Source of the DNA: an uncultured Mucispirillum sp. | GTDB taxonomy: Bacteria > Chrysiogenota > Deferribacteres > Deferribacterales > Mucispirillaceae | Assembly (NCBI GenBank): GCA_944324495.1 | Contig: CALUWN010000004.1 | Coordinates: forward strand, 86,022-150,021 | Length of the DNA: 64,000 nt | Direction: 5' to 3' | Part shown: in pieces, positions 1 to 64,000 of the stretch | How the letters are laid out: each line of letters opens with the position of its first letter | How positions within the stretch are numbered: the first letter of the stretch is position 1 | Translations under genes and position numbers: made by a program | Notes under the pieces: model-generated | The model's input: the letters and a program-made list of their open reading frames with translations, nothing else | Told to the model about the DNA's origin: nothing | The model's database searches: none

Positions 1-563
1 TCATAATATTTTGTTTTAAAATCCCTTGTATGTTTATGCCATAAAAACGGATAATGCCTTCTTTTTTCTTCCTCTGTACACATTTCATACTGCTTTTGTG
101 GAGGAATATTATGAAAAGCAGGACCAGCATGGGAAAAAAGAAACTTACATTTTTTTGTTTCTTCAACATAATATTCTTGAAAGCTGTTAAAAAATTCCAT
201 AAACGGTAAAAAATATGGTGCTATTTCCCAGTGGCTTTTAGTAGCTGCTTCCTCCACTGGTATATCCATAAATGAAGCAACTGTATTTAAGCCTACTCTC
301 TCATGCCATACAAAATCAGGATATCGTCCTTGGTTTTCTACTGCATTAATAAGTAAATCTTCATGGTTGCCTTTTAAAAATGTCATAAGGGTTTCTCCCT
401 GCCTATCCATTAAAAATTCAACCACTTCTTTTGAATGCATACCCCTGTCTATTATATCACCTAGAAAAATAAACCTGTGAATCAAATATTTATCTTTACA
501 AGTATAATATAGTTTTTTTAAAGTTGTGATACATCCATGTATGTCACCTACAACAGCTAACAT
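1..563 (-). CDS. Metallophosphoesterase (PPP/ApaH-like), C-terminus cut by window edge
   Basis: The reading frame starts with ATG at 563-561 and runs off the left edge without a stop, giving about 187 residues. The three metal-binding motifs of calcineurin-type phosphoesterases are in order: GDIHG near residue 6, GDIIDRG near residue 40, and GNHED near residue 65. A later SHAGPAF segment supplies the next expected histidine. This set is typical of bacterial PPP-type serine/threonine phosphatases and of ApaH-like dinucleotide hydrolases; the substrate cannot be told from the sequence. The start overlaps the end of prmA by 7 bp, so the two genes are probably co-transcribed. Confidence 0.85.
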   Translation of the reverse strand, partial: MLAVVGDIHGCITTLKKLYYTCKDKYLIHRFIFLGDIIDRGMHSKEVVEFLMDRQGETLMTFLKGNHEDLLINAVENQGRYPDFVWHERVGLNTVASFMDIPVEEAATKSHWEIAPYFLPFMEFFNSFQEYYVEETKKCKFLFSHAGPAFHNIPPQKQYEMCTEEEKRRHYPFLWHKHTRDFKTKYY

Positions 564-1354
564 TTTTTAAGCCTCACTCCAGTCCATTCATTTATTGTAA
601 TACGCTCTTCCTCTATGTACCCACTGCATAATTGAGATTTTATATTTTCATATTCACTATCTAATATACCTGAATAAATAACATATTCTGAAGCAAGTTC
701 ATTTACTTTATCTTTTATAGAAAGCAGTACACTAGATATTATATTAGCACAAACAATATCATATTTTTTATTATAAATATCTTTAATATCCCCAACCCAT
801 GCTGAGATATTATGGCAGTTATTATCTGCTATATTTTCCATACAGTTATCATGCGACATTGGGTCAATATCAAAAGCATCAACCTCTTTTGCACCATACA
901 TTGAAGCAGCAATTGATAAAATACCGCTTCCTGTGCCTACATCAAGCATTGTTTTGCCTTTAACACATGAAGAAAGAAGCCTTGCTGCAATTTTAGTTGT
1001 TGGGTGAGCCCCTGTACCAAAAGCAAGCGAAGGGTTTATATATAATGTCCTCCTGTTATCATCAAAAACTTTACCCTTTTCAAAAATGAAAAATATATCA
1101 TCAGTTAAATAATCTTCCTGAATGTATTCTTTCCATTTTTCCTGCCAGCCTGTTTCTTCTGTGTTTTTTGATTCAAAAGAAATATTTAATTCCTGCAAAA
1201 TATCTGTTATATCATCTTCTGAATAAATTAAATAAGTTGTTTCACCCTGAAATTCTTCCTCACCTATAAAAGCTTCTGCTTCTTCTAAAAGTGTACGTAA
1301 AACTTCAGGTAATGTTTCTAATCTATACTCTATCATAAGCATACTATATTGCAT
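557..1354 (-). CDS. prmA: Ribosomal protein L11 methyltransferase
   Basis: 265 residues, slightly shorter than the usual ~290. It should use S-adenosylmethionine to methylate ribosomal protein L11. The SAM-binding motif I, DVGTGSGILSIAA, lies near residue 139, followed by the acidic loop DAFDIDP, the post-I region typical of PrmA. AFGTGAHPTT just before motif I is the PrmA family signature. The SD before ATG 1354 is weak (AAAGAT), and internal Met codons at residues 5 and 7 are possible starts. The next gene, a metallophosphoesterase, starts inside its last codons. It is divergent from the pseudouridine synthase gene at 1413. Confidence 0.9.
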   Translation of the reverse strand: MQYSMLMIEYRLETLPEVLRTLLEEAEAFIGEEEFQGETTYLIYSEDDITDILQELNISFESKNTEETGWQEKWKEYIQEDYLTDDIFFIFEKGKVFDDNRRTLYINPSLAFGTGAHPTTKIAARLLSSCVKGKTMLDVGTGSGILSIAASMYGAKEVDAFDIDPMSHDNCMENIADNNCHNISAWVGDIKDIYNKKYDIVCANIISSVLLSIKDKVNELASEYVIYSGILDSEYENIKSQLCSGYIEEERITINEWTGVRLKKC

Positions 1355-1412
1355 ATCTTTAAAACTTTCAATATTATATTGAAAAATATATTAAAAATTA
1401 TTATATATAATT

Positions 1413-2168
1413 ATGAGATTATCTGTTTTTATTGCACAAAAATATAATATTTCAAGGCGTACAGCTAAAGAATATATAAAAAATGGGTTTGTAATCAGTG
1501 GTAAAAGTATCATTACAAAAGATATTGATATTTTAGGTAATGAAGATATTATTTTAAATGTACCACAAAATAATATATCTTATAATCTAAATGATTATAT
1601 AATTTATCAAGATAATAATTATATATTTTTTTATAAACCACCTTTTATGCATTCAGAACGTCATACCATTTCAGATAGTCTTACAGTAAGTGATATTTAT
1701 AAAAATTTTCCTGACTTTAAACCATTATCACGGCTTGATTATGAAGCTGATGGAGTTATTGGTATAATTTCTAAAAATATACCACTTAATAATATTTCAA
1801 AATCATATTATGCTGTTGTTTGTGGCGATTTTAAATCAAATATTACCCTGTCTAATAAGATTGATGCAGATAATAAGCAAAAAGTAAAAGTATTAGAAGA
1901 TAATGGTGGGTTTCCTGCTGTAATAAAAAAAGTAAGTTCTAATGGAAAATACAGCCTTGTATCTGTTGCTTTGGAAAAAGCAGCAAGACATCAAGTAAGA
2001 GCATTTCTTTCATACCTTCATTTTCCTATATTAGGCGACAAACTCTATGGTGGAGCAAATTTTAAAAGATTATGTCTGCACTGCTTTAGCTATACTATTA
2101 ATGATGTAACAGTTATGTGCAAAAAACAGACTGATGAATTTCTTAAAATGTATAAATCTTTAGATTAA
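1413..2168 (+). CDS. RluA-family pseudouridine synthase with S4 domain
   Basis: 251 residues. Residues 1-45 look like an S4 RNA-binding domain (SRRTAKEYIKNGFVISG). The catalytic domain follows, with KPPFMHS and SRLDYEADG, where the Asp of RLD is the family nucleophile; the usual TSG after it is replaced by ADG. A C-terminal HQVRAFLSYLHFPILGDKLYGG segment matches the RluA/RluD signature. It should isomerise uridine in rRNA or tRNA; the target base is unknown. Its last 9 bp overlap the convergent HAD gene. Confidence 0.85.
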   Translation: MRLSVFIAQKYNISRRTAKEYIKNGFVISGKSIITKDIDILGNEDIILNVPQNNISYNLNDYIIYQDNNYIFFYKPPFMHSERHTISDSLTVSDIYKNFPDFKPLSRLDYEADGVIGIISKNIPLNNISKSYYAVVCGDFKSNITLSNKIDADNKQKVKVLEDNGGFPAVIKKVSSNGKYSLVSVALEKAARHQVRAFLSYLHFPILGDKLYGGANFKRLCLHCFSYTINDVTVMCKKQTDEFLKMYKSLD

Positions 2169-2786
2169 ATATTTTTCCACATCTTTATGGTTATGTATTA
2201 CTGGTGCATCTTGTAATGTATTTTTATAAGCTAAAAAATTTGCACCACTTGATATGGCAGCGTTATAATCTGTCATAGAATCGCCAATAAACAGCACCTC
2301 TTTTGGCTCAATATTATAAAAATTACATATTTTATATACACCTTCTGGGTCAGGTTTTGGGTTTACCACATCTCTTGATGTTACAAGGTAGGAAAAATAT
2401 TCCCTAATATTAAAATATGTTAGTAAATCAGACAGCGAACGCCCTCTGTTTGTATCAACTGCCATAGAAATGCCATATCTTTTTACAATTTCAAGCCCTT
2501 CTATTAATGTAGGCTCTAAAATGATATCTTCAAAACCAGAGTTATAAGGGACTGTTTTTATAGTATTATACAATTTTTCTTTAATACTTTTATCACCACC
2601 AGAAATAACATCAATAATACCATCTTCTGTATAGGAAAGTACAATTCTTTTAAACTTTTCATCAGAAAAATCAGGCATAGACACACCGCTTACATTAGCA
2701 AGCCAAGAATAATATTTTAAAATAGCATTATCACTATTTACTATTACACCATCACAATCATATATAACAGCCTTTATCTTTCCCAT
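2160..2786 (-). CDS. HAD-superfamily hydrolase, phosphoglycolate phosphatase-like
   Basis: 208 residues from the ATG at 2786, chosen because a GAGG box sits just upstream; an ATG 12 bp earlier has no Shine-Dalgarno. Motif I is YDCDGVIVNSD, motif II lies in DTNRG, the KPDPEG lysine is motif III, and GDSMTDYNAA is motif IV. The helical cap between motifs I and II is of the Gph/beta-phosphoglucomutase class. A small phosphorylated metabolite such as 2-phosphoglycolate is the likely substrate, but specificity is not visible. It is convergent with the preceding pseudouridine synthase. Confidence 0.8.
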   Translation of the reverse strand: MGKIKAVIYDCDGVIVNSDNAILKYYSWLANVSGVSMPDFSDEKFKRIVLSYTEDGIIDVISGGDKSIKEKLYNTIKTVPYNSGFEDIILEPTLIEGLEIVKRYGISMAVDTNRGRSLSDLLTYFNIREYFSYLVTSRDVVNPKPDPEGVYKICNFYNIEPKEVLFIGDSMTDYNAAISSGANFLAYKNTLQDAPVIHNHKDVEKYLI

Positions 2787-2872
2787 TATAAACCTCATAG
2801 TATTTTCTGATTATTGCCTGAATAGTATATATAAAATAATATTTTTTTCAATATTTTTATAATCCTGCAAAA

Positions 2873-2889
2873 CGGCATATTTTTTGCTT
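2873..2889 (+). promoter_or_regulatory. Sigma-54 (RpoN) promoter of the fliD operon
   Basis: CGGCATATTTTTTGCTT places GG at 2874-2875 and GC at 2886-2887, exactly the 12-bp offset of -24/-12 promoters (consensus TGGCAC-N5-TTGC). Transcription would begin near 2899, about 117 bp before fliD. RpoN control of flagellar hook and cap genes is known in several phyla; here it is an inference from the motif and the downstream gene. Confidence 0.65.
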
Positions 2890-3015
2890 GTATTTTATAT
2901 GGAAATGTATGTTTGCATATAAAGCTATATAAATTATTAATAAAAATAAACTAAAGAAATTCATATTTTAGACGAATAAAACGTTAGATATGGGTTCCTT
3001 TTATGGAGGATATAT

Positions 3016-6000
3016 ATGGAATCATTAAGAGTAACTGGTTTAATGAGCGGTCTTGATACAAACTCAATTGTTGATGCTTATATGACATCAGCTAAAGCTC
3101 CTATTGTTAAATTAAATCAAGAAATAGATGAATTAAATTTTGAAAAGACTACCTATAATAATATTATTTCCATGATTACGGATGTGAAAAACTCCATGCT
3201 CAGCTTAAAAATGGAATCTACTTTCAAAAGTAAAGTTACCGCATCAACTAAAGAAGATGTGGCAACTGCTGTAGCTGGCATTAATACTCCAACAGGTTCA
3301 TATACTCTTACTGTTGATAAGGTTGCAGAGCCAGCATATGCTTCAAGTATATATACAAATAAAGTACTTGCTCAAGCTGGTGCTGGTATTAAATCATTTA
3401 CACCATCATTTTCTCCATATGACCAATTAGAAGGTACTCATAATGTTGAAATATATCAAGGCTCTAACTATGGCTATAATGATAAATGGTTTGCAAAAGA
3501 TACTTTTACAGGCAATGGAAATGAAACTTATATGGTAAACCATGCAGATAAAGCTGATAAAACATTAGTGAATGGTAATGGTGAGCTTACTCAAGATGTG
3601 AAAGGTGATTTTACATTTGTATATACGTATAATGGTGAGCAGAAAAATTTTACTATTAATATGGACTATGCAAAAGGAACATCCCTTAATAAAATTGCTG
3701 CTGATATGGAGTTAGAAATAAACGCTAAAATGGATGCTCTTCACAGTAATAACTCAGAGCAGACAATGAAAGTGACTTTAAACTTAGATGATAATGGGTT
3801 TAACTTTTCCTTTTATGATGTAGATACTCAAAATGAAATAGAGGTATTAGGGTTAGTACAATCTGATACTACAAAAATAGTTCAAGATATGAAACAAACC
3901 TTTACTATTCAACAGACAACTGGTGGAGCAACCAACGACCTTGCTATAGATTTAGATATTAAAGCAGGAACAGATATAAATGATGTTGCAACTGAAATTA
4001 AAAACCAATTAAACACTACCCATGGTGTTAATGCAGATGTTAGTGTGAAATATAATGAAAAAACATCAAGCTACGAATTTACAATTAAGGACCCTGCAAA
4101 TGGTAGTACTTTTTCTACATTATCAATACCAGATACTACAGTTAATTTAGGTTTATATGCAACATATAAATCACAATCTACTAAAAAAATTACAAATATT
4201 ATGGTATCAAATTCTGCAGAAAAACTTGGTACTAAATTAAATTCTGAAGATCAAGGTGGCTTTTTTGCTCCCGGTAAATTAGAATATGAAGACGGAAAAG
4301 GTGTGCAGGTTGGTAAATTCCAAATTTATCAAGATTCTTCTGCTGTTTGTAGACCAGAAACATATACTACTTTTTATGGTGATACTTTTGATAAAATAGA
4401 AAATGCAAACCCACCTATAGATAAAGAAGAAATTGACAACTGGCTTAACACTAAAATTGGTTCTAAAACTTCAGCTGGTAATACATTTTTTGACGACGGT
4501 ACTGCTTTTGAAGGGCTTAATGGCGTATTTTATATTAATGGCACAAAAATAGAAATAGAAGATTATAAACAACTTACTCCTAATGAGCTTATGGCTAAAG
4601 TAAATGGTTCTGGTGCTGGTGTTACCATGAGTTATGATTATGAAAAAAATATCTTCCAAGTAAAAAATAACACTGGTGGTGCTGTAGAGCTTACCATGGG
4701 TAATGATACAGATACTTCTAACTTTTTTGAACTCTTTAAGGTTGGGTTAAACCATGGAGCTACATATGTGCGGGGGCAAAATAAAGGTTCGTTAGATACA
4801 ACCACAGTTATTTCAAAACTTAAACCTACTTTTTCATACCCTGTGAAAAGTGGTACTTTTACAATTAATGGGGTATCAATCTATGTAGATACAACTAAAG
4901 ATACTATTCAAGATGTAATAGATAAAGTAAATAAATCTGGTGCTGGTGTTACTATGGCTTATGACACTAACACAGATAAATTTTCTTTAACAAGTAATTC
5001 AAACGAAAGAATTAAAGTTGGTGGTCCAAACGATACATCATCTTTCCTGCTTTCAACAGGGCTTGTATATCACCAGCAAACAGAACAGACAATAGGTAGT
5101 GAAGGTACAAAAGCTGAATTTACTTTAAATGGTACAAAATATACTCGCGATACTAATGAGGTTAGTGATGTAGTTCCGGGAATGACATTTAACATAAGCA
5201 GTACTGGTACTACAGTATTTAATGTTAAAACAGATACAGATAAAGCAGTTAAAGCTGTTGCTGAATTTGCTTCAAAATATAATACATTAATTAATGCTTT
5301 AAACCCTACAGAAATAGCATATAATGATGATTTAAGGTCAAATTACAGCGAACCTTTAACTGATGATAAAAAAGCCACAATGAGTGAAGATGAAATTAAA
5401 ACATATCAGGAAAATTATGAAAAAATAACATATTATGATTTAATTTCAAAAAGCTCAGAAATACGCACTTTAAAAACAGGTATCAGGGCTAATTTATCAT
5501 CTACTGTAAATACTGATAACAGTAAATATCACACAATATTTGATGTTGGTTTTGTAATTGCAGGAAGTGATACAAGAAATACTGAAGTTACAAAACTTGG
5601 TTTATTATTTGATGTATCAACAGACCCAGCAGAACTGGAAACTTATATAAAAGAAAGTACTGATTTTGTAAGCACATTATCAGAAGACCCTGATGGAGTG
5701 TATAATTTCTTTGCAGCAAGTGAAACAGTATATGAAAAAGACCCAACTACTGGGAAAGAAACAAGTAAAATTGTTAATGTTGGTTGGGGTAAAACATATA
5801 GCGATTATCTTGATACAACTATAAATTCTACATCTGCTCTTTATAAAAAAACAAGTACTAATGGTACCATTGAATCAGAAATATCATCACTTAAAGAGCA
5901 AATTGATGCAAAAACAAGACGTGTTGAAATGTACCTTGAAAGGCTTTATGCTCAATTTGCAGCTATGGAAGAAAGAGTTGGTGCATTACAACAAAGCGCA

Positions 6001-6042
6001 AGTTATTTAACAAATTTAGGAAGTAGCGGTACTTCTAAATAA
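3016..6042 (+). CDS. fliD: Flagellar hook-associated protein 2 (filament cap)
   Basis: 1008 residues, about twice the usual 450-700. It caps the growing filament and helps flagellin subunits fold. The N-terminal FliD domain begins ESLRVTGLMSGLDTNSIVDA. The C-terminal domain holds AVAEFASKYNTLINALN and the final coiled coil (LERLYAQFAAMEERVGALQQ). The extra length lies in the middle, where at least two flagellin IN-type repeats are visible (near residues 505-560 and 615-670), both with NGSGAGVTM or NKSGAGVTM. A strong SD (GGAGG) precedes ATG 3016. It is first in a run with fliS and small genes, behind a sigma-54 promoter. Confidence 0.93.
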   Translation: MESLRVTGLMSGLDTNSIVDAYMTSAKAPIVKLNQEIDELNFEKTTYNNIISMITDVKNSMLSLKMESTFKSKVTASTKEDVATAVAGINTPTGSYTLTVDKVAEPAYASSIYTNKVLAQAGAGIKSFTPSFSPYDQLEGTHNVEIYQGSNYGYNDKWFAKDTFTGNGNETYMVNHADKADKTLVNGNGELTQDVKGDFTFVYTYNGEQKNFTINMDYAKGTSLNKIAADMELEINAKMDALHSNNSEQTMKVTLNLDDNGFNFSFYDVDTQNEIEVLGLVQSDTTKIVQDMKQTFTIQQTTGGATNDLAIDLDIKAGTDINDVATEIKNQLNTTHGVNADVSVKYNEKTSSYEFTIKDPANGSTFSTLSIPDTTVNLGLYATYKSQSTKKITNIMVSNSAEKLGTKLNSEDQGGFFAPGKLEYEDGKGVQVGKFQIYQDSSAVCRPETYTTFYGDTFDKIENANPPIDKEEIDNWLNTKIGSKTSAGNTFFDDGTAFEGLNGVFYINGTKIEIEDYKQLTPNELMAKVNGSGAGVTMSYDYEKNIFQVKNNTGGAVELTMGNDTDTSNFFELFKVGLNHGATYVRGQNKGSLDTTTVISKLKPTFSYPVKSGTFTINGVSIYVDTTKDTIQDVIDKVNKSGAGVTMAYDTNTDKFSLTSNSNERIKVGGPNDTSSFLLSTGLVYHQQTEQTIGSEGTKAEFTLNGTKYTRDTNEVSDVVPGMTFNISSTGTTVFNVKTDTDKAVKAVAEFASKYNTLINALNPTEIAYNDDLRSNYSEPLTDDKKATMSEDEIKTYQENYEKITYYDLISKSSEIRTLKTGIRANLSSTVNTDNSKYHTIFDVGFVIAGSDTRNTEVTKLGLLFDVSTDPAELETYIKESTDFVSTLSEDPDGVYNFFAASETVYEKDPTTGKETSKIVNVGWGKTYSDYLDTTINSTSALYKKTSTNGTIESEISSLKEQIDAKTRRVEMYLERLYAQFAAMEERVGALQQSASYLTNLGSSGTSK

Positions 6043-6059
6043 ATATACGGGGGAATATT

Positions 6060-6488
6060 ATGCAAACAGCCTACCAAAGTTATAAAAAACAAGAGGTTGA
6101 AGGCGCAACAAAAGGTAAAATTGTTGTATTACTTTTTGAGGGAACTATTAAGTTTTTAAGGCGTGCATCTAAAGCTATTGATGAAAACAATATTCAAGAT
6201 GCTCACAATAATATTGTGAAGGCTGAGAATATTTTGTATGAGCTTATGTCCACATTAAATATGGATGCTGGTGAAATAGCAGAAAATCTTATGCGTCTTT
6301 ATGATTTCATGATTTGGCAGCTTATTGAAGCAAACAGAGATAAAGATAAAAATAAAATAGAATCTGTTATTGAATTATTGCTTCCATTATGTGATGCTTG
6401 GAAACAAATTGTAGAAAAAGAAAATATTTCTGTAGTAAAAACACCTGTAAATAAAGAACAAGTTAAATCAATTAACTTTGCAGGCTAA
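6060..6488 (+). CDS. fliS: Flagellin export chaperone FliS
   Basis: 142 residues, normal length. FliS binds flagellin in the cytoplasm and prevents early polymerisation. The N-terminal AYQSYKKQEVEGATKGKIVVL and the central RLYDFMIWQLIEANRDKD match the family pattern of an all-helical bundle. A GGGGGA SD lies upstream of ATG 6060, 17 bp after fliD, the classical fliD-fliS order. Confidence 0.92.
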   Translation: MQTAYQSYKKQEVEGATKGKIVVLLFEGTIKFLRRASKAIDENNIQDAHNNIVKAENILYELMSTLNMDAGEIAENLMRLYDFMIWQLIEANRDKDKNKIESVIELLLPLCDAWKQIVEKENISVVKTPVNKEQVKSINFAG

Positions 6489-6543
6489 TTTTTTATAGAC
6501 ATATTTATAAATTAAATATATTCTACTATATAAAAGGATGCTT

Positions 6544-6873
6544 ATGAACGAATTTGATATTTTATTGCAGCAGTGTGAAAAACAGGCAGAAAAATTATGC
6601 AGCATTGAAATTGATGATGGATATATCTATGAGATAGATATATTTAATAATTATTTTTGCCAATTAAAACAGATTATTGATGCAGGAGAGCAGCAGCAAA
6701 TGAAAACAAAAGTATCTCGTTTGCTTTGTCTTGTGAATGACTTAATTGAGCGAATTCAACAAAGCCAGCAGGACACTTCTACTCGTATTAATAGTATGGT
6801 AAAAAATAAAAATATGGTAGGCTATGGTGCTGTAAAACATCAATTTGCTCATAGAATTAATAGGAGATATTAA
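6544..6873 (+). CDS. Small helical protein in FliT position
   Basis: 109 residues from the ATG at 6544, which has AAGGA five bases upstream; an ATG 6 bp earlier overlaps that SD. The sequence is helical and Gln/Glu-rich (QQCEKQAEKLCSIEI, LIERIQQSQQD), with no recognised catalytic motif. Its place right after fliS, its size and its helical character suggest a FliT-like export chaperone, but I see no family signature that proves this. Confidence 0.6.
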   Translation: MNEFDILLQQCEKQAEKLCSIEIDDGYIYEIDIFNNYFCQLKQIIDAGEQQQMKTKVSRLLCLVNDLIERIQQSQQDTSTRINSMVKNKNMVGYGAVKHQFAHRINRRY

Positions 6874-6880
6874 CTTTTAT

Positions 6881-7171
6881 ATGGCAAAAGAATTATATAA
6901 AATTACCATAATTGATGAAGATAAAGAACACACTACAGTTTATGCTACAAATATTTCTCAAGCTGATTTTTTAGGGTTTATAGAGATTTCTGGTATTGAA
7001 TTTCCCAATCAGTCTGATATAATACTCACCCCGGGTGAAGATAAAGCGCACTCTCTTTTTAAAGATACCAAAAGAATTATTATTCCAGGTAACTATATTA
7101 TCCGTATTGAAGAACTTAAAGAAGATAAAAAAGCACAGATTATAAATATATACAATCCGGTTAAAAATTAA
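6881..7171 (+). CDS. DUF1820-family protein
   Basis: 96 residues from ATG 6881; a longer TTG start at 6845 would overlap the previous gene. The GGAGA box is about 16 bp from the ATG, so the start is uncertain. The pattern LYKITIIDED, ADFLGFIEISGIEF, TPGEDKAHSLFKDTKR and IIPGNYIIRIEEL matches DUF1820 proteins as I recall them (function unknown, best known from gammaproteobacteria). It lies between flagellar genes and the lptF/G permease, with only 1 bp before the latter. Confidence 0.65.
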   Translation: MAKELYKITIIDEDKEHTTVYATNISQADFLGFIEISGIEFPNQSDIILTPGEDKAHSLFKDTKRIIIPGNYIIRIEELKEDKKAQIINIYNPVKN

Positions 7172-7172
7172 T

Positions 7173-8219
7173 ATGAATTTAGTTCAAAAATACATCGTTA
7201 AAGAATTAGTGCCATATATCATTATAGGCAACCTTTTCTTTATGTTTTTGTTGTTAATGGAAAAAATAATCAATTTAGCTGATTTGTTTTTTTCAAAAAA
7301 TGTACCGTTGATAATTCTTATTGAAACAATAATATATCTTTTACCTTCTATCTTTTTTATGACTATTCCATTAGCTTCATTACTAGCTACTTTAATTGCT
7401 TTCAGTAGACTTTCAGCAGACTCTGAACTTATTTCTATGAAAGCAATTGGTGCAAGTAATAAAGCATTAATTAAACCATTAATTTTTGTTGGTATCGCTG
7501 CTGCTTTAGTAAACCTTTCTATGGGGCTTTATTTTGTGGAAAAAGGCTCTACCCTTGCATATAATAACTTAAATAAAATTGTAGAGCATATATCTATTAA
7601 AGACTTAAAAGCAAATGAAATGTATAACAAAATACCGGGCATTATGCTATATGTTAATAAAAAAATATCAGATACTGAATTTGAAGATATGATAATGATA
7701 CAAACAGTCAATAAATCAATAATTAATGCAAAAAAAGCCACTATTACCCCTACCGATAATAGAAGTATGGAAATGATATTTGATAATGGTACATATATTA
7801 TGGAAAATGAAAAGGAAGAAATCACAACTGTTGGCTTTCAAAATATGACTATTAATTTACCACTTAATATAAATATTGCTAAAGCAGTTAATACTCCAAT
7901 GACCATGAGTATACCACAATTAATAGAAAACAGCAGCGACCCTAAAGCTGTTTTTGAACTTCATAAAAGATTATCTACTCCGTTTTCTGTTATTGTTATG
8001 ATACTTTTTGGATTTTCTCTAGGTATATTTTTATCTAGAAGTGGCAAATCATTTGGTATATTAATATCAATTGGGCTTGCCTTTTTATACAATGTTTTAA
8101 TGTTGTATTTTGAAAATAGTGCAGGCCAAATTCCTGTAAGCCCTGCCCTTTCTGCATGGATTCCTCTTTTTTTATTTATTATATTATTAATATATTCTTT
8201 TAAACGTTCATTAAAGTAA
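7173..8219 (+). CDS. LptF/LptG-family LPS export permease
   Basis: 348 residues with an N-terminal group of three membrane segments, a periplasmic domain (about residues 100-260) and three C-terminal membrane segments, the YjgP/YjgQ layout. LLPSIFFMTIPLASLLATLIAFSRL and SELISMKAIGAS are family hallmarks, the latter forming the coupling helix that contacts LptB. It would extract lipopolysaccharide or a related lipid from the inner membrane. Only one copy is in the window; LptF versus LptG cannot be decided. Confidence 0.85.
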   Translation: MNLVQKYIVKELVPYIIIGNLFFMFLLLMEKIINLADLFFSKNVPLIILIETIIYLLPSIFFMTIPLASLLATLIAFSRLSADSELISMKAIGASNKALIKPLIFVGIAAALVNLSMGLYFVEKGSTLAYNNLNKIVEHISIKDLKANEMYNKIPGIMLYVNKKISDTEFEDMIMIQTVNKSIINAKKATITPTDNRSMEMIFDNGTYIMENEKEEITTVGFQNMTINLPLNINIAKAVNTPMTMSIPQLIENSSDPKAVFELHKRLSTPFSVIVMILFGFSLGIFLSRSGKSFGILISIGLAFLYNVLMLYFENSAGQIPVSPALSAWIPLFLFIILLIYSFKRSLK

Positions 8220-8286
8220 TTTTACTTGAAAAAAATATTTTTATAATATAGAGTTAAAAGTCTATTTATTTTATATGGAGGCAGTT

Positions 8287-9366
8287 ATGAATAAAATTGC
8301 AGTATTATCTGGAGATGGTATAGGCCCAGAAGTAATGGCTGAAGCAAGAAAAGTACTTGATGTTGTATGCAAAAAATACAATCATACATTTGAATTTAAT
8401 GAAGGCTATGTTGGTGGTATAGCTTATGATAAAACAGGTACGCCACTTCCTGAAGAAACTATTAAACTTTGCGAAAGTTCTAACGCAATTCTTTTTGGTT
8501 CTGTAGGCGGTCCAAAATGGGAAAGCCTTCCACCTGAAAAACAGCCTGAACGTGGTGCTCTTTTACCATTAAGAAAACATTTTAAACTTTTTGCTAACCT
8601 TAGACCAGTTAAAATCTTCCCTTCTCTTGCTCATGCAAGTTCTTTAAAACATGAGCTTGTTAAAGATGGTATTGATATTATCTTTTTTAGAGAATTAACT
8701 GGCGGTATATATTTTGGTCAGCCAAAAAAAATAGCAGAAGACGGCAAATCTGCTGTGGATACTATGGCTTATAATGTAGATGAAATTAAAAGAATCGCAG
8801 TAAAAGCTTTTGAAGCTGCTAGAATGCGTAATAAAAAAGTATGCAGTGTTGATAAAGCAAACGTACTGATGACAAGTATTTTATGGAGAAATGTTGTTAC
8901 AGAACTTCATGAAAAAGAATATTCTGATATTGAACTTTCTCATATGTTTGTAGATAATGCAGCTATGCAGCTTGTAAGATATCCTGCTCAGTTTGATGTT
9001 ATATTAACAGAAAATATGTTTGGCGATATTTTAAGTGATGAAGCAGCCATGTTATCTGGCTCTCTTGGAATGCTTCCTTCTGCATCTATCAATGAAAGTG
9101 GGTTTGGTTTATATGAACCAATTGGCGGTTCTGCTCCTGATATTGCAGGTAAAGGCATTGCTAACCCTATTGCCCAAATCCTTTCTGCTGCATTAATGTT
9201 AAGGTACAGCTTCAACTTAGATAAAGAAGCTAAAGCAATTGAAAATGCAGTTGCTGATACTTTAGCAGCAAATATCCGCACCCGTGATATTGCAGGAGAA
9301 TCAAATGATGTTAAAATTGTTTCTACATCAGAAATGGGTAATGAAATTATCAGCAGAATAAAATAA
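8287..9366 (+). CDS. leuB: 3-isopropylmalate dehydrogenase
   Basis: 359 residues from ATG 8287, which has a GGAGG box at the right distance; an in-frame ATG at 8275 overlaps that box and is less likely. It oxidatively decarboxylates 3-isopropylmalate with NAD in leucine synthesis. Visible motifs are [29 protein letters not shown], the metal-binding [10 protein letters not shown] and [18 protein letters not shown]. No leuA, leuC or leuD is adjacent. A PAP2 phosphatase starts 2 bp later. Confidence 0.93.
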
Positions 9367-9368
9367 AT

Positions 9369-10085
9369 ATGAATAAAATTTTAATAACCTTAAAAGAATA
9401 TATTATTGAACACAAAATATTCCTGGCACTTTTTATAGTGCTGGGAATACTTGCCTACAATTTCAGCAGTATAGATATTGCAGTTACCAACCTTTTCTAT
9501 AACGAAAATGGCTTTTATTTAGCAAATAATACTTTTGGTATAATTATATATAAAGGCGCATACTATGTAACCGTATTTGTTATTATTCTTTTGCTTATTA
9601 TGCTTCTTTTAAATGTAGTTAAAAAAGTGAACCCTTTTGGGTTAAATAGGAAAGCTATTATATTTTTAATTACAGTACTGGCACTTGCTCCCGGCATTGT
9701 AGTAAACAGTATATTAAAAGAACACGTTGGCAGACCTCGCCCTGTCCATATTGAACAGTATGGTGGAGATAAAATATTTCAAGCTCCTTTTGCTGTTTCA
9801 AACCAGTGTGAAAGTAACTGCTCTTTCGTATCAGGTCATGCTTCTTTTGCTTTTACTTTTATGGTACTAGGCTTATTTTTTAGAGGTACAAAAAGGAAAA
9901 TCGTGCTAAGCGGTACATTTTTATTTGGAGCACTTGTTGGTTTTGTAAGAATCTTTCAAGGAAGGCACTTTTTTTTCGATGTTGTATTTGCATTTTTCTT
10001 TACGTGGCTTATAATTACTCTTGTTTATAAGTTTTTCTATCCAAACGATGAACTTCCAGATACTATTGAAAAAAGCCACAGCTAA
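9369..10085 (+). CDS. PAP2-superfamily membrane phosphatase
   Basis: 238 residues with several membrane helices. The three PAP2 signature motifs are present: KEHVGRPRP near residue 117, SFVSGHASF near residue 152, and RIFQGRHFFFDV near residue 199. These give the catalytic histidines. Likely substrates are undecaprenyl pyrophosphate, phosphatidylglycerol phosphate or lipid A phosphates; the sequence does not choose among them. It follows leuB directly and ends within a hairpin that probably terminates the transcript. Confidence 0.85.
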   Translation: MNKILITLKEYIIEHKIFLALFIVLGILAYNFSSIDIAVTNLFYNENGFYLANNTFGIIIYKGAYYVTVFVIILLLIMLLLNVVKKVNPFGLNRKAIIFLITVLALAPGIVVNSILKEHVGRPRPVHIEQYGGDKIFQAPFAVSNQCESNCSFVSGHASFAFTFMVLGLFFRGTKRKIVLSGTFLFGALVGFVRIFQGRHFFFDVVFAFFFTWLIITLVYKFFYPNDELPDTIEKSHS

Positions 10086-10099
10086 TAAGCTGTGGCTTT
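10072..10099 (+). terminator. Hairpin at the end of the PAP2 gene
   Basis: AAAGCCACAGCT / AGCTGTGGCTTT form a perfect 12-bp stem around AATA. The arms overlap the stop codon. The following bases are only moderately T-rich, so termination may be partial. Confidence 0.6.
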
Positions 10100-10173
10100 A
10101 GACTATCAAAAAAGTTATTGATTATTTTAATCTTATAATAAGAAATATTATCTACATTACAAATTAATCTGTT

Positions 10174-10208
10174 TAACTAAACTTGGAGCGTGTATCCAAG
10201 TTTAGTTA
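10174..10208. other. Perfect 14-bp stem-loop in intergenic region
   Basis: TAACTAAACTTGGA and its exact reverse complement flank the loop GCGTGTA. There is no T-run on the plus side. It lies between the convergent PAP2 gene and the Asn/Asp-rich protein gene, so it may help termination on either strand; the role is not known. Confidence 0.5.
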
Positions 10209-10271
10209 CCAATAAGAGCCTAATAAAATGCGGCGAGTGAATTTTGCAATGTATTTTTTTGATAAGCAGTA

Positions 10272-10685
10272 TTACATAGTAACATCTGTTTCATTATCTG
10301 CAACATTATTTTCAATATTATTTACTTCACTATTAGTTGTATTATCATTTATTTCATCAGTTTCATCTGCATTATCTATAACAGCTGATGAATTATCACT
10401 TGGTGCAACTTCATCTTCTACTTCATTGTTTAATGATGTATTATTGTCTGATACATTATCATTACTATTTAAAACTGATAGATTTTCTATATTATTATCA
10501 GTCTGTTGTATAATATTATCACTTGTTTTATTATCATCTAAAATAGTTTGAATACCATTATTAATGGAAGTATCAACCTTATCTATTAACCCAAATCCGT
10601 TAACTTTATCAAATACGTAAGCACCAACTACTATTATTAAAAAAAATAATCCAAATACAATCATTGTAGATACTATATTTTTCAT
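10272..10685 (-). CDS. Single-pass membrane protein with Asn/Asp-rich tail
   Basis: 137 residues from ATG 10685, which has AGGAG eight bases upstream; a GTG at 10694 touches that SD and is unlikely. One hydrophobic helix (about residues 5-25, MIVFGLFFLIIVVGAYVF) is followed by a low-complexity tail very rich in Asn, Asp, Ser and Thr. No family was recognised. It starts 11 bp after proC on the same strand and so is the last gene of the long operon from 18182. A plus-strand frame over the same DNA is judged a shadow. Confidence 0.6.
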   Translation of the reverse strand: MKNIVSTMIVFGLFFLIIVVGAYVFDKVNGFGLIDKVDTSINNGIQTILDDNKTSDNIIQQTDNNIENLSVLNSNDNVSDNNTSLNNEVEDEVAPSDNSSAVIDNADETDEINDNTTNSEVNNIENNVADNETDVTM

Positions 10686-10696
10686 ACTTTTCACTC

Positions 10697-11494
10697 CTAT
10701 TTCTTTTTTGCAAATAATAATGTTTTTTCAAATGCTTTATATAATACTGATATTATAATACCTCTTAACCCTCTATTTTCCAGTTCTGCAACCCCTTCTA
10801 TTGTTGAACCAGCAGGTGATGTTACATTATCTTTTAATACAGCAGGGTGAATATTTGTTTCAAATACCATACTGCCTGCCCCTTCCACAGCTTTTGATGA
10901 AAGTTTTAATGCAAGCTCTCTAGATAAACCCATTTTCACTCCTGCATCACTCATTGCCTCTATTATCTGGTAAATATATGCTGGCGAACACCCTGTTAAT
11001 GATGAAACAGCATTCATTTTATCTTCATCTACAGCAGTAAATAAACCAAGACGAGAAAATACTTTCTCCACCAACTTCATATCATCATCATTAATATGTG
11101 TACCTTTAGTATAAGCTATAACACCTTTACAAACTTCAACAGGGGTATTTGGCATCATTCTTATAATTTTAAAATTACTATTGACATGCTCCATATCACA
11201 AACTGGTATCCCTGCTGCAACAGAAACTATAATTTTATCAGCCAATAGATTATTATATTCATTTAATACTTTATTGATGGCATAAGGCTTAACAGCAAGT
11301 AATACAACTTGGCTGTTTTTAATAACACTTATATTTTCATCAATTTTTACACCGTATTGATTTGATAATTCTTGTGCTTTTGCTAAATTGTGGTTTGAAA
11401 CAATAATTTCCTCACCATTTAATGAGCCAGATTTAGTAATACCAGCAATCATAGCTTTTGCCATATTGCCAGCCCCTATTACACCTAATACCAT
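10697..11494 (-). CDS. proC: Pyrroline-5-carboxylate reductase
   Basis: 265 residues, normal length. It reduces pyrroline-5-carboxylate to proline with NAD(P)H. The Rossmann motif GVIGAGNMAKAMIAG opens the protein. The C-terminal dimerisation domain carries LTGCSPAYIY and DNVTSPAGSTIEGVAELE, the ProC signature. Its ATG overlaps the stop of the upstream hydrolase gene by 1 bp, showing tight coupling. Confidence 0.93.
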   Translation of the reverse strand: MVLGVIGAGNMAKAMIAGITKSGSLNGEEIIVSNHNLAKAQELSNQYGVKIDENISVIKNSQVVLLAVKPYAINKVLNEYNNLLADKIIVSVAAGIPVCDMEHVNSNFKIIRMMPNTPVEVCKGVIAYTKGTHINDDDMKLVEKVFSRLGLFTAVDEDKMNAVSSLTGCSPAYIYQIIEAMSDAGVKMGLSRELALKLSSKAVEGAGSMVFETNIHPAVLKDNVTSPAGSTIEGVAELENRGLRGIIISVLYKAFEKTLLFAKKK

Positions 11495-12303
11495 TATTTT
11501 AATTTCTCCTTAATCCATAATGCAATGTCATTTATAATCTTAGTTGATTTTTCCTCTGTAAGAATATGTTTTACATCATATTTTTTATTATCATAAGTAA
11601 GTATTGTTTTATCCTCTGACTGCATAGATTCTACCACCTCTTTTGCTTTTTCTGGTGATATTAATATATCTTTATTTGATACAGCAAGTAAAACTGGTAT
11701 ATTTATATCTTTAGCAAATTTTGCAACTTCTTCCTGTAAAAGCTTCATTTGATAAAGAGGCTGCGTTGGAAAAACAGGATAATTAAATCTAATATCTTTT
11801 ATTTTTCTAGGAACGTATTTTATAAATTTTCTTATATAAGGTATTAAAAAAAAGCCCGGAATTCTTACTTTATACGCAGGAGCAAGCAATACTAAATAGT
11901 CCACCTTATTATATTTTGCAACAGTAGTTGCCAAAAGACCACCATTAGACTGCCCTACTACGCATATTTCACTACAAAAAGATGCAAGGCTGTTATACCC
12001 TAATTCAATACTTTTATACCACTGCATATAATTTGATTTTACAAAATCATCCACACTAGACATATGACCTGCTACACGAACAACATAAACACTGTAATCG
12101 TATTTTTCAAGCTCATATGCAAGTGGCAAAAGCTCATCAGGAGCAGCAGCAAAACCATGGATTAAAAGCACACCTTTATTAGAATGTTTTTTAAAATATG
12201 GTTTACAGCCTTCTATTACAGCACCATATTCTGCTGCAAGTTCTTCATCTTTCTTATATAATAGCTCAGCATCGCTATCAAGTTTATTAAAAGGTTCAAA
12301 CAT
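11494..12303 (-). CDS. Alpha/beta hydrolase (carboxylesterase or lipase-like)
   Basis: 269 residues from ATG 12303 with AAGGTG upstream. LLIHGFAAAPDELLPLA is the oxyanion-hole region and VVGQSNGGLL the nucleophile elbow with the catalytic Ser. The acid is likely in SNKDILISP and the His in VKHILTEE near the C-terminus. It resembles Est30/monoglyceride lipase-type esterases. The physiological ester is unknown. It is flanked by an MBL hydrolase and proC in one operon. Confidence 0.8.
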   Translation of the reverse strand: MFEPFNKLDSDAELLYKKDEELAAEYGAVIEGCKPYFKKHSNKGVLLIHGFAAAPDELLPLAYELEKYDYSVYVVRVAGHMSSVDDFVKSNYMQWYKSIELGYNSLASFCSEICVVGQSNGGLLATTVAKYNKVDYLVLLAPAYKVRIPGFFLIPYIRKFIKYVPRKIKDIRFNYPVFPTQPLYQMKLLQEEVAKFAKDINIPVLLAVSNKDILISPEKAKEVVESMQSEDKTILTYDNKKYDVKHILTEEKSTKIINDIALWIKEKLK

Positions 12304-12308
12304 AAATA

Positions 12309-13307
12309 TCACCTTATAAGTTCGTTTTTAACTAATCTGGATAAATCCAAATCATCATAAAGTTCTTTAAAAAATATATCTCTACACCTGTCATATTTTG
12401 GTGCAAAATGCCCAAAAGATACATACTCTGAGCCTGACTGCCTGTATATCTCTTTTGCAAGCCCTATAGATAAATGATTTTTTTCTATGGAATGAATAAT
12501 ATCATTTCCCATAAATACTGCTTCTATTAAAAGCAAAAAGCTATTTTTTGCTAAAGCTACTGCTTTCTTATAGTTTTCATAACTTGGTGCAATATCTGTT
12601 ATATATGTAATATCCTGAGCTGCAGGATATTCAACAACCATATCTTTTAATTCATTAATATAATACTTCTTTTTACCAGAAACAGTATCAACTTCTAATA
12701 AATCATTATCACTTTTATTTACCACTGCTTCTTTTAAATCTTTTGCCCAAATTCCATGTTTTAAGCCATATTCAGCCATTTTATCTTTATTAAAAGAAAT
12801 TCTTTCTGGCTCTTTTAATCTGTATCCTATGGAAGTTATACCATGGTCAAAAAATTCATATTGTAATGAAAAGCCATCATCAAGTACGATTTTATCTATA
12901 CTGCATACTTCTTCTTCAAAGCCATTTTTTGCAGAAAACAAAGCAGCCTTTATACCATTTCTACCAAGCTCTACTGCTTTAAATATAACATCATAATCAC
13001 GAATTAAATTCCATGTATAACTGGAAAGCTTTCCTTTTACATTGTTAATAAAACCATCTGGACCAAAAAATGTAAATGTATTACCAGAAAGAAGGCTTGT
13101 ACGTAAAAACCTGTCAAACCCATTAAAATGGTCTATATGAGTATGGCTTATAAATACATAAGAAATATCATTAAGTTCAGAATTTTCAATATTTCCAAGC
13201 CTGCCACAGTCAAATAAAACAGCTTTTTTCATATATACATTACGTACAAATACACCGCTGTCATCAAATGGAGAATTTACCCGTCTAATATAATAATTTG
13301 ATTTCAT
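12309..13307 (-). CDS. Metallo-beta-lactamase-fold hydrolase, RNase Z-like
   Basis: 332 residues. HTHIDHFNG near residue 55 is the HxHxDH metal motif, and a later YITDIAP and GHFAPKY provide further candidate ligands. The overall layout is nearer to RNase Z/phosphodiesterase-type MBL proteins than to glyoxalase II. The start ATG shares ATGA with the stop of the APH/ATPase gene. The substrate is unknown. Confidence 0.75.
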   Translation of the reverse strand: MKSNYYIRRVNSPFDDSGVFVRNVYMKKAVLFDCGRLGNIENSELNDISYVFISHTHIDHFNGFDRFLRTSLLSGNTFTFFGPDGFINNVKGKLSSYTWNLIRDYDVIFKAVELGRNGIKAALFSAKNGFEEEVCSIDKIVLDDGFSLQYEFFDHGITSIGYRLKEPERISFNKDKMAEYGLKHGIWAKDLKEAVVNKSDNDLLEVDTVSGKKKYYINELKDMVVEYPAAQDITYITDIAPSYENYKKAVALAKNSFLLLIEAVFMGNDIIHSIEKNHLSIGLAKEIYRQSGSEYVSFGHFAPKYDRCRDIFFKELYDDLDLSRLVKNELIR

Positions 13308-14848
13308 TTTGTTAAATATTTATATATTGTTTTTACATTATCAGCAACACTGCCAGTTGTAATAATTTGTAAATCATAGGCTGGCATAGATGCACAACTT
13401 CTTTGTTTTTCTGCTATTTCCACCCTGCCATCTGTTACTGTTGTTTTATTTTCTCTTTTTAAAAGACGTTTATTTATTTCATCCTGCGGTGCATCAAAAT
13501 TAATAAATGTAATATGCCCCACATTATGTTTTTTGTATTCCTGTAAATATTTATCTTTAGTAAAAGAAGCATCAACAATGGATAATCTGCCAACTTTATG
13601 TTTTTCTTCAACATATTCACCAAGTTTATTATATAAAACAAGTGAATTTTCTTCTGTATATATGCCAGTACCCCAGTCTATATACTGCCTGTCATCTTTT
13701 GAAAGCCCAGCTAATTCTTTTCTAATTACATCTGATACAAACAATGCAGCAGGATATTGGCAGGCAAAAGCATTTGCATTTTTTGACTTACCAGTTCCCA
13801 TAAGCCCATAAAATACTAGATTTTCCCTGCCCATAGATTTTGCATAAATTGCAGACATTCCAATAAGTTTATTTATTTCATCTACTTTTTGCTGATAAAG
13901 CTCCCAACTTTCGTCTTTTGAAGTAACTAAAAAACATGTAACTTTAGCCCTTACATAAGCTAAATAACATCTATAATAATTGATTAATTTTAAACTTTCT
14001 TCATCATTAAAAACACTTAAAAAACCTTTTAAAAAAGCATCAGACAAATCTATTCTACCCATACTGTCTAATTCCATGGATAAAAACGATGCTTCTGATA
14101 TTACATCATTAAACCTAAAACGCCTGTTAAATTCAATACAGTCAATTAAACCAACAGTATTATCATCATTAAAATAAATATGTTCTAATCGTAAATCACC
14201 ATGACCGTTTTTTACATAACTATTTTCTGCACGTTTAATAAAAACTTCTTTATTCTCTTCAAGAAATTTGAGTGTTTGTTTTTGGATATAATCATAGCTT
14301 TGTTCATCTATAAATTTTGAAACATAAGGTTTTGTCTGTGAAAAATTTTCTTCTGCATTATACCTTACAACATGATAATTGCTTTCAAAATCTTCGTCTT
14401 TTGGGGCTGGTTCTAAATTTTTTAAAAGAGTTGCTGTCTCTCTACCGATTTTTTCCATATCATTTGCATAAATAAGCCCATGCTCTATACGATTTTGCAG
14501 GAAATCCTCATCTTTTATACGCTTCATTTTCAAAACATATTCCAGTGCTGTTAGAGAGCTTTCAACAGGCACAAGTGCAAAATCTTTTTCATTTTTTCTA
14601 ACCAGCTTTAAAGCTTCTAAGTATACGCCTTTAGAAAATCTGTCATTTAAATCTTTTTCTAAAATAGTATACATTTTTCTACTTTTAGCAAGTTTATAAT
14701 CTAAAAAACCTAAATCAACTGGTTTCTTTATTTTATACACATATTCATCGCCTATGATTGCATATGAAATATGTGTTTCTTTAACTATTTTTGCACCTGT
14801 AATATTTTGAACAATAATAACAGATGATGGATATTCCTGTTTACTCAT
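13304..14848 (-). CDS. APH-like kinase fused to P-loop ATPase (COG2187/COG0645 type)
   Basis: 514 residues in two parts. Residues 1-320 resemble an aminoglycoside phosphotransferase/choline kinase fold, with HGDLRLEH as the catalytic loop and GLIDCIEFN as the metal-binding segment. Residues about 340-514 form a P-loop kinase with YGLMGTGKSKNANA as Walker A. The same fusion is widespread in bacteria, but its substrate is not established. No resistance role should be assumed. It lies between the LPP20 genes and the MBL gene in one operon. Confidence 0.8.
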   Translation of the reverse strand: MSKQEYPSSVIIVQNITGAKIVKETHISYAIIGDEYVYKIKKPVDLGFLDYKLAKSRKMYTILEKDLNDRFSKGVYLEALKLVRKNEKDFALVPVESSLTALEYVLKMKRIKDEDFLQNRIEHGLIYANDMEKIGRETATLLKNLEPAPKDEDFESNYHVVRYNAEENFSQTKPYVSKFIDEQSYDYIQKQTLKFLEENKEVFIKRAENSYVKNGHGDLRLEHIYFNDDNTVGLIDCIEFNRRFRFNDVISEASFLSMELDSMGRIDLSDAFLKGFLSVFNDEESLKLINYYRCYLAYVRAKVTCFLVTSKDESWELYQQKVDEINKLIGMSAIYAKSMGRENLVFYGLMGTGKSKNANAFACQYPAALFVSDVIRKELAGLSKDDRQYIDWGTGIYTEENSLVLYNKLGEYVEEKHKVGRLSIVDASFTKDKYLQEYKKHNVGHITFINFDAPQDEINKRLLKRENKTTVTDGRVEIAEKQRSCASMPAYDLQIITTGSVADNVKTIYKYLTK

Positions 14849-14867
14849 AATGTTTACCTTTTATAAT

Positions 14868-15272
14868 TTATTTAGTACAAAGGAGTATATAGTAAACTCC
14901 CCCTGTTTCATCATAATAATCTGCTGCTTCTTCTGCATCATCAATCACAGAATTTGAGAACTGACGAGACTGAGAAGAAATATTTTGTGAACTATCTAAA
15001 ACATTACCATTATACGTTGTGGTATTTTTTTCAATATCCAGCTTATTACTAACTTTTACTTCCTGCATTTTAGATAACTCTGCCATAGCATTTATTCTTG
15101 CAATTTTTTTCTGTAATGCTTTATTATCGCCAGTTGCAGAGCCAACAGCACATACATCAAAACCATCTGCAGCAGGATTTAAAATCCATTCTGGTAATAT
15201 TTCACCATACGATACTTTTGTCACTGATAAGAATATAATATTTATAAAAAAAAATAAATAAATATTTTTCAT
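14868..15272 (-). CDS. Secreted LPP20-like protein
   Basis: 134 residues with a signal peptide (about residues 1-23, ending VSYG) but no lipobox cysteine, so it is probably periplasmic. The core LPEWILNPAADGFDVCAVGSA, followed by RINAMAELSKMQEVKVSN, is the LPP20/FlgP-type pattern, shared with the next two upstream genes. LPP20-family proteins include the flagellar FlgP of Vibrio and Campylobacter. Its role here is inferred from neighbours only. Confidence 0.65.
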   Translation of the reverse strand: MKNIYLFFFINIIFLSVTKVSYGEILPEWILNPAADGFDVCAVGSATGDNKALQKKIARINAMAELSKMQEVKVSNKLDIEKNTTTYNGNVLDSSQNISSQSRQFSNSVIDDAEEAADYYDETGGVYYILLCTK

Positions 15273-15296
15273 TATTTTGCTCCAAAATAAATATTT

Positions 15297-15752
15297 TTAT
15301 TCAGCAATCATATAAACATACATTACTTTAGTAACTGGATGAATCCATATTTCTTTAATATAGGCTTGAACATTATTATTTGATTTAAAGGTTGATACAG
15401 AATTAACTTTTGTATCATTATATTTAGTTTGATTGGAAGCACTGGAAGAAACAACCATGACAGAATCAACTGATACACCTTTTTGCCTTGCGATTTCTTC
15501 TAATGCTCTTTTTGACGCAAGCTTACGCTGTCCACTAATACCATCAACATGAGCAGCACAGTAACCAACTCCCCCAATAACACCATTTTTTGAAGGGTTT
15601 AGTATCCACTCTGGCATCGATACATTATTACTTATACTAGCACTTTTCCCATTATGGATAGACAAACATCCTGAACACATAGTAACAAACAATAAAAGTA
15701 TAAATAAATGGGAGAAAGATTTTATCTTTCTCCCTGTATTTCTAATATCCAT
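15297..15752 (-). CDS. LPP20-family lipoprotein
   Basis: 151 residues. A signal sequence ends in a candidate lipobox (MCSGC, about residues 26-30). MPEWILNPSKNGVIGGVG and the following SKRALEEIARQKGVSVDS match the LPP20 pattern seen in both neighbours, so the three genes are paralogues. Its start overlaps the upstream LPP20 gene by 11 bp. Confidence 0.7.
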   Translation of the reverse strand: MDIRNTGRKIKSFSHLFILLLFVTMCSGCLSIHNGKSASISNNVSMPEWILNPSKNGVIGGVGYCAAHVDGISGQRKLASKRALEEIARQKGVSVDSVMVVSSSASNQTKYNDTKVNSVSTFKSNNNVQAYIKEIWIHPVTKVMYVYMIAE

Positions 15753-16341
15753 CTAACTGATTGTTTGGCGTATTCATTACTTTATCTATTTCTTTATCCA
15801 TTTCTTTTAAAGCATCTTTTGCTTGGATTTGCTGCCAAACTGCCTGTTCGTTACGATAGCTTGATGTAATCTGATTTTTAATATCTTCTTTAATTCCCGG
15901 AGCATCAGCCACTACAAGAACAAAAAGTTCATTACATTCTGATGAAATCCACTGTTCTTTTGATTTAGAACCAGTTATAGTTTGGTTTGCTAACTGACGA
16001 GATACACTTGAAGATACTTTATCTACAGTTTGAGAGTCACCTACACCTGTAGTTTGAGTAAAATTCTTAACCATGTTAGAAACTTTTAGCTCTAAAATAC
16101 GTGCAATTTCATCTCTACCATTTGCCATTGCTTCATTTCTTGCAAAAGAAAGACCAGCATTACCTATCTGAGCACTGCCAACAGCAGAAAGACCGCCTTC
16201 AGCACCACCATTTAACACCCATGCTGGAGCACCTTCATAGCATTTACTAATTTTTGCAGCTGAAACACCAGAGCCTTTAGAAGTACAACCAGCCACAGCA
16301 AAAGCCATTACTACTAAAACAATTAAAAAGGTTTTTTTCAT
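15742..16341 (-). CDS. LPP20-family lipoprotein, long form
   Basis: 199 residues. The signal peptide ends in an AVAGC lipobox near residue 19. APAWVLNGGAEGGLSAVGSA and the helix NGRDEIARILELKVSNMV are the LPP20 core; an extra helical tail of about 50 residues follows. A GGAGG SD precedes ATG 16341. It is the first of three LPP20 paralogues downstream of a FlgT-like gene. Confidence 0.75.
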   Translation of the reverse strand: MKKTFLIVLVVMAFAVAGCTSKGSGVSAAKISKCYEGAPAWVLNGGAEGGLSAVGSAQIGNAGLSFARNEAMANGRDEIARILELKVSNMVKNFTQTTGVGDSQTVDKVSSSVSRQLANQTITGSKSKEQWISSECNELFVLVVADAPGIKEDIKNQITSSYRNEQAVWQQIQAKDALKEMDKEIDKVMNTPNNQLDGY

Positions 16342-16393
16342 GTAATACCTCCACTAGATATAAATATAACTAATTTTTTGTTATATGCAACCT

Positions 16394-17500
16394 TTATTTT
16401 CTAATGATTAACTCATTATCATTTAACTTTACAACTCTATATTTATTTTCTCTTTCCAAAAACATACCCAGATATAGTGCTTTTTCTGGATAATTTACAG
16501 CCAGTGATGTATTATTTAACTCTTTCACACCCAGCACAAATGGAATATGTTTTAATTCATTTCGTAGCTCGTTTAAATCATCAATATTTGTATTGCTGCC
16601 AGTTAAAACAACACGTATATATTTTTTATCACTATCTAATAATGACTCAGACACCTGAGAAACCATTTGCATTGCACCAGTTTCTGAAATATTTTTATAT
16701 GCCCTGGTTGCAGCATCATCCATGGATACACCTTGGCCTCTACCAGAAAGAGTATCACCTTTTATAACTTTCAAATCATTATCTAATAATTTCCACGTAA
16801 GTTCAGCAGATACCATTTGTATATTAAATTTACCATAACCAGTATTGCTTCCTTTATCTAATATAAACAAACTACCAAGCAAAATGTTCTGACATTTATA
16901 ATTTTTTAACATATTTGCTAAAATTGTTTTATCATTATTTTTTATAGCCGCTAGAAAATCTTTAGTATTAATCTTATTATAGTCAACTTCTACAACATCA
17001 AAACCATTTTCATTTAATAAAGAAATAGTTTTTAATGTATAGCTGTTATTAAAATCAACTCTATTATCTGGTATAACACCAGCTATTAATACGCATATCT
17101 GCTTATTACCAGATGCAACTTTTTCATCTTTTACTTTATCTATAACAGTTGCTTCTATTTTTACATAATATTTATCGCCTGCTACTTTTTCCTCTATTAC
17201 TTTATAAGATGAAACTGTCGCAGATAATTCTGTCTTTATTGCTTCATCAATTATTTTTGAATTATTTATAATAGTATCAACTTTAACATTAGCAGCACTT
17301 TCACCTTCAACTGCTGCCCACTTTGCCCTAATTAGTGCCATAGATTTAGCTGTTTTAATATCATTATCTTTAATAACAGCTTCACCTTCACCTACTACTG
17401 TACTAGCAAAAATTATACCATTATTACTTAAAACAAATAATATTACAGCTAATAATATACCAAATTTAGTATTGGAAAATAGCTTATTTATTAATTTCAA
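16394..17500 (-). CDS. FlgT-like flagellar assembly protein
   Basis: 368 residues with an N-terminal signal (ends near IIFAS, residue 33). The start appears to be TTG 17500 with GGAG upstream. The N-terminal domain VVGEGEAVIKDNDIKTAK, then VKVDTIINNSKIID and KYYVKIEATVIDKV, fits the FlgT N-terminal domain pattern. FlgT in Vibrio is periplasmic and builds the H ring around the flagellar basal body. The rest of the protein (residues 130-368) is not strongly diagnostic. It overlaps the uracil-DNA glycosylase gene by 17 bp and precedes three LPP20 genes. Confidence 0.6.
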   Translation of the reverse strand: MKLINKLFSNTKFGILLAVILFVLSNNGIIFASTVVGEGEAVIKDNDIKTAKSMALIRAKWAAVEGESAANVKVDTIINNSKIIDEAIKTELSATVSSYKVIEEKVAGDKYYVKIEATVIDKVKDEKVASGNKQICVLIAGVIPDNRVDFNNSYTLKTISLLNENGFDVVEVDYNKINTKDFLAAIKNNDKTILANMLKNYKCQNILLGSLFILDKGSNTGYGKFNIQMVSAELTWKLLDNDLKVIKGDTLSGRGQGVSMDDAATRAYKNISETGAMQMVSQVSESLLDSDKKYIRVVLTGSNTNIDDLNELRNELKHIPFVLGVKELNNTSLAVNYPEKALYLGMFLERENKYRVVKLNDNELIIRK

Positions 17501-18182
17501 GACCTAACTCCACCATCACTTTTTGTAAGTCCTTCCATGCATCTGCTTTTTTTGATGGATTTCTTAAAAGATAAGCAGGATGAAACGTTGGTAAAACTTT
17601 ATACCCATAAAAATCCTGCCAAGTACCCCTTAATTTACTTATACCTAGCTTTACTTTACCTTCAGGCTGCAATAAAAAATTTAATGAAACAGAGCCTAAG
17701 CAAACAATTACTTCTGGATTAATGATTTGAATCTGGCTTCTAAGGTAACCTATACAGGCTTGAGCTTCTTCCATTAAAGGGTCTCTGTTTTCTGGTGGTC
17801 TGCACTTTACAATATTTGCAATAAATACATCTTTCCTAGATATTCCCATGGCTTCAATCATTTTCGTAAGTAATTGACCACTTCTGCCAACAAAAGGAAG
17901 CCCTTGATTATCCTCTTCTGCTCCCGGCCCTTCCCCAATAAACATTAACCTAGCTTCAGGGTTGCCATCACCAAAAACTATATTTTTCCTAGTAGAAGCA
18001 AGACCACATTTATTACAATTTTTAAAACTTTCTCTTAATTCTTGAAGCTGTATTTCTTTTGAATTTGGGCTACTAATACTATTATTATTTATACTAATTT
18101 TACTGCCTGTTGTACTTTCAGATTTCATAATATCATCTATACCAAATAAAAGAGCTCTAGGGTTATTGAAAAAAGAACTCAT
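17484..18182 (-). CDS. Uracil-DNA glycosylase, family 4 (4Fe-4S)
   Basis: 232 residues. Residues about 50-232 form the UDG domain: CNKCGLASTR starts the cysteine cluster, FIGEGPGAEEDNQGLPFVG is motif A, IVKCRPPENRDP gives more cysteines, and TFHPAYLLRNP is motif B. The first 50 residues are low-complexity and may be a linker. It excises uracil from DNA. AGGAGA lies before ATG 18182. It opens the long minus-strand operon and is divergent from the FmdE gene. Confidence 0.9.
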   Translation of the reverse strand: MSSFFNNPRALLFGIDDIMKSESTTGSKISINNNSISSPNSKEIQLQELRESFKNCNKCGLASTRKNIVFGDGNPEARLMFIGEGPGAEEDNQGLPFVGRSGQLLTKMIEAMGISRKDVFIANIVKCRPPENRDPLMEEAQACIGYLRSQIQIINPEVIVCLGSVSLNFLLQPEGKVKLGISKLRGTWQDFYGYKVLPTFHPAYLLRNPSKKADAWKDLQKVMVELGLEINK

Positions 18183-18261
18183 AACTGATATCTCCTAAAT
18201 ATTCATAATATCTTATATACTAATACATTAACTTTTTCAAGTTAAATTATGCTTTATTAGC

Positions 18262-18290
18262 TTGACAAAAATATAAATTAGTTTTATTAG
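18262..18290 (+). promoter_or_regulatory. Sigma-70-type promoter of FmdE/ABC operon
   Basis: TTGACA at 18262-18267, a 17-bp gap and TATTAG at 18285-18290. It gives a leader of about 40 bp before ATG 18339, which has a GGGGG SD. I looked for a riboswitch in this short leader and saw none. Confidence 0.5.
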
Positions 18291-18338
18291 TAACACATAT
18301 ATAAATCATCGTGCTACGAGCATTAAAGGGGGTATTAA

Positions 18339-18851
18339 ATGGATAATAAACTTTGGGAAAAAGCTGTAGAGTTTCATGGACATGCGTGCCCCGGGCTTGC
18401 TATTGGGTTTCAAGCATCAATACTTGCTAAAAAGGTTTTAGAAATACACAATAATATTGAGGATGAAGATATTGTATGTATTTCAGAAACTGATGCATGC
18501 GGAGTTGATGCTATCCAAGTAATCCTTAAAGCAACTATGGGAACTGGAGCGTTAAAAATTGATTATAAAGGCAAACAGGCTTTTAATATATATAATAGAA
18601 AAAATGGCAAAAGTGCAAGGTTTGTGTTAAATAATATAAAAGATTTTCAATCAAAAGAAGAGCGTATGAAATACATACTTTCTCAAGACCCGTCAGAATT
18701 ATTTACCATAAAAAATACTACAAAAGATTTTCCAGCACGTGCAAAAATATATGATTCATATATATGCCATAAATGTGGTGAAAAAACAGCTGCTAATGCT
18801 GTAGATTTAGTGGATGGAAATTATATCTGTTTTTCTTGCAGGGAGATGTAA
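18339..18851 (+). CDS. FmdE-family protein with C-terminal zinc ribbon
   Basis: 170 residues. The N-terminal FHGHACPGLAIGFQAS and ETDACGVDAIQVILKAT are the conserved Cys/His motifs of the FmdE domain. The C-terminus has ICHKCGEKT and ICFSCREM, a four-cysteine zinc ribbon. Despite the name from methanogens, bacterial FmdE proteins often lie beside metal-chelate ABC transporters, as here. A role in binding or inserting a metal or cofactor is an inference. The coding end overlaps the SD region of the next gene. Confidence 0.85.
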   Translation: MDNKLWEKAVEFHGHACPGLAIGFQASILAKKVLEIHNNIEDEDIVCISETDACGVDAIQVILKATMGTGALKIDYKGKQAFNIYNRKNGKSARFVLNNIKDFQSKEERMKYILSQDPSELFTIKNTTKDFPARAKIYDSYICHKCGEKTAANAVDLVDGNYICFSCREM

Positions 18852-18852
18852 T

Positions 18853-20028
18853 ATGAAAAAAATACTTTCAATTTGCTTTATATTTTTTGCTGTTAATCTT
18901 TATGCTCACACAATTACTGATATGCGTGGCAAACAAATAGAAATTCCTGAAAAACTAGAAAGAATTGCAACTATTGATGATGGGTTTATTGAGGGAGTGA
19001 TGACTCACCTTAATGTAATAGATAAAGTTGCAGCCATTGGCTCATGGAGTATGAAGCGAGATTATAAGTATGAATATGAAACTATTGATGGTAAAAAATA
19101 CACCTTAAAAGGCTTAAACACAATGAAATATCTCCACCCATGGCTTAATGACATGCCATGTTTTAATTCTGCCCAAGGGGATATTTTAAATTATGAAACA
19201 CTTGCAAATGCAAACCCACAGCTTGTTATTCTGCGAGTTGGTGACTGCACTGTTTCTGGTGGCTCATATTTTAGAGGTGGTGACCCTGCTCAGCTTGAAA
19301 GAACTATAGAGTCTATAGAATCTCTAGGTATACCACTTGTGGTACTTTTTTCACCAACATATTATCAAAAAGCAGAACTTTCCACTATGAAAGAAGAAAT
19401 GCGGGTACTTGGTGATATTTTTAAACAGCGAGAAAAAGCTCTTGCCCTTTATGAATACCTAAACAGTATAGAAACTCTTGTAAAAGAAAGAACAAAAAAC
19501 ATTAAAAATAAAGCAAATGTTTTATATTTTGGGCTTAATTCTGCTGCAAGAAAACAAGGTGGGTCTGGTATGGTTTCAGGGATTACTACTCCAGAATCAT
19601 ATATTATTGAAAATATAGTAAATGCAAAAAACGCTTTTCGTGGTAAGGGAAATAATATCATATTAAGCGGTGAACAGCTGTATGCTATTGATCCAGATGT
19701 AATATTGCTGCCTACTCAAAATGGATACCACCCAGCAGAAGAATTATTAAGTGCTCCATATTATCAAAATTTAAGTGAACTAAAAGCTGTAAAAAATAAA
19801 CAAGTTTATCCACTTGCGTGGACTCCTATGAACTGCTCTCGCAGAGTGGAATATCCAATAGATATTATGATTATGGCAAAAGCCATATACCCAGAATTAT
19901 TTAAAGATATTAAAGTACATGAATTTGTGCTTGATTTTTACAAAAAAGTATACCATGTAAATGATGAAAAAGCAAAAGCACTACGCAAAGAACAACTTTT
20001 AGACTGGACTATAAAGCATGATTTTTAA
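18853..20028 (+). CDS. Metal-chelate ABC transporter, substrate-binding protein
   Basis: 391 residues from ATG 18853, which has GGGAGA upstream; an earlier in-frame ATG inside the FmdE gene is not used. A signal peptide ends at LYA near residue 18. Two lobes of the periplasmic binding protein type 2 (BtuF/FepB/FhuD class) follow, with DMRGKQIEIPEKLERIATID as the usual opening. Substrate could be a siderophore, haem, corrinoid or other metal complex. The next gene, a FecCD permease, begins 11 bp before its stop. Confidence 0.85.
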   Translation: MKKILSICFIFFAVNLYAHTITDMRGKQIEIPEKLERIATIDDGFIEGVMTHLNVIDKVAAIGSWSMKRDYKYEYETIDGKKYTLKGLNTMKYLHPWLNDMPCFNSAQGDILNYETLANANPQLVILRVGDCTVSGGSYFRGGDPAQLERTIESIESLGIPLVVLFSPTYYQKAELSTMKEEMRVLGDIFKQREKALALYEYLNSIETLVKERTKNIKNKANVLYFGLNSAARKQGGSGMVSGITTPESYIIENIVNAKNAFRGKGNNIILSGEQLYAIDPDVILLPTQNGYHPAEELLSAPYYQNLSELKAVKNKQVYPLAWTPMNCSRRVEYPIDIMIMAKAIYPELFKDIKVHEFVLDFYKKVYHVNDEKAKALRKEQLLDWTIKHDF

Positions 20029-21052
20029 AAAAATAATAGATGCAGATAAAAGAAATTTATATATACTTTTACTTATTATATTATTAATATGCACAATATT
20101 ATTCTCTATTATTTCAGGAAACTCTCACCTTTCCCCTACAACTGTATTAAATATTATACTATATAAAATAACAGGAATATCATTTGGTGAAATAAGCTCA
20201 AGAGATATAGCAATTGTATGGAATATGCGTATGCCTAGGGTGCTTATGGCTATCCTTGCAGGCACTGCTCTTGCCACTGCAGGAGCTTTATATCAAGGAT
20301 GTTTTCGTAACCCACTGGTTGAGCCTTTTATACTTGGTGCATCTTCTGGAGCAAGTTTTGGGGCAGCACTAGCTATAGTTTTTCCATCTATTTTTCTCCC
20401 TATTCATATTTCTGCTTTTATATTTGCACTTTTTGCAGTATTAGCAGCATATATGCTGTCTCGCCAAAAGGGGGAAATAAACAGTGTTGGGCTTGTATTA
20501 TCTGGTGTAATAATTGGCTCTGTATTTTCAGCTCTTGTTTCCATAATGAAATATTTATCAGAAGATACACAGTTAAGAGAGATTACATTTTGGATGATGG
20601 GCGGGCTTTATCATGCTGCATGGAATGATGTTTATATTAATGCCATTGTTATTATAATGTGCTTTATTACTGCTTGGATACTGTCATGGAAACTAAACCT
20701 AATTTCCATAGGGGATGAAGAAGCAAAAAGTTTAGGTATAAACCCAGATAAATATAAAACCATATTTATAATCACTGCCACATTGATGACGGCAGTATGC
20801 GTTTCTACAGTCGGTATTATTGCATGGGTTGGCTTAATGATGCCACACGCTGCAAGACTTTTAACAGGGCCAGATAACAGGTATGTTATACCACTTGCAA
20901 GCCTTGGGGGAGCAGTATATTTGCTGATTTGCGATACAATTGCAAGAACGCTTACTATGGGAGAAATACCTATTGGTATTATAACTTCTATTATTGGTGC
21001 ACCATTTTTAATATGGATTTTACGTGCTAAAAGTGGCAGACTTTTTTTATAG
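20018..21052 (+). CDS. FecCD/BtuC-type ABC permease
   Basis: 344 residues with about ten membrane helices. MRMPRVLMAILAGTALATAG, GCFRNPLVEPFILGASSGAS and the late GIIAWVGLMMPHAARLL are hallmarks of the FecCD/BtuC family, the last containing the ATPase-coupling loop. It forms the channel for the metal chelate delivered by the preceding binding protein and overlaps it by 11 bp. Confidence 0.93.
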   Translation: MIFKKIIDADKRNLYILLLIILLICTILFSIISGNSHLSPTTVLNIILYKITGISFGEISSRDIAIVWNMRMPRVLMAILAGTALATAGALYQGCFRNPLVEPFILGASSGASFGAALAIVFPSIFLPIHISAFIFALFAVLAAYMLSRQKGEINSVGLVLSGVIIGSVFSALVSIMKYLSEDTQLREITFWMMGGLYHAAWNDVYINAIVIIMCFITAWILSWKLNLISIGDEEAKSLGINPDKYKTIFIITATLMTAVCVSTVGIIAWVGLMMPHAARLLTGPDNRYVIPLASLGGAVYLLICDTIARTLTMGEIPIGIITSIIGAPFLIWILRAKSGRLFL

Positions 21053-21060
21053 GTAATAAT

Positions 21061-21822
21061 ATGTTAAAAATTGAAAATCTTAATTTTTATTATGGAGAAC
21101 ACCACGCTTTAAAAAACATTACTTTTGAAATAGATAAACCAGCATTATGGGCATTAATGGGTCCTAATGGTGGCGGAAAAACTACTTTTTTTAAATGTAT
21201 TATGGGCTTTCTAAAACCAAACAGTGGAAATATTATAATTAATGGTAATCATTATAAAAATATAACAACATCTAAAATGGCAAAATTAATATCATATGTA
21301 CCGCAGGAACATAAACCACCCTTCCCTTTTACTGTTAGAGAAATTGTCCTTATGGGGCGTTCTCCATATATGAATGGAGTGTTTGGATTAAAAGATATAG
21401 ACTATGATATAGCAGATAAAGCTATGGAGCAGATAGGAATATTAGATATTGCTCATAAACCAGTAACAGCTTTAAGTGGCGGACAAAGGCAGCTAACATT
21501 AATAGCTCGTGCTATTGCTCAAGATACTCCTATAATGATACTTGATGAGCCCACCAGTGCATTAGATTTTAATAACCAGATACATATATGGAAAATATTA
21601 AAAAATATATCATCTCAAGGAAAATTAATTATTGCCTGCAGTCACGACCCAAACCATATTTTATGGTTTACAGATAATACAATTGCAATTAAAAATGGTG
21701 AAATAGCAGCTCTTGGCAATACAAAAGAAATTATAACCAAATCCTTGTTGCAGGAAATCTATGGTAGTGAATATTATATTGCAAATGTAGATAATAAAAA
21801 TATAATTTGCCCTGTTATATAA
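21061..21822 (+). CDS. Metal-chelate ABC transporter ATPase (FepC/BtuD-like)
   Basis: 253 residues. GPNGGGKTTFFK is Walker A, LSGGQRQLTLIARA the ABC signature, and IMILDEPTSALD Walker B; ACSHDPNHI holds the switch histidine. Order FmdE - binding protein - permease - ATPase forms a complete importer. No outer-membrane TonB receptor is in this operon. Confidence 0.92.
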   Translation: MLKIENLNFYYGEHHALKNITFEIDKPALWALMGPNGGGKTTFFKCIMGFLKPNSGNIIINGNHYKNITTSKMAKLISYVPQEHKPPFPFTVREIVLMGRSPYMNGVFGLKDIDYDIADKAMEQIGILDIAHKPVTALSGGQRQLTLIARAIAQDTPIMILDEPTSALDFNNQIHIWKILKNISSQGKLIIACSHDPNHILWFTDNTIAIKNGEIAALGNTKEIITKSLLQEIYGSEYYIANVDNKNIICPVI

Positions 21823-21829
21823 AATTATA

Positions 21830-21858
21830 TTGACTATTCACTAAAATTATAATTTAAT
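21830..21858 (+). promoter_or_regulatory. Sigma-70-type promoter before gmk
   Basis: TTGACT at 21830-21835 with TTTAAT at 21853-21858, spacing 17 bp. A perfect TATAAT at 21848-21853 lies in the gap but is too close to the -35 box. Confidence 0.4.
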
Positions 21859-21880
21859 AGGCTACGTTTTTGGAGGTTAT

Positions 21881-22492
21881 ATGTCTTGTAATAACAAGGG
21901 CAGGCTTTTTATTATATCTGCTCCCAGTGGTGCTGGCAAAACTACACTTTGTACTATGCTTATGAAAAAATACCCCGCTGTGAATTATTCTATATCATAT
22001 ACCACAAGAGCTCCTCGTGAAAATGAAATCAATGGAAAAGACTATTTTTTTATTGATAAAGATACATTTAAAAAAATGGCTGATAATAATGATTTTATAG
22101 AATGGGCTGAAGTACATGGTAATTTTTATGGTACATCTAAAAGCCAGATAGAAACTGCACTTAATAATGGTATGGATATTATATTAGATATTGACCCACA
22201 AGGAGCTATGCAGTTAAAAGAAAAAATTACAAATGCTACATATATTTTTATTACTGCCCCAAGTATGAATGAGCTTAAAGAAAGGCTCGTAAAACGTGGT
22301 ACAGAAAAAGATGAACATATTTCATTAAGATTAGAAAATGCAAAAAAAGAAGTTGAATATTTTATGCATTACGATTATTTAATAATTAATGATGCAACAG
22401 ATGAAGCATTTAAACAGCTTGAAAATATATATTTAGCAGAAAAGCTTCGTACAACACAATATAGTAAAGTAATAGAATTTATGCATATATAA
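21881..22492 (+). CDS. gmk: Guanylate kinase
   Basis: 203 residues, normal length. It phosphorylates GMP to GDP. ISAPSGAGKTTLC is the P-loop, SYTTRAPRENEINGKDYFF the GMP-binding segment, and LDIDPQGAMQLK the magnesium/Walker B region. GGAGG precedes ATG 21881. The gene pair gmk-rpoZ is a common bacterial arrangement. Confidence 0.95.
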   Translation: MSCNNKGRLFIISAPSGAGKTTLCTMLMKKYPAVNYSISYTTRAPRENEINGKDYFFIDKDTFKKMADNNDFIEWAEVHGNFYGTSKSQIETALNNGMDIILDIDPQGAMQLKEKITNATYIFITAPSMNELKERLVKRGTEKDEHISLRLENAKKEVEYFMHYDYLIINDATDEAFKQLENIYLAEKLRTTQYSKVIEFMHI

Positions 22493-22502
22493 GGAGCAAA
22501 TT

Positions 22503-22757
22503 ATGGCATTTTTAGACATTGAAAGAGTTATTAACCAACCAAATGTGGACAGTAGGTTTAAATTAGTTCATTTAGCTGCACTTCGTGCAAAAGAATTAAA
22601 TAATCCTGATGAAGATACTGTCTTATCTGATTTAAAACAAGGCGAAAAAGTAACATCTAAAGCACTTTCTGATATTGTACGCAACAGAGTAAAATTTGTT
22701 GAAATTGAAGAAAATAATGAAGATAAAGCTGCAGAAGAAAAAAGTGAAGAAAATTAA
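22503..22757 (+). CDS. rpoZ: RNA polymerase omega subunit
   Basis: 84 residues. DSRFKLVHLAALRAKELN is the conserved omega helix that clamps the beta-prime subunit. The C-terminus is an acidic tail. AAGGAG precedes ATG 22503, 10 bp after gmk. Confidence 0.88.
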   Translation: MAFLDIERVINQPNVDSRFKLVHLAALRAKELNNPDEDTVLSDLKQGEKVTSKALSDIVRNRVKFVEIEENNEDKAAEEKSEEN

Positions 22758-22797
22758 TTACTAAATATTCTACTAATGAATACAAAAAAGGCTCCAA

Positions 22798-22836
22798 TGA
22801 GGCGAACCCAAATTTTTGGACAGATTTAAAATTCTA
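22798..22836 (+). repeat. Left half of palindromic element split by the IS
   Basis: TGAGGCGAACC at 22798-22808 is the arm whose partner, GGTTCGCCTCA, lies at 24286-24296 on the other side of the IS. A related intact palindrome is at 25268-25312. Upstream, AAAGGCTCC is echoed as GAGCCTTT beyond the right-hand palindrome. Confidence 0.7.
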
Positions 22837-24285
22837 GAGCCTGTGAAAAAAAGTCTGTAAATAGTGCAAACTTAAGTTTTCTATGATATACTAAAAAAAT
22901 ATGAAAGGAGCTTAAGTATGGCACGAAGAAAGAAACCAGTACACAAAGTAGTAATGACGGAGGGTAAGCGTCAAATAATAGCGAATTTATTATCAGAATA
23001 TGATATTAAATCAGCTAATGATATTCAAGAAGCCTTAAAAGACCTGTTAGGTGGTACCATCAAGGAAATGATGGAAACAGAAATGGATGCTCATTTAGGT
23101 TACAGCAAATCAGAGCGTTCAGATAATAAAGATTACCGCAATGGTTATAAGAACAAAACAAGCAGTGGTAATTTTGGTGAGTTAGAGATATCAGTTCCCC
23201 AGGATAGACAATCTAGTTTTGAACCCCAGATAGTGAAGAAGCGTCAAAAAGATATATCATCCATAGACCAGAAAATCATATCAATGTATGCCAAGGGTTT
23301 AAGCACTCGCCAGATATCAGATATAATAGAAGATATTTATGGATTTGAAGTATCAGAGGGCTTTATATCTAATGTAACAGATAAGTTACTACCACAGATA
23401 GAAGACTGGCAAAATCGTCCATTAGACGAGATATATCCAGTATTATACATAGATGCCATACATTTTTCAGTAAGAGATAATGGAATAATCCGTAAGGTAG
23501 CAGCTTATGTAATACTGGGAATAACCTTATCAGGTAAAAAAGAAGTATTAACAATAACTATAGGCGATAATGAGAGTTCTAAATACTGGTTATCAGTATT
23601 AAATGAGTTAAAAAATCGAGGAGTAGCAGATATCTTATTAATCTGTGCAGATGGATTAAGTGGAATAAAAGAAGCGATAGTTACAGCCTATCCTAATACA
23701 GAATATCAAAGATGTATAGTTCATCAAGTAAGAAATACTTTAAAATTTGTTCCTTATAAAGACAAGAAGGAATTTGCATCTGATTTAAAAAGTATTTATC
23801 ATGCGCCAACTGAAGAGAAAGCCTTACAGGCATTAGATAAAGTAACAGATAAATGGGAACAGTTATACCCTAACACTATGAAGCGGTGGAAAGAAAACTG
23901 GGATTGTATTTCTCCTATATTTAAATTCTCTATGTCAGTTAGGAAAGTCATATATACCACAAATACAATAGAGTCATTAAATTCTGTCTATCGTAAATTA
24001 AACAGTCAACGGAGTGTATTTCCAAGTGATACATCACTTTTAAAGGCTCTTTATTTGGCAACATTTGAAGCAACTAAAAAATGGACTGGTACCATTAGGA
24101 ACTGGGCTCAAGTTTATGGGGAATTAAGCATTATGTATGAAGGACGGCTGCCTGAATAGAATATAGAAATGTGAAAAATAAATTCCTGCTCTTGACTGAA
24201 TAACTTTATTTTGGTATTCATAGAGCAGGATATGTATAAATATAATCATAGAAAACTGAATTTACAGACTTTTTTTCACAGGCTC
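22837..24285 (+). mobile_element. Complete IS256-family insertion sequence
   Basis: The element is 1449 bp. Perfect 26-bp terminal inverted repeats, beginning GAGCCTGTGAAAAAAAGTC, lie at 22837-22862 and 24260-24285. They enclose one intact transposase gene. The flanking 8-bp sequences AAATTCTA and GGTTCGCC differ, so no target-site duplication is visible. It sits inside a palindromic element between rpoZ and an endonuclease gene. Confidence 0.93.
22918..24159 (+). CDS. IS256-family (Mutator-type) transposase
   Basis: 413 residues, full length. The DDE residues are likely in LYIDAIHFSV (first Asp), LICADGLSGIKEA (second Asp) and TNTIESLNSVYRK (Glu). RCIVHQVRNTLKFVP is the family signature region. 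GAAAGGAG lies before ATG 22918. The frame is uninterrupted, so the element may still be active. Confidence 0.95.
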   Translation: MARRKKPVHKVVMTEGKRQIIANLLSEYDIKSANDIQEALKDLLGGTIKEMMETEMDAHLGYSKSERSDNKDYRNGYKNKTSSGNFGELEISVPQDRQSSFEPQIVKKRQKDISSIDQKIISMYAKGLSTRQISDIIEDIYGFEVSEGFISNVTDKLLPQIEDWQNRPLDEIYPVLYIDAIHFSVRDNGIIRKVAAYVILGITLSGKKEVLTITIGDNESSKYWLSVLNELKNRGVADILLICADGLSGIKEAIVTAYPNTEYQRCIVHQVRNTLKFVPYKDKKEFASDLKSIYHAPTEEKALQALDKVTDKWEQLYPNTMKRWKENWDCISPIFKFSMSVRKVIYTTNTIESLNSVYRKLNSQRSVFPSDTSLLKALYLATFEATKKWTGTIRNWAQVYGELSIMYEGRLPE

Positions 24286-24318
24286 GGTTCGCCTCAATAA
24301 ACCGCCCTTTTCTATTAA
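24286..24318 (-). repeat. Inverted copy of boundary repeat, left side of endonuclease gene
   Basis: Read on the minus strand it is TAGAAAAGGGCGGT, a 4-base gap, then TGAGGCGAACC. The same two blocks, on the plus strand, lie at 25251-25278 on the other side of the endonuclease gene. The two copies are therefore inverted around it. Confidence 0.75.
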
Positions 24319-24335
24319 TAAAATCAATATATAAA

Positions 24336-25187
24336 TTATTTAATATAAAGTATTAACATTGCACTTTTTACATCATATTTCCATCCTACCATTTTCTGCT
24401 TATATGTTCCATCACTTAATAATATTTGATATTTTCTTAATATTTTTGTTACCCCACTCAAAAATTTCCTGCTATGATTAATCTTTAATGCATGATATGT
24501 ATCATTTTTATCACCATTAATAATCACATCAATTTCTTTTTTATTAGATAAATAATTATTATATATATAAGAAGGAATTGATATTATTTTAGTTCTTACA
24601 TCATTGTAAGAAATTGTTTTTTCAATAACATTTTCATCATATACTGAATTTTCATCAACATTACTTTCTATGCTATCTGTATCTTCCATAAATTCTTTCA
24701 TTAATTTTTTAGAAAAAATTGGCTTAAATTCAAAACCTATATTTTTATCTATACAGTAGCTAATTAAATCTATGCCATTAATTAGTATAACTGGTCTATC
24801 TTTATCATTTTTGCTTTCATTAATAGCATCTTTTGTATAATCTGATGTTGTAATAAATATTCCTTTATCGCCTGCATGAAAATATTGAACACCTTTTAAT
24901 TCTCTTATTTCTTTTACACCAACTTTATTACTAGTATTATATCGTTTTACTTGAACAAGATAACGAATTTTATCTATATCACTAAATTCACCAATGCCTT
25001 TTCTATATGCAATACAATCAATACCACCATCTCTTGTATCTGGTGTTAATTCTATCTCATCAAGACCTATATATACTAAAAAATTTTTTATAAATTTTTC
25101 AAATTTAAAACCAGAATCAAAAAAACTATATAAATCATTTTGTAATTTACTCTTTTCTTTATCAGTTAAATTATAATTAATGTTCAT
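24336..25187 (-). CDS. Mrr-like restriction endonuclease-family protein
   Basis: 283 residues. The PD-(D/E)XK core is visible: TRDGGIDCIAYRKG, then YLVQVKRYNTSNKVG (Q-x-K form, as in Mrr), then KELKG-type helix and FITTSDYTKDA. This is the Mrr/type IV restriction fold, which cuts modified DNA in known members. The C-terminal 110 residues (after about 170) are not recognised and could be a DNA- or target-binding domain. No methyltransferase or partner gene is next to it, as expected for type IV. It is enclosed by inverted repeats (24286-24318 and 25251-25312). Confidence 0.75.
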   Translation of the reverse strand: MNINYNLTDKEKSKLQNDLYSFFDSGFKFEKFIKNFLVYIGLDEIELTPDTRDGGIDCIAYRKGIGEFSDIDKIRYLVQVKRYNTSNKVGVKEIRELKGVQYFHAGDKGIFITTSDYTKDAINESKNDKDRPVILINGIDLISYCIDKNIGFEFKPIFSKKLMKEFMEDTDSIESNVDENSVYDENVIEKTISYNDVRTKIISIPSYIYNNYLSNKKEIDVIINGDKNDTYHALKINHSRKFLSGVTKILRKYQILLSDGTYKQKMVGWKYDVKSAMLILYIK

Positions 25188-25250
25188 TCAATACACAATC
25201 TCCTATGTAAAATAATATGAATAATAACACATAAAAATGTTTAAATCAAT

Positions 25251-25312
25251 TAGAAAAGGGCGGTATATGAGGCGAACCCCATTTATTTGTCCAATAAATG
25301 GGGTTCGCCTCA
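25251..25312 (+). repeat. Palindromic element, right boundary of endonuclease cassette
   Basis: TAGAAAAGGGCGGT is followed by a perfect 20-bp palindrome arm (25268-25287, starting TGAGGCGAACCCC), the loop TGTCC and the exact opposite arm to 25312. It matches, in inverted orientation, the element interrupted by the IS at 22798-24318. The hairpin could also act as a terminator, but there is no long T-run. Confidence 0.8.
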
Positions 25313-25331
25313 CAAAAGAGCCTTTATTATT

Positions 25332-26291
25332 TTATGTAAGCATATCTAAAAGTTTAACTACATTTTGGTTCATCTCATGTTTTTTAGAAAAAACATCATC
25401 ATATGGCACATATTCAATTTTATTGCCCTGCAGACCAGTCATTACAGCAGTTTTACCATTGATTAAGCCTTCCACTGCTGCTGCACCCATTCTTGAGCCT
25501 AAAACCCTGTCAAAATATGATGGGAAACCACCACGCTGAATATGGCCTAATACTGTTATACGTGCATCAAATGTGCCTGCATCCTGTAATTTTTTTCCAA
25601 AATCATAAGCAGAGCCAGCACCTTCTGCAACTATTAAAATATTTCTTGTTTTGCCATCTTCTGCACGTTTTTTAAATTTTGCAATAATGCCATCTAAATC
25701 AGGTTTAACTTCTGGAATAATTACTGCATCAGCTCCTGTTGCTATACCTGCCATAACTGCTAAATAACCACAGTGCCTTCCCATTACTTCAATAATAAAT
25801 GTTCTGCCATGGGAACTTGCTGTATTATTAATCATATCTACAGAATCCATAATAACAGTAAGCGCAGTATCTACACCTAATGATACATCAGTACCATATA
25901 TATCATTATCAATAGAACCGGGGATACCAACAGATTTAATACCGTATTTATCGTTTAATACTTTAGCACCACTTAATGAGCCATCACCACCGATAATAAT
26001 AAGTGCTTCAATACCACGTTTTTTTAAATTTTCTACAGCTTTAAGCTGCCCTTCTTCTGTTCTAAATTCTTTACTTCTTGCAGTCTGTAAAATAGTACCG
26101 CCTCTACCAATAATATTAGATACATCAGAGTGTTTTAATTCTTCAATAGTATCTTCTATTAAGCCTTTATAGCCAGAATAAATACCATATGGAGTTAAAT
26201 TATAATAAAGTGCTGCTCTTACAGCTGCCCTTACAGCACTGTTCATACCGGGACTATCGCCACCACTTGTCATTATACCAATATTTTTCAT
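25332..26291 (-). CDS. pfkA: ATP-dependent 6-phosphofructokinase
   Basis: 319 residues, normal for bacterial PfkA. TSGGDSPGMNSAVRA binds ATP, IIGGDGSLSGA has the Gly typical of ATP-using rather than pyrophosphate-using enzymes, and PGSIDNDIYGTD includes the catalytic Asp. EVMGRHCG and TVLGHIQRGG bind fructose 6-phosphate. It commits sugar to glycolysis and would complement the aldolase (fba) at 62698. It seems monocistronic. Confidence 0.95.
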   Translation of the reverse strand: MKNIGIMTSGGDSPGMNSAVRAAVRAALYYNLTPYGIYSGYKGLIEDTIEELKHSDVSNIIGRGGTILQTARSKEFRTEEGQLKAVENLKKRGIEALIIIGGDGSLSGAKVLNDKYGIKSVGIPGSIDNDIYGTDVSLGVDTALTVIMDSVDMINNTASSHGRTFIIEVMGRHCGYLAVMAGIATGADAVIIPEVKPDLDGIIAKFKKRAEDGKTRNILIVAEGAGSAYDFGKKLQDAGTFDARITVLGHIQRGGFPSYFDRVLGSRMGAAAVEGLINGKTAVMTGLQGNKIEYVPYDDVFSKKHEMNQNVVKLLDMLT

Positions 26292-26461
26292 AAACTAATG
26301 CTCCTTTTTATTATATATTTATCATTATATCTATATACCAAAAAATAAATTTTTCAAATAAAATTTTGTGCTTTTCATATTACAAAAAATATTTTAATGT
26401 AAAAAATAGAAAATTTATAAGAATAGCTGTATAAACTAATAGAATAAAATATAAGATAGAA

Positions 26462-26507
26462 AACTGTTAAAATCATCATGCCTTAAAACATAATAATTTT
26501 AACAGTT
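26462..26507 (-). terminator. Hairpin after the liv operon
   Basis: AACTGTTAAAAT and ATTTTAACAGTT form a perfect 12-bp stem around a 22-base loop, 24 bp beyond the livF stop. Only a short T-rich stretch follows. Confidence 0.45.
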
Positions 26508-26530
26508 ATTGTAGTAATTTTAAAATAATA

Positions 26531-27232
26531 TTAAAAACCTAAGTAAGCAGCTTTTACGCTTTCATTATTCATTAAGTTTTCTGCTTTATCTTCCAAAACA
26601 ATTTTGCCTGTTTCCATAACATAACCACGGCTTGCTACAGATAAGGCAAGTGTTGCATTTTGCTCTACCAGTAAAACTGTTGTACCCTGCTCATTGATTT
26701 TTTTAATAACATCAAAAATACCGTGTACAAATTTAGGTGCAAGACCAAGAGAAGGCTCATCCATAAGTAAAAGTTTTGGTTTACTCATTAATGCTCTGGC
26801 AATTGCAAGCATCTGCTGTTCCCCACCAGATAATGTACCGCCTAATTGATTAAAACGTTCTGATAACCTTGGGAAAAAGCTTGTAACATATTCTATATCA
26901 TCTTTTATATTTTTATCTTTTCTTAAATATGCTCCCAGCTTAATGTTTTCAAGAACTGTAAGATTTGGAAAAATCTCCCTGCCTTCTGGTACTTGTATTA
27001 AACCGCTCTCAACTATTTTATCAGTTGGCATATGAGTTATATCTACACCATTAAATGTAATGCTTCCAGCAAGGGAACGTACAATACCAGAAATAGTATT
27101 TAATGTTGTACTTTTTCCTGCACCATTTGCACCAATAATAGTAACGATTTCGCCTTCATTAACAACTAAATCAATACCTTTAAGTGCATATATACTGCCA
27201 TATTTAGTCTGGATAGAATCTACTTTTAACAT
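26531..27232 (-). CDS. livF: Branched-chain amino-acid ABC transporter ATPase LivF
   Basis: 233 residues, standard for LivF. GANGAGKSTTLNTISG is Walker A, LSGGEQQMLAIARALM the signature, and LLLMDEPSLGLAP Walker B. EGREIFPNLTVLENI is the LivF-type Q-loop segment. It ends the livHMGF cluster, which imports leucine, isoleucine, valine or related amino acids. No binding protein (LivJ/K) is in the window. Confidence 0.93.
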   Translation of the reverse strand: MLKVDSIQTKYGSIYALKGIDLVVNEGEIVTIIGANGAGKSTTLNTISGIVRSLAGSITFNGVDITHMPTDKIVESGLIQVPEGREIFPNLTVLENIKLGAYLRKDKNIKDDIEYVTSFFPRLSERFNQLGGTLSGGEQQMLAIARALMSKPKLLLMDEPSLGLAPKFVHGIFDVIKKINEQGTTVLLVEQNATLALSVASRGYVMETGKIVLEDKAENLMNNESVKAAYLGF

Positions 27233-27233
27233 A

Positions 27234-28007
27234 TTATTCCCCCTTTCCTAAATATGCCTGAATAACAGCAGGATTATTTCTAATTTCTTCTGGGCTGCCT
27301 TCTGCAATTTTTTCACCATAGTCAAGCACTACAATCCTGTCAGAAATACCCATAACAAGTTTCATATCATGTTCTATTAAAAAGATTGATTTCTTTAATT
27401 CAGATTTAATTTTTCTTAATATATCCATAAGCTGTGTTGTTTCTGAAGGGTTAAGCCCTGCTGCTGGTTCATCAAGTAACAATAAATCAGCCCCTGTTGC
27501 TATTGCCCTGCATATTTCTAATTCCCTTTGCTTACCATATGGCAAATTCTCTGCCCTTAAATCTTTAAACTCAGCCAAATCAGCATACTCTAAATATTTA
27601 ATAGCCTGCTCTGTTACCATATCAAGCTCTTTTTTACCTGTTCCAAAAGGAAGAAGTGAAGCAAAAAAATTAACTTTTCTAGTATGGTCCATAGCTAAAA
27701 TAATATTTTCTAAAACAGTAAGCTGTTTGAATAATCTAATATTTTGAAATGTTCTTGCAATTCCTAAATTTGTAATCTGGTGTGGTTTATATTTTTTTAA
27801 ATCATGCCCTTTAAATATTATTTTACCTGCTGTAGGGGTATAAACTCCTGTAATCAAGTTAAATGTAGAAGTTTTTCCTGCACCGTTAGGACCAATCAGG
27901 CTTAATATTTCATTTTGTTTCATTGAAAAATTTATTTCATTTACTGCTTTTAAACCACCAAAAGCTAATGTTACATTCTGTAATTCTAAAATTGTATTAT
28001 CTGCCAT
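27234..28007 (-). CDS. livG: Branched-chain amino-acid ABC transporter ATPase LivG
   Basis: 257 residues. GPNGAGKTSTFNLITG is Walker A, and GIARTFQNIRLFKQLTVLEN is the LivG-specific Q-loop. LPYGKQRELEICRAI replaces the LSGGQ motif with the usual LivG variant. LLLLDEPAAGLNPSE is Walker B. It is separated from livF by 1 bp. Confidence 0.93.
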   Translation of the reverse strand: MADNTILELQNVTLAFGGLKAVNEINFSMKQNEILSLIGPNGAGKTSTFNLITGVYTPTAGKIIFKGHDLKKYKPHQITNLGIARTFQNIRLFKQLTVLENIILAMDHTRKVNFFASLLPFGTGKKELDMVTEQAIKYLEYADLAEFKDLRAENLPYGKQRELEICRAIATGADLLLLDEPAAGLNPSETTQLMDILRKIKSELKKSIFLIEHDMKLVMGISDRIVVLDYGEKIAEGSPEEIRNNPAVIQAYLGKGE

Positions 28008-28018
28008 TTTACCACCAG

Positions 28019-28858
28019 TTACACATTAACTCTTATATTTCCAAATAAACCTTTTGGACGAAATACCATCATAATAATTAAAACTACCCCATACATTATC
28101 ATCCTGTATTCTGAAGCAAACCTTAATACTTCAGGGATAGCTGTAAGAATAGTTGTGCCTGCTATAACACCAACAATACTTCCCATACCACCAAGAACTA
28201 ACATACATAGTAATTCTATAGAACGAGTAAAACCAAAATCGTTTGGGCTGATAGCTGTAATATAGCTTGCAAGTAATGCACCGCCAAGCCCTGCAAAAGC
28301 TGAGCCTATAGCAAAAGATAATACTTTATGGCGTGCGATATTTATACCCATCATTTGAGAAGCTATTTCATCTTCCCTAATGCTTCTTAATGCTAAACCA
28401 AATTTTGATTTTTCTAATCTAATCATAAATAATACAGCAAAAACCACTAAAATTAAAACAAGCGGTATAGATATATGCTGTGGAATATTTGAAAGGCTTA
28501 ATGATAAACGTTGACTTTCACCATTAATAGTTGCTTTCATATTCATCATAATTACCCTTACAACTTCACAAAACCCAAGGGTAGCTATGGCAAAATAGTC
28601 TCCATGCAGGCGAAGTATAGGTATACCAAATAACCCTCCAACTAAACCAGCTATAATAAATGCTGCAATTAAAGCCACACCAAAAGGCACTCCTAAAGAC
28701 ATCATTAAAATAGATGATGAATATGCACCGATACTAACAAATGCAGCGTGCCCTAAAGACAGCTGACCAGTAACACCAGTTATTAAATTAAGACCTAAAA
28801 CAATGATTATATTAATACCTGATAAAATTAAAATATTATATAATATATCAATATGCAT
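28019..28858 (-). CDS. livM: Branched-chain amino-acid ABC transporter permease LivM
   Basis: 279 residues from ATG 28858, where AAGG lies at the right distance; a longer frame to 28888 overlaps livH and is rejected. LNLITGVTGQLSLGHAAFVSIGAY is the LivM opening. GDYFAIATLGFCEVVRVI and SIREDEIASQMMGIN are also characteristic. It forms the membrane channel with LivH. A GSIVGVIAGTTILT segment follows near the C-terminus. Confidence 0.93.
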   Translation of the reverse strand: MHIDILYNILILSGINIIIVLGLNLITGVTGQLSLGHAAFVSIGAYSSSILMMSLGVPFGVALIAAFIIAGLVGGLFGIPILRLHGDYFAIATLGFCEVVRVIMMNMKATINGESQRLSLSLSNIPQHISIPLVLILVVFAVLFMIRLEKSKFGLALRSIREDEIASQMMGINIARHKVLSFAIGSAFAGLGGALLASYITAISPNDFGFTRSIELLCMLVLGGMGSIVGVIAGTTILTAIPEVLRFASEYRMIMYGVVLIIMMVFRPKGLFGNIRVNV

Positions 28859-28859
28859 C

Positions 28860-30185
28860 CTACACCTTCTCTTTAATTGATTTGCCAAAAAGACCTGTTG
28901 GCTTAATAATTAAAATAAGTATTAATATACCAAATGCTATAGCATCTTTATATGATGATAAAACAGGAGTAGCTGTACCAAAAGTTTCTAATATACCTAA
29001 AACAATACCACCAACAACTGCACCAGGAATACTGCCAATACCACCTAACACTGCTGCTACAAAGGCTTTTAAACCATACATTACACCAATATTTGGGTCA
29101 AGCTGGCCATAGTTTGTACCTACTAATACACCTGCAATACCTGCTAAAGCTGAGCCAATCATAAATGTTGTTGCAATAACTTTATCAGGGTTTATACCCA
29201 TTAATCTTGATGCGTTTAAATTATGGGATACTGCACGCATAGCAAGCCCAAATTTAGTTTTATGAATAATGTAAAATAATATACCCATTAAGACAAAAGA
29301 AAAAACTATTATAAATATTCTAAGGTATGAAATATGAAAAGAACCTATAGAAAGCATACCACTGGAAAAACCCATATTATAGCTTACAGCAGAATTGCCC
29401 CTTAATAACGTTACCATATTTGTTAATATCATAGACATACCAATAGCACTAATTAACGCATTAATACGAGAATTACCACCAGTATTACTGCTTTTCATCC
29501 TGCTAACCACAAGCCAGTAAACAAGCAGTACGGTAATAAAAGATAAAAACATCATTGTATTAATATCATAATACCATGCAAGGTATGCAAGCACTATAAA
29601 TGCAATTAAGTATGTAATAGTATATATAATATGTTTTTGATTAATATTTTCTTTCTTAAAGCCTCTAAAATTATTAAACATATATTTTAAATATGCAATA
29701 GTAGCAGCTGAAAGAGATATTAAAATCACTAAAAATAATAATGCTGTACCAAAAGGTATACTGCCTTTACCAAAAACAGCTATAATTATAATAAGTGCAA
29801 GCCCAACAGCAGAACCAATAATTGTTTTTGGAGAGCTTTCCCTTAAAGGTCTGTAAGCAACTCTTTCTACAAAAAGCCCTAATAAACCACAAAAAATAAT
29901 GGAAGCAATTATAGCAATATACAACCTGTATTCTGTTAAAAATGATTGTAAACTACTAACAGATGATGGCTCTATACCTAAAGCAGATACTAAAAACGAA
30001 CCAATAAAAATATCCACAACTAAAGTAACAGCAAAATATCCAACAAATGCCCCAATCATAAAAATATCACCATGAGCAAAGTTGATGAGTTTTACTATAC
30101 CATATACCATAGTATAACCTAATGCAATTAATGCATAGATTCCACCGACAGTTAAACCATTAATGAACTGTTCAACTATTAACAC
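28860..30185 (-). CDS. livH: Enlarged branched-chain amino-acid ABC permease LivH
   Basis: 441 residues, against a usual ~290-310. The start is GTG 30185 with AGGAG upstream. The family opening (NGLTVGGIYALIALGYTMVYG, then INFAHGDIFM) and ending (FAVLGGIGSIPGAVVGG-type) are intact. The extra ~120 residues lie between VERVAYRPLRES (about residue 115) and INALISAIGMSMIL (about 241), where normal LivH proteins run straight on. The insert is hydrophobic and seems to contain three or four added membrane helices. The frame is open, so it is not a pseudogene. Confidence 0.88.
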   Translation of the reverse strand: MLIVEQFINGLTVGGIYALIALGYTMVYGIVKLINFAHGDIFMIGAFVGYFAVTLVVDIFIGSFLVSALGIEPSSVSSLQSFLTEYRLYIAIIASIIFCGLLGLFVERVAYRPLRESSPKTIIGSAVGLALIIIIAVFGKGSIPFGTALLFLVILISLSAATIAYLKYMFNNFRGFKKENINQKHIIYTITYLIAFIVLAYLAWYYDINTMMFLSFITVLLVYWLVVSRMKSSNTGGNSRINALISAIGMSMILTNMVTLLRGNSAVSYNMGFSSGMLSIGSFHISYLRIFIIVFSFVLMGILFYIIHKTKFGLAMRAVSHNLNASRLMGINPDKVIATTFMIGSALAGIAGVLVGTNYGQLDPNIGVMYGLKAFVAAVLGGIGSIPGAVVGGIVLGILETFGTATPVLSSYKDAIAFGILILILIIKPTGLFGKSIKEKV

Positions 30186-30235
30186 TATAATGCTCCTAAT
30201 CTCTTTTTATAGTTTATTTGTTTTTACAAGCTAAA

Positions 30236-30244
30236 ATTCTAGCA
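30236..30244 (-). promoter_or_regulatory. Extended -10 promoter before livH
   Basis: On the minus strand TGCTAGAAT reads as TG-N-TAGAAT, an extended -10 box, about 50 bp before the GTG start. A clear -35 box is not seen. Confidence 0.35.
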
Positions 30245-30307
30245 TAATCTTACAAAAAAATACAGCATTATTTTATAATTTGTTAAATTAATAAAATAAT
30301 ATACTGC

Positions 30308-33300
30308 TTATTCTTCACCAGTAAAATATTTAACACCTGCTTCAAAAAGCCTTTGGTTCATATTGCCATACTGGTTATTTATATGTACACCATTACCAAA
30401 CCTTTCACTATGCCCCATTTTACCTAAAGCTCTGCCACATGGGGAGCAAATACCTTCTATTGCCATATCTGAACCATTTGGATTAAAAGGTGATTCCATA
30501 GTAATATTGCCATTTAAATCAGTATATTGAAATAACACCTGCCCGTTTTCAAAAAGCTTATCAATTAAAGCTTTTGGTGCTGTAAACCTGCCTTCACCAT
30601 GGGAAACAGGTACAATATCTATTTCACCAATCTGCCTTAAATTCATCCAAGGTGAGTTAAGAGATGTTACCCTTGTATGCACCATTTGAGAAACGTGGCG
30701 TCCTATTTTATTAAATGATAATGTAGCATCATCTACAGTTAAATCGCATATACGACCATATGTTAATATACCTGTTTTAATAAGAGCTTGGAAACCATTA
30801 CAGATACCGATAATTAAACCATCTCGTTTATTTATTAAATCATCTACTGCCTGCCTTACTTTTGCATTTTTTAATACAGATACATAGAATTTTCCTGAAC
30901 CCTCAGGCTCATCACCTGCACTAAAGCCACCAGGCAGTACTAATATTTGAGATTTATTAATTATATCTGCAAATTCGCTGCAGGAATTAACAGCATCTTC
31001 TGTTGTCATATTTCTAAATATAAATGGCTCAACTTCCCTGCTGCCTGCTTTTTCAAAAATACGTTTTGTATCATATTCGCAGTTTGTGCCGGGTAATGCA
31101 AGCACAGCAACTGACGGCTGTACTTTTATATTTGCACATTTTAAACTACTTTTGCCTTTATAATCTCTTGGCTGTATAATCTCAGCAACAGACTGAGTGC
31201 AGCTTGGGAAAATATGCTCTAAAGGTTTTTGCCACATTGAAAGCATATCTGATAATTTAATATTTTCACCATTAAAAGAAACTATGCCTTCATTATTAAT
31301 ATCTGCTATTTCTGTGATGTTTTTTACTCCGTCAATCGTATAGCCTTTTTTAGTTTGAATAATAAAACTTGCATAATATGGAAAACTTAAATCTTTCATA
31401 TTAATGTTTTTAATATTAAGCCCAACCATATTACCAAATGCCATTTTAGATAAAGCCTCAATAATACCGCCATTTGTTATAGTATATACTGCTTTTACAA
31501 CTTTATCTTGAATTAATTTATTGAGTGATTTTAAATTTTCTTTAAAACATTCCACATCTATTAAATCATTATCTAATATATTAGTTTTTAATAAATATAC
31601 ATTTCCGCCATCAAGCTCTAACTGGTTTGTAGTAATATTAGATAAATCTGACGGTGCAACAGCAAAAGATATTAATGTTGGTGGTACATTTATTTCTCTA
31701 CCTGTATCGCTGTCTTTAAAAGTACCAGACATACTGTCTTTTCCACCAATTGCTGCAAGCCCTAAATCAGTTTGAGCTTTTAATGCACCAAGAAGAGCTG
31801 CCACTGGCTTACCCCACCTTATTTCATCATGGGAAAGCCTTTCAAAATATTCTTGGAACGAAAGGCGTATATCTTCTAATTTACCACCTGCTGCTGCAAC
31901 TTTTGAAACTGATTCAATAACTGCATAATAAGCACCATGAAATGGGCTCCATTCCATAATAAATGGGTTATAGCCTGAACTCATGATAGAAACTGTAGTT
32001 GTATCGCCTTTTAATACTGGTATTTTTGCAACCATTGATTGAGCAGGAGTATTACCAGTTTTTCCACCAAATGGAGTGATTACACTTGATGCCCCAATGG
32101 AAGAATCAAACATCTCAACTAACCCTTTTTGAGAGCAAACATTTAAATCTGATAATGTTTTTTCCACAAGCTCTTTAAAAGAATTTGTGTTTTTATTGTC
32201 TATATACTCAGTTTTTTGTGGGTTTTTAATAAATGCTTTCTCACGTCTTAATGCACCAGCACTGTCAAGAAAATCCCGTGAAATATTAACAATCAATTTT
32301 CCGTTATGGTACATTTGCAGGCGGTTTGTATCTGTTACTTTAGCAACAGGGGTAGCTTCTAAATTTTCTTGTTTACATTCATTAATAAATGCTTCCACAT
32401 CATTTTTATCAACCACAACAGCCATACGCTCTTGAGATTCTGATAATGCTATTTCTGTACCTGTTAAACCTTCATATTTTTTTGGCACTTTATTTAAATC
32501 AATTTCAAGCCCGTCAGCAAGTTCACCTATGGCAACACCAACACCACCAGCACCAAAATCATTACATTTTTTAATCATTTTAGAAACATTTTCTTTTCTA
32601 AAAAGCCTTTGTATTTTATGTTCTTCTGGTGCATTACCTTTTTGCACTTCTGCACCACAAATCTCAATTGAAGAAGCATCATGCTCTTTTGAAGAACCAG
32701 TTGCACCACCTACTCCGTCTCTGCCTGTTCTTCCACCTAAAAGTATAATTACATCTGCAGGCTCTGGGCTTATTCTTTTAACTGCACTTTTTGGGCAGGC
32801 ACCGATTACTGCACCAGTTTCTAATCTTTTTGCAATAAACCCATCATGATAAAATTCCTGCACATAACCAGTTGTAAGCCCTATTTGGTTACCATATGAT
32901 GAAAAGCCTTTAGCAGCATCCTGTACTATTTTTCTTTGAGAAAGTTTTTTACCTTTTAAAAAATCTTCCACAGGTTTTCTAGGGTCTGCTGCTCCAGTAA
33001 TCCTCATAGACTGGTAAACATAAGCTCTGCCAGAAAGTGGGTCTCTAATAGCTCCACCTACACAAGTAGCAGCCCCACCAAAAGGTTCTATTTCTGTTGG
33101 GTGGTTATGGGTTTCATTTTTAAACTGTAAAAGCCAAGGTTCTTTTTTGCCGTCAATATTAACATCTATTTCAATAGAGCAGGCGTTATTTTCTTCGCTT
33201 TCTTCTAAGTTATCAAGTAACCCTTTACGCTTTGCATCACGTGCACCAATAACGGCCATATCCATAAGTGTAACAGGTTTTGAAGATAACCTATCCCCAT

Positions 33301-34087
33301 ATATTTCATCTCTTAAAGTATTGTATTTATCTAATGTTTCTTGGAAAAGCGAGCTGTATTTGCCGTTTTCTATATCTATTTTATCTAAAATAGTATTGAA
33401 TGTTGTGTGCCTGCAATGGTCAGACCAATATGTATCTAAAAGCCTTAATTCTGTTTCTGTAGGGTTGCGTTTTTCTTGATTTTTAAAGTAATCTTGAGAA
33501 AATTTAATATCATCTATATTCATAGCAAGCCCCATAGATGATATAGTATTTAAAAGCTCACTTTCATTAAAATTTATAAAATTATCAATAACTTTTACTT
33601 CTTCTGGTGTTGTAATATTTAAAGCAAGAGTATTTGGTATATTTTCACCTGCAATACGCTGGTCAATAGTATTTAACATTACAGAGATTATTTTATCAAA
33701 CTGCTCATTAGATATATCTCCAGATAACACATATGTTTTAGCACAGCGTACAATAACATTTTCTGCTCCAGTAATAACTTTAATGCACTGCTCTGCACTA
33801 TCTGCACGCTGGTCATACTGTCCCGGTAAATATTCTATGGAAAAATATCTGTTTGTACCAAAATCATACTTATCCATAAAAATATCGTCTACCATAGGTT
33901 CTGCAAAAACTGTATAAAGCGTACTTTCTATTTGAGCTTGGGTTAAGCCTTCCACATCATACCTGTTAAGGATAGTGATATTAGAAATACCTGTAATACC
34001 CTCATCATTTTTCAATATATTTAAAAGCCTTTCAGCTTCTACTGCATGGAAGCTTCTTTTTGTAACATAAATACGTTTAACAGCCAT
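30308..34087 (-). CDS. purL: Phosphoribosylformylglycinamidine synthase, single-chain PurL/PurQ
   Basis: 1259 residues, the fused form. It converts FGAR, glutamine and ATP to FGAM in purine synthesis. DTYWSDHCRHTTF near residue 220 is the PurL signature. KNETHNHPTEIEPFGGAATC and GAGGVGVAIGELADGL belong to the synthetase half. The C-terminal glutaminase has LPGTNCEYD, and GICNGFQALIK with the catalytic Cys; HSERFGNG is near the end. The fused ~1250-residue type is found in several anaerobic lineages as well as Proteobacteria. AGGGGTG precedes ATG 34087. Confidence 0.95.
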   Translation of the reverse strand: MAVKRIYVTKRSFHAVEAERLLNILKNDEGITGISNITILNRYDVEGLTQAQIESTLYTVFAEPMVDDIFMDKYDFGTNRYFSIEYLPGQYDQRADSAEQCIKVITGAENVIVRCAKTYVLSGDISNEQFDKIISVMLNTIDQRIAGENIPNTLALNITTPEEVKVIDNFINFNESELLNTISSMGLAMNIDDIKFSQDYFKNQEKRNPTETELRLLDTYWSDHCRHTTFNTILDKIDIENGKYSSLFQETLDKYNTLRDEIYGDRLSSKPVTLMDMAVIGARDAKRKGLLDNLEESEENNACSIEIDVNIDGKKEPWLLQFKNETHNHPTEIEPFGGAATCVGGAIRDPLSGRAYVYQSMRITGAADPRKPVEDFLKGKKLSQRKIVQDAAKGFSSYGNQIGLTTGYVQEFYHDGFIAKRLETGAVIGACPKSAVKRISPEPADVIILLGGRTGRDGVGGATGSSKEHDASSIEICGAEVQKGNAPEEHKIQRLFRKENVSKMIKKCNDFGAGGVGVAIGELADGLEIDLNKVPKKYEGLTGTEIALSESQERMAVVVDKNDVEAFINECKQENLEATPVAKVTDTNRLQMYHNGKLIVNISRDFLDSAGALRREKAFIKNPQKTEYIDNKNTNSFKELVEKTLSDLNVCSQKGLVEMFDSSIGASSVITPFGGKTGNTPAQSMVAKIPVLKGDTTTVSIMSSGYNPFIMEWSPFHGAYYAVIESVSKVAAAGGKLEDIRLSFQEYFERLSHDEIRWGKPVAALLGALKAQTDLGLAAIGGKDSMSGTFKDSDTGREINVPPTLISFAVAPSDLSNITTNQLELDGGNVYLLKTNILDNDLIDVECFKENLKSLNKLIQDKVVKAVYTITNGGIIEALSKMAFGNMVGLNIKNINMKDLSFPYYASFIIQTKKGYTIDGVKNITEIADINNEGIVSFNGENIKLSDMLSMWQKPLEHIFPSCTQSVAEIIQPRDYKGKSSLKCANIKVQPSVAVLALPGTNCEYDTKRIFEKAGSREVEPFIFRNMTTEDAVNSCSEFADIINKSQILVLPGGFSAGDEPEGSGKFYVSVLKNAKVRQAVDDLINKRDGLIIGICNGFQALIKTGILTYGRICDLTVDDATLSFNKIGRHVSQMVHTRVTSLNSPWMNLRQIGEIDIVPVSHGEGRFTAPKALIDKLFENGQVLFQYTDLNGNITMESPFNPNGSDMAIEGICSPCGRALGKMGHSERFGNGVHINNQYGNMNQRLFEAGVKYFTGEE

Positions 34088-34128
34088 ATTAATACACCCC
34101 TGTGGTATTAAGTTTTTAAAAAAAATTA

Positions 34129-34156
34129 ATTATAATGAATTTTATTTTTTTTTCAA
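34129..34156 (-). promoter_or_regulatory. Sigma-70-type promoter before purL
   Basis: On the minus strand TTGAAA (34156-34151), a 16-bp gap and TATAAT (34134-34129) lie about 42 bp before the purL start. It would separate purL from the tonB cluster. Confidence 0.5.
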
Positions 34157-34190
34157 ATAATATTTGTATAAATTTGATAAAATTTTTGTA

Positions 34191-35144
34191 TTATTTTTGC
34201 ACTTTAAAATACATAGTAATTTGAGCAAAATCATCTCTATCTTCTATGATAGCATCAAACTTCATACTGTTTACATAATCATAAGCAAGTTTTTCAACAT
34301 CTACACTGCTTCTTGTAACAAATGCAATATTATAAGTATTGCCCTGTTTATCAATATTAAATTTAATTGTAACATAAGTATCATTTGCTAAAGCAAAAAC
34401 TGGGTCTTTTGGAACGTACACAACTTTCCTGTTGCCAGATGGTGCAATATCAAAATTATATAAATTTGAGCTTGTTGCTGATTTGCTTCTTGCAGAAGCT
34501 GCCTCCTGTTTTACTTGGTTTGCAACTTCCTGTTTATTACTAGATGAAGCACCACTTTCACTGCTTTTTAATGATGCAAGCTCATTTGCCACATCAAGTT
34601 CTCTTTGGTTTTCAACCATTTCATTTGGTATGTTTGGTTTTGGTATATCTGGAAGTTTAACTTCTGGAATATCCATATTTGTGGTAAGGGGCACATTAAT
34701 ATCTGGTAAAACAAGTGGGTCATCTGCACCTTTTGGCCTGAAAGGTTTTTCTTCTACCTGCTTTTCAACTGATTTTTCCTGCGCTTTTTCTTGTGGTTTT
34801 TCTTTTGCAGCAGTCTGATTTTTCACATCAGGTTTTTTATTATCAACTTGAACGGATGCCTGCTTTTGCTCGCTTTGTTTTTTTACATTTTCCTGTTTAG
34901 GTGATTCTTTTTTATTAGGCTCTTCCTTTTTTACAGGTTCTTTTTTTTCTGTTGGAATATTCTTCTGCTCCACCACTTTTTTAGGCTGTGGAGTAGCTTT
35001 TTTTTGCACTTCCTCTTTTTTTATCTCTATTATGGATACAGGCACAACTTCATTCTTTTTCAGCTTCTTTTCAGGCAGCGGTAAAAGTAAAATACCAATA
35101 TGCACAAGGATTGATATAATAAGGACAACGGCAAATAATCTCAC
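34191..35144 (-). CDS. TonB-like energy transducer
   Basis: 317 residues if started at GTG 35144, after the exbD stop and with AAAGGA upstream; a longer frame overlaps exbD by 41 bp. One membrane helix at the N-terminus is followed by a long Lys/Glu/Pro-rich spacer (KKEEPNKKESPKQE type), typical of TonB/TolA. The C-terminal ~90 residues, with VTIKFNIDKQGNTYNIAFV, look like a TonB C-terminal domain. It would connect the ExbB-ExbD motor to outer-membrane receptors. TonB is favoured over TolA but not proved. Confidence 0.75.
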   Translation of the reverse strand: MRLFAVVLIISILVHIGILLLPLPEKKLKKNEVVPVSIIEIKKEEVQKKATPQPKKVVEQKNIPTEKKEPVKKEEPNKKESPKQENVKKQSEQKQASVQVDNKKPDVKNQTAAKEKPQEKAQEKSVEKQVEEKPFRPKGADDPLVLPDINVPLTTNMDIPEVKLPDIPKPNIPNEMVENQRELDVANELASLKSSESGASSSNKQEVANQVKQEAASARSKSATSSNLYNFDIAPSGNRKVVYVPKDPVFALANDTYVTIKFNIDKQGNTYNIAFVTRSSVDVEKLAYDYVNSMKFDAIIEDRDDFAQITMYFKVQK

Positions 35145-35151
35145 AGATATA

Positions 35152-35550
35152 CTATTCCTTTGTAGCAATAGCAAATTTAGCATAGTCTGCACTTTTTGCT
35201 TTATCTATAACAAAAACAACTTTACCATGCATTGCTTTTTCATCTGCTTCAATAATTACAGTAGCTTCTGGGTGAATATCTTTTAAAGTTTTAAGCCTTG
35301 ATTCAAGCTCATCATCTTTAATAGATTCTCCGTCAATAAAAAGTGCTCCTGCACTATCCACTGCCACACGGATATTCTTTTTATCCTCAACGGCTTCGCC
35401 TTTTGCTTTTGGCAGGTCCATTTTAATAGATGTTGGAGTAACAAATGAAGTTGTTACTGCAAAAAATATTAAAAGAATAAATACAACATCAATAAGTGGC
35501 GTAATATTTATTATAATATTTGTATCTCTTTTTGTATCACGAAAACGCAT
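35152..35550 (-). CDS. exbD: ExbD/TolR-family motor protein
   Basis: 132 residues. One membrane helix near the N-terminus, NITPLIDVVFILLIFF, contains the essential Asp of proton-driven ExbD/TolR proteins. The periplasmic domain follows with KAKGEAVEDKKNIRVAVDS. It lies 8 bp after exbB and 7 bp before the likely tonB start. Confidence 0.9.
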   Translation of the reverse strand: MRFRDTKRDTNIIINITPLIDVVFILLIFFAVTTSFVTPTSIKMDLPKAKGEAVEDKKNIRVAVDSAGALFIDGESIKDDELESRLKTLKDIHPEATVIIEADEKAMHGKVVFVIDKAKSADYAKFAIATKE

Positions 35551-35558
35551 AGAGCTTC

Positions 35559-36170
35559 CTATTTTTGTTCTTCTTTAAATAAAAGGTTCATAACTTCAGA
35601 AGATGCTTTTTCTAAATCATTACCTATTGCATCAGCTTTTGCTCTAGCTATAAAGTAAAAAATCTGTGCAGGAATAGCAACCACAAGCCCAGCAGCAGTA
35701 GTTAACAAGGCTTCTGCAATACCTGAAGATAATGCTTCTGCATTACCTGTACCTTGCAACGCTATAACATCAAATATTTTAATCATACCTAAAACTGTAC
35801 CTAAAAGCCCTAAAAGTGGTGCAATAGCCACAATAGTTTGTAAAGACGGCAAGTATCTGTCTAATTTTGAAGCTTCGCTTCTGCCAGATTCTTCTGCCAC
35901 TTCTAAAAGCCTTGATAAAGGCAGGTCTGTATTTGAAATAATAGATTCAGAAATACGTGCAAGAGCTGAATTATTAGATTTACATACTTCTACAGCTTCG
36001 CTCATATTTTTCTTTTTTAAAAGGTTTACAAGCTGTTCTTTAAACGCTTTTGGTACAAATTTTTCCTTACGTAAAGCTACTAATCTTTCTATAAAAACAG
36101 CTAAAGATATAACAGACAGTAGTATTATAGGATACATTACAATACCACCTTTCTGTACTAATTCCCACAT
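35559..36170 (-). CDS. exbB: ExbB/TolQ-family motor protein
   Basis: 203 residues with three membrane helices. LPSLQTIVAIAPLLGLLGTVLGMIK and GIAEALLTTAAGLVVAIPA are the conserved MotA/TolQ/ExbB helices. It uses the proton gradient to power the TonB system. The TPR gene ends 16 bp upstream on the same strand. Confidence 0.92.
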   Translation of the reverse strand: MWELVQKGGIVMYPIILLSVISLAVFIERLVALRKEKFVPKAFKEQLVNLLKKKNMSEAVEVCKSNNSALARISESIISNTDLPLSRLLEVAEESGRSEASKLDRYLPSLQTIVAIAPLLGLLGTVLGMIKIFDVIALQGTGNAEALSSGIAEALLTTAAGLVVAIPAQIFYFIARAKADAIGNDLEKASSEVMNLLFKEEQK

Positions 36171-36186
36171 ATAAAGCCTCCAAAAC

Positions 36187-38919
36187 TTACTTTCTGCTAA
36201 TATTTACTTTTTGATTAGCCTGAGATTTTTCATTTTTTATACTATATTCTTTTAAAATCTTTTCAACAACTGACAGCTCTTTTTCTTTTTTTCTTTTAGT
36301 ATAACTTGCTTTTGCACCTATTAAGTTTTCTAAGGCATACTTTTCTTCAGGAAATAAATAGTAGCCTTTCATAAATGTAACAGAAGCATCTGCTGTTTTA
36401 CCACTTTCAAACTGGTCTTTACCTATTCTCCATAATGATGCAGAACGTACTGCTGGAGTTGATGTTTTTGAAAGTTCTACAATATAATCCATATGTTTTT
36501 CATATTCTTTTTTATTTGATAAATCAATAAACCTTAAAATACCATTTTCCCACATTTTAGGTGAAGTTGTTTTCAATTTCTCAGCAGCCCATATAACATC
36601 TTCTGCCATATTACTCATTCCAGCAACTCTGCTGTAAGCTGGTTTTGAAAACCTATCACTTTTTTCTGCAACTTCTTTATAAACATCCATTGCTTTATTT
36701 TTATCAATATATTCTAAACATTCAGCTTTCATAAAAAGTGCATCTTCTGCTGCTGTGCCACCTTTTGCTATAATCTTATCAGCATCTGTTACGCAGTTAT
36801 CATATCTGCCTGTAAATTTAAATAATTTTGCTCTTGTTTCTAATACATTAGGATAATACTGTGATTGTGGGTAGTTATCCATAAAAAAGTTAACATACCC
36901 AATAGATGTATTAGTTGATTTAACATCTAAAGCATATGAAGCAAATTCTGAAATAATTAAATCTTTATTTTCAAATTCTGCACTTTTTTCTATGAAATTA
37001 AGTTTATCATCAACAAACTCTTTTCCTTTTTTCTCTTTTTTAGCTATTTCAAAAAGCCCAGTAATAGATTCATAAATATAATCACCAGATATTATAAGCT
37101 CATTATAATCTTTTTTTGCATCCTGCAACCTATTATAAGCTGCTAAAAGTTTTGCTCTTTCCAGTTTAAAATCTGGAGTTAAGTTTTTAAGCCCTTCCAT
37201 ATAATCAAGAGCTTTTTTGCCCTGCCCTGCTAAAATAAGCTGTTGCACACCACTTGAAAATATACGGATATCGCTTCTATTTTCACGCATAATTTTTTCA
37301 GCTTCTAATGGTCTTTTTTCTTTAAAATAACACATCATTAGTAAAAATTTAGAATCTGGTGACGGTTTTTTAATTTTTAAAACTTCATCTAAAGCTGATT
37401 TATATTTTTTACTGTTATAGTAAACATTGGCTTTAATAAGCCTTGACCTGTCATCAGTTTTATCTTTTACATATGAAAATGCCTTTTCTTCATCATTTAA
37501 TGCAAGGTATAAATCACCTTTTAATATATGGCAGTATGAAGTATTACAGTCATCTACAAGCATTAAAGCATCATCATATTTTTCTTTAAGATAGTAGATT
37601 TGAGCAAGCATAAATTTTGCTAAAGTAAGTTTTTCATAATCTAAACCAGAGGATATAAACCTTTGGAAATTATACTCTGCTCTATTCATATCCACATATA
37701 AGCTTGCCATGCCTTGATAAAAATATGATGCATTAAGCAGTGATTTATTAAACCCAATCAGCGAGAAAAAAAGCATAGAATTTACATAATCTTTCTTCTC
37801 AAAATATTTTATACCTGTATAAAAATAAACATAGTCATTAGTGGCACGTTCTTTAAATTTAAAACTTTGTAAAAATTCAGGTGTAATAGTAGTAAATTTT
37901 TCACCTACTGCATAAAAAAGAAGTGATAATTTTTCATTATCGCTTTTTATCTGCATTATTTTTTCTTCAGCAGCTTTAAGCCTGTTTTCTGCCACATCTA
38001 TTTTAGCATTTAATAAATAATAAACATCATTTTTAGGCAGTTTTTTAATATATTCTTTTGCTTTTGCAGTATTATTAGACATTATATAAGAATCAGCAAT
38101 AACTGGTATAATGCTTTCATCCTCTATATTGCTGGCAGCTTTTTCCACTTGTTTATACTGCTTTAAAAAATAATAGCATATTATACGCATATTTTTATAA
38201 ACTGGGTAAGTTTCTTCCATTGCGGGATGATTATTTAATGATTGTAAAATATCTTCATATCTATCTTTTGAATATAAATATTCAATCCATTTTGAAAGGC
38301 TGAAATCGGTGAAATCAATATTTCTAGCAACTGCATCTTCCATTATATTATATTTTCTAAGTTCAGAACTTATGAGAAATAATGCATCTTGAGCAAGTAA
38401 AGAATATTCATCTTTCTTATCAAGCAGTGATAATAATATATCTATTGCTTCCTGCTGGCTGCCTGTATAAAAAAGGCTCATACCATATAAAAACTTAGTT
38501 TCTGAATCAAAATCGCTTTTAACAAGCTTCTTTTCAAACCTTTCATATGATGAAACAGTATCAATATAATCTTTATTAAGAAAAGATTTTACAACATTAT
38601 TGCGAAGTGCTTTTGCGCCAACAAATAAAGAAGTAAATCTTGCGGAATTTGGGTCTTTATAAATAAAGCCGGGCTCTTCTGATGTATAGTCCCTTTTATC
38701 ACCGCCTGCAAGCTCCTGTTTACGCACCTGTAAATATATATCCATTTGGCTAGGCATACTAAAATTAAACTGGATAGCTGTATAGCTTGGTCTAACTTTA
38801 AAATTAGTTATTTCCTGCCCAGTAAAAGAATAATTAGGCACAGTAATCTGCCCATAAGCAGCCATAACAGCTATATTTAAAATTATCAAAACAGCAGCAA
38901 GGCGTTTTATAATCACCAT
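36187..38919 (-). CDS. Large periplasmic TPR-repeat protein
   Basis: 910 residues with a signal peptide (about residues 1-23, ending AAYG). Residues 120-870 are helical repeats of TPR type: examples are FLYGMSLFYTGSQQEAIDIL, CHILKGDLYLALNDEEKAFS and ADASVTFMKGYYLFPEE. There is no enzyme motif. It comes directly before exbB-exbD-tonB and shares 7 bp with surE, so it may assist the envelope motor complex, as YbgF/CpoB does for Tol-Pal. This is inference from position. AGGAGA precedes ATG 38919. Confidence 0.75.
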   Translation of the reverse strand: MVIIKRLAAVLIILNIAVMAAYGQITVPNYSFTGQEITNFKVRPSYTAIQFNFSMPSQMDIYLQVRKQELAGGDKRDYTSEEPGFIYKDPNSARFTSLFVGAKALRNNVVKSFLNKDYIDTVSSYERFEKKLVKSDFDSETKFLYGMSLFYTGSQQEAIDILLSLLDKKDEYSLLAQDALFLISSELRKYNIMEDAVARNIDFTDFSLSKWIEYLYSKDRYEDILQSLNNHPAMEETYPVYKNMRIICYYFLKQYKQVEKAASNIEDESIIPVIADSYIMSNNTAKAKEYIKKLPKNDVYYLLNAKIDVAENRLKAAEEKIMQIKSDNEKLSLLFYAVGEKFTTITPEFLQSFKFKERATNDYVYFYTGIKYFEKKDYVNSMLFFSLIGFNKSLLNASYFYQGMASLYVDMNRAEYNFQRFISSGLDYEKLTLAKFMLAQIYYLKEKYDDALMLVDDCNTSYCHILKGDLYLALNDEEKAFSYVKDKTDDRSRLIKANVYYNSKKYKSALDEVLKIKKPSPDSKFLLMMCYFKEKRPLEAEKIMRENRSDIRIFSSGVQQLILAGQGKKALDYMEGLKNLTPDFKLERAKLLAAYNRLQDAKKDYNELIISGDYIYESITGLFEIAKKEKKGKEFVDDKLNFIEKSAEFENKDLIISEFASYALDVKSTNTSIGYVNFFMDNYPQSQYYPNVLETRAKLFKFTGRYDNCVTDADKIIAKGGTAAEDALFMKAECLEYIDKNKAMDVYKEVAEKSDRFSKPAYSRVAGMSNMAEDVIWAAEKLKTTSPKMWENGILRFIDLSNKKEYEKHMDYIVELSKTSTPAVRSASLWRIGKDQFESGKTADASVTFMKGYYLFPEEKYALENLIGAKASYTKRKKEKELSVVEKILKEYSIKNEKSQANQKVNISRK

Positions 38920-39668
38920 ATATCTCCTATTTTAGAAAGCTCATTTAGTGCCGCATAATCAGTTCTATCCATTAAAAGTGGTGTGATAGAAATATAATCT
39001 TCGCTTAATGCACCATCATCAGTAAGTTTATCTATATGCTCTGGATTTCTAAAGTCAGAAAGCCAGTAAAAAGGCTCACCAAATGGGTCCTGCCCTTTAT
39101 AATAATTTGTAAGATATGAATACTGGGAGGCTTTAGTCCACCTGATGCCCTTTATATCACTTTTTAAAAGTGGCGGTATATTAATATTATAAAGCAGGCA
39201 GTTTTTTGGAAGTTTTTCTGCTTTTACAATAAAATCTTTCATAAATTCTGCACTAACAGTATAATCTTGGTGATGATACCCAGTTAAACTAACGGCAAAG
39301 GATACAATACCATTTACTGCTCCTTCTGCTGCAGCCCCTACTGTACCAGAATAATGAAGATTACAGGCATTATTAGGGCCTTTATTTATACCTGAAATAA
39401 CATAATCAGGCTTTTCATTACACAATGTAGTTAAGGCAAGTTTTACACAGTCTGCAGGGCTGCCATTAACGCCAAAACCAACAAACTCACCATTTCTATG
39501 TACTTTTTTTACCTGCAAAGGTGAGTGTATTGTTAATGACTGGCTTGCCCCACTCCTTTCATAAAGTGGTGCAACCACTGTAACATTTGCCACTTGTTTT
39601 AATGCTTTAGCAAGGGATAAAATACCTTCAGCCTCTATCCCGTCATCATTACTAATAAGTATATTCAT
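38913..39668 (-). CDS. surE: 5'-nucleotidase SurE
   Basis: 251 residues. It hydrolyses nucleoside monophosphates. ILISNDDGIEAEGI is the metal-binding opening (the DD pair), ERSGASQSLTIHSPL binds phosphate, and SGINKGPNNACNLHYSGTVGAAAEG is the family signature. It overlaps the TPR gene. Confidence 0.94.
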   Translation of the reverse strand: MNILISNDDGIEAEGILSLAKALKQVANVTVVAPLYERSGASQSLTIHSPLQVKKVHRNGEFVGFGVNGSPADCVKLALTTLCNEKPDYVISGINKGPNNACNLHYSGTVGAAAEGAVNGIVSFAVSLTGYHHQDYTVSAEFMKDFIVKAEKLPKNCLLYNINIPPLLKSDIKGIRWTKASQYSYLTNYYKGQDPFGEPFYWLSDFRNPEHIDKLTDDGALSEDYISITPLLMDRTDYAALNELSKIGDIW

Positions 39669-39716
39669 ATATCTTCCATTTTATCTTATATCATCATTTA
39701 TATCATTTTGCAAATA

Positions 39717-41303
39717 TTATTGCTTAATTTCTTTTACAAGCCCATATTTTTCTAAATCCTGCTTTTGATAAGGTGCAACATTTACTGTTTTAAATTTCTT
39801 ATATATTACAAACCCCGCAGGTGTATTTTTAGGCTTTGTTACATATTTTTTATAAGTATAGTCCACATCAATACTTTTTTCCGTATTATATTTTGAATAC
39901 GATGCTACAACTTTTGCTGCAAATAATATTATATCATCACTAAGTTCTGCTCCATGCAGGCGAATAATGCCATGGGCTGACGGTATATTTCTTGCGTGAA
40001 ACCAAATATCATCACTTTGAGCAAACTTAAAAACAAGCTCATGGTTAGATGCTGAATTTCTACCGACATATAAGCTAAACCCATCACCTGTATATTCTAA
40101 AAATGGTTTATTTATTTCTTTTTTCTGCTTTTTATTTTTGTTTTTACTTTCTTCATCAATTATCTTTTCAAAATCTGATAATTCTTCTTCAGATAAAGTA
40201 TCAGCATAATAAATCTGTTCTTCTGAAAATAACGCAAGCTGCATAGTATCCTGCAACCTTTCTTCAATTAACGGAATAGATTTTTTAAGCCTTGCTGCTT
40301 TTTTAAAAAGTTTTTCGCTTTTTTCCTGCAGGTTTTCTCCATGTTCTACAATATATTCAATCTGCTTGATTTCCTGCTCCAAATATTCATCAAAAATATA
40401 TTTGCCCGCCCCTTTCACTTTATACATATTATCTTTAATAAGTTGAGCCTGCCTTAATATTTCATCATACTGTTTTGCAGTATTTAATTCATTTTCCAAT
40501 TTTGCTGCTAATTCTATATATTTATCTCGTTTTGAAGAAAATATTTTTTTGATTTTACGGGCAACATCTTTTGTAACCTGTTTATTTTCTTTCACACAAA
40601 AATAATCACCCAGTTTATCATAAGTAATAGTTTTTGCGTTTTCTATGTAAAATGGTATTACTTTATCTTTTTCATCAATGTAAAATAAATCTGTTTCTAA
40701 ATCTTTTAATATTTTACTACACGCCTCATCAAAAGAATATTTTTCAAGCATCATATCTGCATATTTTGCAGTAACTGGGTAAAAACCAGAAAGTTCGTTA
40801 AAACTTTTTGCTCCTTCATGGTGCAGTAAAGAATACTTTTTATTTGCTTTTGGCAGGCTGTATTTACCACCTGTACCAATATTTCTATCAGCATCAATAG
40901 TTCTTGATGATAATGAATAAAGAATAGTATTATCTTCTGCTGCTAGAAAAAAATTAGCATAGTTGCCTGCTGGTTCTAAAATCAGCTTATAAATCAGTAG
41001 TTTACCACTGGGCTTGCGTTTTTTTAATTCTATGAAACAAGCCCTTTCATATGAAAATGTATTCATATCTGAAACTACTGCTCCATGGATAGATGATAAC
41101 GCACCGGGGCTTTCCCCTAATACAGCATTAACTGGTTTTAATACAGGTGGAGCAGGCGAAGCTCTAAACTCTAAGTTTAGGGCACCTTTATTATAAAAAG
41201 AAAAAAATACGCTGTCTTGATGAATACTTATTGTATTTAATTTTGATGAAATAAGCTGCTTTTTTAATATATTTATAAGTTTATGAAAAGATAATCCGTC
41301 CAC
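39717..41303 (-). CDS. rqcH: NFACT-family ribosome quality control protein RqcH
   Basis: 528 residues, normal for bacterial RqcH. Its start is GTG 41303 with AAAGG upstream. The N-terminal NFACT-N domain is followed by a central coiled coil (residues 260-360) and the C-terminal NFACT-R domain: YVGRNSASNHELVFKFAQ, DIWFHARNIPSAHGIIR, and VDYTYKKYVTKPKNTPAGFV. RqcH adds alanine tails to stalled nascent chains on large ribosomal subunits. The 570-bp region before it is unusual and described separately. Confidence 0.88.
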   Translation of the reverse strand: MDGLSFHKLINILKKQLISSKLNTISIHQDSVFFSFYNKGALNLEFRASPAPPVLKPVNAVLGESPGALSSIHGAVVSDMNTFSYERACFIELKKRKPSGKLLIYKLILEPAGNYANFFLAAEDNTILYSLSSRTIDADRNIGTGGKYSLPKANKKYSLLHHEGAKSFNELSGFYPVTAKYADMMLEKYSFDEACSKILKDLETDLFYIDEKDKVIPFYIENAKTITYDKLGDYFCVKENKQVTKDVARKIKKIFSSKRDKYIELAAKLENELNTAKQYDEILRQAQLIKDNMYKVKGAGKYIFDEYLEQEIKQIEYIVEHGENLQEKSEKLFKKAARLKKSIPLIEERLQDTMQLALFSEEQIYYADTLSEEELSDFEKIIDEESKNKNKKQKKEINKPFLEYTGDGFSLYVGRNSASNHELVFKFAQSDDIWFHARNIPSAHGIIRLHGAELSDDIILFAAKVVASYSKYNTEKSIDVDYTYKKYVTKPKNTPAGFVIYKKFKTVNVAPYQKQDLEKYGLVKEIKQ

Positions 41304-41424
41304 AATAATACCTTTTATTTCTATTACTGAATATGATTTTATAGATAAATTTAAATTTGTCTATATTTTTTTTGAACTTTATTAATATTGTGATGTCATC
41401 AGAGTATAAGAATTTTTTTATTAA

Positions 41425-41487
41425 CCTCCTAGTTAGAGAAACGATAACAATGGTTATTACCCCAAATAACCATTTTATCCCTCCTAG
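41425..41487. other. Hairpin flanked by two CCTCCTAG / CTAGGAGG boxes
   Basis: CCTCCTAG occurs at 41425-41432 and 41480-41487, around a 10-bp stem (AATGGTTATT / AATAACCATT) with a 6-base loop. On the minus strand each box is a strong Shine-Dalgarno; on the plus strand each resembles an anti-Shine-Dalgarno. The box at 41480 lies six bases before an ATG on the minus strand. Confidence 0.5.
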
Positions 41488-41530
41488 AACCTAAAATAAA
41501 AAATGCCAACATTTCCCCAAATGTTGGCAT
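41429..41530 (-). CDS. Possible small ORF A, 33 residues
   Basis: ATG 41530 to TAG 41431-41429. The peptide starts MPTFGEML and ends CYRFSN. An inner ATG (residue 20) has a perfect AGGAGG and would give a 14-residue peptide ending the same way. The outer ATG has only a weak AAGG. The first codons lie in the palindrome at 41494-41539. The copy at 41609-41716 begins MPTF and contains RFSN too. Translation is unproved. Confidence 0.3.
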   Translation of the reverse strand: MPTFGEMLAFFILGSRRDKMVIWGNNHCYRFSN

Positions 41531-41539
41531 TTTTTATTT
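41494..41539. terminator. Perfect 21-bp bidirectional terminator-like hairpin
   Basis: Arms at 41494-41514 and 41519-41539 are exact reverse complements around CCCC. The core TGCCAACATTT is followed by six T residues on both strands, the form of a bidirectional intrinsic terminator. Confidence 0.65.
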
Positions 41540-41607
41540 ACCTTTATTTTATTTTTAAGAAAACTGACTTACAATAATACCAGCTTGTATGGGATTATTG
41601 TATCATT
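41504..41607. repeat. Direct repeat unit, copy 1 (104 bp)
   Basis: The unit starts with the TGCCAACATTT hairpin, runs through a T-rich spacer with AAGAAAACTGACTTAC and ends with a second hairpin (ACAATAAT...ATTATTGT) and TATCATT. Copy 2 at 41689-41794 is nearly identical apart from the loop and a few bases. Confidence 0.85.
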
Positions 41608-41608
41608 A

Positions 41609-41716
41609 CTAAAAGCTGTTACTAAAACGAGTAATAGCTTTTAGGCAGATTATTTTTTGCAAAAAATGATATTTTTTGCAAGGTGAGTTGCCAACATTTC
41701 CTAAAAATGTTGGCAT
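41609..41716 (-). CDS. Possible small ORF B, 35 residues
   Basis: ATG 41716 to TAG 41611-41609. The peptide starts MPTFLGNVGN and ends ITRFSNSF. Its leader and first four codons are shared with ORF A because of the direct repeat, and RFSN is shared at the other end although the DNA between differs. The Shine-Dalgarno is weak (AAGG, about ten bases before ATG). It also overlaps a stem-loop (CTAAAAGCT...AGCTTTTAG). Translation is unproved. Confidence 0.3.
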   Translation of the reverse strand: MPTFLGNVGNSPCKKYHFLQKIICLKAITRFSNSF

Positions 41717-41794
41717 TTTTTATTTACCTTATATTTTATTTTTAAGAAAACTGACTTACAATAATACCAGCTTGTATGGGATTATTGTATCATT
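41689..41794. repeat. Direct repeat unit, copy 2 (106 bp)
   Basis: Second copy of the unit at 41504-41607, offset by about 187 bp. It has the TGCCAACATTT hairpin with loop CCTAA, the same spacer and the same ACAATAAT hairpin at 41758-41788. Confidence 0.85.
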
Positions 41795-41873
41795 TTGTAT
41801 TAATATATTTTTTACATTGTAATAAATTACAAATTAATATATATAGTCATAAATATAAATTATGGAGTAGGAT

Positions 41874-42653
41874 ATGCAGGAATTTGATAGATTAGTGGAA
41901 ATCGTTAAAAGATTACGTGCTCCAGATGGCTGTCCGTGGGATAAAAAACAAACATTATACAGCTTAAAAGATGCAATTATGGAAGAAGCAGCAGAGCTTG
42001 TAGATGCTCTTGATAATAAAGATATTGAAAATATTAAAGAAGAGCTTGGCGATGTGCTTTTACACGTAGTATTTCATTCTGAAACTGCCAGTGAAAGTGG
42101 TTTATTTAATATAGAAGATGTGGCAAAAGGAATAAATGAAAAACTTATACGCAGGCACCCTCACGTATTTAAAGATGAACATTATGAAACAGCAGAAGAA
42201 GTAAAAGTTCGCTGGGATAAAATTAAAGAAGAAGAAAACAAAAATAAAAAAATACCAGAATCTGTGCTTGATAAAGTACCAAGAAACCTGCCTTCCCTGT
42301 TACAAGCTGAAAAATTACAGAAAAAGGCCTCTAAATACGGCTTTGACTGGGATAATGCTGAGCAGGTTTTTGATAAACTTCAAGAAGAATTAAACGAGCT
42401 AAAAGAAGCTTATCTTGAACAGGATAAAGAGCATATCAGTGAAGAATTAGGCGATGTAATATTTGTACTTTCACGCCTTGCTTCTCATCTTGATATTTCA
42501 GCAGATGAATCACTTAGAAAAGTAAACAATAAATTTCGCCTGCGATTTTCATATATTGAAAAAGCATTAAAAAATGAAAACAAATCTCTAGATAATGCCA
42601 CAATAGATGAAATGGAAGCAAAATGGCAGGAAGCTAAAAGTAAAGGTTTATAA
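41874..42653 (+). CDS. mazG: Nucleoside triphosphate pyrophosphohydrolase MazG
   Basis: 259 residues, the usual two-domain form. The N-terminal half has CPWDKKQTLYSLK, EEAAELVDAL and EELGDVLLHVVF; the C-terminal half repeats this as FDKLQEELNELKEAYLEQ and EELGDVIFVLSRLA. The EExxE and ExxD residues bind magnesium. It hydrolyses (d)NTPs to monophosphates and pyrophosphate. GGAGTAGGAT lies before ATG 41874. Confidence 0.93.
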   Translation: MQEFDRLVEIVKRLRAPDGCPWDKKQTLYSLKDAIMEEAAELVDALDNKDIENIKEELGDVLLHVVFHSETASESGLFNIEDVAKGINEKLIRRHPHVFKDEHYETAEEVKVRWDKIKEEENKNKKIPESVLDKVPRNLPSLLQAEKLQKKASKYGFDWDNAEQVFDKLQEELNELKEAYLEQDKEHISEELGDVIFVLSRLASHLDISADESLRKVNNKFRLRFSYIEKALKNENKSLDNATIDEMEAKWQEAKSKGL

Positions 42654-42661
42654 ATAATATT

Positions 42662-42683
42662 AAAGGGGCTTTATGCCCCTTAA
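42662..42683. terminator. Bidirectional terminator between mazG and the BspA-like gene
   Basis: AAGGGGC / GCCCCTT with loop TTTAT forms a short GC-rich stem, with T-rich DNA on the plus side and A-rich DNA on the other. The two genes converge here. Confidence 0.7.
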
Positions 42684-42692
42684 TTTTATATA

Positions 42693-45623
42693 TTATGGAT
42701 ATGCCTCACCACAATCACAGTCACCCATAAATTCCTTATAAACTTCAAGGTTTATTTTTTTTGATGTATAAGTATATTTATACCATTCTGGAACAGTTTG
42801 TGTGTTAGCATTAAAAATGTTTTTAAACTTATTTTTTAATATAAAATTTTTCCATTTATCTATTGAATATTTAAAATTAACTGCATCAAATAAAAAGTCT
42901 TCCATCTTTGTAACACTGGAAATATTCCATTTAGATATATCTTGATTAAAATTTTCTGCACCAGAAAACATAGCAGTCATATCTTTAACTTTAGATACAT
43001 TCCAGCGGCTAATATCCTGATTAAATGATTTTGCTTTTTTAAACATTGATGACATATCCTCAACATTGGATACATCCCATTTACTTATATCTTGATTAAA
43101 TTTTTTTGCACCAGAAAACATTGATACCATAGATTCAGCTTTAGATACATTCCAGTTGCTTATATCTTCATTAAAATCAGTGTGTGAAAAGGTAGAATAA
43201 TATTTAGTAACATTAGAAACATCCCAGTTTTCTACACCTTTATATGATTTAAAATTTATATTATTAATTGTATATGCATAATATGTGTCAATACTTGTAA
43301 CATCTGTAACATATCCAATAACATCAAAATAATGATTATCATTAGATCCATGATCACTTGTTGTTACAATACGAGGACTAAATACAATACCTTCACCTAC
43401 TATGTGGATAGGCTCCTTACCATTGTTTTTATGTGCCCATTTAGGAATATTTTTCATTCCAGAATTTGCAAATATTGTTTCATAAACCATTGGTTCAGCA
43501 GGCTGCCAATCATCTAGATTTTGATTAAAACTCTTTGCATTCTGAAACATTCCTAAAACACGAAACATTTTTAATTTATAATATTCGCTAAACTTCCACT
43601 TATTTAATGGCTGGTTAAAGCTTTCTGCCCCTGCAAACATATTTGTAAAATCATGTACATGGCCAACATCCCATCTATTTAAAGGCTGGTTAAAATTTTT
43701 CGCCTGAGCAAATACGCCATGCATACTATCAACTCTTGATACATTCCAGCTGTTTATATTTTGATTAAAGCTGTATGCTCTACCAAACATTCCTTCCATG
43801 TATACTAATGACTTAGTATTCCACCTATTTAGTGGTTGATTAAAACTTTCTGCACCAAAAAACATTCCATTCATAATTGAAACATTTTTTACATTCCACT
43901 TATTAATATTTTGATTAAACTTTTTTGCATATGCAAACATATAGCCCATATAGTTAATAGACTCTGTATTCCATTTATCAAGTGGCTGATTAAAGTTTTC
44001 TGCACCACAAAACATACCCGTAGTATTTTCTACTTTACTCATATCCCATGAATTAATATTTTGATTAAAAGATTTTGCATAGCCAAACATAAAAGATGCA
44101 TCTTCAACATTAGAGAAATCCCAGTTACCTATTGGAGAGTTAAAAAGCTCAACTTCATAAAATAAATATGAAACATTTTGCACACTAGAAGTATTCCACA
44201 TACTTAAATCTTGATTAAATTTCTTTGCACTCCTAAGCATATCTCTCATGTTTACAACATTTGATACATTCCATTTTCCTATTGGCTGATTAAAGTTTTC
44301 AGCTTTATAAAACATAGCTCTCATATCTATTACATTTGATACATTCCAATTACTAATATCTTGATTAAAAGCTAATGCACCAGAAAACATTTCATCCATA
44401 TATCTAACTTTGGAAACATTCCATTTACCAATATTTTGATTAAACTTTTCTGCACCAGAAAACATATAACTTGTATACTCTACACTAGATGTATCCCATT
44501 TGCTTATATCTTGATTAAAGTTTTTAACATTCGAAAACATATTACGCATTATTATAACATTGCTAACATTCCACTTTGTAATGTCACTTGCAATATTATC
44601 AATATCTGCAAACATTCCTTGCATATTTTCTACGCTTGATACATTCCAAGTGCTGATATTACCTTTAAAACTTACTGCATTACTAAACATTTCTTCCATT
44701 GTAAGCACATTAGAAACATTCCATTTTGATAAATCTGAATTAAACTTAACTGCCCTTTTAAACATAAAAGACATATTTTGCACGTTAGATACATTCCAAT
44801 TACTCAAATTTTGATTAAAACTTTCTGTATCATAAAACATTGCTTCCATATTATTAACTTTTGAAACATTCCACTTATTTAAAGGCTGATTAAAAGATGA
44901 TGCTCCTGCAAAAAGTGCAGTCATATTCTCTACATTAGATACATCTAAATTATTAATATTTTGATTAAAACTTTTTGCACCACGAAACATACCAGCAAGA
45001 CTTTTTACTTTAGGCATTTTCCATGCACTTATATCTTTATTAAAGGATAATGCTTCATGAAACATTTCTTCTACATCTTCTAGGTTTATAACATTCCATC
45101 TGCTAATATCTTGGTTAAAGCTTACTGCATTATTAAACATTTTATTCATATTTTTAACATTAGATACATTCCAGTTGCCAATAGGTTGATTAAAACTAAC
45201 AGCAGATGAAAACATTGCCTCCATATCTTCAACATTTGAAACATTCCACCTGCCTATATTTTGATTAAAATCTACAGCAGAATAAAACATATATGCCATA
45301 TCTTTAACTTTTGAAACATTCCACCGGCTTATATCTTCATTAAAATTTTTAACACCAGAAAACATACTTCTCATATTTTCCACATTTGATACATTCCAAG
45401 AACCAATTCCTGCAAAATCACTACGTTGAGAATATTTAAATAACTCACTCATATCTGTAATTAAACTTGTATCAATACTTGATAATTTGATACTCTCATC
45501 ATTAATAAGGTCATACAATTCTTGTTTATCTTTTGGCTTATATTTGATAACATTTTTTGCATAAATATTTTGGATTGAAAAAAGAAATAAAAATAATAAT
45601 AATATAGATAAATATTTTTTCAT
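42693..45623 (-). CDS. BspA-like surface protein with ~30 DUF285 repeats
   Basis: 976 residues with a signal peptide (residues 1-22, ending NIYA) and no lipobox. About 30 copies of a 25-residue repeat are visible, consensus W-N-V-S-N-V-x-x-M-x-x-M-F-x-x-A-x-x-F-N-Q-x-I-S. Twenty-five copies run from about residue 76 to 705. A repeat-free island of some 95 residues follows, then five more copies and a Cys-containing tail (GDCDCGEAYP). The repeat is DUF285 (PF03382), common in surface proteins of mycoplasmas, gut bacteria and others. Its function is unknown; host or cell contact is a guess. GGGGCGGAG precedes the start. Confidence 0.85.
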   Translation of the reverse strand: MKKYLSILLLFLFLFSIQNIYAKNVIKYKPKDKQELYDLINDESIKLSSIDTSLITDMSELFKYSQRSDFAGIGSWNVSNVENMRSMFSGVKNFNEDISRWNVSKVKDMAYMFYSAVDFNQNIGRWNVSNVEDMEAMFSSAVSFNQPIGNWNVSNVKNMNKMFNNAVSFNQDISRWNVINLEDVEEMFHEALSFNKDISAWKMPKVKSLAGMFRGAKSFNQNINNLDVSNVENMTALFAGASSFNQPLNKWNVSKVNNMEAMFYDTESFNQNLSNWNVSNVQNMSFMFKRAVKFNSDLSKWNVSNVLTMEEMFSNAVSFKGNISTWNVSSVENMQGMFADIDNIASDITKWNVSNVIIMRNMFSNVKNFNQDISKWDTSSVEYTSYMFSGAEKFNQNIGKWNVSKVRYMDEMFSGALAFNQDISNWNVSNVIDMRAMFYKAENFNQPIGKWNVSNVVNMRDMLRSAKKFNQDLSMWNTSSVQNVSYLFYEVELFNSPIGNWDFSNVEDASFMFGYAKSFNQNINSWDMSKVENTTGMFCGAENFNQPLDKWNTESINYMGYMFAYAKKFNQNINKWNVKNVSIMNGMFFGAESFNQPLNRWNTKSLVYMEGMFGRAYSFNQNINSWNVSRVDSMHGVFAQAKNFNQPLNRWDVGHVHDFTNMFAGAESFNQPLNKWKFSEYYKLKMFRVLGMFQNAKSFNQNLDDWQPAEPMVYETIFANSGMKNIPKWAHKNNGKEPIHIVGEGIVFSPRIVTTSDHGSNDNHYFDVIGYVTDVTSIDTYYAYTINNINFKSYKGVENWDVSNVTKYYSTFSHTDFNEDISNWNVSKAESMVSMFSGAKKFNQDISKWDVSNVEDMSSMFKKAKSFNQDISRWNVSKVKDMTAMFSGAENFNQDISKWNISSVTKMEDFLFDAVNFKYSIDKWKNFILKNKFKNIFNANTQTVPEWYKYTYTSKKINLEVYKEFMGDCDCGEAYP

Positions 45624-45731
45624 GCTCCGCCCCTTATGTAGTACTAAAAGAAAATATATAAATTACAAAACTACATATATAATCTAACAATAAAAGATTA
45701 CTTTATCAACAAAAAATACAGTTTGCCAAAT

Positions 45732-45767
45732 AAAAAAAGCACTCCTAACAAATGTTCAGAGTGCTTT
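45732..45767 (-). terminator. Intrinsic terminator of aspA
   Basis: AAAGCACTC / GAGTGCTTT form a 9-bp stem; on the minus strand it is followed by a run of T residues. It lies 32 bp after the aspA stop. Confidence 0.75.
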
Positions 45768-45798
45768 ATATGATTAATAAACTTAAAAAAGTTAAAAA

Positions 45799-47217
45799 TT
45801 ATTTATGTTTTTTAAGCTCTGCACCAGAAATACCCGGAGTAGTCATACCAACAGGGTCTAAAATAACATTTATTTCATCCTCTGTTAATACTTTATCCCT
45901 TAAAATAAGCTCTCTAATTGGCTTACCTGTAACATATGCTTCCCTTGCAAGTTTTGCAGCAGTTTCATAACCTACGTGTGGGTTGATTGCTGTAACTATA
46001 CCAACAGAATTTTCAACATATGCTTTCATTCTATCTGGGTTTGCTGTTAAATCAGTAAGCAGGTATTTTGTAAATACTCTAAAGCCGTTTGTCATAATTG
46101 TAATTGATTGAATTACATTAAATACAAATACTGGCTCCATAACGTTTAATTCAAACTGACCAGCTTCTACACCCATTGTAACAGTAATATCGTTACCTAT
46201 TACTTGGAATGCTATTTGGTTAATAACTTCTGCCATAACAGGGTTTACTTTACCCGGCATAATTGAGCTGCCCGGCTGACGAGGTGGTAAATTTAATTCA
46301 AATAAACCACATCTTGGACCAGATGCCATTAAACGTAAGTCATTACATATTTTAGACATACTTGTCATACAAACTTTAAGTAATGCACTAACTTCAGCAT
46401 ATGAATCGCAGTTTTGTGTGCCATCAACTAAATCATCAGCACCTTTTACAGCAAGGCCAGAAATTTCTGCTAAGTTTTTAACAACTTCTTTAATATATTC
46501 AGGCTCTGCATTAAGACCAGTACCAACTGCTGTAGCACCCATATTAACTACAAGCATATGTTCTCTAGCATTTTCTAAACGTTTAATATCTCTGCCAACA
46601 ACTGCAGCATGAGCTTTAAATTCTTGACCTAATCTTATAGGTACTGCATCTTGAAGGTGAGTTCTACCCATTTTAATCATGCCGTCAAACTCTTGTGATT
46701 TTTTAAGCATCATAGCCTGCATTTCTTTCATAACTTCTATTAATTCACCAAGTAAAACAGCGATAGTTAAGTGAGCTGCTGTAGGAAATGCATCATTTGT
46801 ACTTTGTGCCATATTTACATGAGAGTTAGGTGAAATAACTTTATAGTTACCTTTGCTTTCCCCCATAATCTCTAAAGCACGGTTAGCTATAACCTCATTT
46901 GTGTTCATATTTATAGATGTACCAGCCCCACCTTGAATAGGGTCTACTAAAAACCAGTCATTAAATTTACCAGCAATTACATCATCTGCTGCTTTTGCTA
47001 TGGCTTCAGCCTTTGCCTTATCAAGTTCACCTATTTTTGCATTTGCAAGTGCTGCCGCTTTTTTAACTATTGCCATACATCTGATTAATGTTGGGTGGAT
47101 ACGGTAACCTGTAATAGGAAAGTTTTCAATTGCACGTAAAGTTTGCACACCATAGTATGCGTCTATAGGTACTTCCTTATCTCCAAGAAAATCATGTTCC
47201 ATACGAAATTCAGCCAT
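45799..47217 (-). CDS. aspA: Aspartate ammonia-lyase
   Basis: 472 residues, normal length. It interconverts aspartate with fumarate and ammonia, and in anaerobes it feeds fumarate respiration. GSSIMPGKVNPVMAEVINQ is the fumarase/aspartase signature holding the catalytic Ser loop. GRTHLQDAVPIRLGQEF and MNTNEVIANRA are other family motifs. Fumarase C is a related alternative, but the MEHDFLGDKEVP-type N-terminus favours AspA. Confidence 0.9.
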   Translation of the reverse strand: MAEFRMEHDFLGDKEVPIDAYYGVQTLRAIENFPITGYRIHPTLIRCMAIVKKAAALANAKIGELDKAKAEAIAKAADDVIAGKFNDWFLVDPIQGGAGTSINMNTNEVIANRALEIMGESKGNYKVISPNSHVNMAQSTNDAFPTAAHLTIAVLLGELIEVMKEMQAMMLKKSQEFDGMIKMGRTHLQDAVPIRLGQEFKAHAAVVGRDIKRLENAREHMLVVNMGATAVGTGLNAEPEYIKEVVKNLAEISGLAVKGADDLVDGTQNCDSYAEVSALLKVCMTSMSKICNDLRLMASGPRCGLFELNLPPRQPGSSIMPGKVNPVMAEVINQIAFQVIGNDITVTMGVEAGQFELNVMEPVFVFNVIQSITIMTNGFRVFTKYLLTDLTANPDRMKAYVENSVGIVTAINPHVGYETAAKLAREAYVTGKPIRELILRDKVLTEDEINVILDPVGMTTPGISGAELKKHK

Positions 47218-47570
47218 AACATTCTCCTTACTATGTTTATTTATATTTACTTATAACATAGATTAAAATATTTAGCAAGTAAAAATTTTTATAATTTAAA
47301 ATAATGTTATAATATAAAATATAACTATATATCAATAATTTATAAAATTATTTTTCAATTTTTACATATTTTACTATTAAATTATTTAACTATACTCATA
47401 CAAATAATAATATACAATAATTATTCATTATATAACATAGTAATAAAATATATTTTTTATGATATTTTATGTATTTTGCCTTATTTTTTAAGGCTGCAAT
47501 TTTTTCTTTTCAATATTAATATTTAGTGTTATATTGGCAGGGCAAAAATGAAAATAAATAAGGATAGTAT
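47218..47570. other. 353-bp AT-rich intergenic region
   Basis: This stretch separates the divergent aspA and 47571 genes. No ORF or RNA gene was recognised. The only clear structure is a small hairpin, GCCTTA / TAAGGC (47478-47494), followed by a T-run, which resembles a plus-strand terminator although no gene precedes it on that strand. Confidence 0.5.
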
Positions 47571-49049
47571 ATGGCATTAATCAATCTTAATAAACCTTTT
47601 TTAAAAATACCTTGGAGTAAACGAGCAGTTTCATATTATATTCTTTTACTGCTTAATACATTTTTATATACTCTAATATTTGATGAACCGAGGCTTATGC
47701 TTTATGAGTATTCTCCAAAAGATATTGCATTAATTATCATTTGTGCTGCTTTATTTAATTTATTTTTATTTTTTATACTTATGCTTTCTAAATGGGTGTT
47801 TGTAATAGTAAATCCTTTATTGTATTATTTTGGTGCTGTTGGTGTTATCTATGCTGATAAATTTCATTTAGACACTACCCTTCTTTCTGCTCCTAAATTT
47901 TTGCTTCATAATACTATTTCATCATCTATTTCTTCTAATTTTGCATACATCTTGTTTATAACACTTATGTTTTTATTGGGGCTTGGGCTTGGATTTCTTA
48001 GATTTTTCTTTGCAAGAGATAAATCTGTTATAAGACGCGGTCAAGTATTTGCTTTAATATTTATTATAAGCAGTATTACATATTCATTTTTATACAATAA
48101 CTTTAGTAATGTTTCCATACAGCCTTATGCTTTTTTAAAAGGAGCAAAAGATTACCTTGTTACAAGTTTAATATATAAAATACAATTTAAAGACAGAAAA
48201 GACATGATAACTGCTCAAAAAACAGATGATAATATTACTGGTATTGTTATATTAGTTGATAAAATCAGTAATAAACTATACTCTTCCAATCTTAAAGCCA
48301 TAACCTTTATGATAAAAGAAAATATCATAAAATATAATGGATTTAAATCAGAATTTAATAATAATAACATTACTCGAAGTGCTGTAATGACTGGTGCTGC
48401 CGCTGATAAAATAAACAATTATACTGACAGCACATCATTTATATCCGTTTTAAAAAATGCAGGCTATAATACTGCTTATATTGGAATATATAATTCGCTT
48501 TTATCAAAAGATAACTATAACTATTATCTAGTAGAAAATGATACTGAAAATATTTATGAACAGCAAACAAATAATAGTCCAAATTTATTTAGGTCTATAT
48601 CTTATATTAATGATTTTCTTAAAAGTAATAAAGGTGGTATTATAGTTGTAAATGCCGAAGGTTCTGCCCCTTATATAGAAAAAAGGTATAAAGATTTTAT
48701 AACCACCACATCTGAAAATGAATATGATAATTATATTTCATATATTAATGCATATATAAAAGAAGTTATATCACTACTTAAAGATAAAGATGCTTTTGTA
48801 ATAATACAAGGTCTTGAAGGTGAAACAGTTAATAATGGCATATCTGTGCAGGATGAAGAAAGTGTTATGCTTGTTTGGGTATCTGATACCTTGGAAAATA
48901 AATATATGACAAGAAGCCGTTTCCAATCTAATATTGATGATAAAATAGTAGATAATACTCTTTATTATTCTATACTAGGTTGTTTTGAGTTGAATAGTAA
49001 AACTGATTTTAATAAAATAGATAGAAATATATGCAGACAGAAAAAATAA
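47571..49049 (+). CDS. Degenerate phosphoethanolamine transferase-like membrane protein
   Basis: 492 residues: five N-terminal membrane helices (to about residue 180) and a periplasmic domain. Layout and faint landmarks match EptA-type transferases: NAEGSAPYIEKRYKDF near residue 360 stands where the family has GSHGPxYYxRYP; ESVMLVWVSD matches VPMLLWLS; and DNTLYYSILGCFEL matches the DNLFHSVLG region. The catalytic Thr segment and the metal-binding Glu, Asp and His residues are absent or replaced. It is therefore likely inactive as a transferase, or changed in function. AAGGA precedes the start. A cupin gene overlaps its end by 19 bp. Confidence 0.6.
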   Translation: MALINLNKPFLKIPWSKRAVSYYILLLLNTFLYTLIFDEPRLMLYEYSPKDIALIIICAALFNLFLFFILMLSKWVFVIVNPLLYYFGAVGVIYADKFHLDTTLLSAPKFLLHNTISSSISSNFAYILFITLMFLLGLGLGFLRFFFARDKSVIRRGQVFALIFIISSITYSFLYNNFSNVSIQPYAFLKGAKDYLVTSLIYKIQFKDRKDMITAQKTDDNITGIVILVDKISNKLYSSNLKAITFMIKENIIKYNGFKSEFNNNNITRSAVMTGAAADKINNYTDSTSFISVLKNAGYNTAYIGIYNSLLSKDNYNYYLVENDTENIYEQQTNNSPNLFRSISYINDFLKSNKGGIIVVNAEGSAPYIEKRYKDFITTTSENEYDNYISYINAYIKEVISLLKDKDAFVIIQGLEGETVNNGISVQDEESVMLVWVSDTLENKYMTRSRFQSNIDDKIVDNTLYYSILGCFELNSKTDFNKIDRNICRQKK

Positions 49050-49525
49050 TCAATAAACTTATTAAGCAATACAATTTAAAACCACATGTAGAAGGCGGGC
49101 TTTATATACGCCACTATGAATCTAAAGAAGATATTACTAGAGATGGTAATATAAAATGTAAATCAGGAAGTGCTATATATTATCTTCTAGAAAAAAATGA
49201 TATTTCAAAATTTCATAAAATATCATCAGATGAACTTTGGCATTTTTATAGCGGCGGGCTTTTAGAATTAAATATTATTACTCAAGATAATAAATATATT
49301 GTAAAGTATCTTGGAAACAGCCTTATATATAAGGAGGCATCATTTTGCGTAACGGTTGAAAAAGGCAGCATATTTTCTGCAAAAGTAATTAAGGGTGAAT
49401 ATGTATTTGCTGGGTGCAGCCTGCACCCAGAATTTATTATAAATGATTTTAAAATTTATGATATTGAAGAATTAGAAAAATTATTCCCTCAATTTAAAGA
49501 TAAAATCAATAATTTTTTAAAATAA
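49031..49525 (+). CDS. DUF985 cupin protein
   Basis: 164 residues. LKPHVEGGLYIRHYES, SAIYYLLEKNDISKFHKISSDELWHFY and VFAGCSLHPEF are the pattern of the DUF985 cupin family, with His and Glu residues that would bind a metal. The reaction is unknown. It overlaps the preceding membrane protein gene by 19 bp and converges with the AEC transporter gene. Confidence 0.85.
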   Translation: MQTEKIINKLIKQYNLKPHVEGGLYIRHYESKEDITRDGNIKCKSGSAIYYLLEKNDISKFHKISSDELWHFYSGGLLELNIITQDNKYIVKYLGNSLIYKEASFCVTVEKGSIFSAKVIKGEYVFAGCSLHPEFIINDFKIYDIEELEKLFPQFKDKINNFLK

Positions 49526-50455
49526 ATAATGAAAAGATGTAACGTAGAGCGGTAATGCTATCATACTTATCACAAATGACCATACCGTTAGAATAGTAGA
49601 ATATTTATAGTCACACCCATAATACTTACTTAATATTGTAACCTGATTCATAGCAGGCATAGCAGCTTGTAAAATATAAACCTCCTGCCTTTCTGCACTA
49701 AATGATGTAAAAAACAACATTATTAAAAGTACTGCCACAGGTGAAGCAATAAATCTACCAATCATAACAGCCCAAAAATCTTTTGTAATTTTAAAATCAG
49801 AAAGTTTCATCTCTGCAAATACCATACCTATAAAAAGTGTGGCTAAAGGAGATGTCATACTTCCAAGCATACTGGCTGGTTTTTGTATCATATTTGGAAG
49901 CTTTATTTCTAATAATACAAAAACTATAGCTATTACTGTTGCCGTAAGTGAAGGGGTTAAAAGTGCTTTTAAATTTATACCGCCCTTTGCCTTTCCTGAA
50001 GCCGCCTGTAAAGAATAAACACCAAGAGTCCAAAAAAGTACTGTATTTGCAATATAATATTCCAATACATAAGCAATAGCTACATCACCAAAAAGAGCCT
50101 GATTTACAGGTAGCCCAGTGAATACCACATTAGAATATACAAACAATGCAAGAAATACGCCCATATTCTTTTTTGAAACTCTAAAAAGTTTACCTATTAA
50201 ATATCCAACAGGATATAAAATAATTGTAGCAACAACTGCAACTATTATACCATTTAATGAATCTAAAAATTCAGACTTGGTAAACTGATATGGCAATGCT
50301 GATAATATATATGCTGGAAAAGTTAAATTAACAACAAGCCATGCTATACGTGAACCAAACTCTGTAGAAAGGATATCTTTTTTAGTTAAAATGTAACCAA
50401 CTGCAATAAGCAGATAAACCGAAATGATACTTTGAATTGAATCAAAAAATCCCAT
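49517..50455 (-). CDS. AEC-family transporter (auxin efflux carrier type)
   Basis: 312 residues from ATG 50455, with GAGG upstream. Ten membrane helices in two halves: YLLIAVGYILTKKDIL opens the first and TPSLTATVIAIVFVL the second. The AEC family moves organic acids such as malate, malonate or lactate out of or into cells. The substrate cannot be told here. Confidence 0.85.
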   Translation of the reverse strand: MGFFDSIQSIISVYLLIAVGYILTKKDILSTEFGSRIAWLVVNLTFPAYILSALPYQFTKSEFLDSLNGIIVAVVATIILYPVGYLIGKLFRVSKKNMGVFLALFVYSNVVFTGLPVNQALFGDVAIAYVLEYYIANTVLFWTLGVYSLQAASGKAKGGINLKALLTPSLTATVIAIVFVLLEIKLPNMIQKPASMLGSMTSPLATLFIGMVFAEMKLSDFKITKDFWAVMIGRFIASPVAVLLIMLFFTSFSAERQEVYILQAAMPAMNQVTILSKYYGCDYKYSTILTVWSFVISMIALPLYVTSFHYLF

Positions 50456-50533
50456 AATTGCTACCTCTTTATTATGCAACGATACTTTTAATACTAAAAA
50501 ATTTTAAAATCAATAAAAAAAATTAAAAATTTT

Positions 50534-50559
50534 TGTAACCAATTATTTTTTGCTGCGAC
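50534..50559 (+). promoter_or_regulatory. ECF-sigma-like promoter of PepSY-like gene 1
   Basis: TGTAAC (50534-50539), a 16-bp gap and CGAC (50556-50559). The same two boxes with the same gap lie before PepSY-like gene 2. TGTAAC/CGAC resembles promoters of extracytoplasmic-function sigma factors such as sigma-X. Confidence 0.5.
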
Positions 50560-50604
50560 ATAGTAAGTACATAAACAAAATAAAATATTTATAAGGAGTG
50601 TTTT

Positions 50605-51018
50605 ATGAAAAAAATTATTTTTACTTTGGTAGTATCACTTTTCGCGTTTGCTGCATTTGCACAGGATATGCCTATTCAGCCAAACCAGTTACCAGCTAAT
50701 GCTCAGAGCTTTATCTCTTCAACATTTTCTGGTGCAACAATTGTAGCTGCTCAAAAAGACAGAGATGAATTTGAAGCAGCTCTTAACAATGGAACAAAAA
50801 TTACATTTGCATTAAATGGCGAATGGGACAGTGTTGAGTCATACTCAGTTTTACCTGCTGGCATCTTACCTGCAGCTGTAGAAGCAGCAGCTAATGCACA
50901 AGGCGGCAACATTGTTAAAATTGATAAAGATTTTGGCTACTATGAAGTTAAACTTCAAAATAATGTAGAATTAAAAATTGACCTTAATGGTAAAATTTTA
51001 AAAAGAGAAATTGACTAA
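50605..51018 (+). CDS. Secreted PepSY-like (DUF2874) protein 1
   Basis: 137 residues with a signal peptide ending FAQ near residue 20. Two PepSY-like repeats follow: LPANAQSFISSTFSGATIV with DEFEAALNNGTKITFALNGEWDS, and a second with YYEVKLQNNVELKIDLNGKIL. This fits the PF11396 family, small periplasmic beta-lactamase-inhibitor-like folds of unknown role. Paralogues lie at 51304 and 53950. AAGGAG precedes the start. Confidence 0.8.
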   Translation: MKKIIFTLVVSLFAFAAFAQDMPIQPNQLPANAQSFISSTFSGATIVAAQKDRDEFEAALNNGTKITFALNGEWDSVESYSVLPAGILPAAVEAAANAQGGNIVKIDKDFGYYEVKLQNNVELKIDLNGKILKREID

Positions 51019-51036
51019 GATTTTACATTATACATA

Positions 51037-51064
51037 AAAATACCTGCTTTTTGGCAGGTATTTT
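51037..51064 (+). terminator. Terminator after PepSY-like gene 1
   Basis: AAAATACCTGC / GCAGGTATTTT form an 11-bp stem with loop TTTTTG, followed by T residues: a textbook intrinsic terminator. Confidence 0.85.
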
Positions 51065-51225
51065 TTTATATATATTTCTATATACTTTACAATTTAGTAC
51101 ACTTATAATAATATATACAGGCTTTATCAGATAAAACATATAGAAATATTTATATGGTATTATAGATTATAGATTATAGACTATATACAAAACAATTATA
51201 TTATATGAAATAAATTAAGTAATTT

Positions 51226-51251
51226 TGTAACCTTTTTTATGTGCTTACGAC
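51226..51251 (+). promoter_or_regulatory. ECF-sigma-like promoter of PepSY-like gene 2
   Basis: TGTAAC (51226-51231), 16 bp, then CGAC (51248-51251). The boxes and spacing equal those at 50534-50559, and the sequence after CGAC (ATA) also agrees. Confidence 0.5.
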
Positions 51252-51303
51252 ATATAAAACATAGAAAATAAACGGTATATACGATACCATAAAGGAGAAT
51301 AAT

Positions 51304-51726
51304 ATGAAAAAAATTTTAGTTTTTACTTTTGCTTTTATGATGGCTGCAAGCTTTGCATTTGCAGATATGATGGTTGCACCAAATGCACTTCCTGCAAAAA
51401 TAACTCAATTTGTTAATACAAACTTTGCTGGGGCTCAAATTATGTATGCTGAGCAGGATTTTGATAGCTTTGAAGTTAAATTAAATACAGGTGTTGAGCT
51501 TGATTTCTATGCAAATGGTGACTGGAAAGAAATAAAAACTTACCAAAATTTCCCAACACAAGTTTTGCCTGAAGCTGTTGTTCAAGCAGTAAAAAGTGCT
51601 CACCCACAAGCTTTTATAATTAAAGCTGAAAAAACTTGGAATGGCTTTGAAATCAAAACAAGCAATATGATGGAAATATATGTTACACCAAATGGTCAAA
51701 TTATGGGTCAAAAATTTGATGACTAA
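51304..51726 (+). CDS. Secreted PepSY-like (DUF2874) protein 2
   Basis: 140 residues with a signal peptide ending AFA near residue 20. LPAKITQFVNTNFAGAQIM, EQDFDSFEVKLNTGVELDFY and WKEIKTYQNFPTQVLP match the paralogue at 53950 closely and that at 50605 more distantly. It has a separate promoter from gene 1. AAGGAG lies upstream of ATG 51304. Confidence 0.8.
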   Translation: MKKILVFTFAFMMAASFAFADMMVAPNALPAKITQFVNTNFAGAQIMYAEQDFDSFEVKLNTGVELDFYANGDWKEIKTYQNFPTQVLPEAVVQAVKSAHPQAFIIKAEKTWNGFEIKTSNMMEIYVTPNGQIMGQKFDD

Positions 51727-51750
51727 TTAAAATTACTTTTAAAAGGTAAA

Positions 51751-51775
51751 AAGCCGTTGAAAATTTCAACGGCTT
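51751..51775. terminator. Bidirectional terminator between PepSY-like gene 2 and chemoreceptor
   Basis: AAGCCGTTGAAA / TTTCAACGGCTT, a perfect 12-bp stem with a 1-base centre, followed by T-rich DNA on the plus side and A-rich on the minus side. The genes converge. Confidence 0.75.
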
Positions 51776-51782
51776 ATTTTAT

Positions 51783-53786
51783 CTATACTTGGAATCTGCT
51801 TACTAAAGTTTTTAATCCGTCTGTTCTTTCTTGAAGATGGGCAACTGTTCTATTTACTTCGCTTACTGCTGAGTTACTTTCTTCAATACCTGCAGCTATT
51901 ACTTGTGTATTATCAACTACAGTTAAAATAGTACTGTATTGGTTAGAAACAGAGTTTGCAACTAACTGCATTTCTTTATGAAGGCTCATAACACTATCTA
52001 CTGCACTTCTAAAACCTTCGTTTGTAGCACCAATATTATCAACCCCTGCTTGAACGCTGTCTACTGATTTTGTCATCTCAACTGAAGCAAGGTTAGATTT
52101 TTGCTGTAATGTGGTAATAATAGATTCTATCTCACCTGTTGCATGCTGAGTTCTTTCTGCTAATTTTCTAACCTCATCTGCAACAACTGCAAAACCGCGA
52201 CCTGCTTCCCCTGCTCTTGCTGCTTCAATAGCTGCATTTAACGCTAAAAGGTTTGTCTGGTTTGCAATATCATTAATAACACCTAATATTTCACCAATCT
52301 GATTAGAGCTTTCAGCAAGCTGTACAATAACTTCTTCTAATGAAATAGTTTCATCTTTAATTGTCATCATATCACGTTGAACGCCATTTAACTGCTCTGC
52401 ACCAGTTTGAGTTTGTGTTGCTGCTGATTCTAATATATCCATATTTTTATCAAGTGTAGTTGATGTAGTGTGAGAAATATCTTTTACACTATCCATACTT
52501 AATACCATATCAGAAATCTGCTGTGCTTGAGAATCAAATGTTGTTGATAATTCTTCCATAGTTGCTGCAAGCTGATTATTTCCTGATGCCACCTCATCTG
52601 TTGCATCTTTTACTTCTTTAATAATACGCTGTACATTTTCTATAAACGTATTAACATGAGAAGCAAGCTCACCGAGCTCATCTTTTGTATGAATATCAAT
52701 GCGTTTAGTTAAATCACCATCTCCGCTTGTTAAATTATTAACCCTTTCTACAAGTTTATCAAGTGGTCTAATAACACTGGCATTAAGTACTATAATAACA
52801 AACACAGCCACTAAAATAGCCAATACTGCAAGCACAACACTTGCTACAAAAGAACTTTTTTGACCAGAAACAATGCTTGCTGATGCACTGCTTACATCTT
52901 TTGCTATCATATTTTCAAAATTTTCAAGTTGTAAAAACATTTTTTCCTGATCTTCATCTAATTTAATATTAGCAGTACCAAATTCAACAAATTTTGGCTC
53001 TGCTGTTTTTGCAATATTTTCAAGCTCTGTAACCATTTTATAAAGCTCATTTAACTCGCGAATATTATCAGGATTTATTGCTAAATCTCTAAGTGAAGTT
53101 ACTGATTTTTTTAAATCATTTATAGGCACATAAACTGACTTAAATAATTCAGGATTTGTATTTGTACCTGCCAAAATTTCTTCTGCAATCATCACCATTT
53201 GAAGAGTATATGCTTTTGATGAAGCAATTTTATCTACAAACTTAATGTAATCACTAATTACCTGCTGGTTACCCTGCCTAACATAGTCATCTAAAAGCCC
53301 AATAGAACGTTTATATATTTTTTCTGTAGCTGCATTTACTTTATCCACTGTGGATTTGAAAACTACCCCACCATCTACAATAATTTTAAAAGTATCAACA
53401 GTTACAACAGCATTTTCCATAAAATCTTTTGCTGTTGTATGAAGCTCTGTAAACCCTTGCTGATAGCCTGATAGTTCTTTGTTATATTGTTTTAATAGAG
53501 CACCTAATTTATCTACATTTGGCTCACGTATTCTGTCATAAATATTAGTTATATGTGACTCTTGATGGGTAGCAATGTATCTATCCACATCTGCCCCAAT
53601 ATTTAACACATTAGTTTTTAATTTAGTAGCAAGTAGATTAGCTGATAAATAAACATCATTTAACGTTTCTGTATGTTTAATACCGCTTATGCTTGCAATA
53701 ACTGAAAAGGCACTCCCAATAATACCTATTAATGCTAATGCAATAGTGAAAACATTAATTTTCTTTGCGATTGTTAATTTTGACAT
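51783..53786 (-). CDS. Methyl-accepting chemotaxis protein
   Basis: 667 residues. Membrane helix 1 (about residues 10-33), a helical periplasmic sensor of about 270 residues, helix 2 (about 310-335), then HAMP ([20 protein letters not shown]). The cytoplasmic hairpin has the conserved tip [20 protein letters not shown] and [20 protein letters not shown]. It senses a ligand outside the cytoplasm and controls CheA; the ligand is unknown. Fits the flagellar genes at 3-8 kb. Confidence 0.94.
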
Positions 53787-53949
53787 TAGTACTTCCTCAT
53801 TTCTTTTTTAAAATTAGCACATACTATATACACTTTTTAAAGTTGTCAATATTTATTTTTACACTTGTCATTGTTATTACATTATTATTTTTTCCTTTAT
53901 CATTAAAAAAAAATATTGTATAATTTTTTATTAAATTAAAGAGGTTTTT

Positions 53950-54372
53950 ATGAAAAATTTTTTTATTATTTTATCTTTAATGATAGTATCTTTTAGCTAC
54001 TGTTATGCTGATATGGTTGTAAGTTTCGATAAACTACCTAACAATATTAAATCATTTGTTAAAACATATTTCCCCGGTACTGTTGTTATGTTTGCAGAGC
54101 AGGATTACAATGAATATAAAATACGACTAAATAATGGGGTTGAAATAGAATTTGATATTAATGGTGCTTGGAAAGAAGTAAAATCATTTCAAAATTTTCC
54201 AACAGAACTTTTACCAAAGATGATTGTAAACAGTATAATTAGAACATATCCAAACGTAAATATAATTAAAGTGGAAAGAATATGGAACGGATATGAAATA
54301 AAACTCAGCAATATGATGGAGCTTTTTATTGATAAAAACGGCAATATAGTAGCAAGTCAATTTGATGATTAG
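53950..54372 (+). CDS. Secreted PepSY-like (DUF2874) protein 3
   Basis: 140 residues with a signal peptide ending CYA near residue 20. LPNNIKSFVKTYFPGTVVMF, EQDYNEYKIRLNNGVEIEFD and WKEVKSFQNFPTELLP are very near to protein 2, so one arose by duplication of the other. Its upstream DNA lacks the ECF-like boxes; a TATAAT at 53919-53924 is the likely -10 region. AGAGG precedes the start. Confidence 0.8.
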   Translation: MKNFFIILSLMIVSFSYCYADMVVSFDKLPNNIKSFVKTYFPGTVVMFAEQDYNEYKIRLNNGVEIEFDINGAWKEVKSFQNFPTELLPKMIVNSIIRTYPNVNIIKVERIWNGYEIKLSNMMELFIDKNGNIVASQFDD

Positions 54373-54378
54373 CTAATA

Positions 54379-55125
54379 CTACAAATAACTTCTTGCCCCA
54401 ACATACACTTTTGTCCAATATTTATTATTTAGCATGTCAGTTCTTACAGTTGTGCCTTTTCTTGGTGCGTGTAAAAATTTTCCATCACCTACATATATTC
54501 CCACATGGCTTACTCTTCTGCCACCAGCTGTTGCAAAAAATACTAAATCGCCTTTTTGTAAATCTTTTTTATAAACAAACCTGCCTGCTTTATACTGGTC
54601 TCTGGAAACTCTAGGTATAGAAAGGCCATTGAGCCTGTACACTGCACGGGTAAGCCCACTACAGTCCACACCAGAAGCAGTATTTCCACCCCATACATAT
54701 GGTGTGCCAATATATTTATAAGCAGTTTTTACAATTTCATTTCTTAAATAATCTGAACCCTGTTGTTTAGTTGGGGCAGAACGCGACCTGTGTAATGCGT
54801 AACTTTCAGGAATAACCACAAAAAATTCATCTATTCTGCCCTGAGATTGCAACTGCCTGCCTCTGCTTCTTGCTTCTTCAATAGTTCTATAACTTCCAAA
54901 ACGAACTTTATATATAGAACCATCCCTAAACATAAAAGCATCAAGCCCACGGGCAATTAATGAATCAACAAATCGCCCAGCATTATTAGGGTCTTGAAAT
55001 GCTCCAACTTGAATAGAGTAACCCTCCCTGTATATACCAAAATCAGCAGGGTTACCACTCGTAGCTGAAGCACAGCCTGTTAAAAATAAAATAACTATTG
55101 AAAAAAATATATATAATCTTGTCAT
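54379..55125 (-). CDS. SPOR and NlpC/P60 lipoprotein, peptidoglycan hydrolase
   Basis: 248 residues from ATG 55125 with AGGTGG upstream; a GTG 9 bp earlier overlaps the SD. The lipobox LFLTGC gives an outer- or inner-membrane anchor. Residues about 35-105 form a SPOR domain (YSIQVGAFQDPNNAGRFVDSL) that binds denuded glycan. The C-terminal NlpC/P60 domain has the catalytic Cys in GVDCSGLTRAVY and the His in RVSHVGIYVGDG. It probably cuts peptide stems in septal peptidoglycan. Confidence 0.9.
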   Translation of the reverse strand: MTRLYIFFSIVILFLTGCASATSGNPADFGIYREGYSIQVGAFQDPNNAGRFVDSLIARGLDAFMFRDGSIYKVRFGSYRTIEEARSRGRQLQSQGRIDEFFVVIPESYALHRSRSAPTKQQGSDYLRNEIVKTAYKYIGTPYVWGGNTASGVDCSGLTRAVYRLNGLSIPRVSRDQYKAGRFVYKKDLQKGDLVFFATAGGRRVSHVGIYVGDGKFLHAPRKGTTVRTDMLNNKYWTKVYVGARSYL

Positions 55126-55134
55126 TAATTCCAC

Positions 55135-55255
55135 CTACTAATCAAGAATACATATATATACAAAAAAAAGCAAGTTTATTATTCAAATTCAACTTTTGGA
55201 GCAGTAGAAGCATTATCATCTGCAAAATAATATAATTAAAAGTATAAGTGAAAGA
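55135..55255 (-). other. Intergenic DNA with a possible gene remnant
   Basis: On the minus strand a short open stretch reads ADDNASTAPKVEFE then two stops. It has no start codon and a stop lies just upstream in the same frame. It may be the tail of a decayed gene, but the stretch is too short to be sure. Confidence 0.2.
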
Positions 55256-55281
55256 AAAACGGCTGCTTATACAGCCGTTTT
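55256..55281 (-). terminator. Intrinsic terminator of serA
   Basis: AAAACGGCTG / CAGCCGTTTT, a 10-bp stem with a 6-base loop; the minus strand continues with T residues. It begins 8 bp after the serA stop. Confidence 0.85.
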
Positions 55282-55289
55282 AAAAAAGT

Positions 55290-56921
55290 TTATATTCTGA
55301 TGTATTTTGCTTCAATAATATCATCTAAATCAGCTATTTTCTTAACAACTTCAGATGTTACTTTGTCATCTACAAGCACAAAAGAAATAGCTTCGCTGCC
55401 TTTACTGCCTACACGAGCAAGCCCAAAGTTTGCAATGTTAATATTATTTTCACCAAGTAATGTGGCAACTTTACCAACAATACCCGGACGGTCATTATTT
55501 CTAAAGTAAATATAATTACCACTTGCTTCTAAATCAAGTGTATAGTTATCAATAAATAATATTTTACCGATATTTTCAGCAAATAATGTACCACCAATAG
55601 TTGTTTCTTTGCCATCGCTTGTTTTAACCGTTAATATAAGCAGGTCATTATATTTATCATAATGGTCTATTTTAGATTCCATTACTTGAATATTTCTATC
55701 TTTTGCTAAATATGGAGAGTTAATAAAAGAAACAGAATCTTCTAATATTACTTCTAAAAACCCTTTTAATGCTGCAATTGTAAATGGTTGATAGTTAAAT
55801 GGTGAGTCAAATGTTCTCTCCCCAAAATCTTCTTCAAACCTTCTGCCCACCATAGTAAATCTAATTTCTTCTGGTCTGCTGTTTACAAATTGAGAAGCAA
55901 GTCTACCCATACTTCTTGCAAGTTCAAAATAACGCTGTAATTCTTCTGGTAAAAGTGATTTCATATAAGGAATATTTACAGCATTAGCATATGAACGCCC
56001 TTCTAAAGCATTAACAATTTGTTCGCATATAATAACTGCTACCCCTTTTTGACCTTCATGAGTGTTTGCACCAATGTGTGGAGTTACAAATATATTTTCA
56101 AGCTCTAAAAATTTCATTCCTTTTGGTGGTTCATATGAAAAAACATCAGTGGCAGCAGAAAAAAGTTTACCACTTTTAACAGCGTCATATAATGCATCTT
56201 CATCAACAAGGCCGCCTCTTGCACAGTTTACAAACACAGCACCATCTTTCATCATATCAAACTGTTTCTTAGCTATCATACCTTTAGTTTCTTCTGTAAG
56301 TGGTGTGTGAAGTGTTATTATATCAGCTTGAGAAAGCACTTCATCTAAAGTTTCGCATAATGTAACACCTAAAGCTTCCGCCCTAGATTGTTTAACATAT
56401 GGGTCATACGCTAAAACTTTCATACCAAATGCTTTACATCTTGTAACAACGTTACCACCAATACGCCCTATACCAACAATACCAAGAGTTTTATTTAAAA
56501 GCTGAATACCCATAAATTTTTTCCTATTCCACTCCCCAGCTTTAACAGACTGGTTAGCAGCAGGTATCTTACGGCAAGCTGCTAAAATCATACCCATTGT
56601 AAGCTCAACAGCAGCGTATGTATTACCTGTAGGAGCATTCATAACAATAAGACCTTTTTTACTTGCAGTTTCAATATCCACATTATCAAGGCCCACACCT
56701 GCCCTGCCTACTATTTTTAATTTACCAGTATTTTCAAGTAAATCAGCATCAACAGTTGTGCCACTTCTAGTAATTACTGCATCATAATTACCAAGAATAG
56801 GTTTTAATTCAGCATTAGTTATACCTGCACGTATTTCATAATTAATGCTTTCTGCTTTTTCTAAAATCTCAATACCTTCCTCTGCAATATGGTCGGTAAT
56901 AAGAACGTCAAATTTTTTCAC
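55290..56921 (-). CDS. serA: D-3-phosphoglycerate dehydrogenase
   Basis: 543 residues, the long form with an ASB domain and a C-terminal ACT domain. It starts serine synthesis from 3-phosphoglycerate. The start is GTG 56921 with GAGGTG upstream. LGIVGIGRIGGNVVTRCKAFG binds NAD, VNCARGGLVDEDAL and FVTPHIGANTHEGQ hold the catalytic Arg, Glu and His. The ACT domain, NDRPGIVGKVATLLGENNIN, is near residue 475 and may sense serine. Confidence 0.94.
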   Translation of the reverse strand: MKKFDVLITDHIAEEGIEILEKAESINYEIRAGITNAELKPILGNYDAVITRSGTTVDADLLENTGKLKIVGRAGVGLDNVDIETASKKGLIVMNAPTGNTYAAVELTMGMILAACRKIPAANQSVKAGEWNRKKFMGIQLLNKTLGIVGIGRIGGNVVTRCKAFGMKVLAYDPYVKQSRAEALGVTLCETLDEVLSQADIITLHTPLTEETKGMIAKKQFDMMKDGAVFVNCARGGLVDEDALYDAVKSGKLFSAATDVFSYEPPKGMKFLELENIFVTPHIGANTHEGQKGVAVIICEQIVNALEGRSYANAVNIPYMKSLLPEELQRYFELARSMGRLASQFVNSRPEEIRFTMVGRRFEEDFGERTFDSPFNYQPFTIAALKGFLEVILEDSVSFINSPYLAKDRNIQVMESKIDHYDKYNDLLILTVKTSDGKETTIGGTLFAENIGKILFIDNYTLDLEASGNYIYFRNNDRPGIVGKVATLLGENNINIANFGLARVGSKGSEAISFVLVDDKVTSEVVKKIADLDDIIEAKYIRI

Positions 56922-57080
56922 ATTTCACCTCGAAATTAGCTTTAATAATTAAAAGCAAAATCACTCTATCAAATTTGTAATATATAATCAAGTAATAACT
57001 ATATTTTTTTACAACAAAAATTATTTTTATGTATTTTTGGCTACAATTTCAATGAATTTTGCAATTACATATTAAATTAC

Positions 57081-57109
57081 TTGAAATTTTTTCTCCTTAC
57101 ATATATACT
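57081..57109 (+). promoter_or_regulatory. Sigma-70-type promoter of hemE operon
   Basis: TTGAAA at 57081-57086, a 17-bp gap and TATACT at 57104-57109, giving a leader of about 20 bp before ATG 57136. Confidence 0.65.
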
Positions 57110-57135
57110 TTTTAAAATTTTTTTGGAAGTGATTT

Positions 57136-58140
57136 ATGGCATTTAATGATTTATTACTAAAAGCATTACATAAAGAAAAAACGGAAAGACCACCTGTTTG
57201 GCTTATGAGACAGGCTGGCAGATATATGCCAGAATATATGGCAGTACGTAAAAATGTTACATTTTTAGAGCTGTGTAAAACTCCAGAACTTGCTTGCGAA
57301 GTAACGCTGCAGCCAATAGATATTTTAGGAGCTGATGCTGCTATTTTATTTTCTGATATTTTAATCCCTATTGAGCCTATCGGTATAGATTTAAACTTTA
57401 ACCCAGCACCAGTTATTGCTAACCCTGTTAGAACACAAGAAGATATTAATAAACTCCGTGCATTTAACCCCGAAAGTGATGCACCTTTTGTGTATAAGAC
57501 TATTGATTTACTTGTTAAAAAATTAAATGTACCTTTAATTGGTTTTTCAGGTGCACCATTTACTTTAGCCTGCTATATGACTGAAGGTGGCGGCTCTAAA
57601 TCGTTTTTAGAAATTCGTAAAATGATGTTAAATACTCCAGCATTATACCATTCTTTAATGGCAAAACTTACAGAAGATACTATTAAATATCTTCAAGCTC
57701 AAGTTAGCCATGGTTGTGCTGCTATCCAAATGTTTGATACTTGGGCTGGTATACTGCCACCTGCAGAATATAAAGAAATGGTTTTCCCATACGTTAAAGA
57801 AATAAGTGAGAGTATTTCTGCTCCTTTTATTTATTTTGCAAAAGACGGTTCTGCTTATTTTGAAACAATGAAAGAGCTTAATTGTGCAGGTATAGGTGTG
57901 GACTGGAAAACAACATTATCAGAAGCTGATAAAAAATTAGGTGGTAAATTTACTCTTCAAGGTAATATGGACCCTGCTGTACTTTTTTCTAATAAAGAAA
58001 CTATTACAAAAACAGCACAAAACATTATTGAAGAAGGTAAAAAATGTGCTGGTCACATTTTTAATCTTGGTCATGGCATTATGCCACAGACACCAGTTGA
58101 AAATGTAAAACATCTTATTAACACAGTAAAAGGTTTATAA
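57136..58140 (+). CDS. hemE: Uroporphyrinogen decarboxylase
   Basis: 334 residues. It converts uroporphyrinogen III to coproporphyrinogen III. PPVWLMRQAGRYMPEY is the N-terminal signature, ILFSDILIPIE holds the catalytic Asp, and GFSGAPFTLACYM is the second signature. Its stop TAA overlaps the ATG of hemH (TAATG). Confidence 0.95.
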   Translation: MAFNDLLLKALHKEKTERPPVWLMRQAGRYMPEYMAVRKNVTFLELCKTPELACEVTLQPIDILGADAAILFSDILIPIEPIGIDLNFNPAPVIANPVRTQEDINKLRAFNPESDAPFVYKTIDLLVKKLNVPLIGFSGAPFTLACYMTEGGGSKSFLEIRKMMLNTPALYHSLMAKLTEDTIKYLQAQVSHGCAAIQMFDTWAGILPPAEYKEMVFPYVKEISESISAPFIYFAKDGSAYFETMKELNCAGIGVDWKTTLSEADKKLGGKFTLQGNMDPAVLFSNKETITKTAQNIIEEGKKCAGHIFNLGHGIMPQTPVENVKHLINTVKGL

Positions 58141-59111
58141 TGAAGAAAGATGCTTTATTTATTATGGGTATGGGTGGACCAGACAGCATAGAAGCTATTG
58201 AGCCATTTCTATATAACCTTTTTTGCGACAGAGATATTATTGATTTTCATGTGGGTAGTTTTCTGCAAAAATTTATTGCAAAAAAAATTGCTAAAAAAAG
58301 AGCAAAAAAATTAGCTCCAGAATATCTAAAAATGGGCTATAATGGTGCTTCTCCACAGATTATTATGCACAGGAAAATATTTAAAAAGTTAGAATCAGCC
58401 TATGAGGTAAAAACTGGCAGAAAACTTGATGTTATTGAAGCAAACTGTTATTATCACCCATTTTTTGAAGAAGCATTACTTAAATTAAAAGAAAACAAAT
58501 ATGATAATATAATTTTTACTACAGTTTACCCGCAGTATTCTATGACAACAGTAGAAGCATGCTTTAACAGGCTTGGAAAGTTATATAATATTGCAGGCTG
58601 TTATCCATACAACAGTAAAGTAATTTCAAACTGGTTTGAAAATGAAAAATACTGCAAGGCTATTGTTGATAGAATACATAAGGCAGCTTCTAAATTAAAT
58701 AAAGATGTCAGCGAATGTCACATACTTTATTCTGCCCATTCTGTACCTTTAAATTATGTGGAAAAAGGCGACCCTTACCCTTCTCAAATAGATAAACATA
58801 CTGCTATACTAAATGAAATGGCAGGTATTAAATCTTTTAAAATAGCCTATCAAAGTAAAGTAGGACCTGTTAAATGGATGCAGCCTACAATGCAGGATAC
58901 ATTAGAAAGCTATAAAGAAAAAGATATTGATAATATTATAATCGTTCCTATTTCATTTATTTCAGACCATATTGAAACTTTAATAGAAATAGATGAACAA
59001 CTTATACCTATTGTGAAAAACTGCGGTAAAAATATTGTAAGAATTGAAAGCTTAAATGACAGTGATGATTTTATTGATGCATTAAGTGATATTATCAAGC
59101 TGGACAACTAA
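58140..59111 (+). CDS. hemH: Ferrochelatase
   Basis: 323 residues. It inserts iron into porphyrin. LFIMGMGGPDSIEAIEPFL is the usual opening, the central ILYSAHSVPLNYVEKGDPY carries the catalytic His, and VPISFISDHIETLIEID near the C-terminus has the conserved Glu. Whether the substrate is protoporphyrin or coproporphyrin cannot be told. Adjacent hemE supports a haem role. Confidence 0.92.
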   Translation: MKKDALFIMGMGGPDSIEAIEPFLYNLFCDRDIIDFHVGSFLQKFIAKKIAKKRAKKLAPEYLKMGYNGASPQIIMHRKIFKKLESAYEVKTGRKLDVIEANCYYHPFFEEALLKLKENKYDNIIFTTVYPQYSMTTVEACFNRLGKLYNIAGCYPYNSKVISNWFENEKYCKAIVDRIHKAASKLNKDVSECHILYSAHSVPLNYVEKGDPYPSQIDKHTAILNEMAGIKSFKIAYQSKVGPVKWMQPTMQDTLESYKEKDIDNIIIVPISFISDHIETLIEIDEQLIPIVKNCGKNIVRIESLNDSDDFIDALSDIIKLDN

Positions 59112-59128
59112 CTGGAGAGTTTATTTAT

Positions 59129-59983
59129 ATGAGCAATTTCAGAGCATTTATAAAAATGATTAAATTAGAACACTCACTTTTTGCCCTGCCCTTTGCCTTT
59201 GTGGGTATGTTTTTAGCAGCAAAAGGGCTTCCTACTTGGTGGACTATTTTATGGGTAGTGGTTGCTATGGTGGGAGCAAGAAGTGCCGCTATGGGTATGA
59301 ATAGATATGCTGATGCTGAAATAGATGCTAGAAACCCACGCACTGCTTCAAGGGAAATCCCCGCAGGAAATATATCAAAAAAAGCAACAATCTTTTATAT
59401 AATAATCAGCCTTTTAATCTATTTTGTGGCAGCATTTATGTTAAATACATTAACAGCCATATTATCACCTATCCCAGTATTAATATTTATTCTTTATGCT
59501 TATGCTAAAAGGTTTACAAATTTTTGCCATATTATTTTAGGTATTGCATTGGGGCTTGCTCCAATTTGTGCGTGGATTGCTGTAACCGGTACAATAGATT
59601 TACCGCCTTTTATACTAGGGCTTGCAATAATAGCTTGGGTTGCAGGTTTTGATATACTCTATGCAATACAGGATATAGAATATGACAGAAAAGAAGGGCT
59701 TCATTCTATACCTGCTGTGCTCGGTATACAAGGGTCATTAATAACAGCAAGACTGCTTCATTTAATTGCTATTATTTTATTTATTGTGCTTATGGGTGTA
59801 TCTGATTTAGGATATATTTATCTAGCTGGCGTTTTAATATCTGGAGCTTTTATGGCTTATGAACACAGCCTTGTATCAAAAGATGATTTATCAAAACTAA
59901 ATATGGCATTTTTTAATATGAATGCTTATATTAGTATTACTATTATGATATTTTCTATTATAGATATTTTGGTGAACAGGTAA
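59129..59983 (+). CDS. ubiA: UbiA-family polyprenyltransferase
   Basis: 284 residues with about eight membrane helices. MNRYADAEIDARNPRT is the first Asp-rich motif that binds prenyl diphosphate through magnesium, and YAIQDIEYDRKEGLHSIP is the second. It joins a polyprenyl chain to an aromatic ring. With ubiX next to it, it could belong to ubiquinone synthesis or to the futalosine menaquinone route (MqnP); the latter suits an anaerobe, but no other mqn gene is in the window. AGGAGA-like SD (GGAGAG) precedes ATG 59149 more poorly than 59129. Confidence 0.85.
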   Translation: MSNFRAFIKMIKLEHSLFALPFAFVGMFLAAKGLPTWWTILWVVVAMVGARSAAMGMNRYADAEIDARNPRTASREIPAGNISKKATIFYIIISLLIYFVAAFMLNTLTAILSPIPVLIFILYAYAKRFTNFCHIILGIALGLAPICAWIAVTGTIDLPPFILGLAIIAWVAGFDILYAIQDIEYDRKEGLHSIPAVLGIQGSLITARLLHLIAIILFIVLMGVSDLGYIYLAGVLISGAFMAYEHSLVSKDDLSKLNMAFFNMNAYISITIMIFSIIDILVNR

Positions 59984-60561
59984 TGAAAAAATCTTTCGTT
60001 GCACTAACTGGTGCAAGTGGTGTGATATATGGTTTTGGTATTATTAAAGCATTACAAAATGCAGGCTACCAAGTATATGTAACAGCTACCAATGAAGCAT
60101 TATTAAATGCACAGGCTGAAACTGGGCAGCAGTATAAAGATATCAATGATATGTTTGAAAATAATCACATTAAAGATGTTACCATATATGATATAAATGA
60201 CAGTGGTGCAGCAGTTGCCAGTGGCTCTTTTAAGGTGGATAATTATATAATTGCTCCTGCTTCCATGGGGTTTGTAGGGCGAGTTGCAAACGGTATCAGC
60301 TCCAATTTAGCTGAAAGATGTGCTGATGTGGCAATAAAAGAAAGACGCCCTCTTGTAATTTTATTTAGAGAGATGCCATTATCTAACATACATTTAGAAA
60401 ACTTATTAAAACTAAATAATTCTGGAGCAATCACTATGCCTGCTGCTCCGGGGTTTTATCATAAAGCAGAAAGTATTAATGATTTAGTTGATTTTGTATC
60501 TGGGAAAGTACTTGATATATTAAATATAGAAAATAATTGCTTTAAACGGTGGAAATCTTGA
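59983..60561 (+). CDS. ubiX: Flavin prenyltransferase UbiX
   Basis: 192 residues. It makes prenylated FMN for UbiD-type decarboxylases. ALTGASGVIYGFGIIKAL binds the flavin phosphate; APASMGFVGRVANGISSNL, and REMPLSNIHLENLLKL, are conserved family segments. Its ATG overlaps the last base of ubiA. No ubiD is nearby. Confidence 0.92.
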   Translation: MKKSFVALTGASGVIYGFGIIKALQNAGYQVYVTATNEALLNAQAETGQQYKDINDMFENNHIKDVTIYDINDSGAAVASGSFKVDNYIIAPASMGFVGRVANGISSNLAERCADVAIKERRPLVILFREMPLSNIHLENLLKLNNSGAITMPAAPGFYHKAESINDLVDFVSGKVLDILNIENNCFKRWKS

Positions 60562-61016
60562 GAATACTGTGTGCAGAATGTTTTAATCAGATAGTAGATA
60601 TAAAAAAAGGTATAGCCAAATGTTCCTGCGGTGCAGAATACAATATTGCAGAAAAAACAACAAAGTTTAGAATACGTGTTTCTGGTGGCTTTATAAAATC
60701 AAACCTGCTTTTTGATGATATTACTTCAGGGATTAAAACAGGTGCTATTTTACCCGATGATTATATAGCAAGTGAAAATGGTCCTTGGATACATGTATAT
60801 GATTCATCTTTTGAAGATTATTATAAAATAATACAAAACAAAGATAAAAGAAGTGGCATAATTTTATATGAAAAAAAGAAACGTAAAATTTCTTTAATTA
60901 CCACTCTTTCTATGCTTTTAATAATTTCTATTGCAATTAATTTCACATTAGTAGTATTATTATATATGATGAATAATAAAATGACAGCATTAATAGAAAA
61001 AATTACTGGAGGATAA
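60558..61016 (+). CDS. Zinc-ribbon protein with one membrane helix, unknown function
   Basis: 152 residues if TTG 60558 is used: GGTGG lies five bases upstream and the codon overlaps the ubiX stop as TTGA. A GTG at 60549 is the alternative. The N-terminus has CAECFNQ and KCSCGAEYN, a small zinc ribbon. A middle domain (residues 30-90) is followed by a charged stretch and a C-terminal helix, LITTLSMLLIISIAINFTLV. No family was recognised. It is translationally linked to ubiX. Confidence 0.65.
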   Translation: MRILCAECFNQIVDIKKGIAKCSCGAEYNIAEKTTKFRIRVSGGFIKSNLLFDDITSGIKTGAILPDDYIASENGPWIHVYDSSFEDYYKIIQNKDKRSGIILYEKKKRKISLITTLSMLLIISIAINFTLVVLLYMMNNKMTALIEKITGG

Positions 61017-61017
61017 A

Positions 61018-61398
61018 ATGGATAAATCTGAGGGCAAAGATTGGTTTGCAAAAACTTTAAATAATGTAACAGAGGAAACTGCTAAAGTTTATAAAATATC
61101 TCGTTTAAAACTTGAAATTAATTCTTTTAATAAACTTTACCATGAAAAAATGAATAAAATGGGTAAACGTTTATTATTATTAATTGAAAATGGTGAGATA
61201 GATTCTTCTTTATTTGAGCCAGAATACAGCGGTCTTATACAGGTTAAAGAAAAAATAGAAGAAATGGAAGCAGAAGTTGAAGGCATCAAAGGTAATTTAA
61301 AATTTGGTTTTGGTAAAAAGAAAACTGATGATAATATTGTTGATGTTAAACCTGAAGTTATAAAAGATAATGAACCAAAAGAGAATGGTGAAAAATAA
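61018..61398 (+). CDS. Soluble helical protein, unknown function
   Basis: 126 residues. Mostly alpha-helix, with a likely coiled coil (KISRLKLEINSFNKLYHEKM and VKEKIEEMEAEVEGIKGNL) and a charged tail. No family was recognised. GGAGG precedes ATG 61018, 1 bp after the zinc-ribbon gene. It overlaps the next lipoprotein gene by 14 bp. Confidence 0.7.
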   Translation: MDKSEGKDWFAKTLNNVTEETAKVYKISRLKLEINSFNKLYHEKMNKMGKRLLLLIENGEIDSSLFEPEYSGLIQVKEKIEEMEAEVEGIKGNLKFGFGKKKTDDNIVDVKPEVIKDNEPKENGEK

Positions 61399-61834
61399 GC
61401 TTCTTCTACTGTTTTGCTTAATTATCACTGGTTGTTCAGGTGCTTTATTTGGGTTTCATAATCTTGATAAGAAGTATGAAGAAAAAACATCAAATGAAGA
61501 TATAGAGTTTTATTATACTCCTGCAAAAACATATATGGTTGCTACCGTTCGTAATGTTAGCAGTACATTTTTTAGTGGGCTTAATATGTCCCTTGAATGT
61601 GTATACGATAATGGTGAAACTGTTACAGATATGCACTCATTAAGTAACCTTAAAACATATTATTATAAAGAAGTTGTTTTTAAGGTTGATTATAATAGGT
61701 GTAATAGTGTAATATTGTATTACACATATTATCCGCAATCAGATGGTGGTTTTGTATATAGGGATAAATTTGGTACAATACCATACCCAGAGGAAAATAA
61801 TATACCCGTTGATGGTGTGTTAGTGATAAAATAA
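61385..61834 (+). CDS. Small lipoprotein, unknown function
   Basis: 149 residues from ATG 61385, inside the end of the previous gene. The signal peptide ends in a clear lipobox, ITGCSG near residue 16. The mature part is beta-rich, with VATVRNVSSTFFSGLNMSL like an immunoglobulin-type or FxLYD-type domain of secreted proteins. No family is certain. Confidence 0.7.
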   Translation: MVKNKLLLLFCLIITGCSGALFGFHNLDKKYEEKTSNEDIEFYYTPAKTYMVATVRNVSSTFFSGLNMSLECVYDNGETVTDMHSLSNLKTYYYKEVVFKVDYNRCNSVILYYTYYPQSDGGFVYRDKFGTIPYPEENNIPVDGVLVIK

Positions 61835-61850
61835 ACTTACAGGTGCGACT

Positions 61851-62060
61851 ATGATTAACAAAATTAACAACGAAAAAGAGTTTTTAGCAGCATTAAACAG
61901 AGTTGATGCGCTTATGTTTAAAGCAGTTCCTGGCACTCCCGAAGGTGATGAATTAGAAAAACTTTCCAAACTAATTGAAGATTATGAAAACAGAAACGCC
62001 ATTGTTATGGGTAAAACAAAAGTTGATGACAGCTTATTTAAACAAAAATATGAAAAATAA
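61851..62060 (+). CDS. Small protein resembling the HigA antitoxin N-terminal segment
   Basis: 69 residues. NEKEFLAALNRVDALM and PGTPEGDELEKLSKLIEDYE resemble the first ~45 residues of many HigA-type antitoxins, which have EADYEAAL, AxPGTPEGDELE and LVEAYE. The HTH domain that normally follows is missing; after residue 55 the protein has an unrelated short tail. No higB toxin is next to it. It may be a fragment or a separate small protein. AGGTG lies before ATG 61851. Confidence 0.6.
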   Translation: MINKINNEKEFLAALNRVDALMFKAVPGTPEGDELEKLSKLIEDYENRNAIVMGKTKVDDSLFKQKYEK

Positions 62061-62072
62061 TTCTTTTAAATA

Positions 62073-62100
62073 AATTATTTCATTTGAATATGAAATAATT
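62073..62100. other. AT-rich 11-bp hairpin
   Basis: AATTATTTCAT / ATGAAATAATT with loop TTGAAT. No T-run follows, so termination is doubtful. It lies between the small gene at 61851 and the flavoprotein gene. Confidence 0.35.
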
Positions 62101-62136
62101 ATTGAAAGAAAATAAACAATGTAATAGTATGGTCTT

Positions 62137-62676
62137 ATGAAGATATTAATAATTAACTCAAGCCCTAGGAAAAATGGTAACTCATCATTTATAAGCGATG
62201 CATTGGCTGAAAAATATTCTGGGGAATGTGAGGTTATCAATTTAAGTCAACTGGATATTAAACCATGTACAGCCTGCAGGTCATGCAAGGTTAATAATTC
62301 GTTGTGCGTTATTAAAGATGATATATCATCTATTGTTTATCCAAAACTTTTATCAGCTGATAAAATAATACTTATTTCACCAAATATTATGGGCTTTATT
62401 TCAAGCCTTGCAAAAATATTAACAGACCGTTTTTACTGTTTAAAAACAACAGACCGTAAAACAAAATTTGAAGAAAACAAAAAAATGTTTTTCATTTTAA
62501 CACAAGGTGCAGCAGATAGAAGCCATGGAGAGATGGCATCATCTTGGGCGAAACGTTTTTTTGAGCAATATGGGCTTAAAACATTTACAATGGTAATACC
62601 TAACTGCTCATACGACAATACTGATGGTGTAAAAATAAAACTTGATGAAATAAAAATGAACGTATCAATGTTTTAA
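62137..62676 (+). CDS. Iron-sulfur flavoprotein / NADPH-dependent FMN reductase family
   Basis: 179 residues with a flavodoxin-like fold. INSSPRKNGNSSFISD binds FMN phosphate. CTACRSCKVNNSLC near residue 47 has the spacing C-x2-C-x2-C-x6-C of archaeal and bacterial iron-sulfur flavoproteins, which hold a 4Fe-4S cluster. It probably carries electrons in an anaerobe. No strong Shine-Dalgarno is seen before ATG 62137. Confidence 0.78.
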   Translation: MKILIINSSPRKNGNSSFISDALAEKYSGECEVINLSQLDIKPCTACRSCKVNNSLCVIKDDISSIVYPKLLSADKIILISPNIMGFISSLAKILTDRFYCLKTTDRKTKFEENKKMFFILTQGAADRSHGEMASSWAKRFFEQYGLKTFTMVIPNCSYDNTDGVKIKLDEIKMNVSMF

Positions 62677-62697
62677 TAAAAAAGGGAGGTAACTCTA

Positions 62698-63675
62698 ATG
62701 GCAGTTTCTTACAAAGAATTAGGTCTTGTAAACACAAGAGAAATGTTTGCAGACGCTATGAAAAACGGTTATGCAGTTCCTGCATACAACTTTAATAACT
62801 TGGAACAAATTCAAGCAATTGTTCAAGCTTGTGCTGAAACAAAATCTCCAGTTATTCTTCAAGTATCAAAAGGTGCTAGAAATTATGCAAACGCAACTAT
62901 CCTTCGCTATCTTGCTATGGGTGCAGTTGAATATGCAAAAGAACTTGGTTGCAGCATACCTATAGCTTTACACTTAGACCATGGCGACAGCTATGAATTA
63001 TGTGTTGACTGTATTGAAAAAGGTTTTTCTTCAGTTATGATAGATGGTTCTCACTTGCCTTATGAAGAAAACGTTGCTTTAACAAAAAAAGTTGTTGATT
63101 ACGCTCACAAATTTGATGTAACAGTTGAAGGTGAACTTGGCGTTTTAGCTGGTATAGAAGATGAAGTTCAAAGCGAACATTCTCACTATACAGACCCAGA
63201 GCAAGTGGAAGATTTCGTTAAACGTACAGGTGTTGATTCATTAGCAATATCTATCGGTACATCACACGGTGCATACAAATTTAAAGTAAAACCGGGTGAA
63301 AGCGTTCCACCACTTCGTTTTGATATTTTAGAAGAATGTGAAAAACGTTTACCAAACTTCCCAATAGTTCTTCATGGTGCATCTTCTGTATTACCAGAAT
63401 ATGTAGAGCTTATTAATAAATACGGTGGTAAAATGGAAAACGCTGTAGGTGTTCCTGAAGACCAATTAAGAAAAGCTGCAAAATCAGCAGTTTGTAAAAT
63501 AAACATAGACTCTGACGGCAGGCTTGCATTCACTGCAAAAGTAAGGGAAACTTTAGCTACTCAACCAGCAGAATTTGACCCAAGAAAATACCTTGGCAAT
63601 GCAAGAAGCGAACTTGTAAAAGCATATAAAGCTAAAAACGAAAACGTTTTAGGCAGTGCAAATAGAGTTAAATAG
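62698..63675 (+). CDS. fba: Class II fructose-1,6-bisphosphate aldolase
   Basis: 325 residues. It cleaves fructose 1,6-bisphosphate in glycolysis or makes it in gluconeogenesis. ALHLDHGDSYELCVDCIEKG holds a catalytic Asp and a zinc-binding His, VEGELGVLAGIEDEV is the second signature, and VLHGASSVL carries a later zinc His. Strong SD (GGGAGG) and a strong terminator suggest high expression. Partner to pfkA at 25332. Confidence 0.95.
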   Translation: MAVSYKELGLVNTREMFADAMKNGYAVPAYNFNNLEQIQAIVQACAETKSPVILQVSKGARNYANATILRYLAMGAVEYAKELGCSIPIALHLDHGDSYELCVDCIEKGFSSVMIDGSHLPYEENVALTKKVVDYAHKFDVTVEGELGVLAGIEDEVQSEHSHYTDPEQVEDFVKRTGVDSLAISIGTSHGAYKFKVKPGESVPPLRFDILEECEKRLPNFPIVLHGASSVLPEYVELINKYGGKMENAVGVPEDQLRKAAKSAVCKINIDSDGRLAFTAKVRETLATQPAEFDPRKYLGNARSELVKAYKAKNENVLGSANRVK

Positions 63676-63701
63676 TTAAATGTTATAAACTTTATAAAAT
63701 C

Positions 63702-63728
63702 AAGCCCCTTCATATAAGGGGCTTTTTT
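63702..63728 (+). terminator. Intrinsic terminator of fba
   Basis: AAGCCCCTT / AAGGGGCTT, a 9-bp GC-rich stem, loop CATAT, then T residues. Confidence 0.92.
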
Positions 63729-63751
63729 AGTGTCAATTTAAAAAATTACTG

Positions 63752-63760
63752 TGGTATACT
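63752..63760 (+). promoter_or_regulatory. Possible extended -10 box before the CRISPR array
   Basis: TGGTATACT reads as TG-N-TATACT and lies about 30 bp before the first repeat. A -35 box is not clear. Confidence 0.3.
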
Positions 63761-63791
63761 AAATATACATTTATAATCATTAATCTTCTAT

Positions 63792-64000
63792 ATTTTACTT
63801 GGACCGCAATATTTAATATGTTATAATGTTCGCAAGCGAGACGGAAAAAGATCTCTCGTTCTGTATTGACCACAATATTTAATATGTTATAATTAAGTTT
63901 AGAAATATTATGCCTTATTGGTGGTTCTGTATTGACCACAATATTTAATATGTTATAATTAAGTTTAGAAATATTATGCCTTATTGGTGGTTCTGTATTG
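63792..64000 (+). CRISPR. CRISPR array, first three units visible, type II-C-like
   Basis: Repeats of 36 bp alternate with 30-bp spacers. A degenerate repeat is at 63792-63827, then spacer 1 (63828-63857), repeat 2 (63858-63893), spacer 2 (63894-63923), repeat 3 (63924-63959), spacer 3 (63960-63989), and 11 bases of repeat 4. Full repeats begin GTTCTGTATTGACC and end ATATGTTATAAT. Length and spacing fit type II. The repeat end TGTTATAAT is an extended -10 box, as in type II-C arrays of Neisseria and Campylobacter. Spacers 2 and 3 are identical. No cas gene is in the window. Confidence 0.9.

Follow-up and report, generated by a model that had tools for sequence, protein, structure and literature searches.

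A type II-C CRISPR array of a Mucispirillum-like bacterium with a predicted extended -10 promoter element in each repeat

The stretch of DNA analysed here (the window; 64,000 nucleotides from an uncultured Mucispirillum sp.) very probably ends in the oldest part of a type II-C CRISPR array, in which the TG-N-TATAAT of each repeat would serve as an extended -10 element for the separate transcription of every spacer, the resulting crRNA pairing with a tracrRNA and directing cutting by Cas9. The reading is carried by the cas locus into which the array continues, by the fixed place of the -10 hexamer in the repeats of this genus and of other type II-C loci, and by the oldest repeats counted, in which this hexamer was never changed.

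The array and the cas locus

Three 36-base repeat units, spaced by 66 bases and separated by spacers of 30 bases, were found at the right end of the window, followed by the start of a fourth (Table 1). Each of the three has TATGTTATAAT as its 3′ end, in agreement with the preliminary description of this DNA, in which a TG-N-TATAAT had been recorded at the end of every repeat. The repeat of the genus is GTTCTGTATTGACC[A/G]CAATATTTAATATGTTATAAT, with A and G alleles at position 15; repeats 2 and 3 of the window matched it at 36/36 positions and repeat 1 at 29/36.

Table 1. Location of the array, the cas genes, the tracrRNA and neighbouring features. Coordinates are those of the window unless contig C43 is named.
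Feature	Location	Strand	Remarks
Presumed class II fructose-bisphosphate aldolase-like gene	62698..63675	+	5′ of array
Intrinsic-terminator-like hairpin and T run	63702..63728	+	Between aldolase gene and array; -13.2 kcal/mol
Possible ghost repeat, older still; weak	63725..63760	+	20/36 to repeat; ends TATACT; 31 bases 5′ of repeat 1
Repeat 1, likely oldest	63792..63827	+	Aligned to genus repeat: changed at positions 1, 4, 6, 7, 8, 10; G allele at 15; 16-36 intact
-10 TATAAT of repeat 1	63822..63827	+	TG at 63819-63820; predicted driver of spacer 1
Spacer 1	63828..63857	+	
Repeat 2	63858..63893	+	Intact; A allele at position 15
-35-like TTGACC in repeat 2	63866..63871	+	16 bases 5′ of TATAAT
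-10 TATAAT of repeat 2	63888..63893	+	
Spacer 2	63894..63923	+	
Repeat 3	63924..63959	+	Intact; A allele
-35-like TTGACC in repeat 3	63932..63937	+	
-10 TATAAT of repeat 3	63954..63959	+	
Second copy of spacer 2	63960..63989	+	Identical to 63894..63923
Repeat 4, first 11 bases only	63990..64000	+	Cut by end of contig C4 (150021)
Hairpin 3′ of last repeat	C43 1538-1567		
cas2	C43 1601-1972	-	TIGR01573 match
cas1	C43 1993-2892	-	TIGR03639 (type II Cas1) match
cas9	C43 2889-6008	-	1039 aa; TIGR01865, E 3e-189
tracrRNA promoter, TTGACA-N17-TACAAT	C43 6065-6093	array strand	Upstream of cas9
tracrRNA	C43 (L011) 6099-6183		About 84-85 nt; anti-repeat from 6099, then terminator hairpin

The window covers positions 86022-150021 of contig C4, whose final 52 bases are identical to the first 52 of contig C43, and C43 carries 23 more full repeats followed by cas2, cas1 and cas9. 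If C4 and C43 overlap, no fewer than 26 repeats make up the array; as the assembly breaks at the doubled spacer, the number of its copies is uncertain. In a congener, G041, a single contig contains, in order, the aldolase gene, an array, an ORF of the size of cas2, an ORF of the size of cas1 (these two being assigned by ORF size and place only) and cas9. The aldolase protein, encoded directly 5′ of the array, is 98% identical between G041 and this genome, and cas9 is 82% identical. The join of C4 and C43 is thus supported by the synteny in G041 together with the 52-base end overlap.

The locus is that of an ordinary type II-C CRISPR-Cas9 system of a Mucispirillum-like bacterium. On C43 the array (+ strand) and the cas genes (- strand) are convergent, and the same layout was found in G041. 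Among the ORFs of at least 70 aa on C43 no csn2 or cas4 was present, the operon being composed of cas9, cas1 and cas2 only; read on the cas strand, cas9 is preceded by flavocytochrome c-like and MocR-like genes and cas2 is followed by the array. PADLOC agreed with the family matches, and Cas1 had a single match in the whole genome. The 1039-aa frame of cas9 is intact, with TIGR01865 matched over residues 12-1022, a RuvC_III match and an HNH part that aligned with HNH fragments from solved structures of other Cas9 proteins. Its best matches in the Protein Data Bank were chains 6kc8, 8ja0 and 6jdq (E about 5e-66), which we take to be Neisseria meningitidis Cas9, and the Cas9 of Mucispirillum schaedleri (73% identical) was the first species-named relative among the best 120 of 5973. 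A Cas9 match was obtained in 11 of 50 genomes of the phylum, including 8 of the 10 of the genus; the matches in G035 and G038 were short and weak. An Rfam search of C43 returned three matches, all far below gathering scores. Indeed, the type II-C Cas9 system that the preliminary description had expected past the right edge of the window was found there as cas9, cas1 and cas2 on C43, and no type I or type III cas genes, the neighbours it had held to speak against that expectation, were among the five main genes of this 10-kb contig.

Intact repeats and a genus-wide leader mark the far end of the array, and a decayed repeat marks the end in the window, which is likely to be the oldest end of the type II-C array. 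The hairpin with its T run, located 3′ of the aldolase gene, is predicted to keep read-through transcription out of the array.

Several further observations were made on these regions. The leader, A[A/G]GTCA..AATAAACCCC..GGGGTTTATT, lies directly 3′ of the last repeat (L011 1530-1567) and was also seen at six further arrays of the genus; its hairpin could terminate the transcripts of both the array and cas2. A ghost repeat clearer than the one listed in Table 1 (23/36, with TATAAT intact) was seen in another congener, G042. At position 15 of the repeat (63872 and 63938 in the window), A is present in four intact older repeats and G in the decayed repeat 1, and the change from A to G is found in 21 cas2-proximal repeats (L011 174-1529), where the G would form a G-U pair with the tracrRNA. 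The distribution of the G allele fits a spread through copying of the last repeat. Elsewhere in the window, three neighbouring genes (50605-51018, 51304-51726 and 53950-54372) encode small proteins (137-140 aa) that look exported and are alike by eye, and these genes are interleaved with a chemoreceptor-like gene.

The tracrRNA

The anti-repeat complementary to the repeat that the preliminary description had proposed was identified on C43, where it adjoins cas9. It begins 6 bases past the -10 of the predicted tracrRNA promoter and, aligned without gaps, matches repeat positions 2 and 4-33 except 11, with mismatches at 1, 3 and 11 and beyond 33. Because the predicted start lies on or adjoins the first base of the anti-repeat, the tracrRNA would not reach repeat positions 34-36. 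The three bases before the anti-repeat, opposite these positions, vary between most genomes of the genus.

The tracrRNA was found in seven genomes of the genus, and the first 39 columns of the alignment were invariant. In its terminator helix, both sides had changed in 3 of 8 pairs across the seven genomes; the covariation score was reached by 0 of 500 shuffles and the count of both-side-changed pairs by 40 of 500, with 2 cells unpaired. The fold of the 84-nt tracrRNA was much more stable than those of shuffled sequences (z -5.55). The duplex of repeat and tracrRNA was predicted at -38.6 to -39.0 kcal/mol for the intact repeats and at -29.3 kcal/mol for the decayed repeat 1. A duplex of this predicted length would suit RNase III, the gene for which is present in the genome; the preliminary description had suggested crRNAs that may do without this enzyme. 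Folding analysis of the tracrRNA alone (L011 6099-6182) predicted that the anti-repeat folds onto its own tail (-25.8 kcal/mol), a structure that would compete with crRNA pairing.

Conservation of the -10 element across type II-C loci

In the AT-rich window, TGNTATAAT was found 19 times against 11.65 expected, and at least 19 occurrences were obtained in 5 of 100 shuffles; TTGAC-N17-19-TATAAT was found twice, both times in intact repeats, against 0.35 expected (at least two in 6 of 100 shuffles). TGNTATAAT alone is therefore not unusual in the window, and the motif by itself is no proof of a promoter. Its position, fixed in the array and in the genus, and its conservation across other type II-C loci set it beyond chance. 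TATAAT occupies the same place in all 26 forward repeat matches of the array of this genome, and a fixed repeat place in 8 of the 10 genomes of the genus.

For the wider comparison, the best 80 of at least 491 Cas9-encoding loci were taken from a scan of public genomes; 57 of these yielded an array. With Mucispirillum and G033 these made up 59 loci with 57 distinct repeats, a set that is biased to one Cas9 branch and whose related sequences are not independent. Across the 57 repeats, likeness to TATAAT was highest at position 31, with a mean of 4.19 of 6 against 2.77 at the next best position, and T31, A32 and T36 were kept in 55, 55 and 48 repeats, respectively. An anti-repeat above threshold was obtained in 35 of the 57 named loci. 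Positions 16-25 of the repeat were Watson-Crick paired to it in 32-35 of these 35, though several of the positions vary in base. T31, A32 and T36 were kept in 35, 34 and 31 of the 35 loci and yet were Watson-Crick paired in only 18, 21 and 5 (the row of L052, out of register by a gap, was retained, so that the pairing of this locus is undercounted). Since these letters are kept in far more loci than they are paired in, their conservation is not explained by pairing with the tracrRNA. Judged by sequence, T31, A32 and T36 are key letters of a predicted -10 element, and the comparison supports the reading of the -10 in the repeat as a promoter.

The oldest repeats as a test of the -10 element

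The first repeat of an array has no preceding spacer. Its handle half would therefore be useless, whereas transcription of spacer 1 would still depend on its 3′ end if the repeat carries the promoter. Repeat 1 of the window would accordingly be a repeat in which the half for a useless crRNA was lost and the half transcribing spacer 1 was kept. From 65 loci (the 57 named ones and 8 from the genus and G033), 55 were obtained whose main array was untruncated and began with a distinct repeat matching at 26/36 or more. Thirty-one of the 55 oldest repeats were changed, with 134 substitutions in total, of which 77 fell in positions 1-8, 32 in positions 9-14, 25 in positions 15-30 and none in positions 31-36 (p 4.8e-4 for 31-36 against 15-30). 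The count makes explicit that the -10 hexamer at 31-36 was never changed. The TG of the extended -10 was changed in 2 of the 31 (L092 and G046), as well as in an older repeat of G042. According to the part of PMC12080349 drawn on here, which includes a figure of 364 arrays, most changes in first repeats lie within the first 15 bases, and it is suggested there that the promoter must be kept.

Five more-decayed candidates were not counted (L025, L058, an older unit of G042, a unit of 20/36 in G000 and one of 22/36 in G041). Positions 31-36 were kept in the first three and changed in the two doubtful ones, with one change in the unit of G000. The G041 unit, which precedes the array with a spacing of 22 bases and is changed at 33-36, was taken as a chance match and entered no count.

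The later repeats (1499 in 74 clusters) contained 29 changed cells, with 9, 11 and 9 in positions 1-14, 15-30 and 31-36, respectively, and taken as they stand they show no lack of changes in 31-36. Eight of the nine changes in 31-36 are, however, located in the last repeat of two arrays. A promoter in the last repeat would serve no spacer, and this location thus fits the -10 reading.

The pattern in the oldest repeats might also be produced by plain truncation from the outer edge of the array, with no selection on the -10. We consider this improbable: several arrays do show blocks of changes at the 5′ edge, and two changed last repeats decay at their own outer side, but isolated changes (those with no neighbour within 2 bases) avoid 31-36 too, being distributed 20, 9, 16 and 0 over the same four regions (16 in 15-30 against 0 in 31-36; p 0.0095). 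Edge truncation could be a partial cause of the decay at the outer side of the oldest repeat.

Less probable still is the explanation that the 3′ end of the repeat is conserved as the leader-side integration site of Cas1-Cas2 and not as a promoter. In type II-C systems the 3′ end of the last repeat faces the acquisition side, as stated in the cited part of PMC12080349, and T31, A32 and T36 lie at that end. The oldest repeats would have ceased to take up spacers, yet 31-36 was kept in 55 of the 55 counted; moreover, the letters that are conserved make up a -10 element, and in Campylobacter jejuni the starts were mapped a few bases into the spacer (PMC3656092, in the portion used here). The predicted promoter in the repeat remains the preferred reading.

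The -35-like hexamer

A hexamer that the preliminary description did not mention, TTGACC, is located 16 bases 5′ of TATAAT in all 23 full C43 repeats and in the two intact repeats of the window. The exact TTGACC/TATAAT pair is common to Mucispirillum, G033 and two Treponema loci, and in G033, a member of a different family within the order, half of the 16 intervening bases differ. Across the 57 distinct repeats, likeness to TTGACA peaked at position 9, with a mean of 3.26 of 6 (next 2.74, at position 2). Positions 9-14 overlap the part that pairs with the tracrRNA; 18 of the 31 oldest repeats with changes are altered there, as are 6 of 7 accepted decayed repeats of the genus.

A full -35/-10 promoter (TTGACC-N16-TATAAT) as the essential unit was not upheld, since positions 9-14 decay freely in the oldest repeats, and for the same reason only the -10 looks essential. 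The data favour a promoter driven by the -10, with the -35-like hexamer as a possible helper. In an unlikely but conceivable reading, the repeats of Mucispirillum and of a few further lineages would be complete -35/-10 promoters, with the -35 also forming part of the crRNA handle; a single change in the decaying oldest repeat would then at once kill the useless first crRNA and drop the -35, leaving the oldest memory with a bare -10 and dimming it with age.

Proposed mechanism

The proposed model adds predicted transcription starts, trimming and an acquisition end to the observed gene set, orientation, array, anti-repeat and conservation. For each spacer, transcription would begin separately, a few bases into the spacer itself, and the crRNA would consist of about 23-24 spacer bases and the 5′ part of the next repeat. 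This crRNA would pair with a tracrRNA of ~85 nt transcribed from a separate promoter next to cas9, and Cas9 bound to crRNA:tracrRNA would cut matching DNA. Transcripts reading through the next repeat would pair with the tracrRNA over about 32 bases, their 3′ side probably being trimmed by RNase III, and the 5′ end of the crRNA would need no processing. New spacers would probably join at the far, cas2-proximal end.

That the array is transcribed mainly from one outside promoter, with RNase III and tracrRNA cutting every repeat as in type II-A, is given little probability: the RNase III gene, the pairing of repeat and tracrRNA over about 32 bases (-39 kcal/mol) and a TGTGGTATACT stretch directly upstream of repeat 1 would suit it, but a terminator-like hairpin separates the aldolase gene from the array, TATAAT is kept in 26 repeats of the array, and the TGTGGTATACT stretch may derive from the end of a decayed repeat older than repeat 1.

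Spacer targets

Four of the 24 distinct spacers of C43 (L011 606-635, 870-899, 1266-1295 and 1398-1427) represent versions of a single site. With 26-27 of 30 bases identical, they match the gene for the major capsid protein of a microvirus from rodent faeces, Peromfec virus RodF8_42 (Microviridae); in the control, shuffled spacers reached a maximum of 23 matches on the genome of this virus (20 x 154). The peptide read from the opposite strand is LPVGL[S/P]D[T/S]G in all four, in agreement with the capsid. The repeated capture of one capsid site implies that microviruses likely infect the genus. The capsid matches represent one target in two registers, from which no PAM was derivable.

The core shared by the four spacers had no exact match in IMG/VR and was absent outside the array, at up to 2 mismatches, in the 10 genomes of the genus; no relatives of the capsid of Peromfec virus RodF8_42 were found in IMG/VR. 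A blastn comparison of the C43 array with phages gave 6 records at E up to 1, namely the microvirus, four Lactococcus matches on the repeat itself and one unannotated phage. The array of G041 matched 12 phage records, the best being a Staphylococcus phage over 44 bases (E 3e-4), and that of G042 matched 100.

Comparison with known systems

Repeat-borne -10 elements, the convergent layout and a decayed first repeat are already known from type II-C systems, as published in the cited parts of PMC4607530, PMC3656092 and PMC12080349. In C. jejuni, crRNAs begin at spacer position five, the promoter setting their 5′ end and RNase III making the 3′ end (PMC3656092, in the section cited). The C. jejuni repeat, given as GTTTTAGTCCCTTTTTAAATTTCTTTATGGTAAAAT in the relevant part of PMC4607530, is without the TTGAC hexamer, whereas in the repeat described here TTGACC stands 16 bases upstream and the TATAAT is perfect. 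A promoter is likewise present in each repeat of Neisseria meningitidis; RNase III is reported to be dispensable in Neisseria, and Riemerella has no such promoter (PMC5006608, as far as the cited text goes). The repeat of N. lactamica ends in TGCTACAAT (PMC4607530, same part), unlike the TATAAT end found here.

Two surveys, PMC4607530 (58 type II-C species) and PMC12080349 (more than 650 systems), share with this array a gnTAnaaT at the 3′ end of the repeat, a convergent array and an often degenerate first repeat with most changes in the first 15 bases. In the parts of these surveys cited here, positions 31-36 are not set apart and a -35-like hexamer is not reported. PMC5285517 mentions, in its cited part, a Mucispirillum CRISPR system with details in a supplement. 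Among the matches listed in a literature search on Mucispirillum with CRISPR, Cas9, Microviridae and phage, none treats these repeats by its title or the start of its abstract.

The present analysis adds a phylum that is not named for promoter-in-repeat arrays in the cited parts of PMC4607530, PMC3656092 and PMC12080349, whose supplements may hold it. Compact repeats that transcribe themselves, as predicted here, would be handy for the construction of guide arrays. What is added to the known systems is the comparative test on the oldest repeats, which provides a check of the promoter-in-repeat idea from sequence alone.
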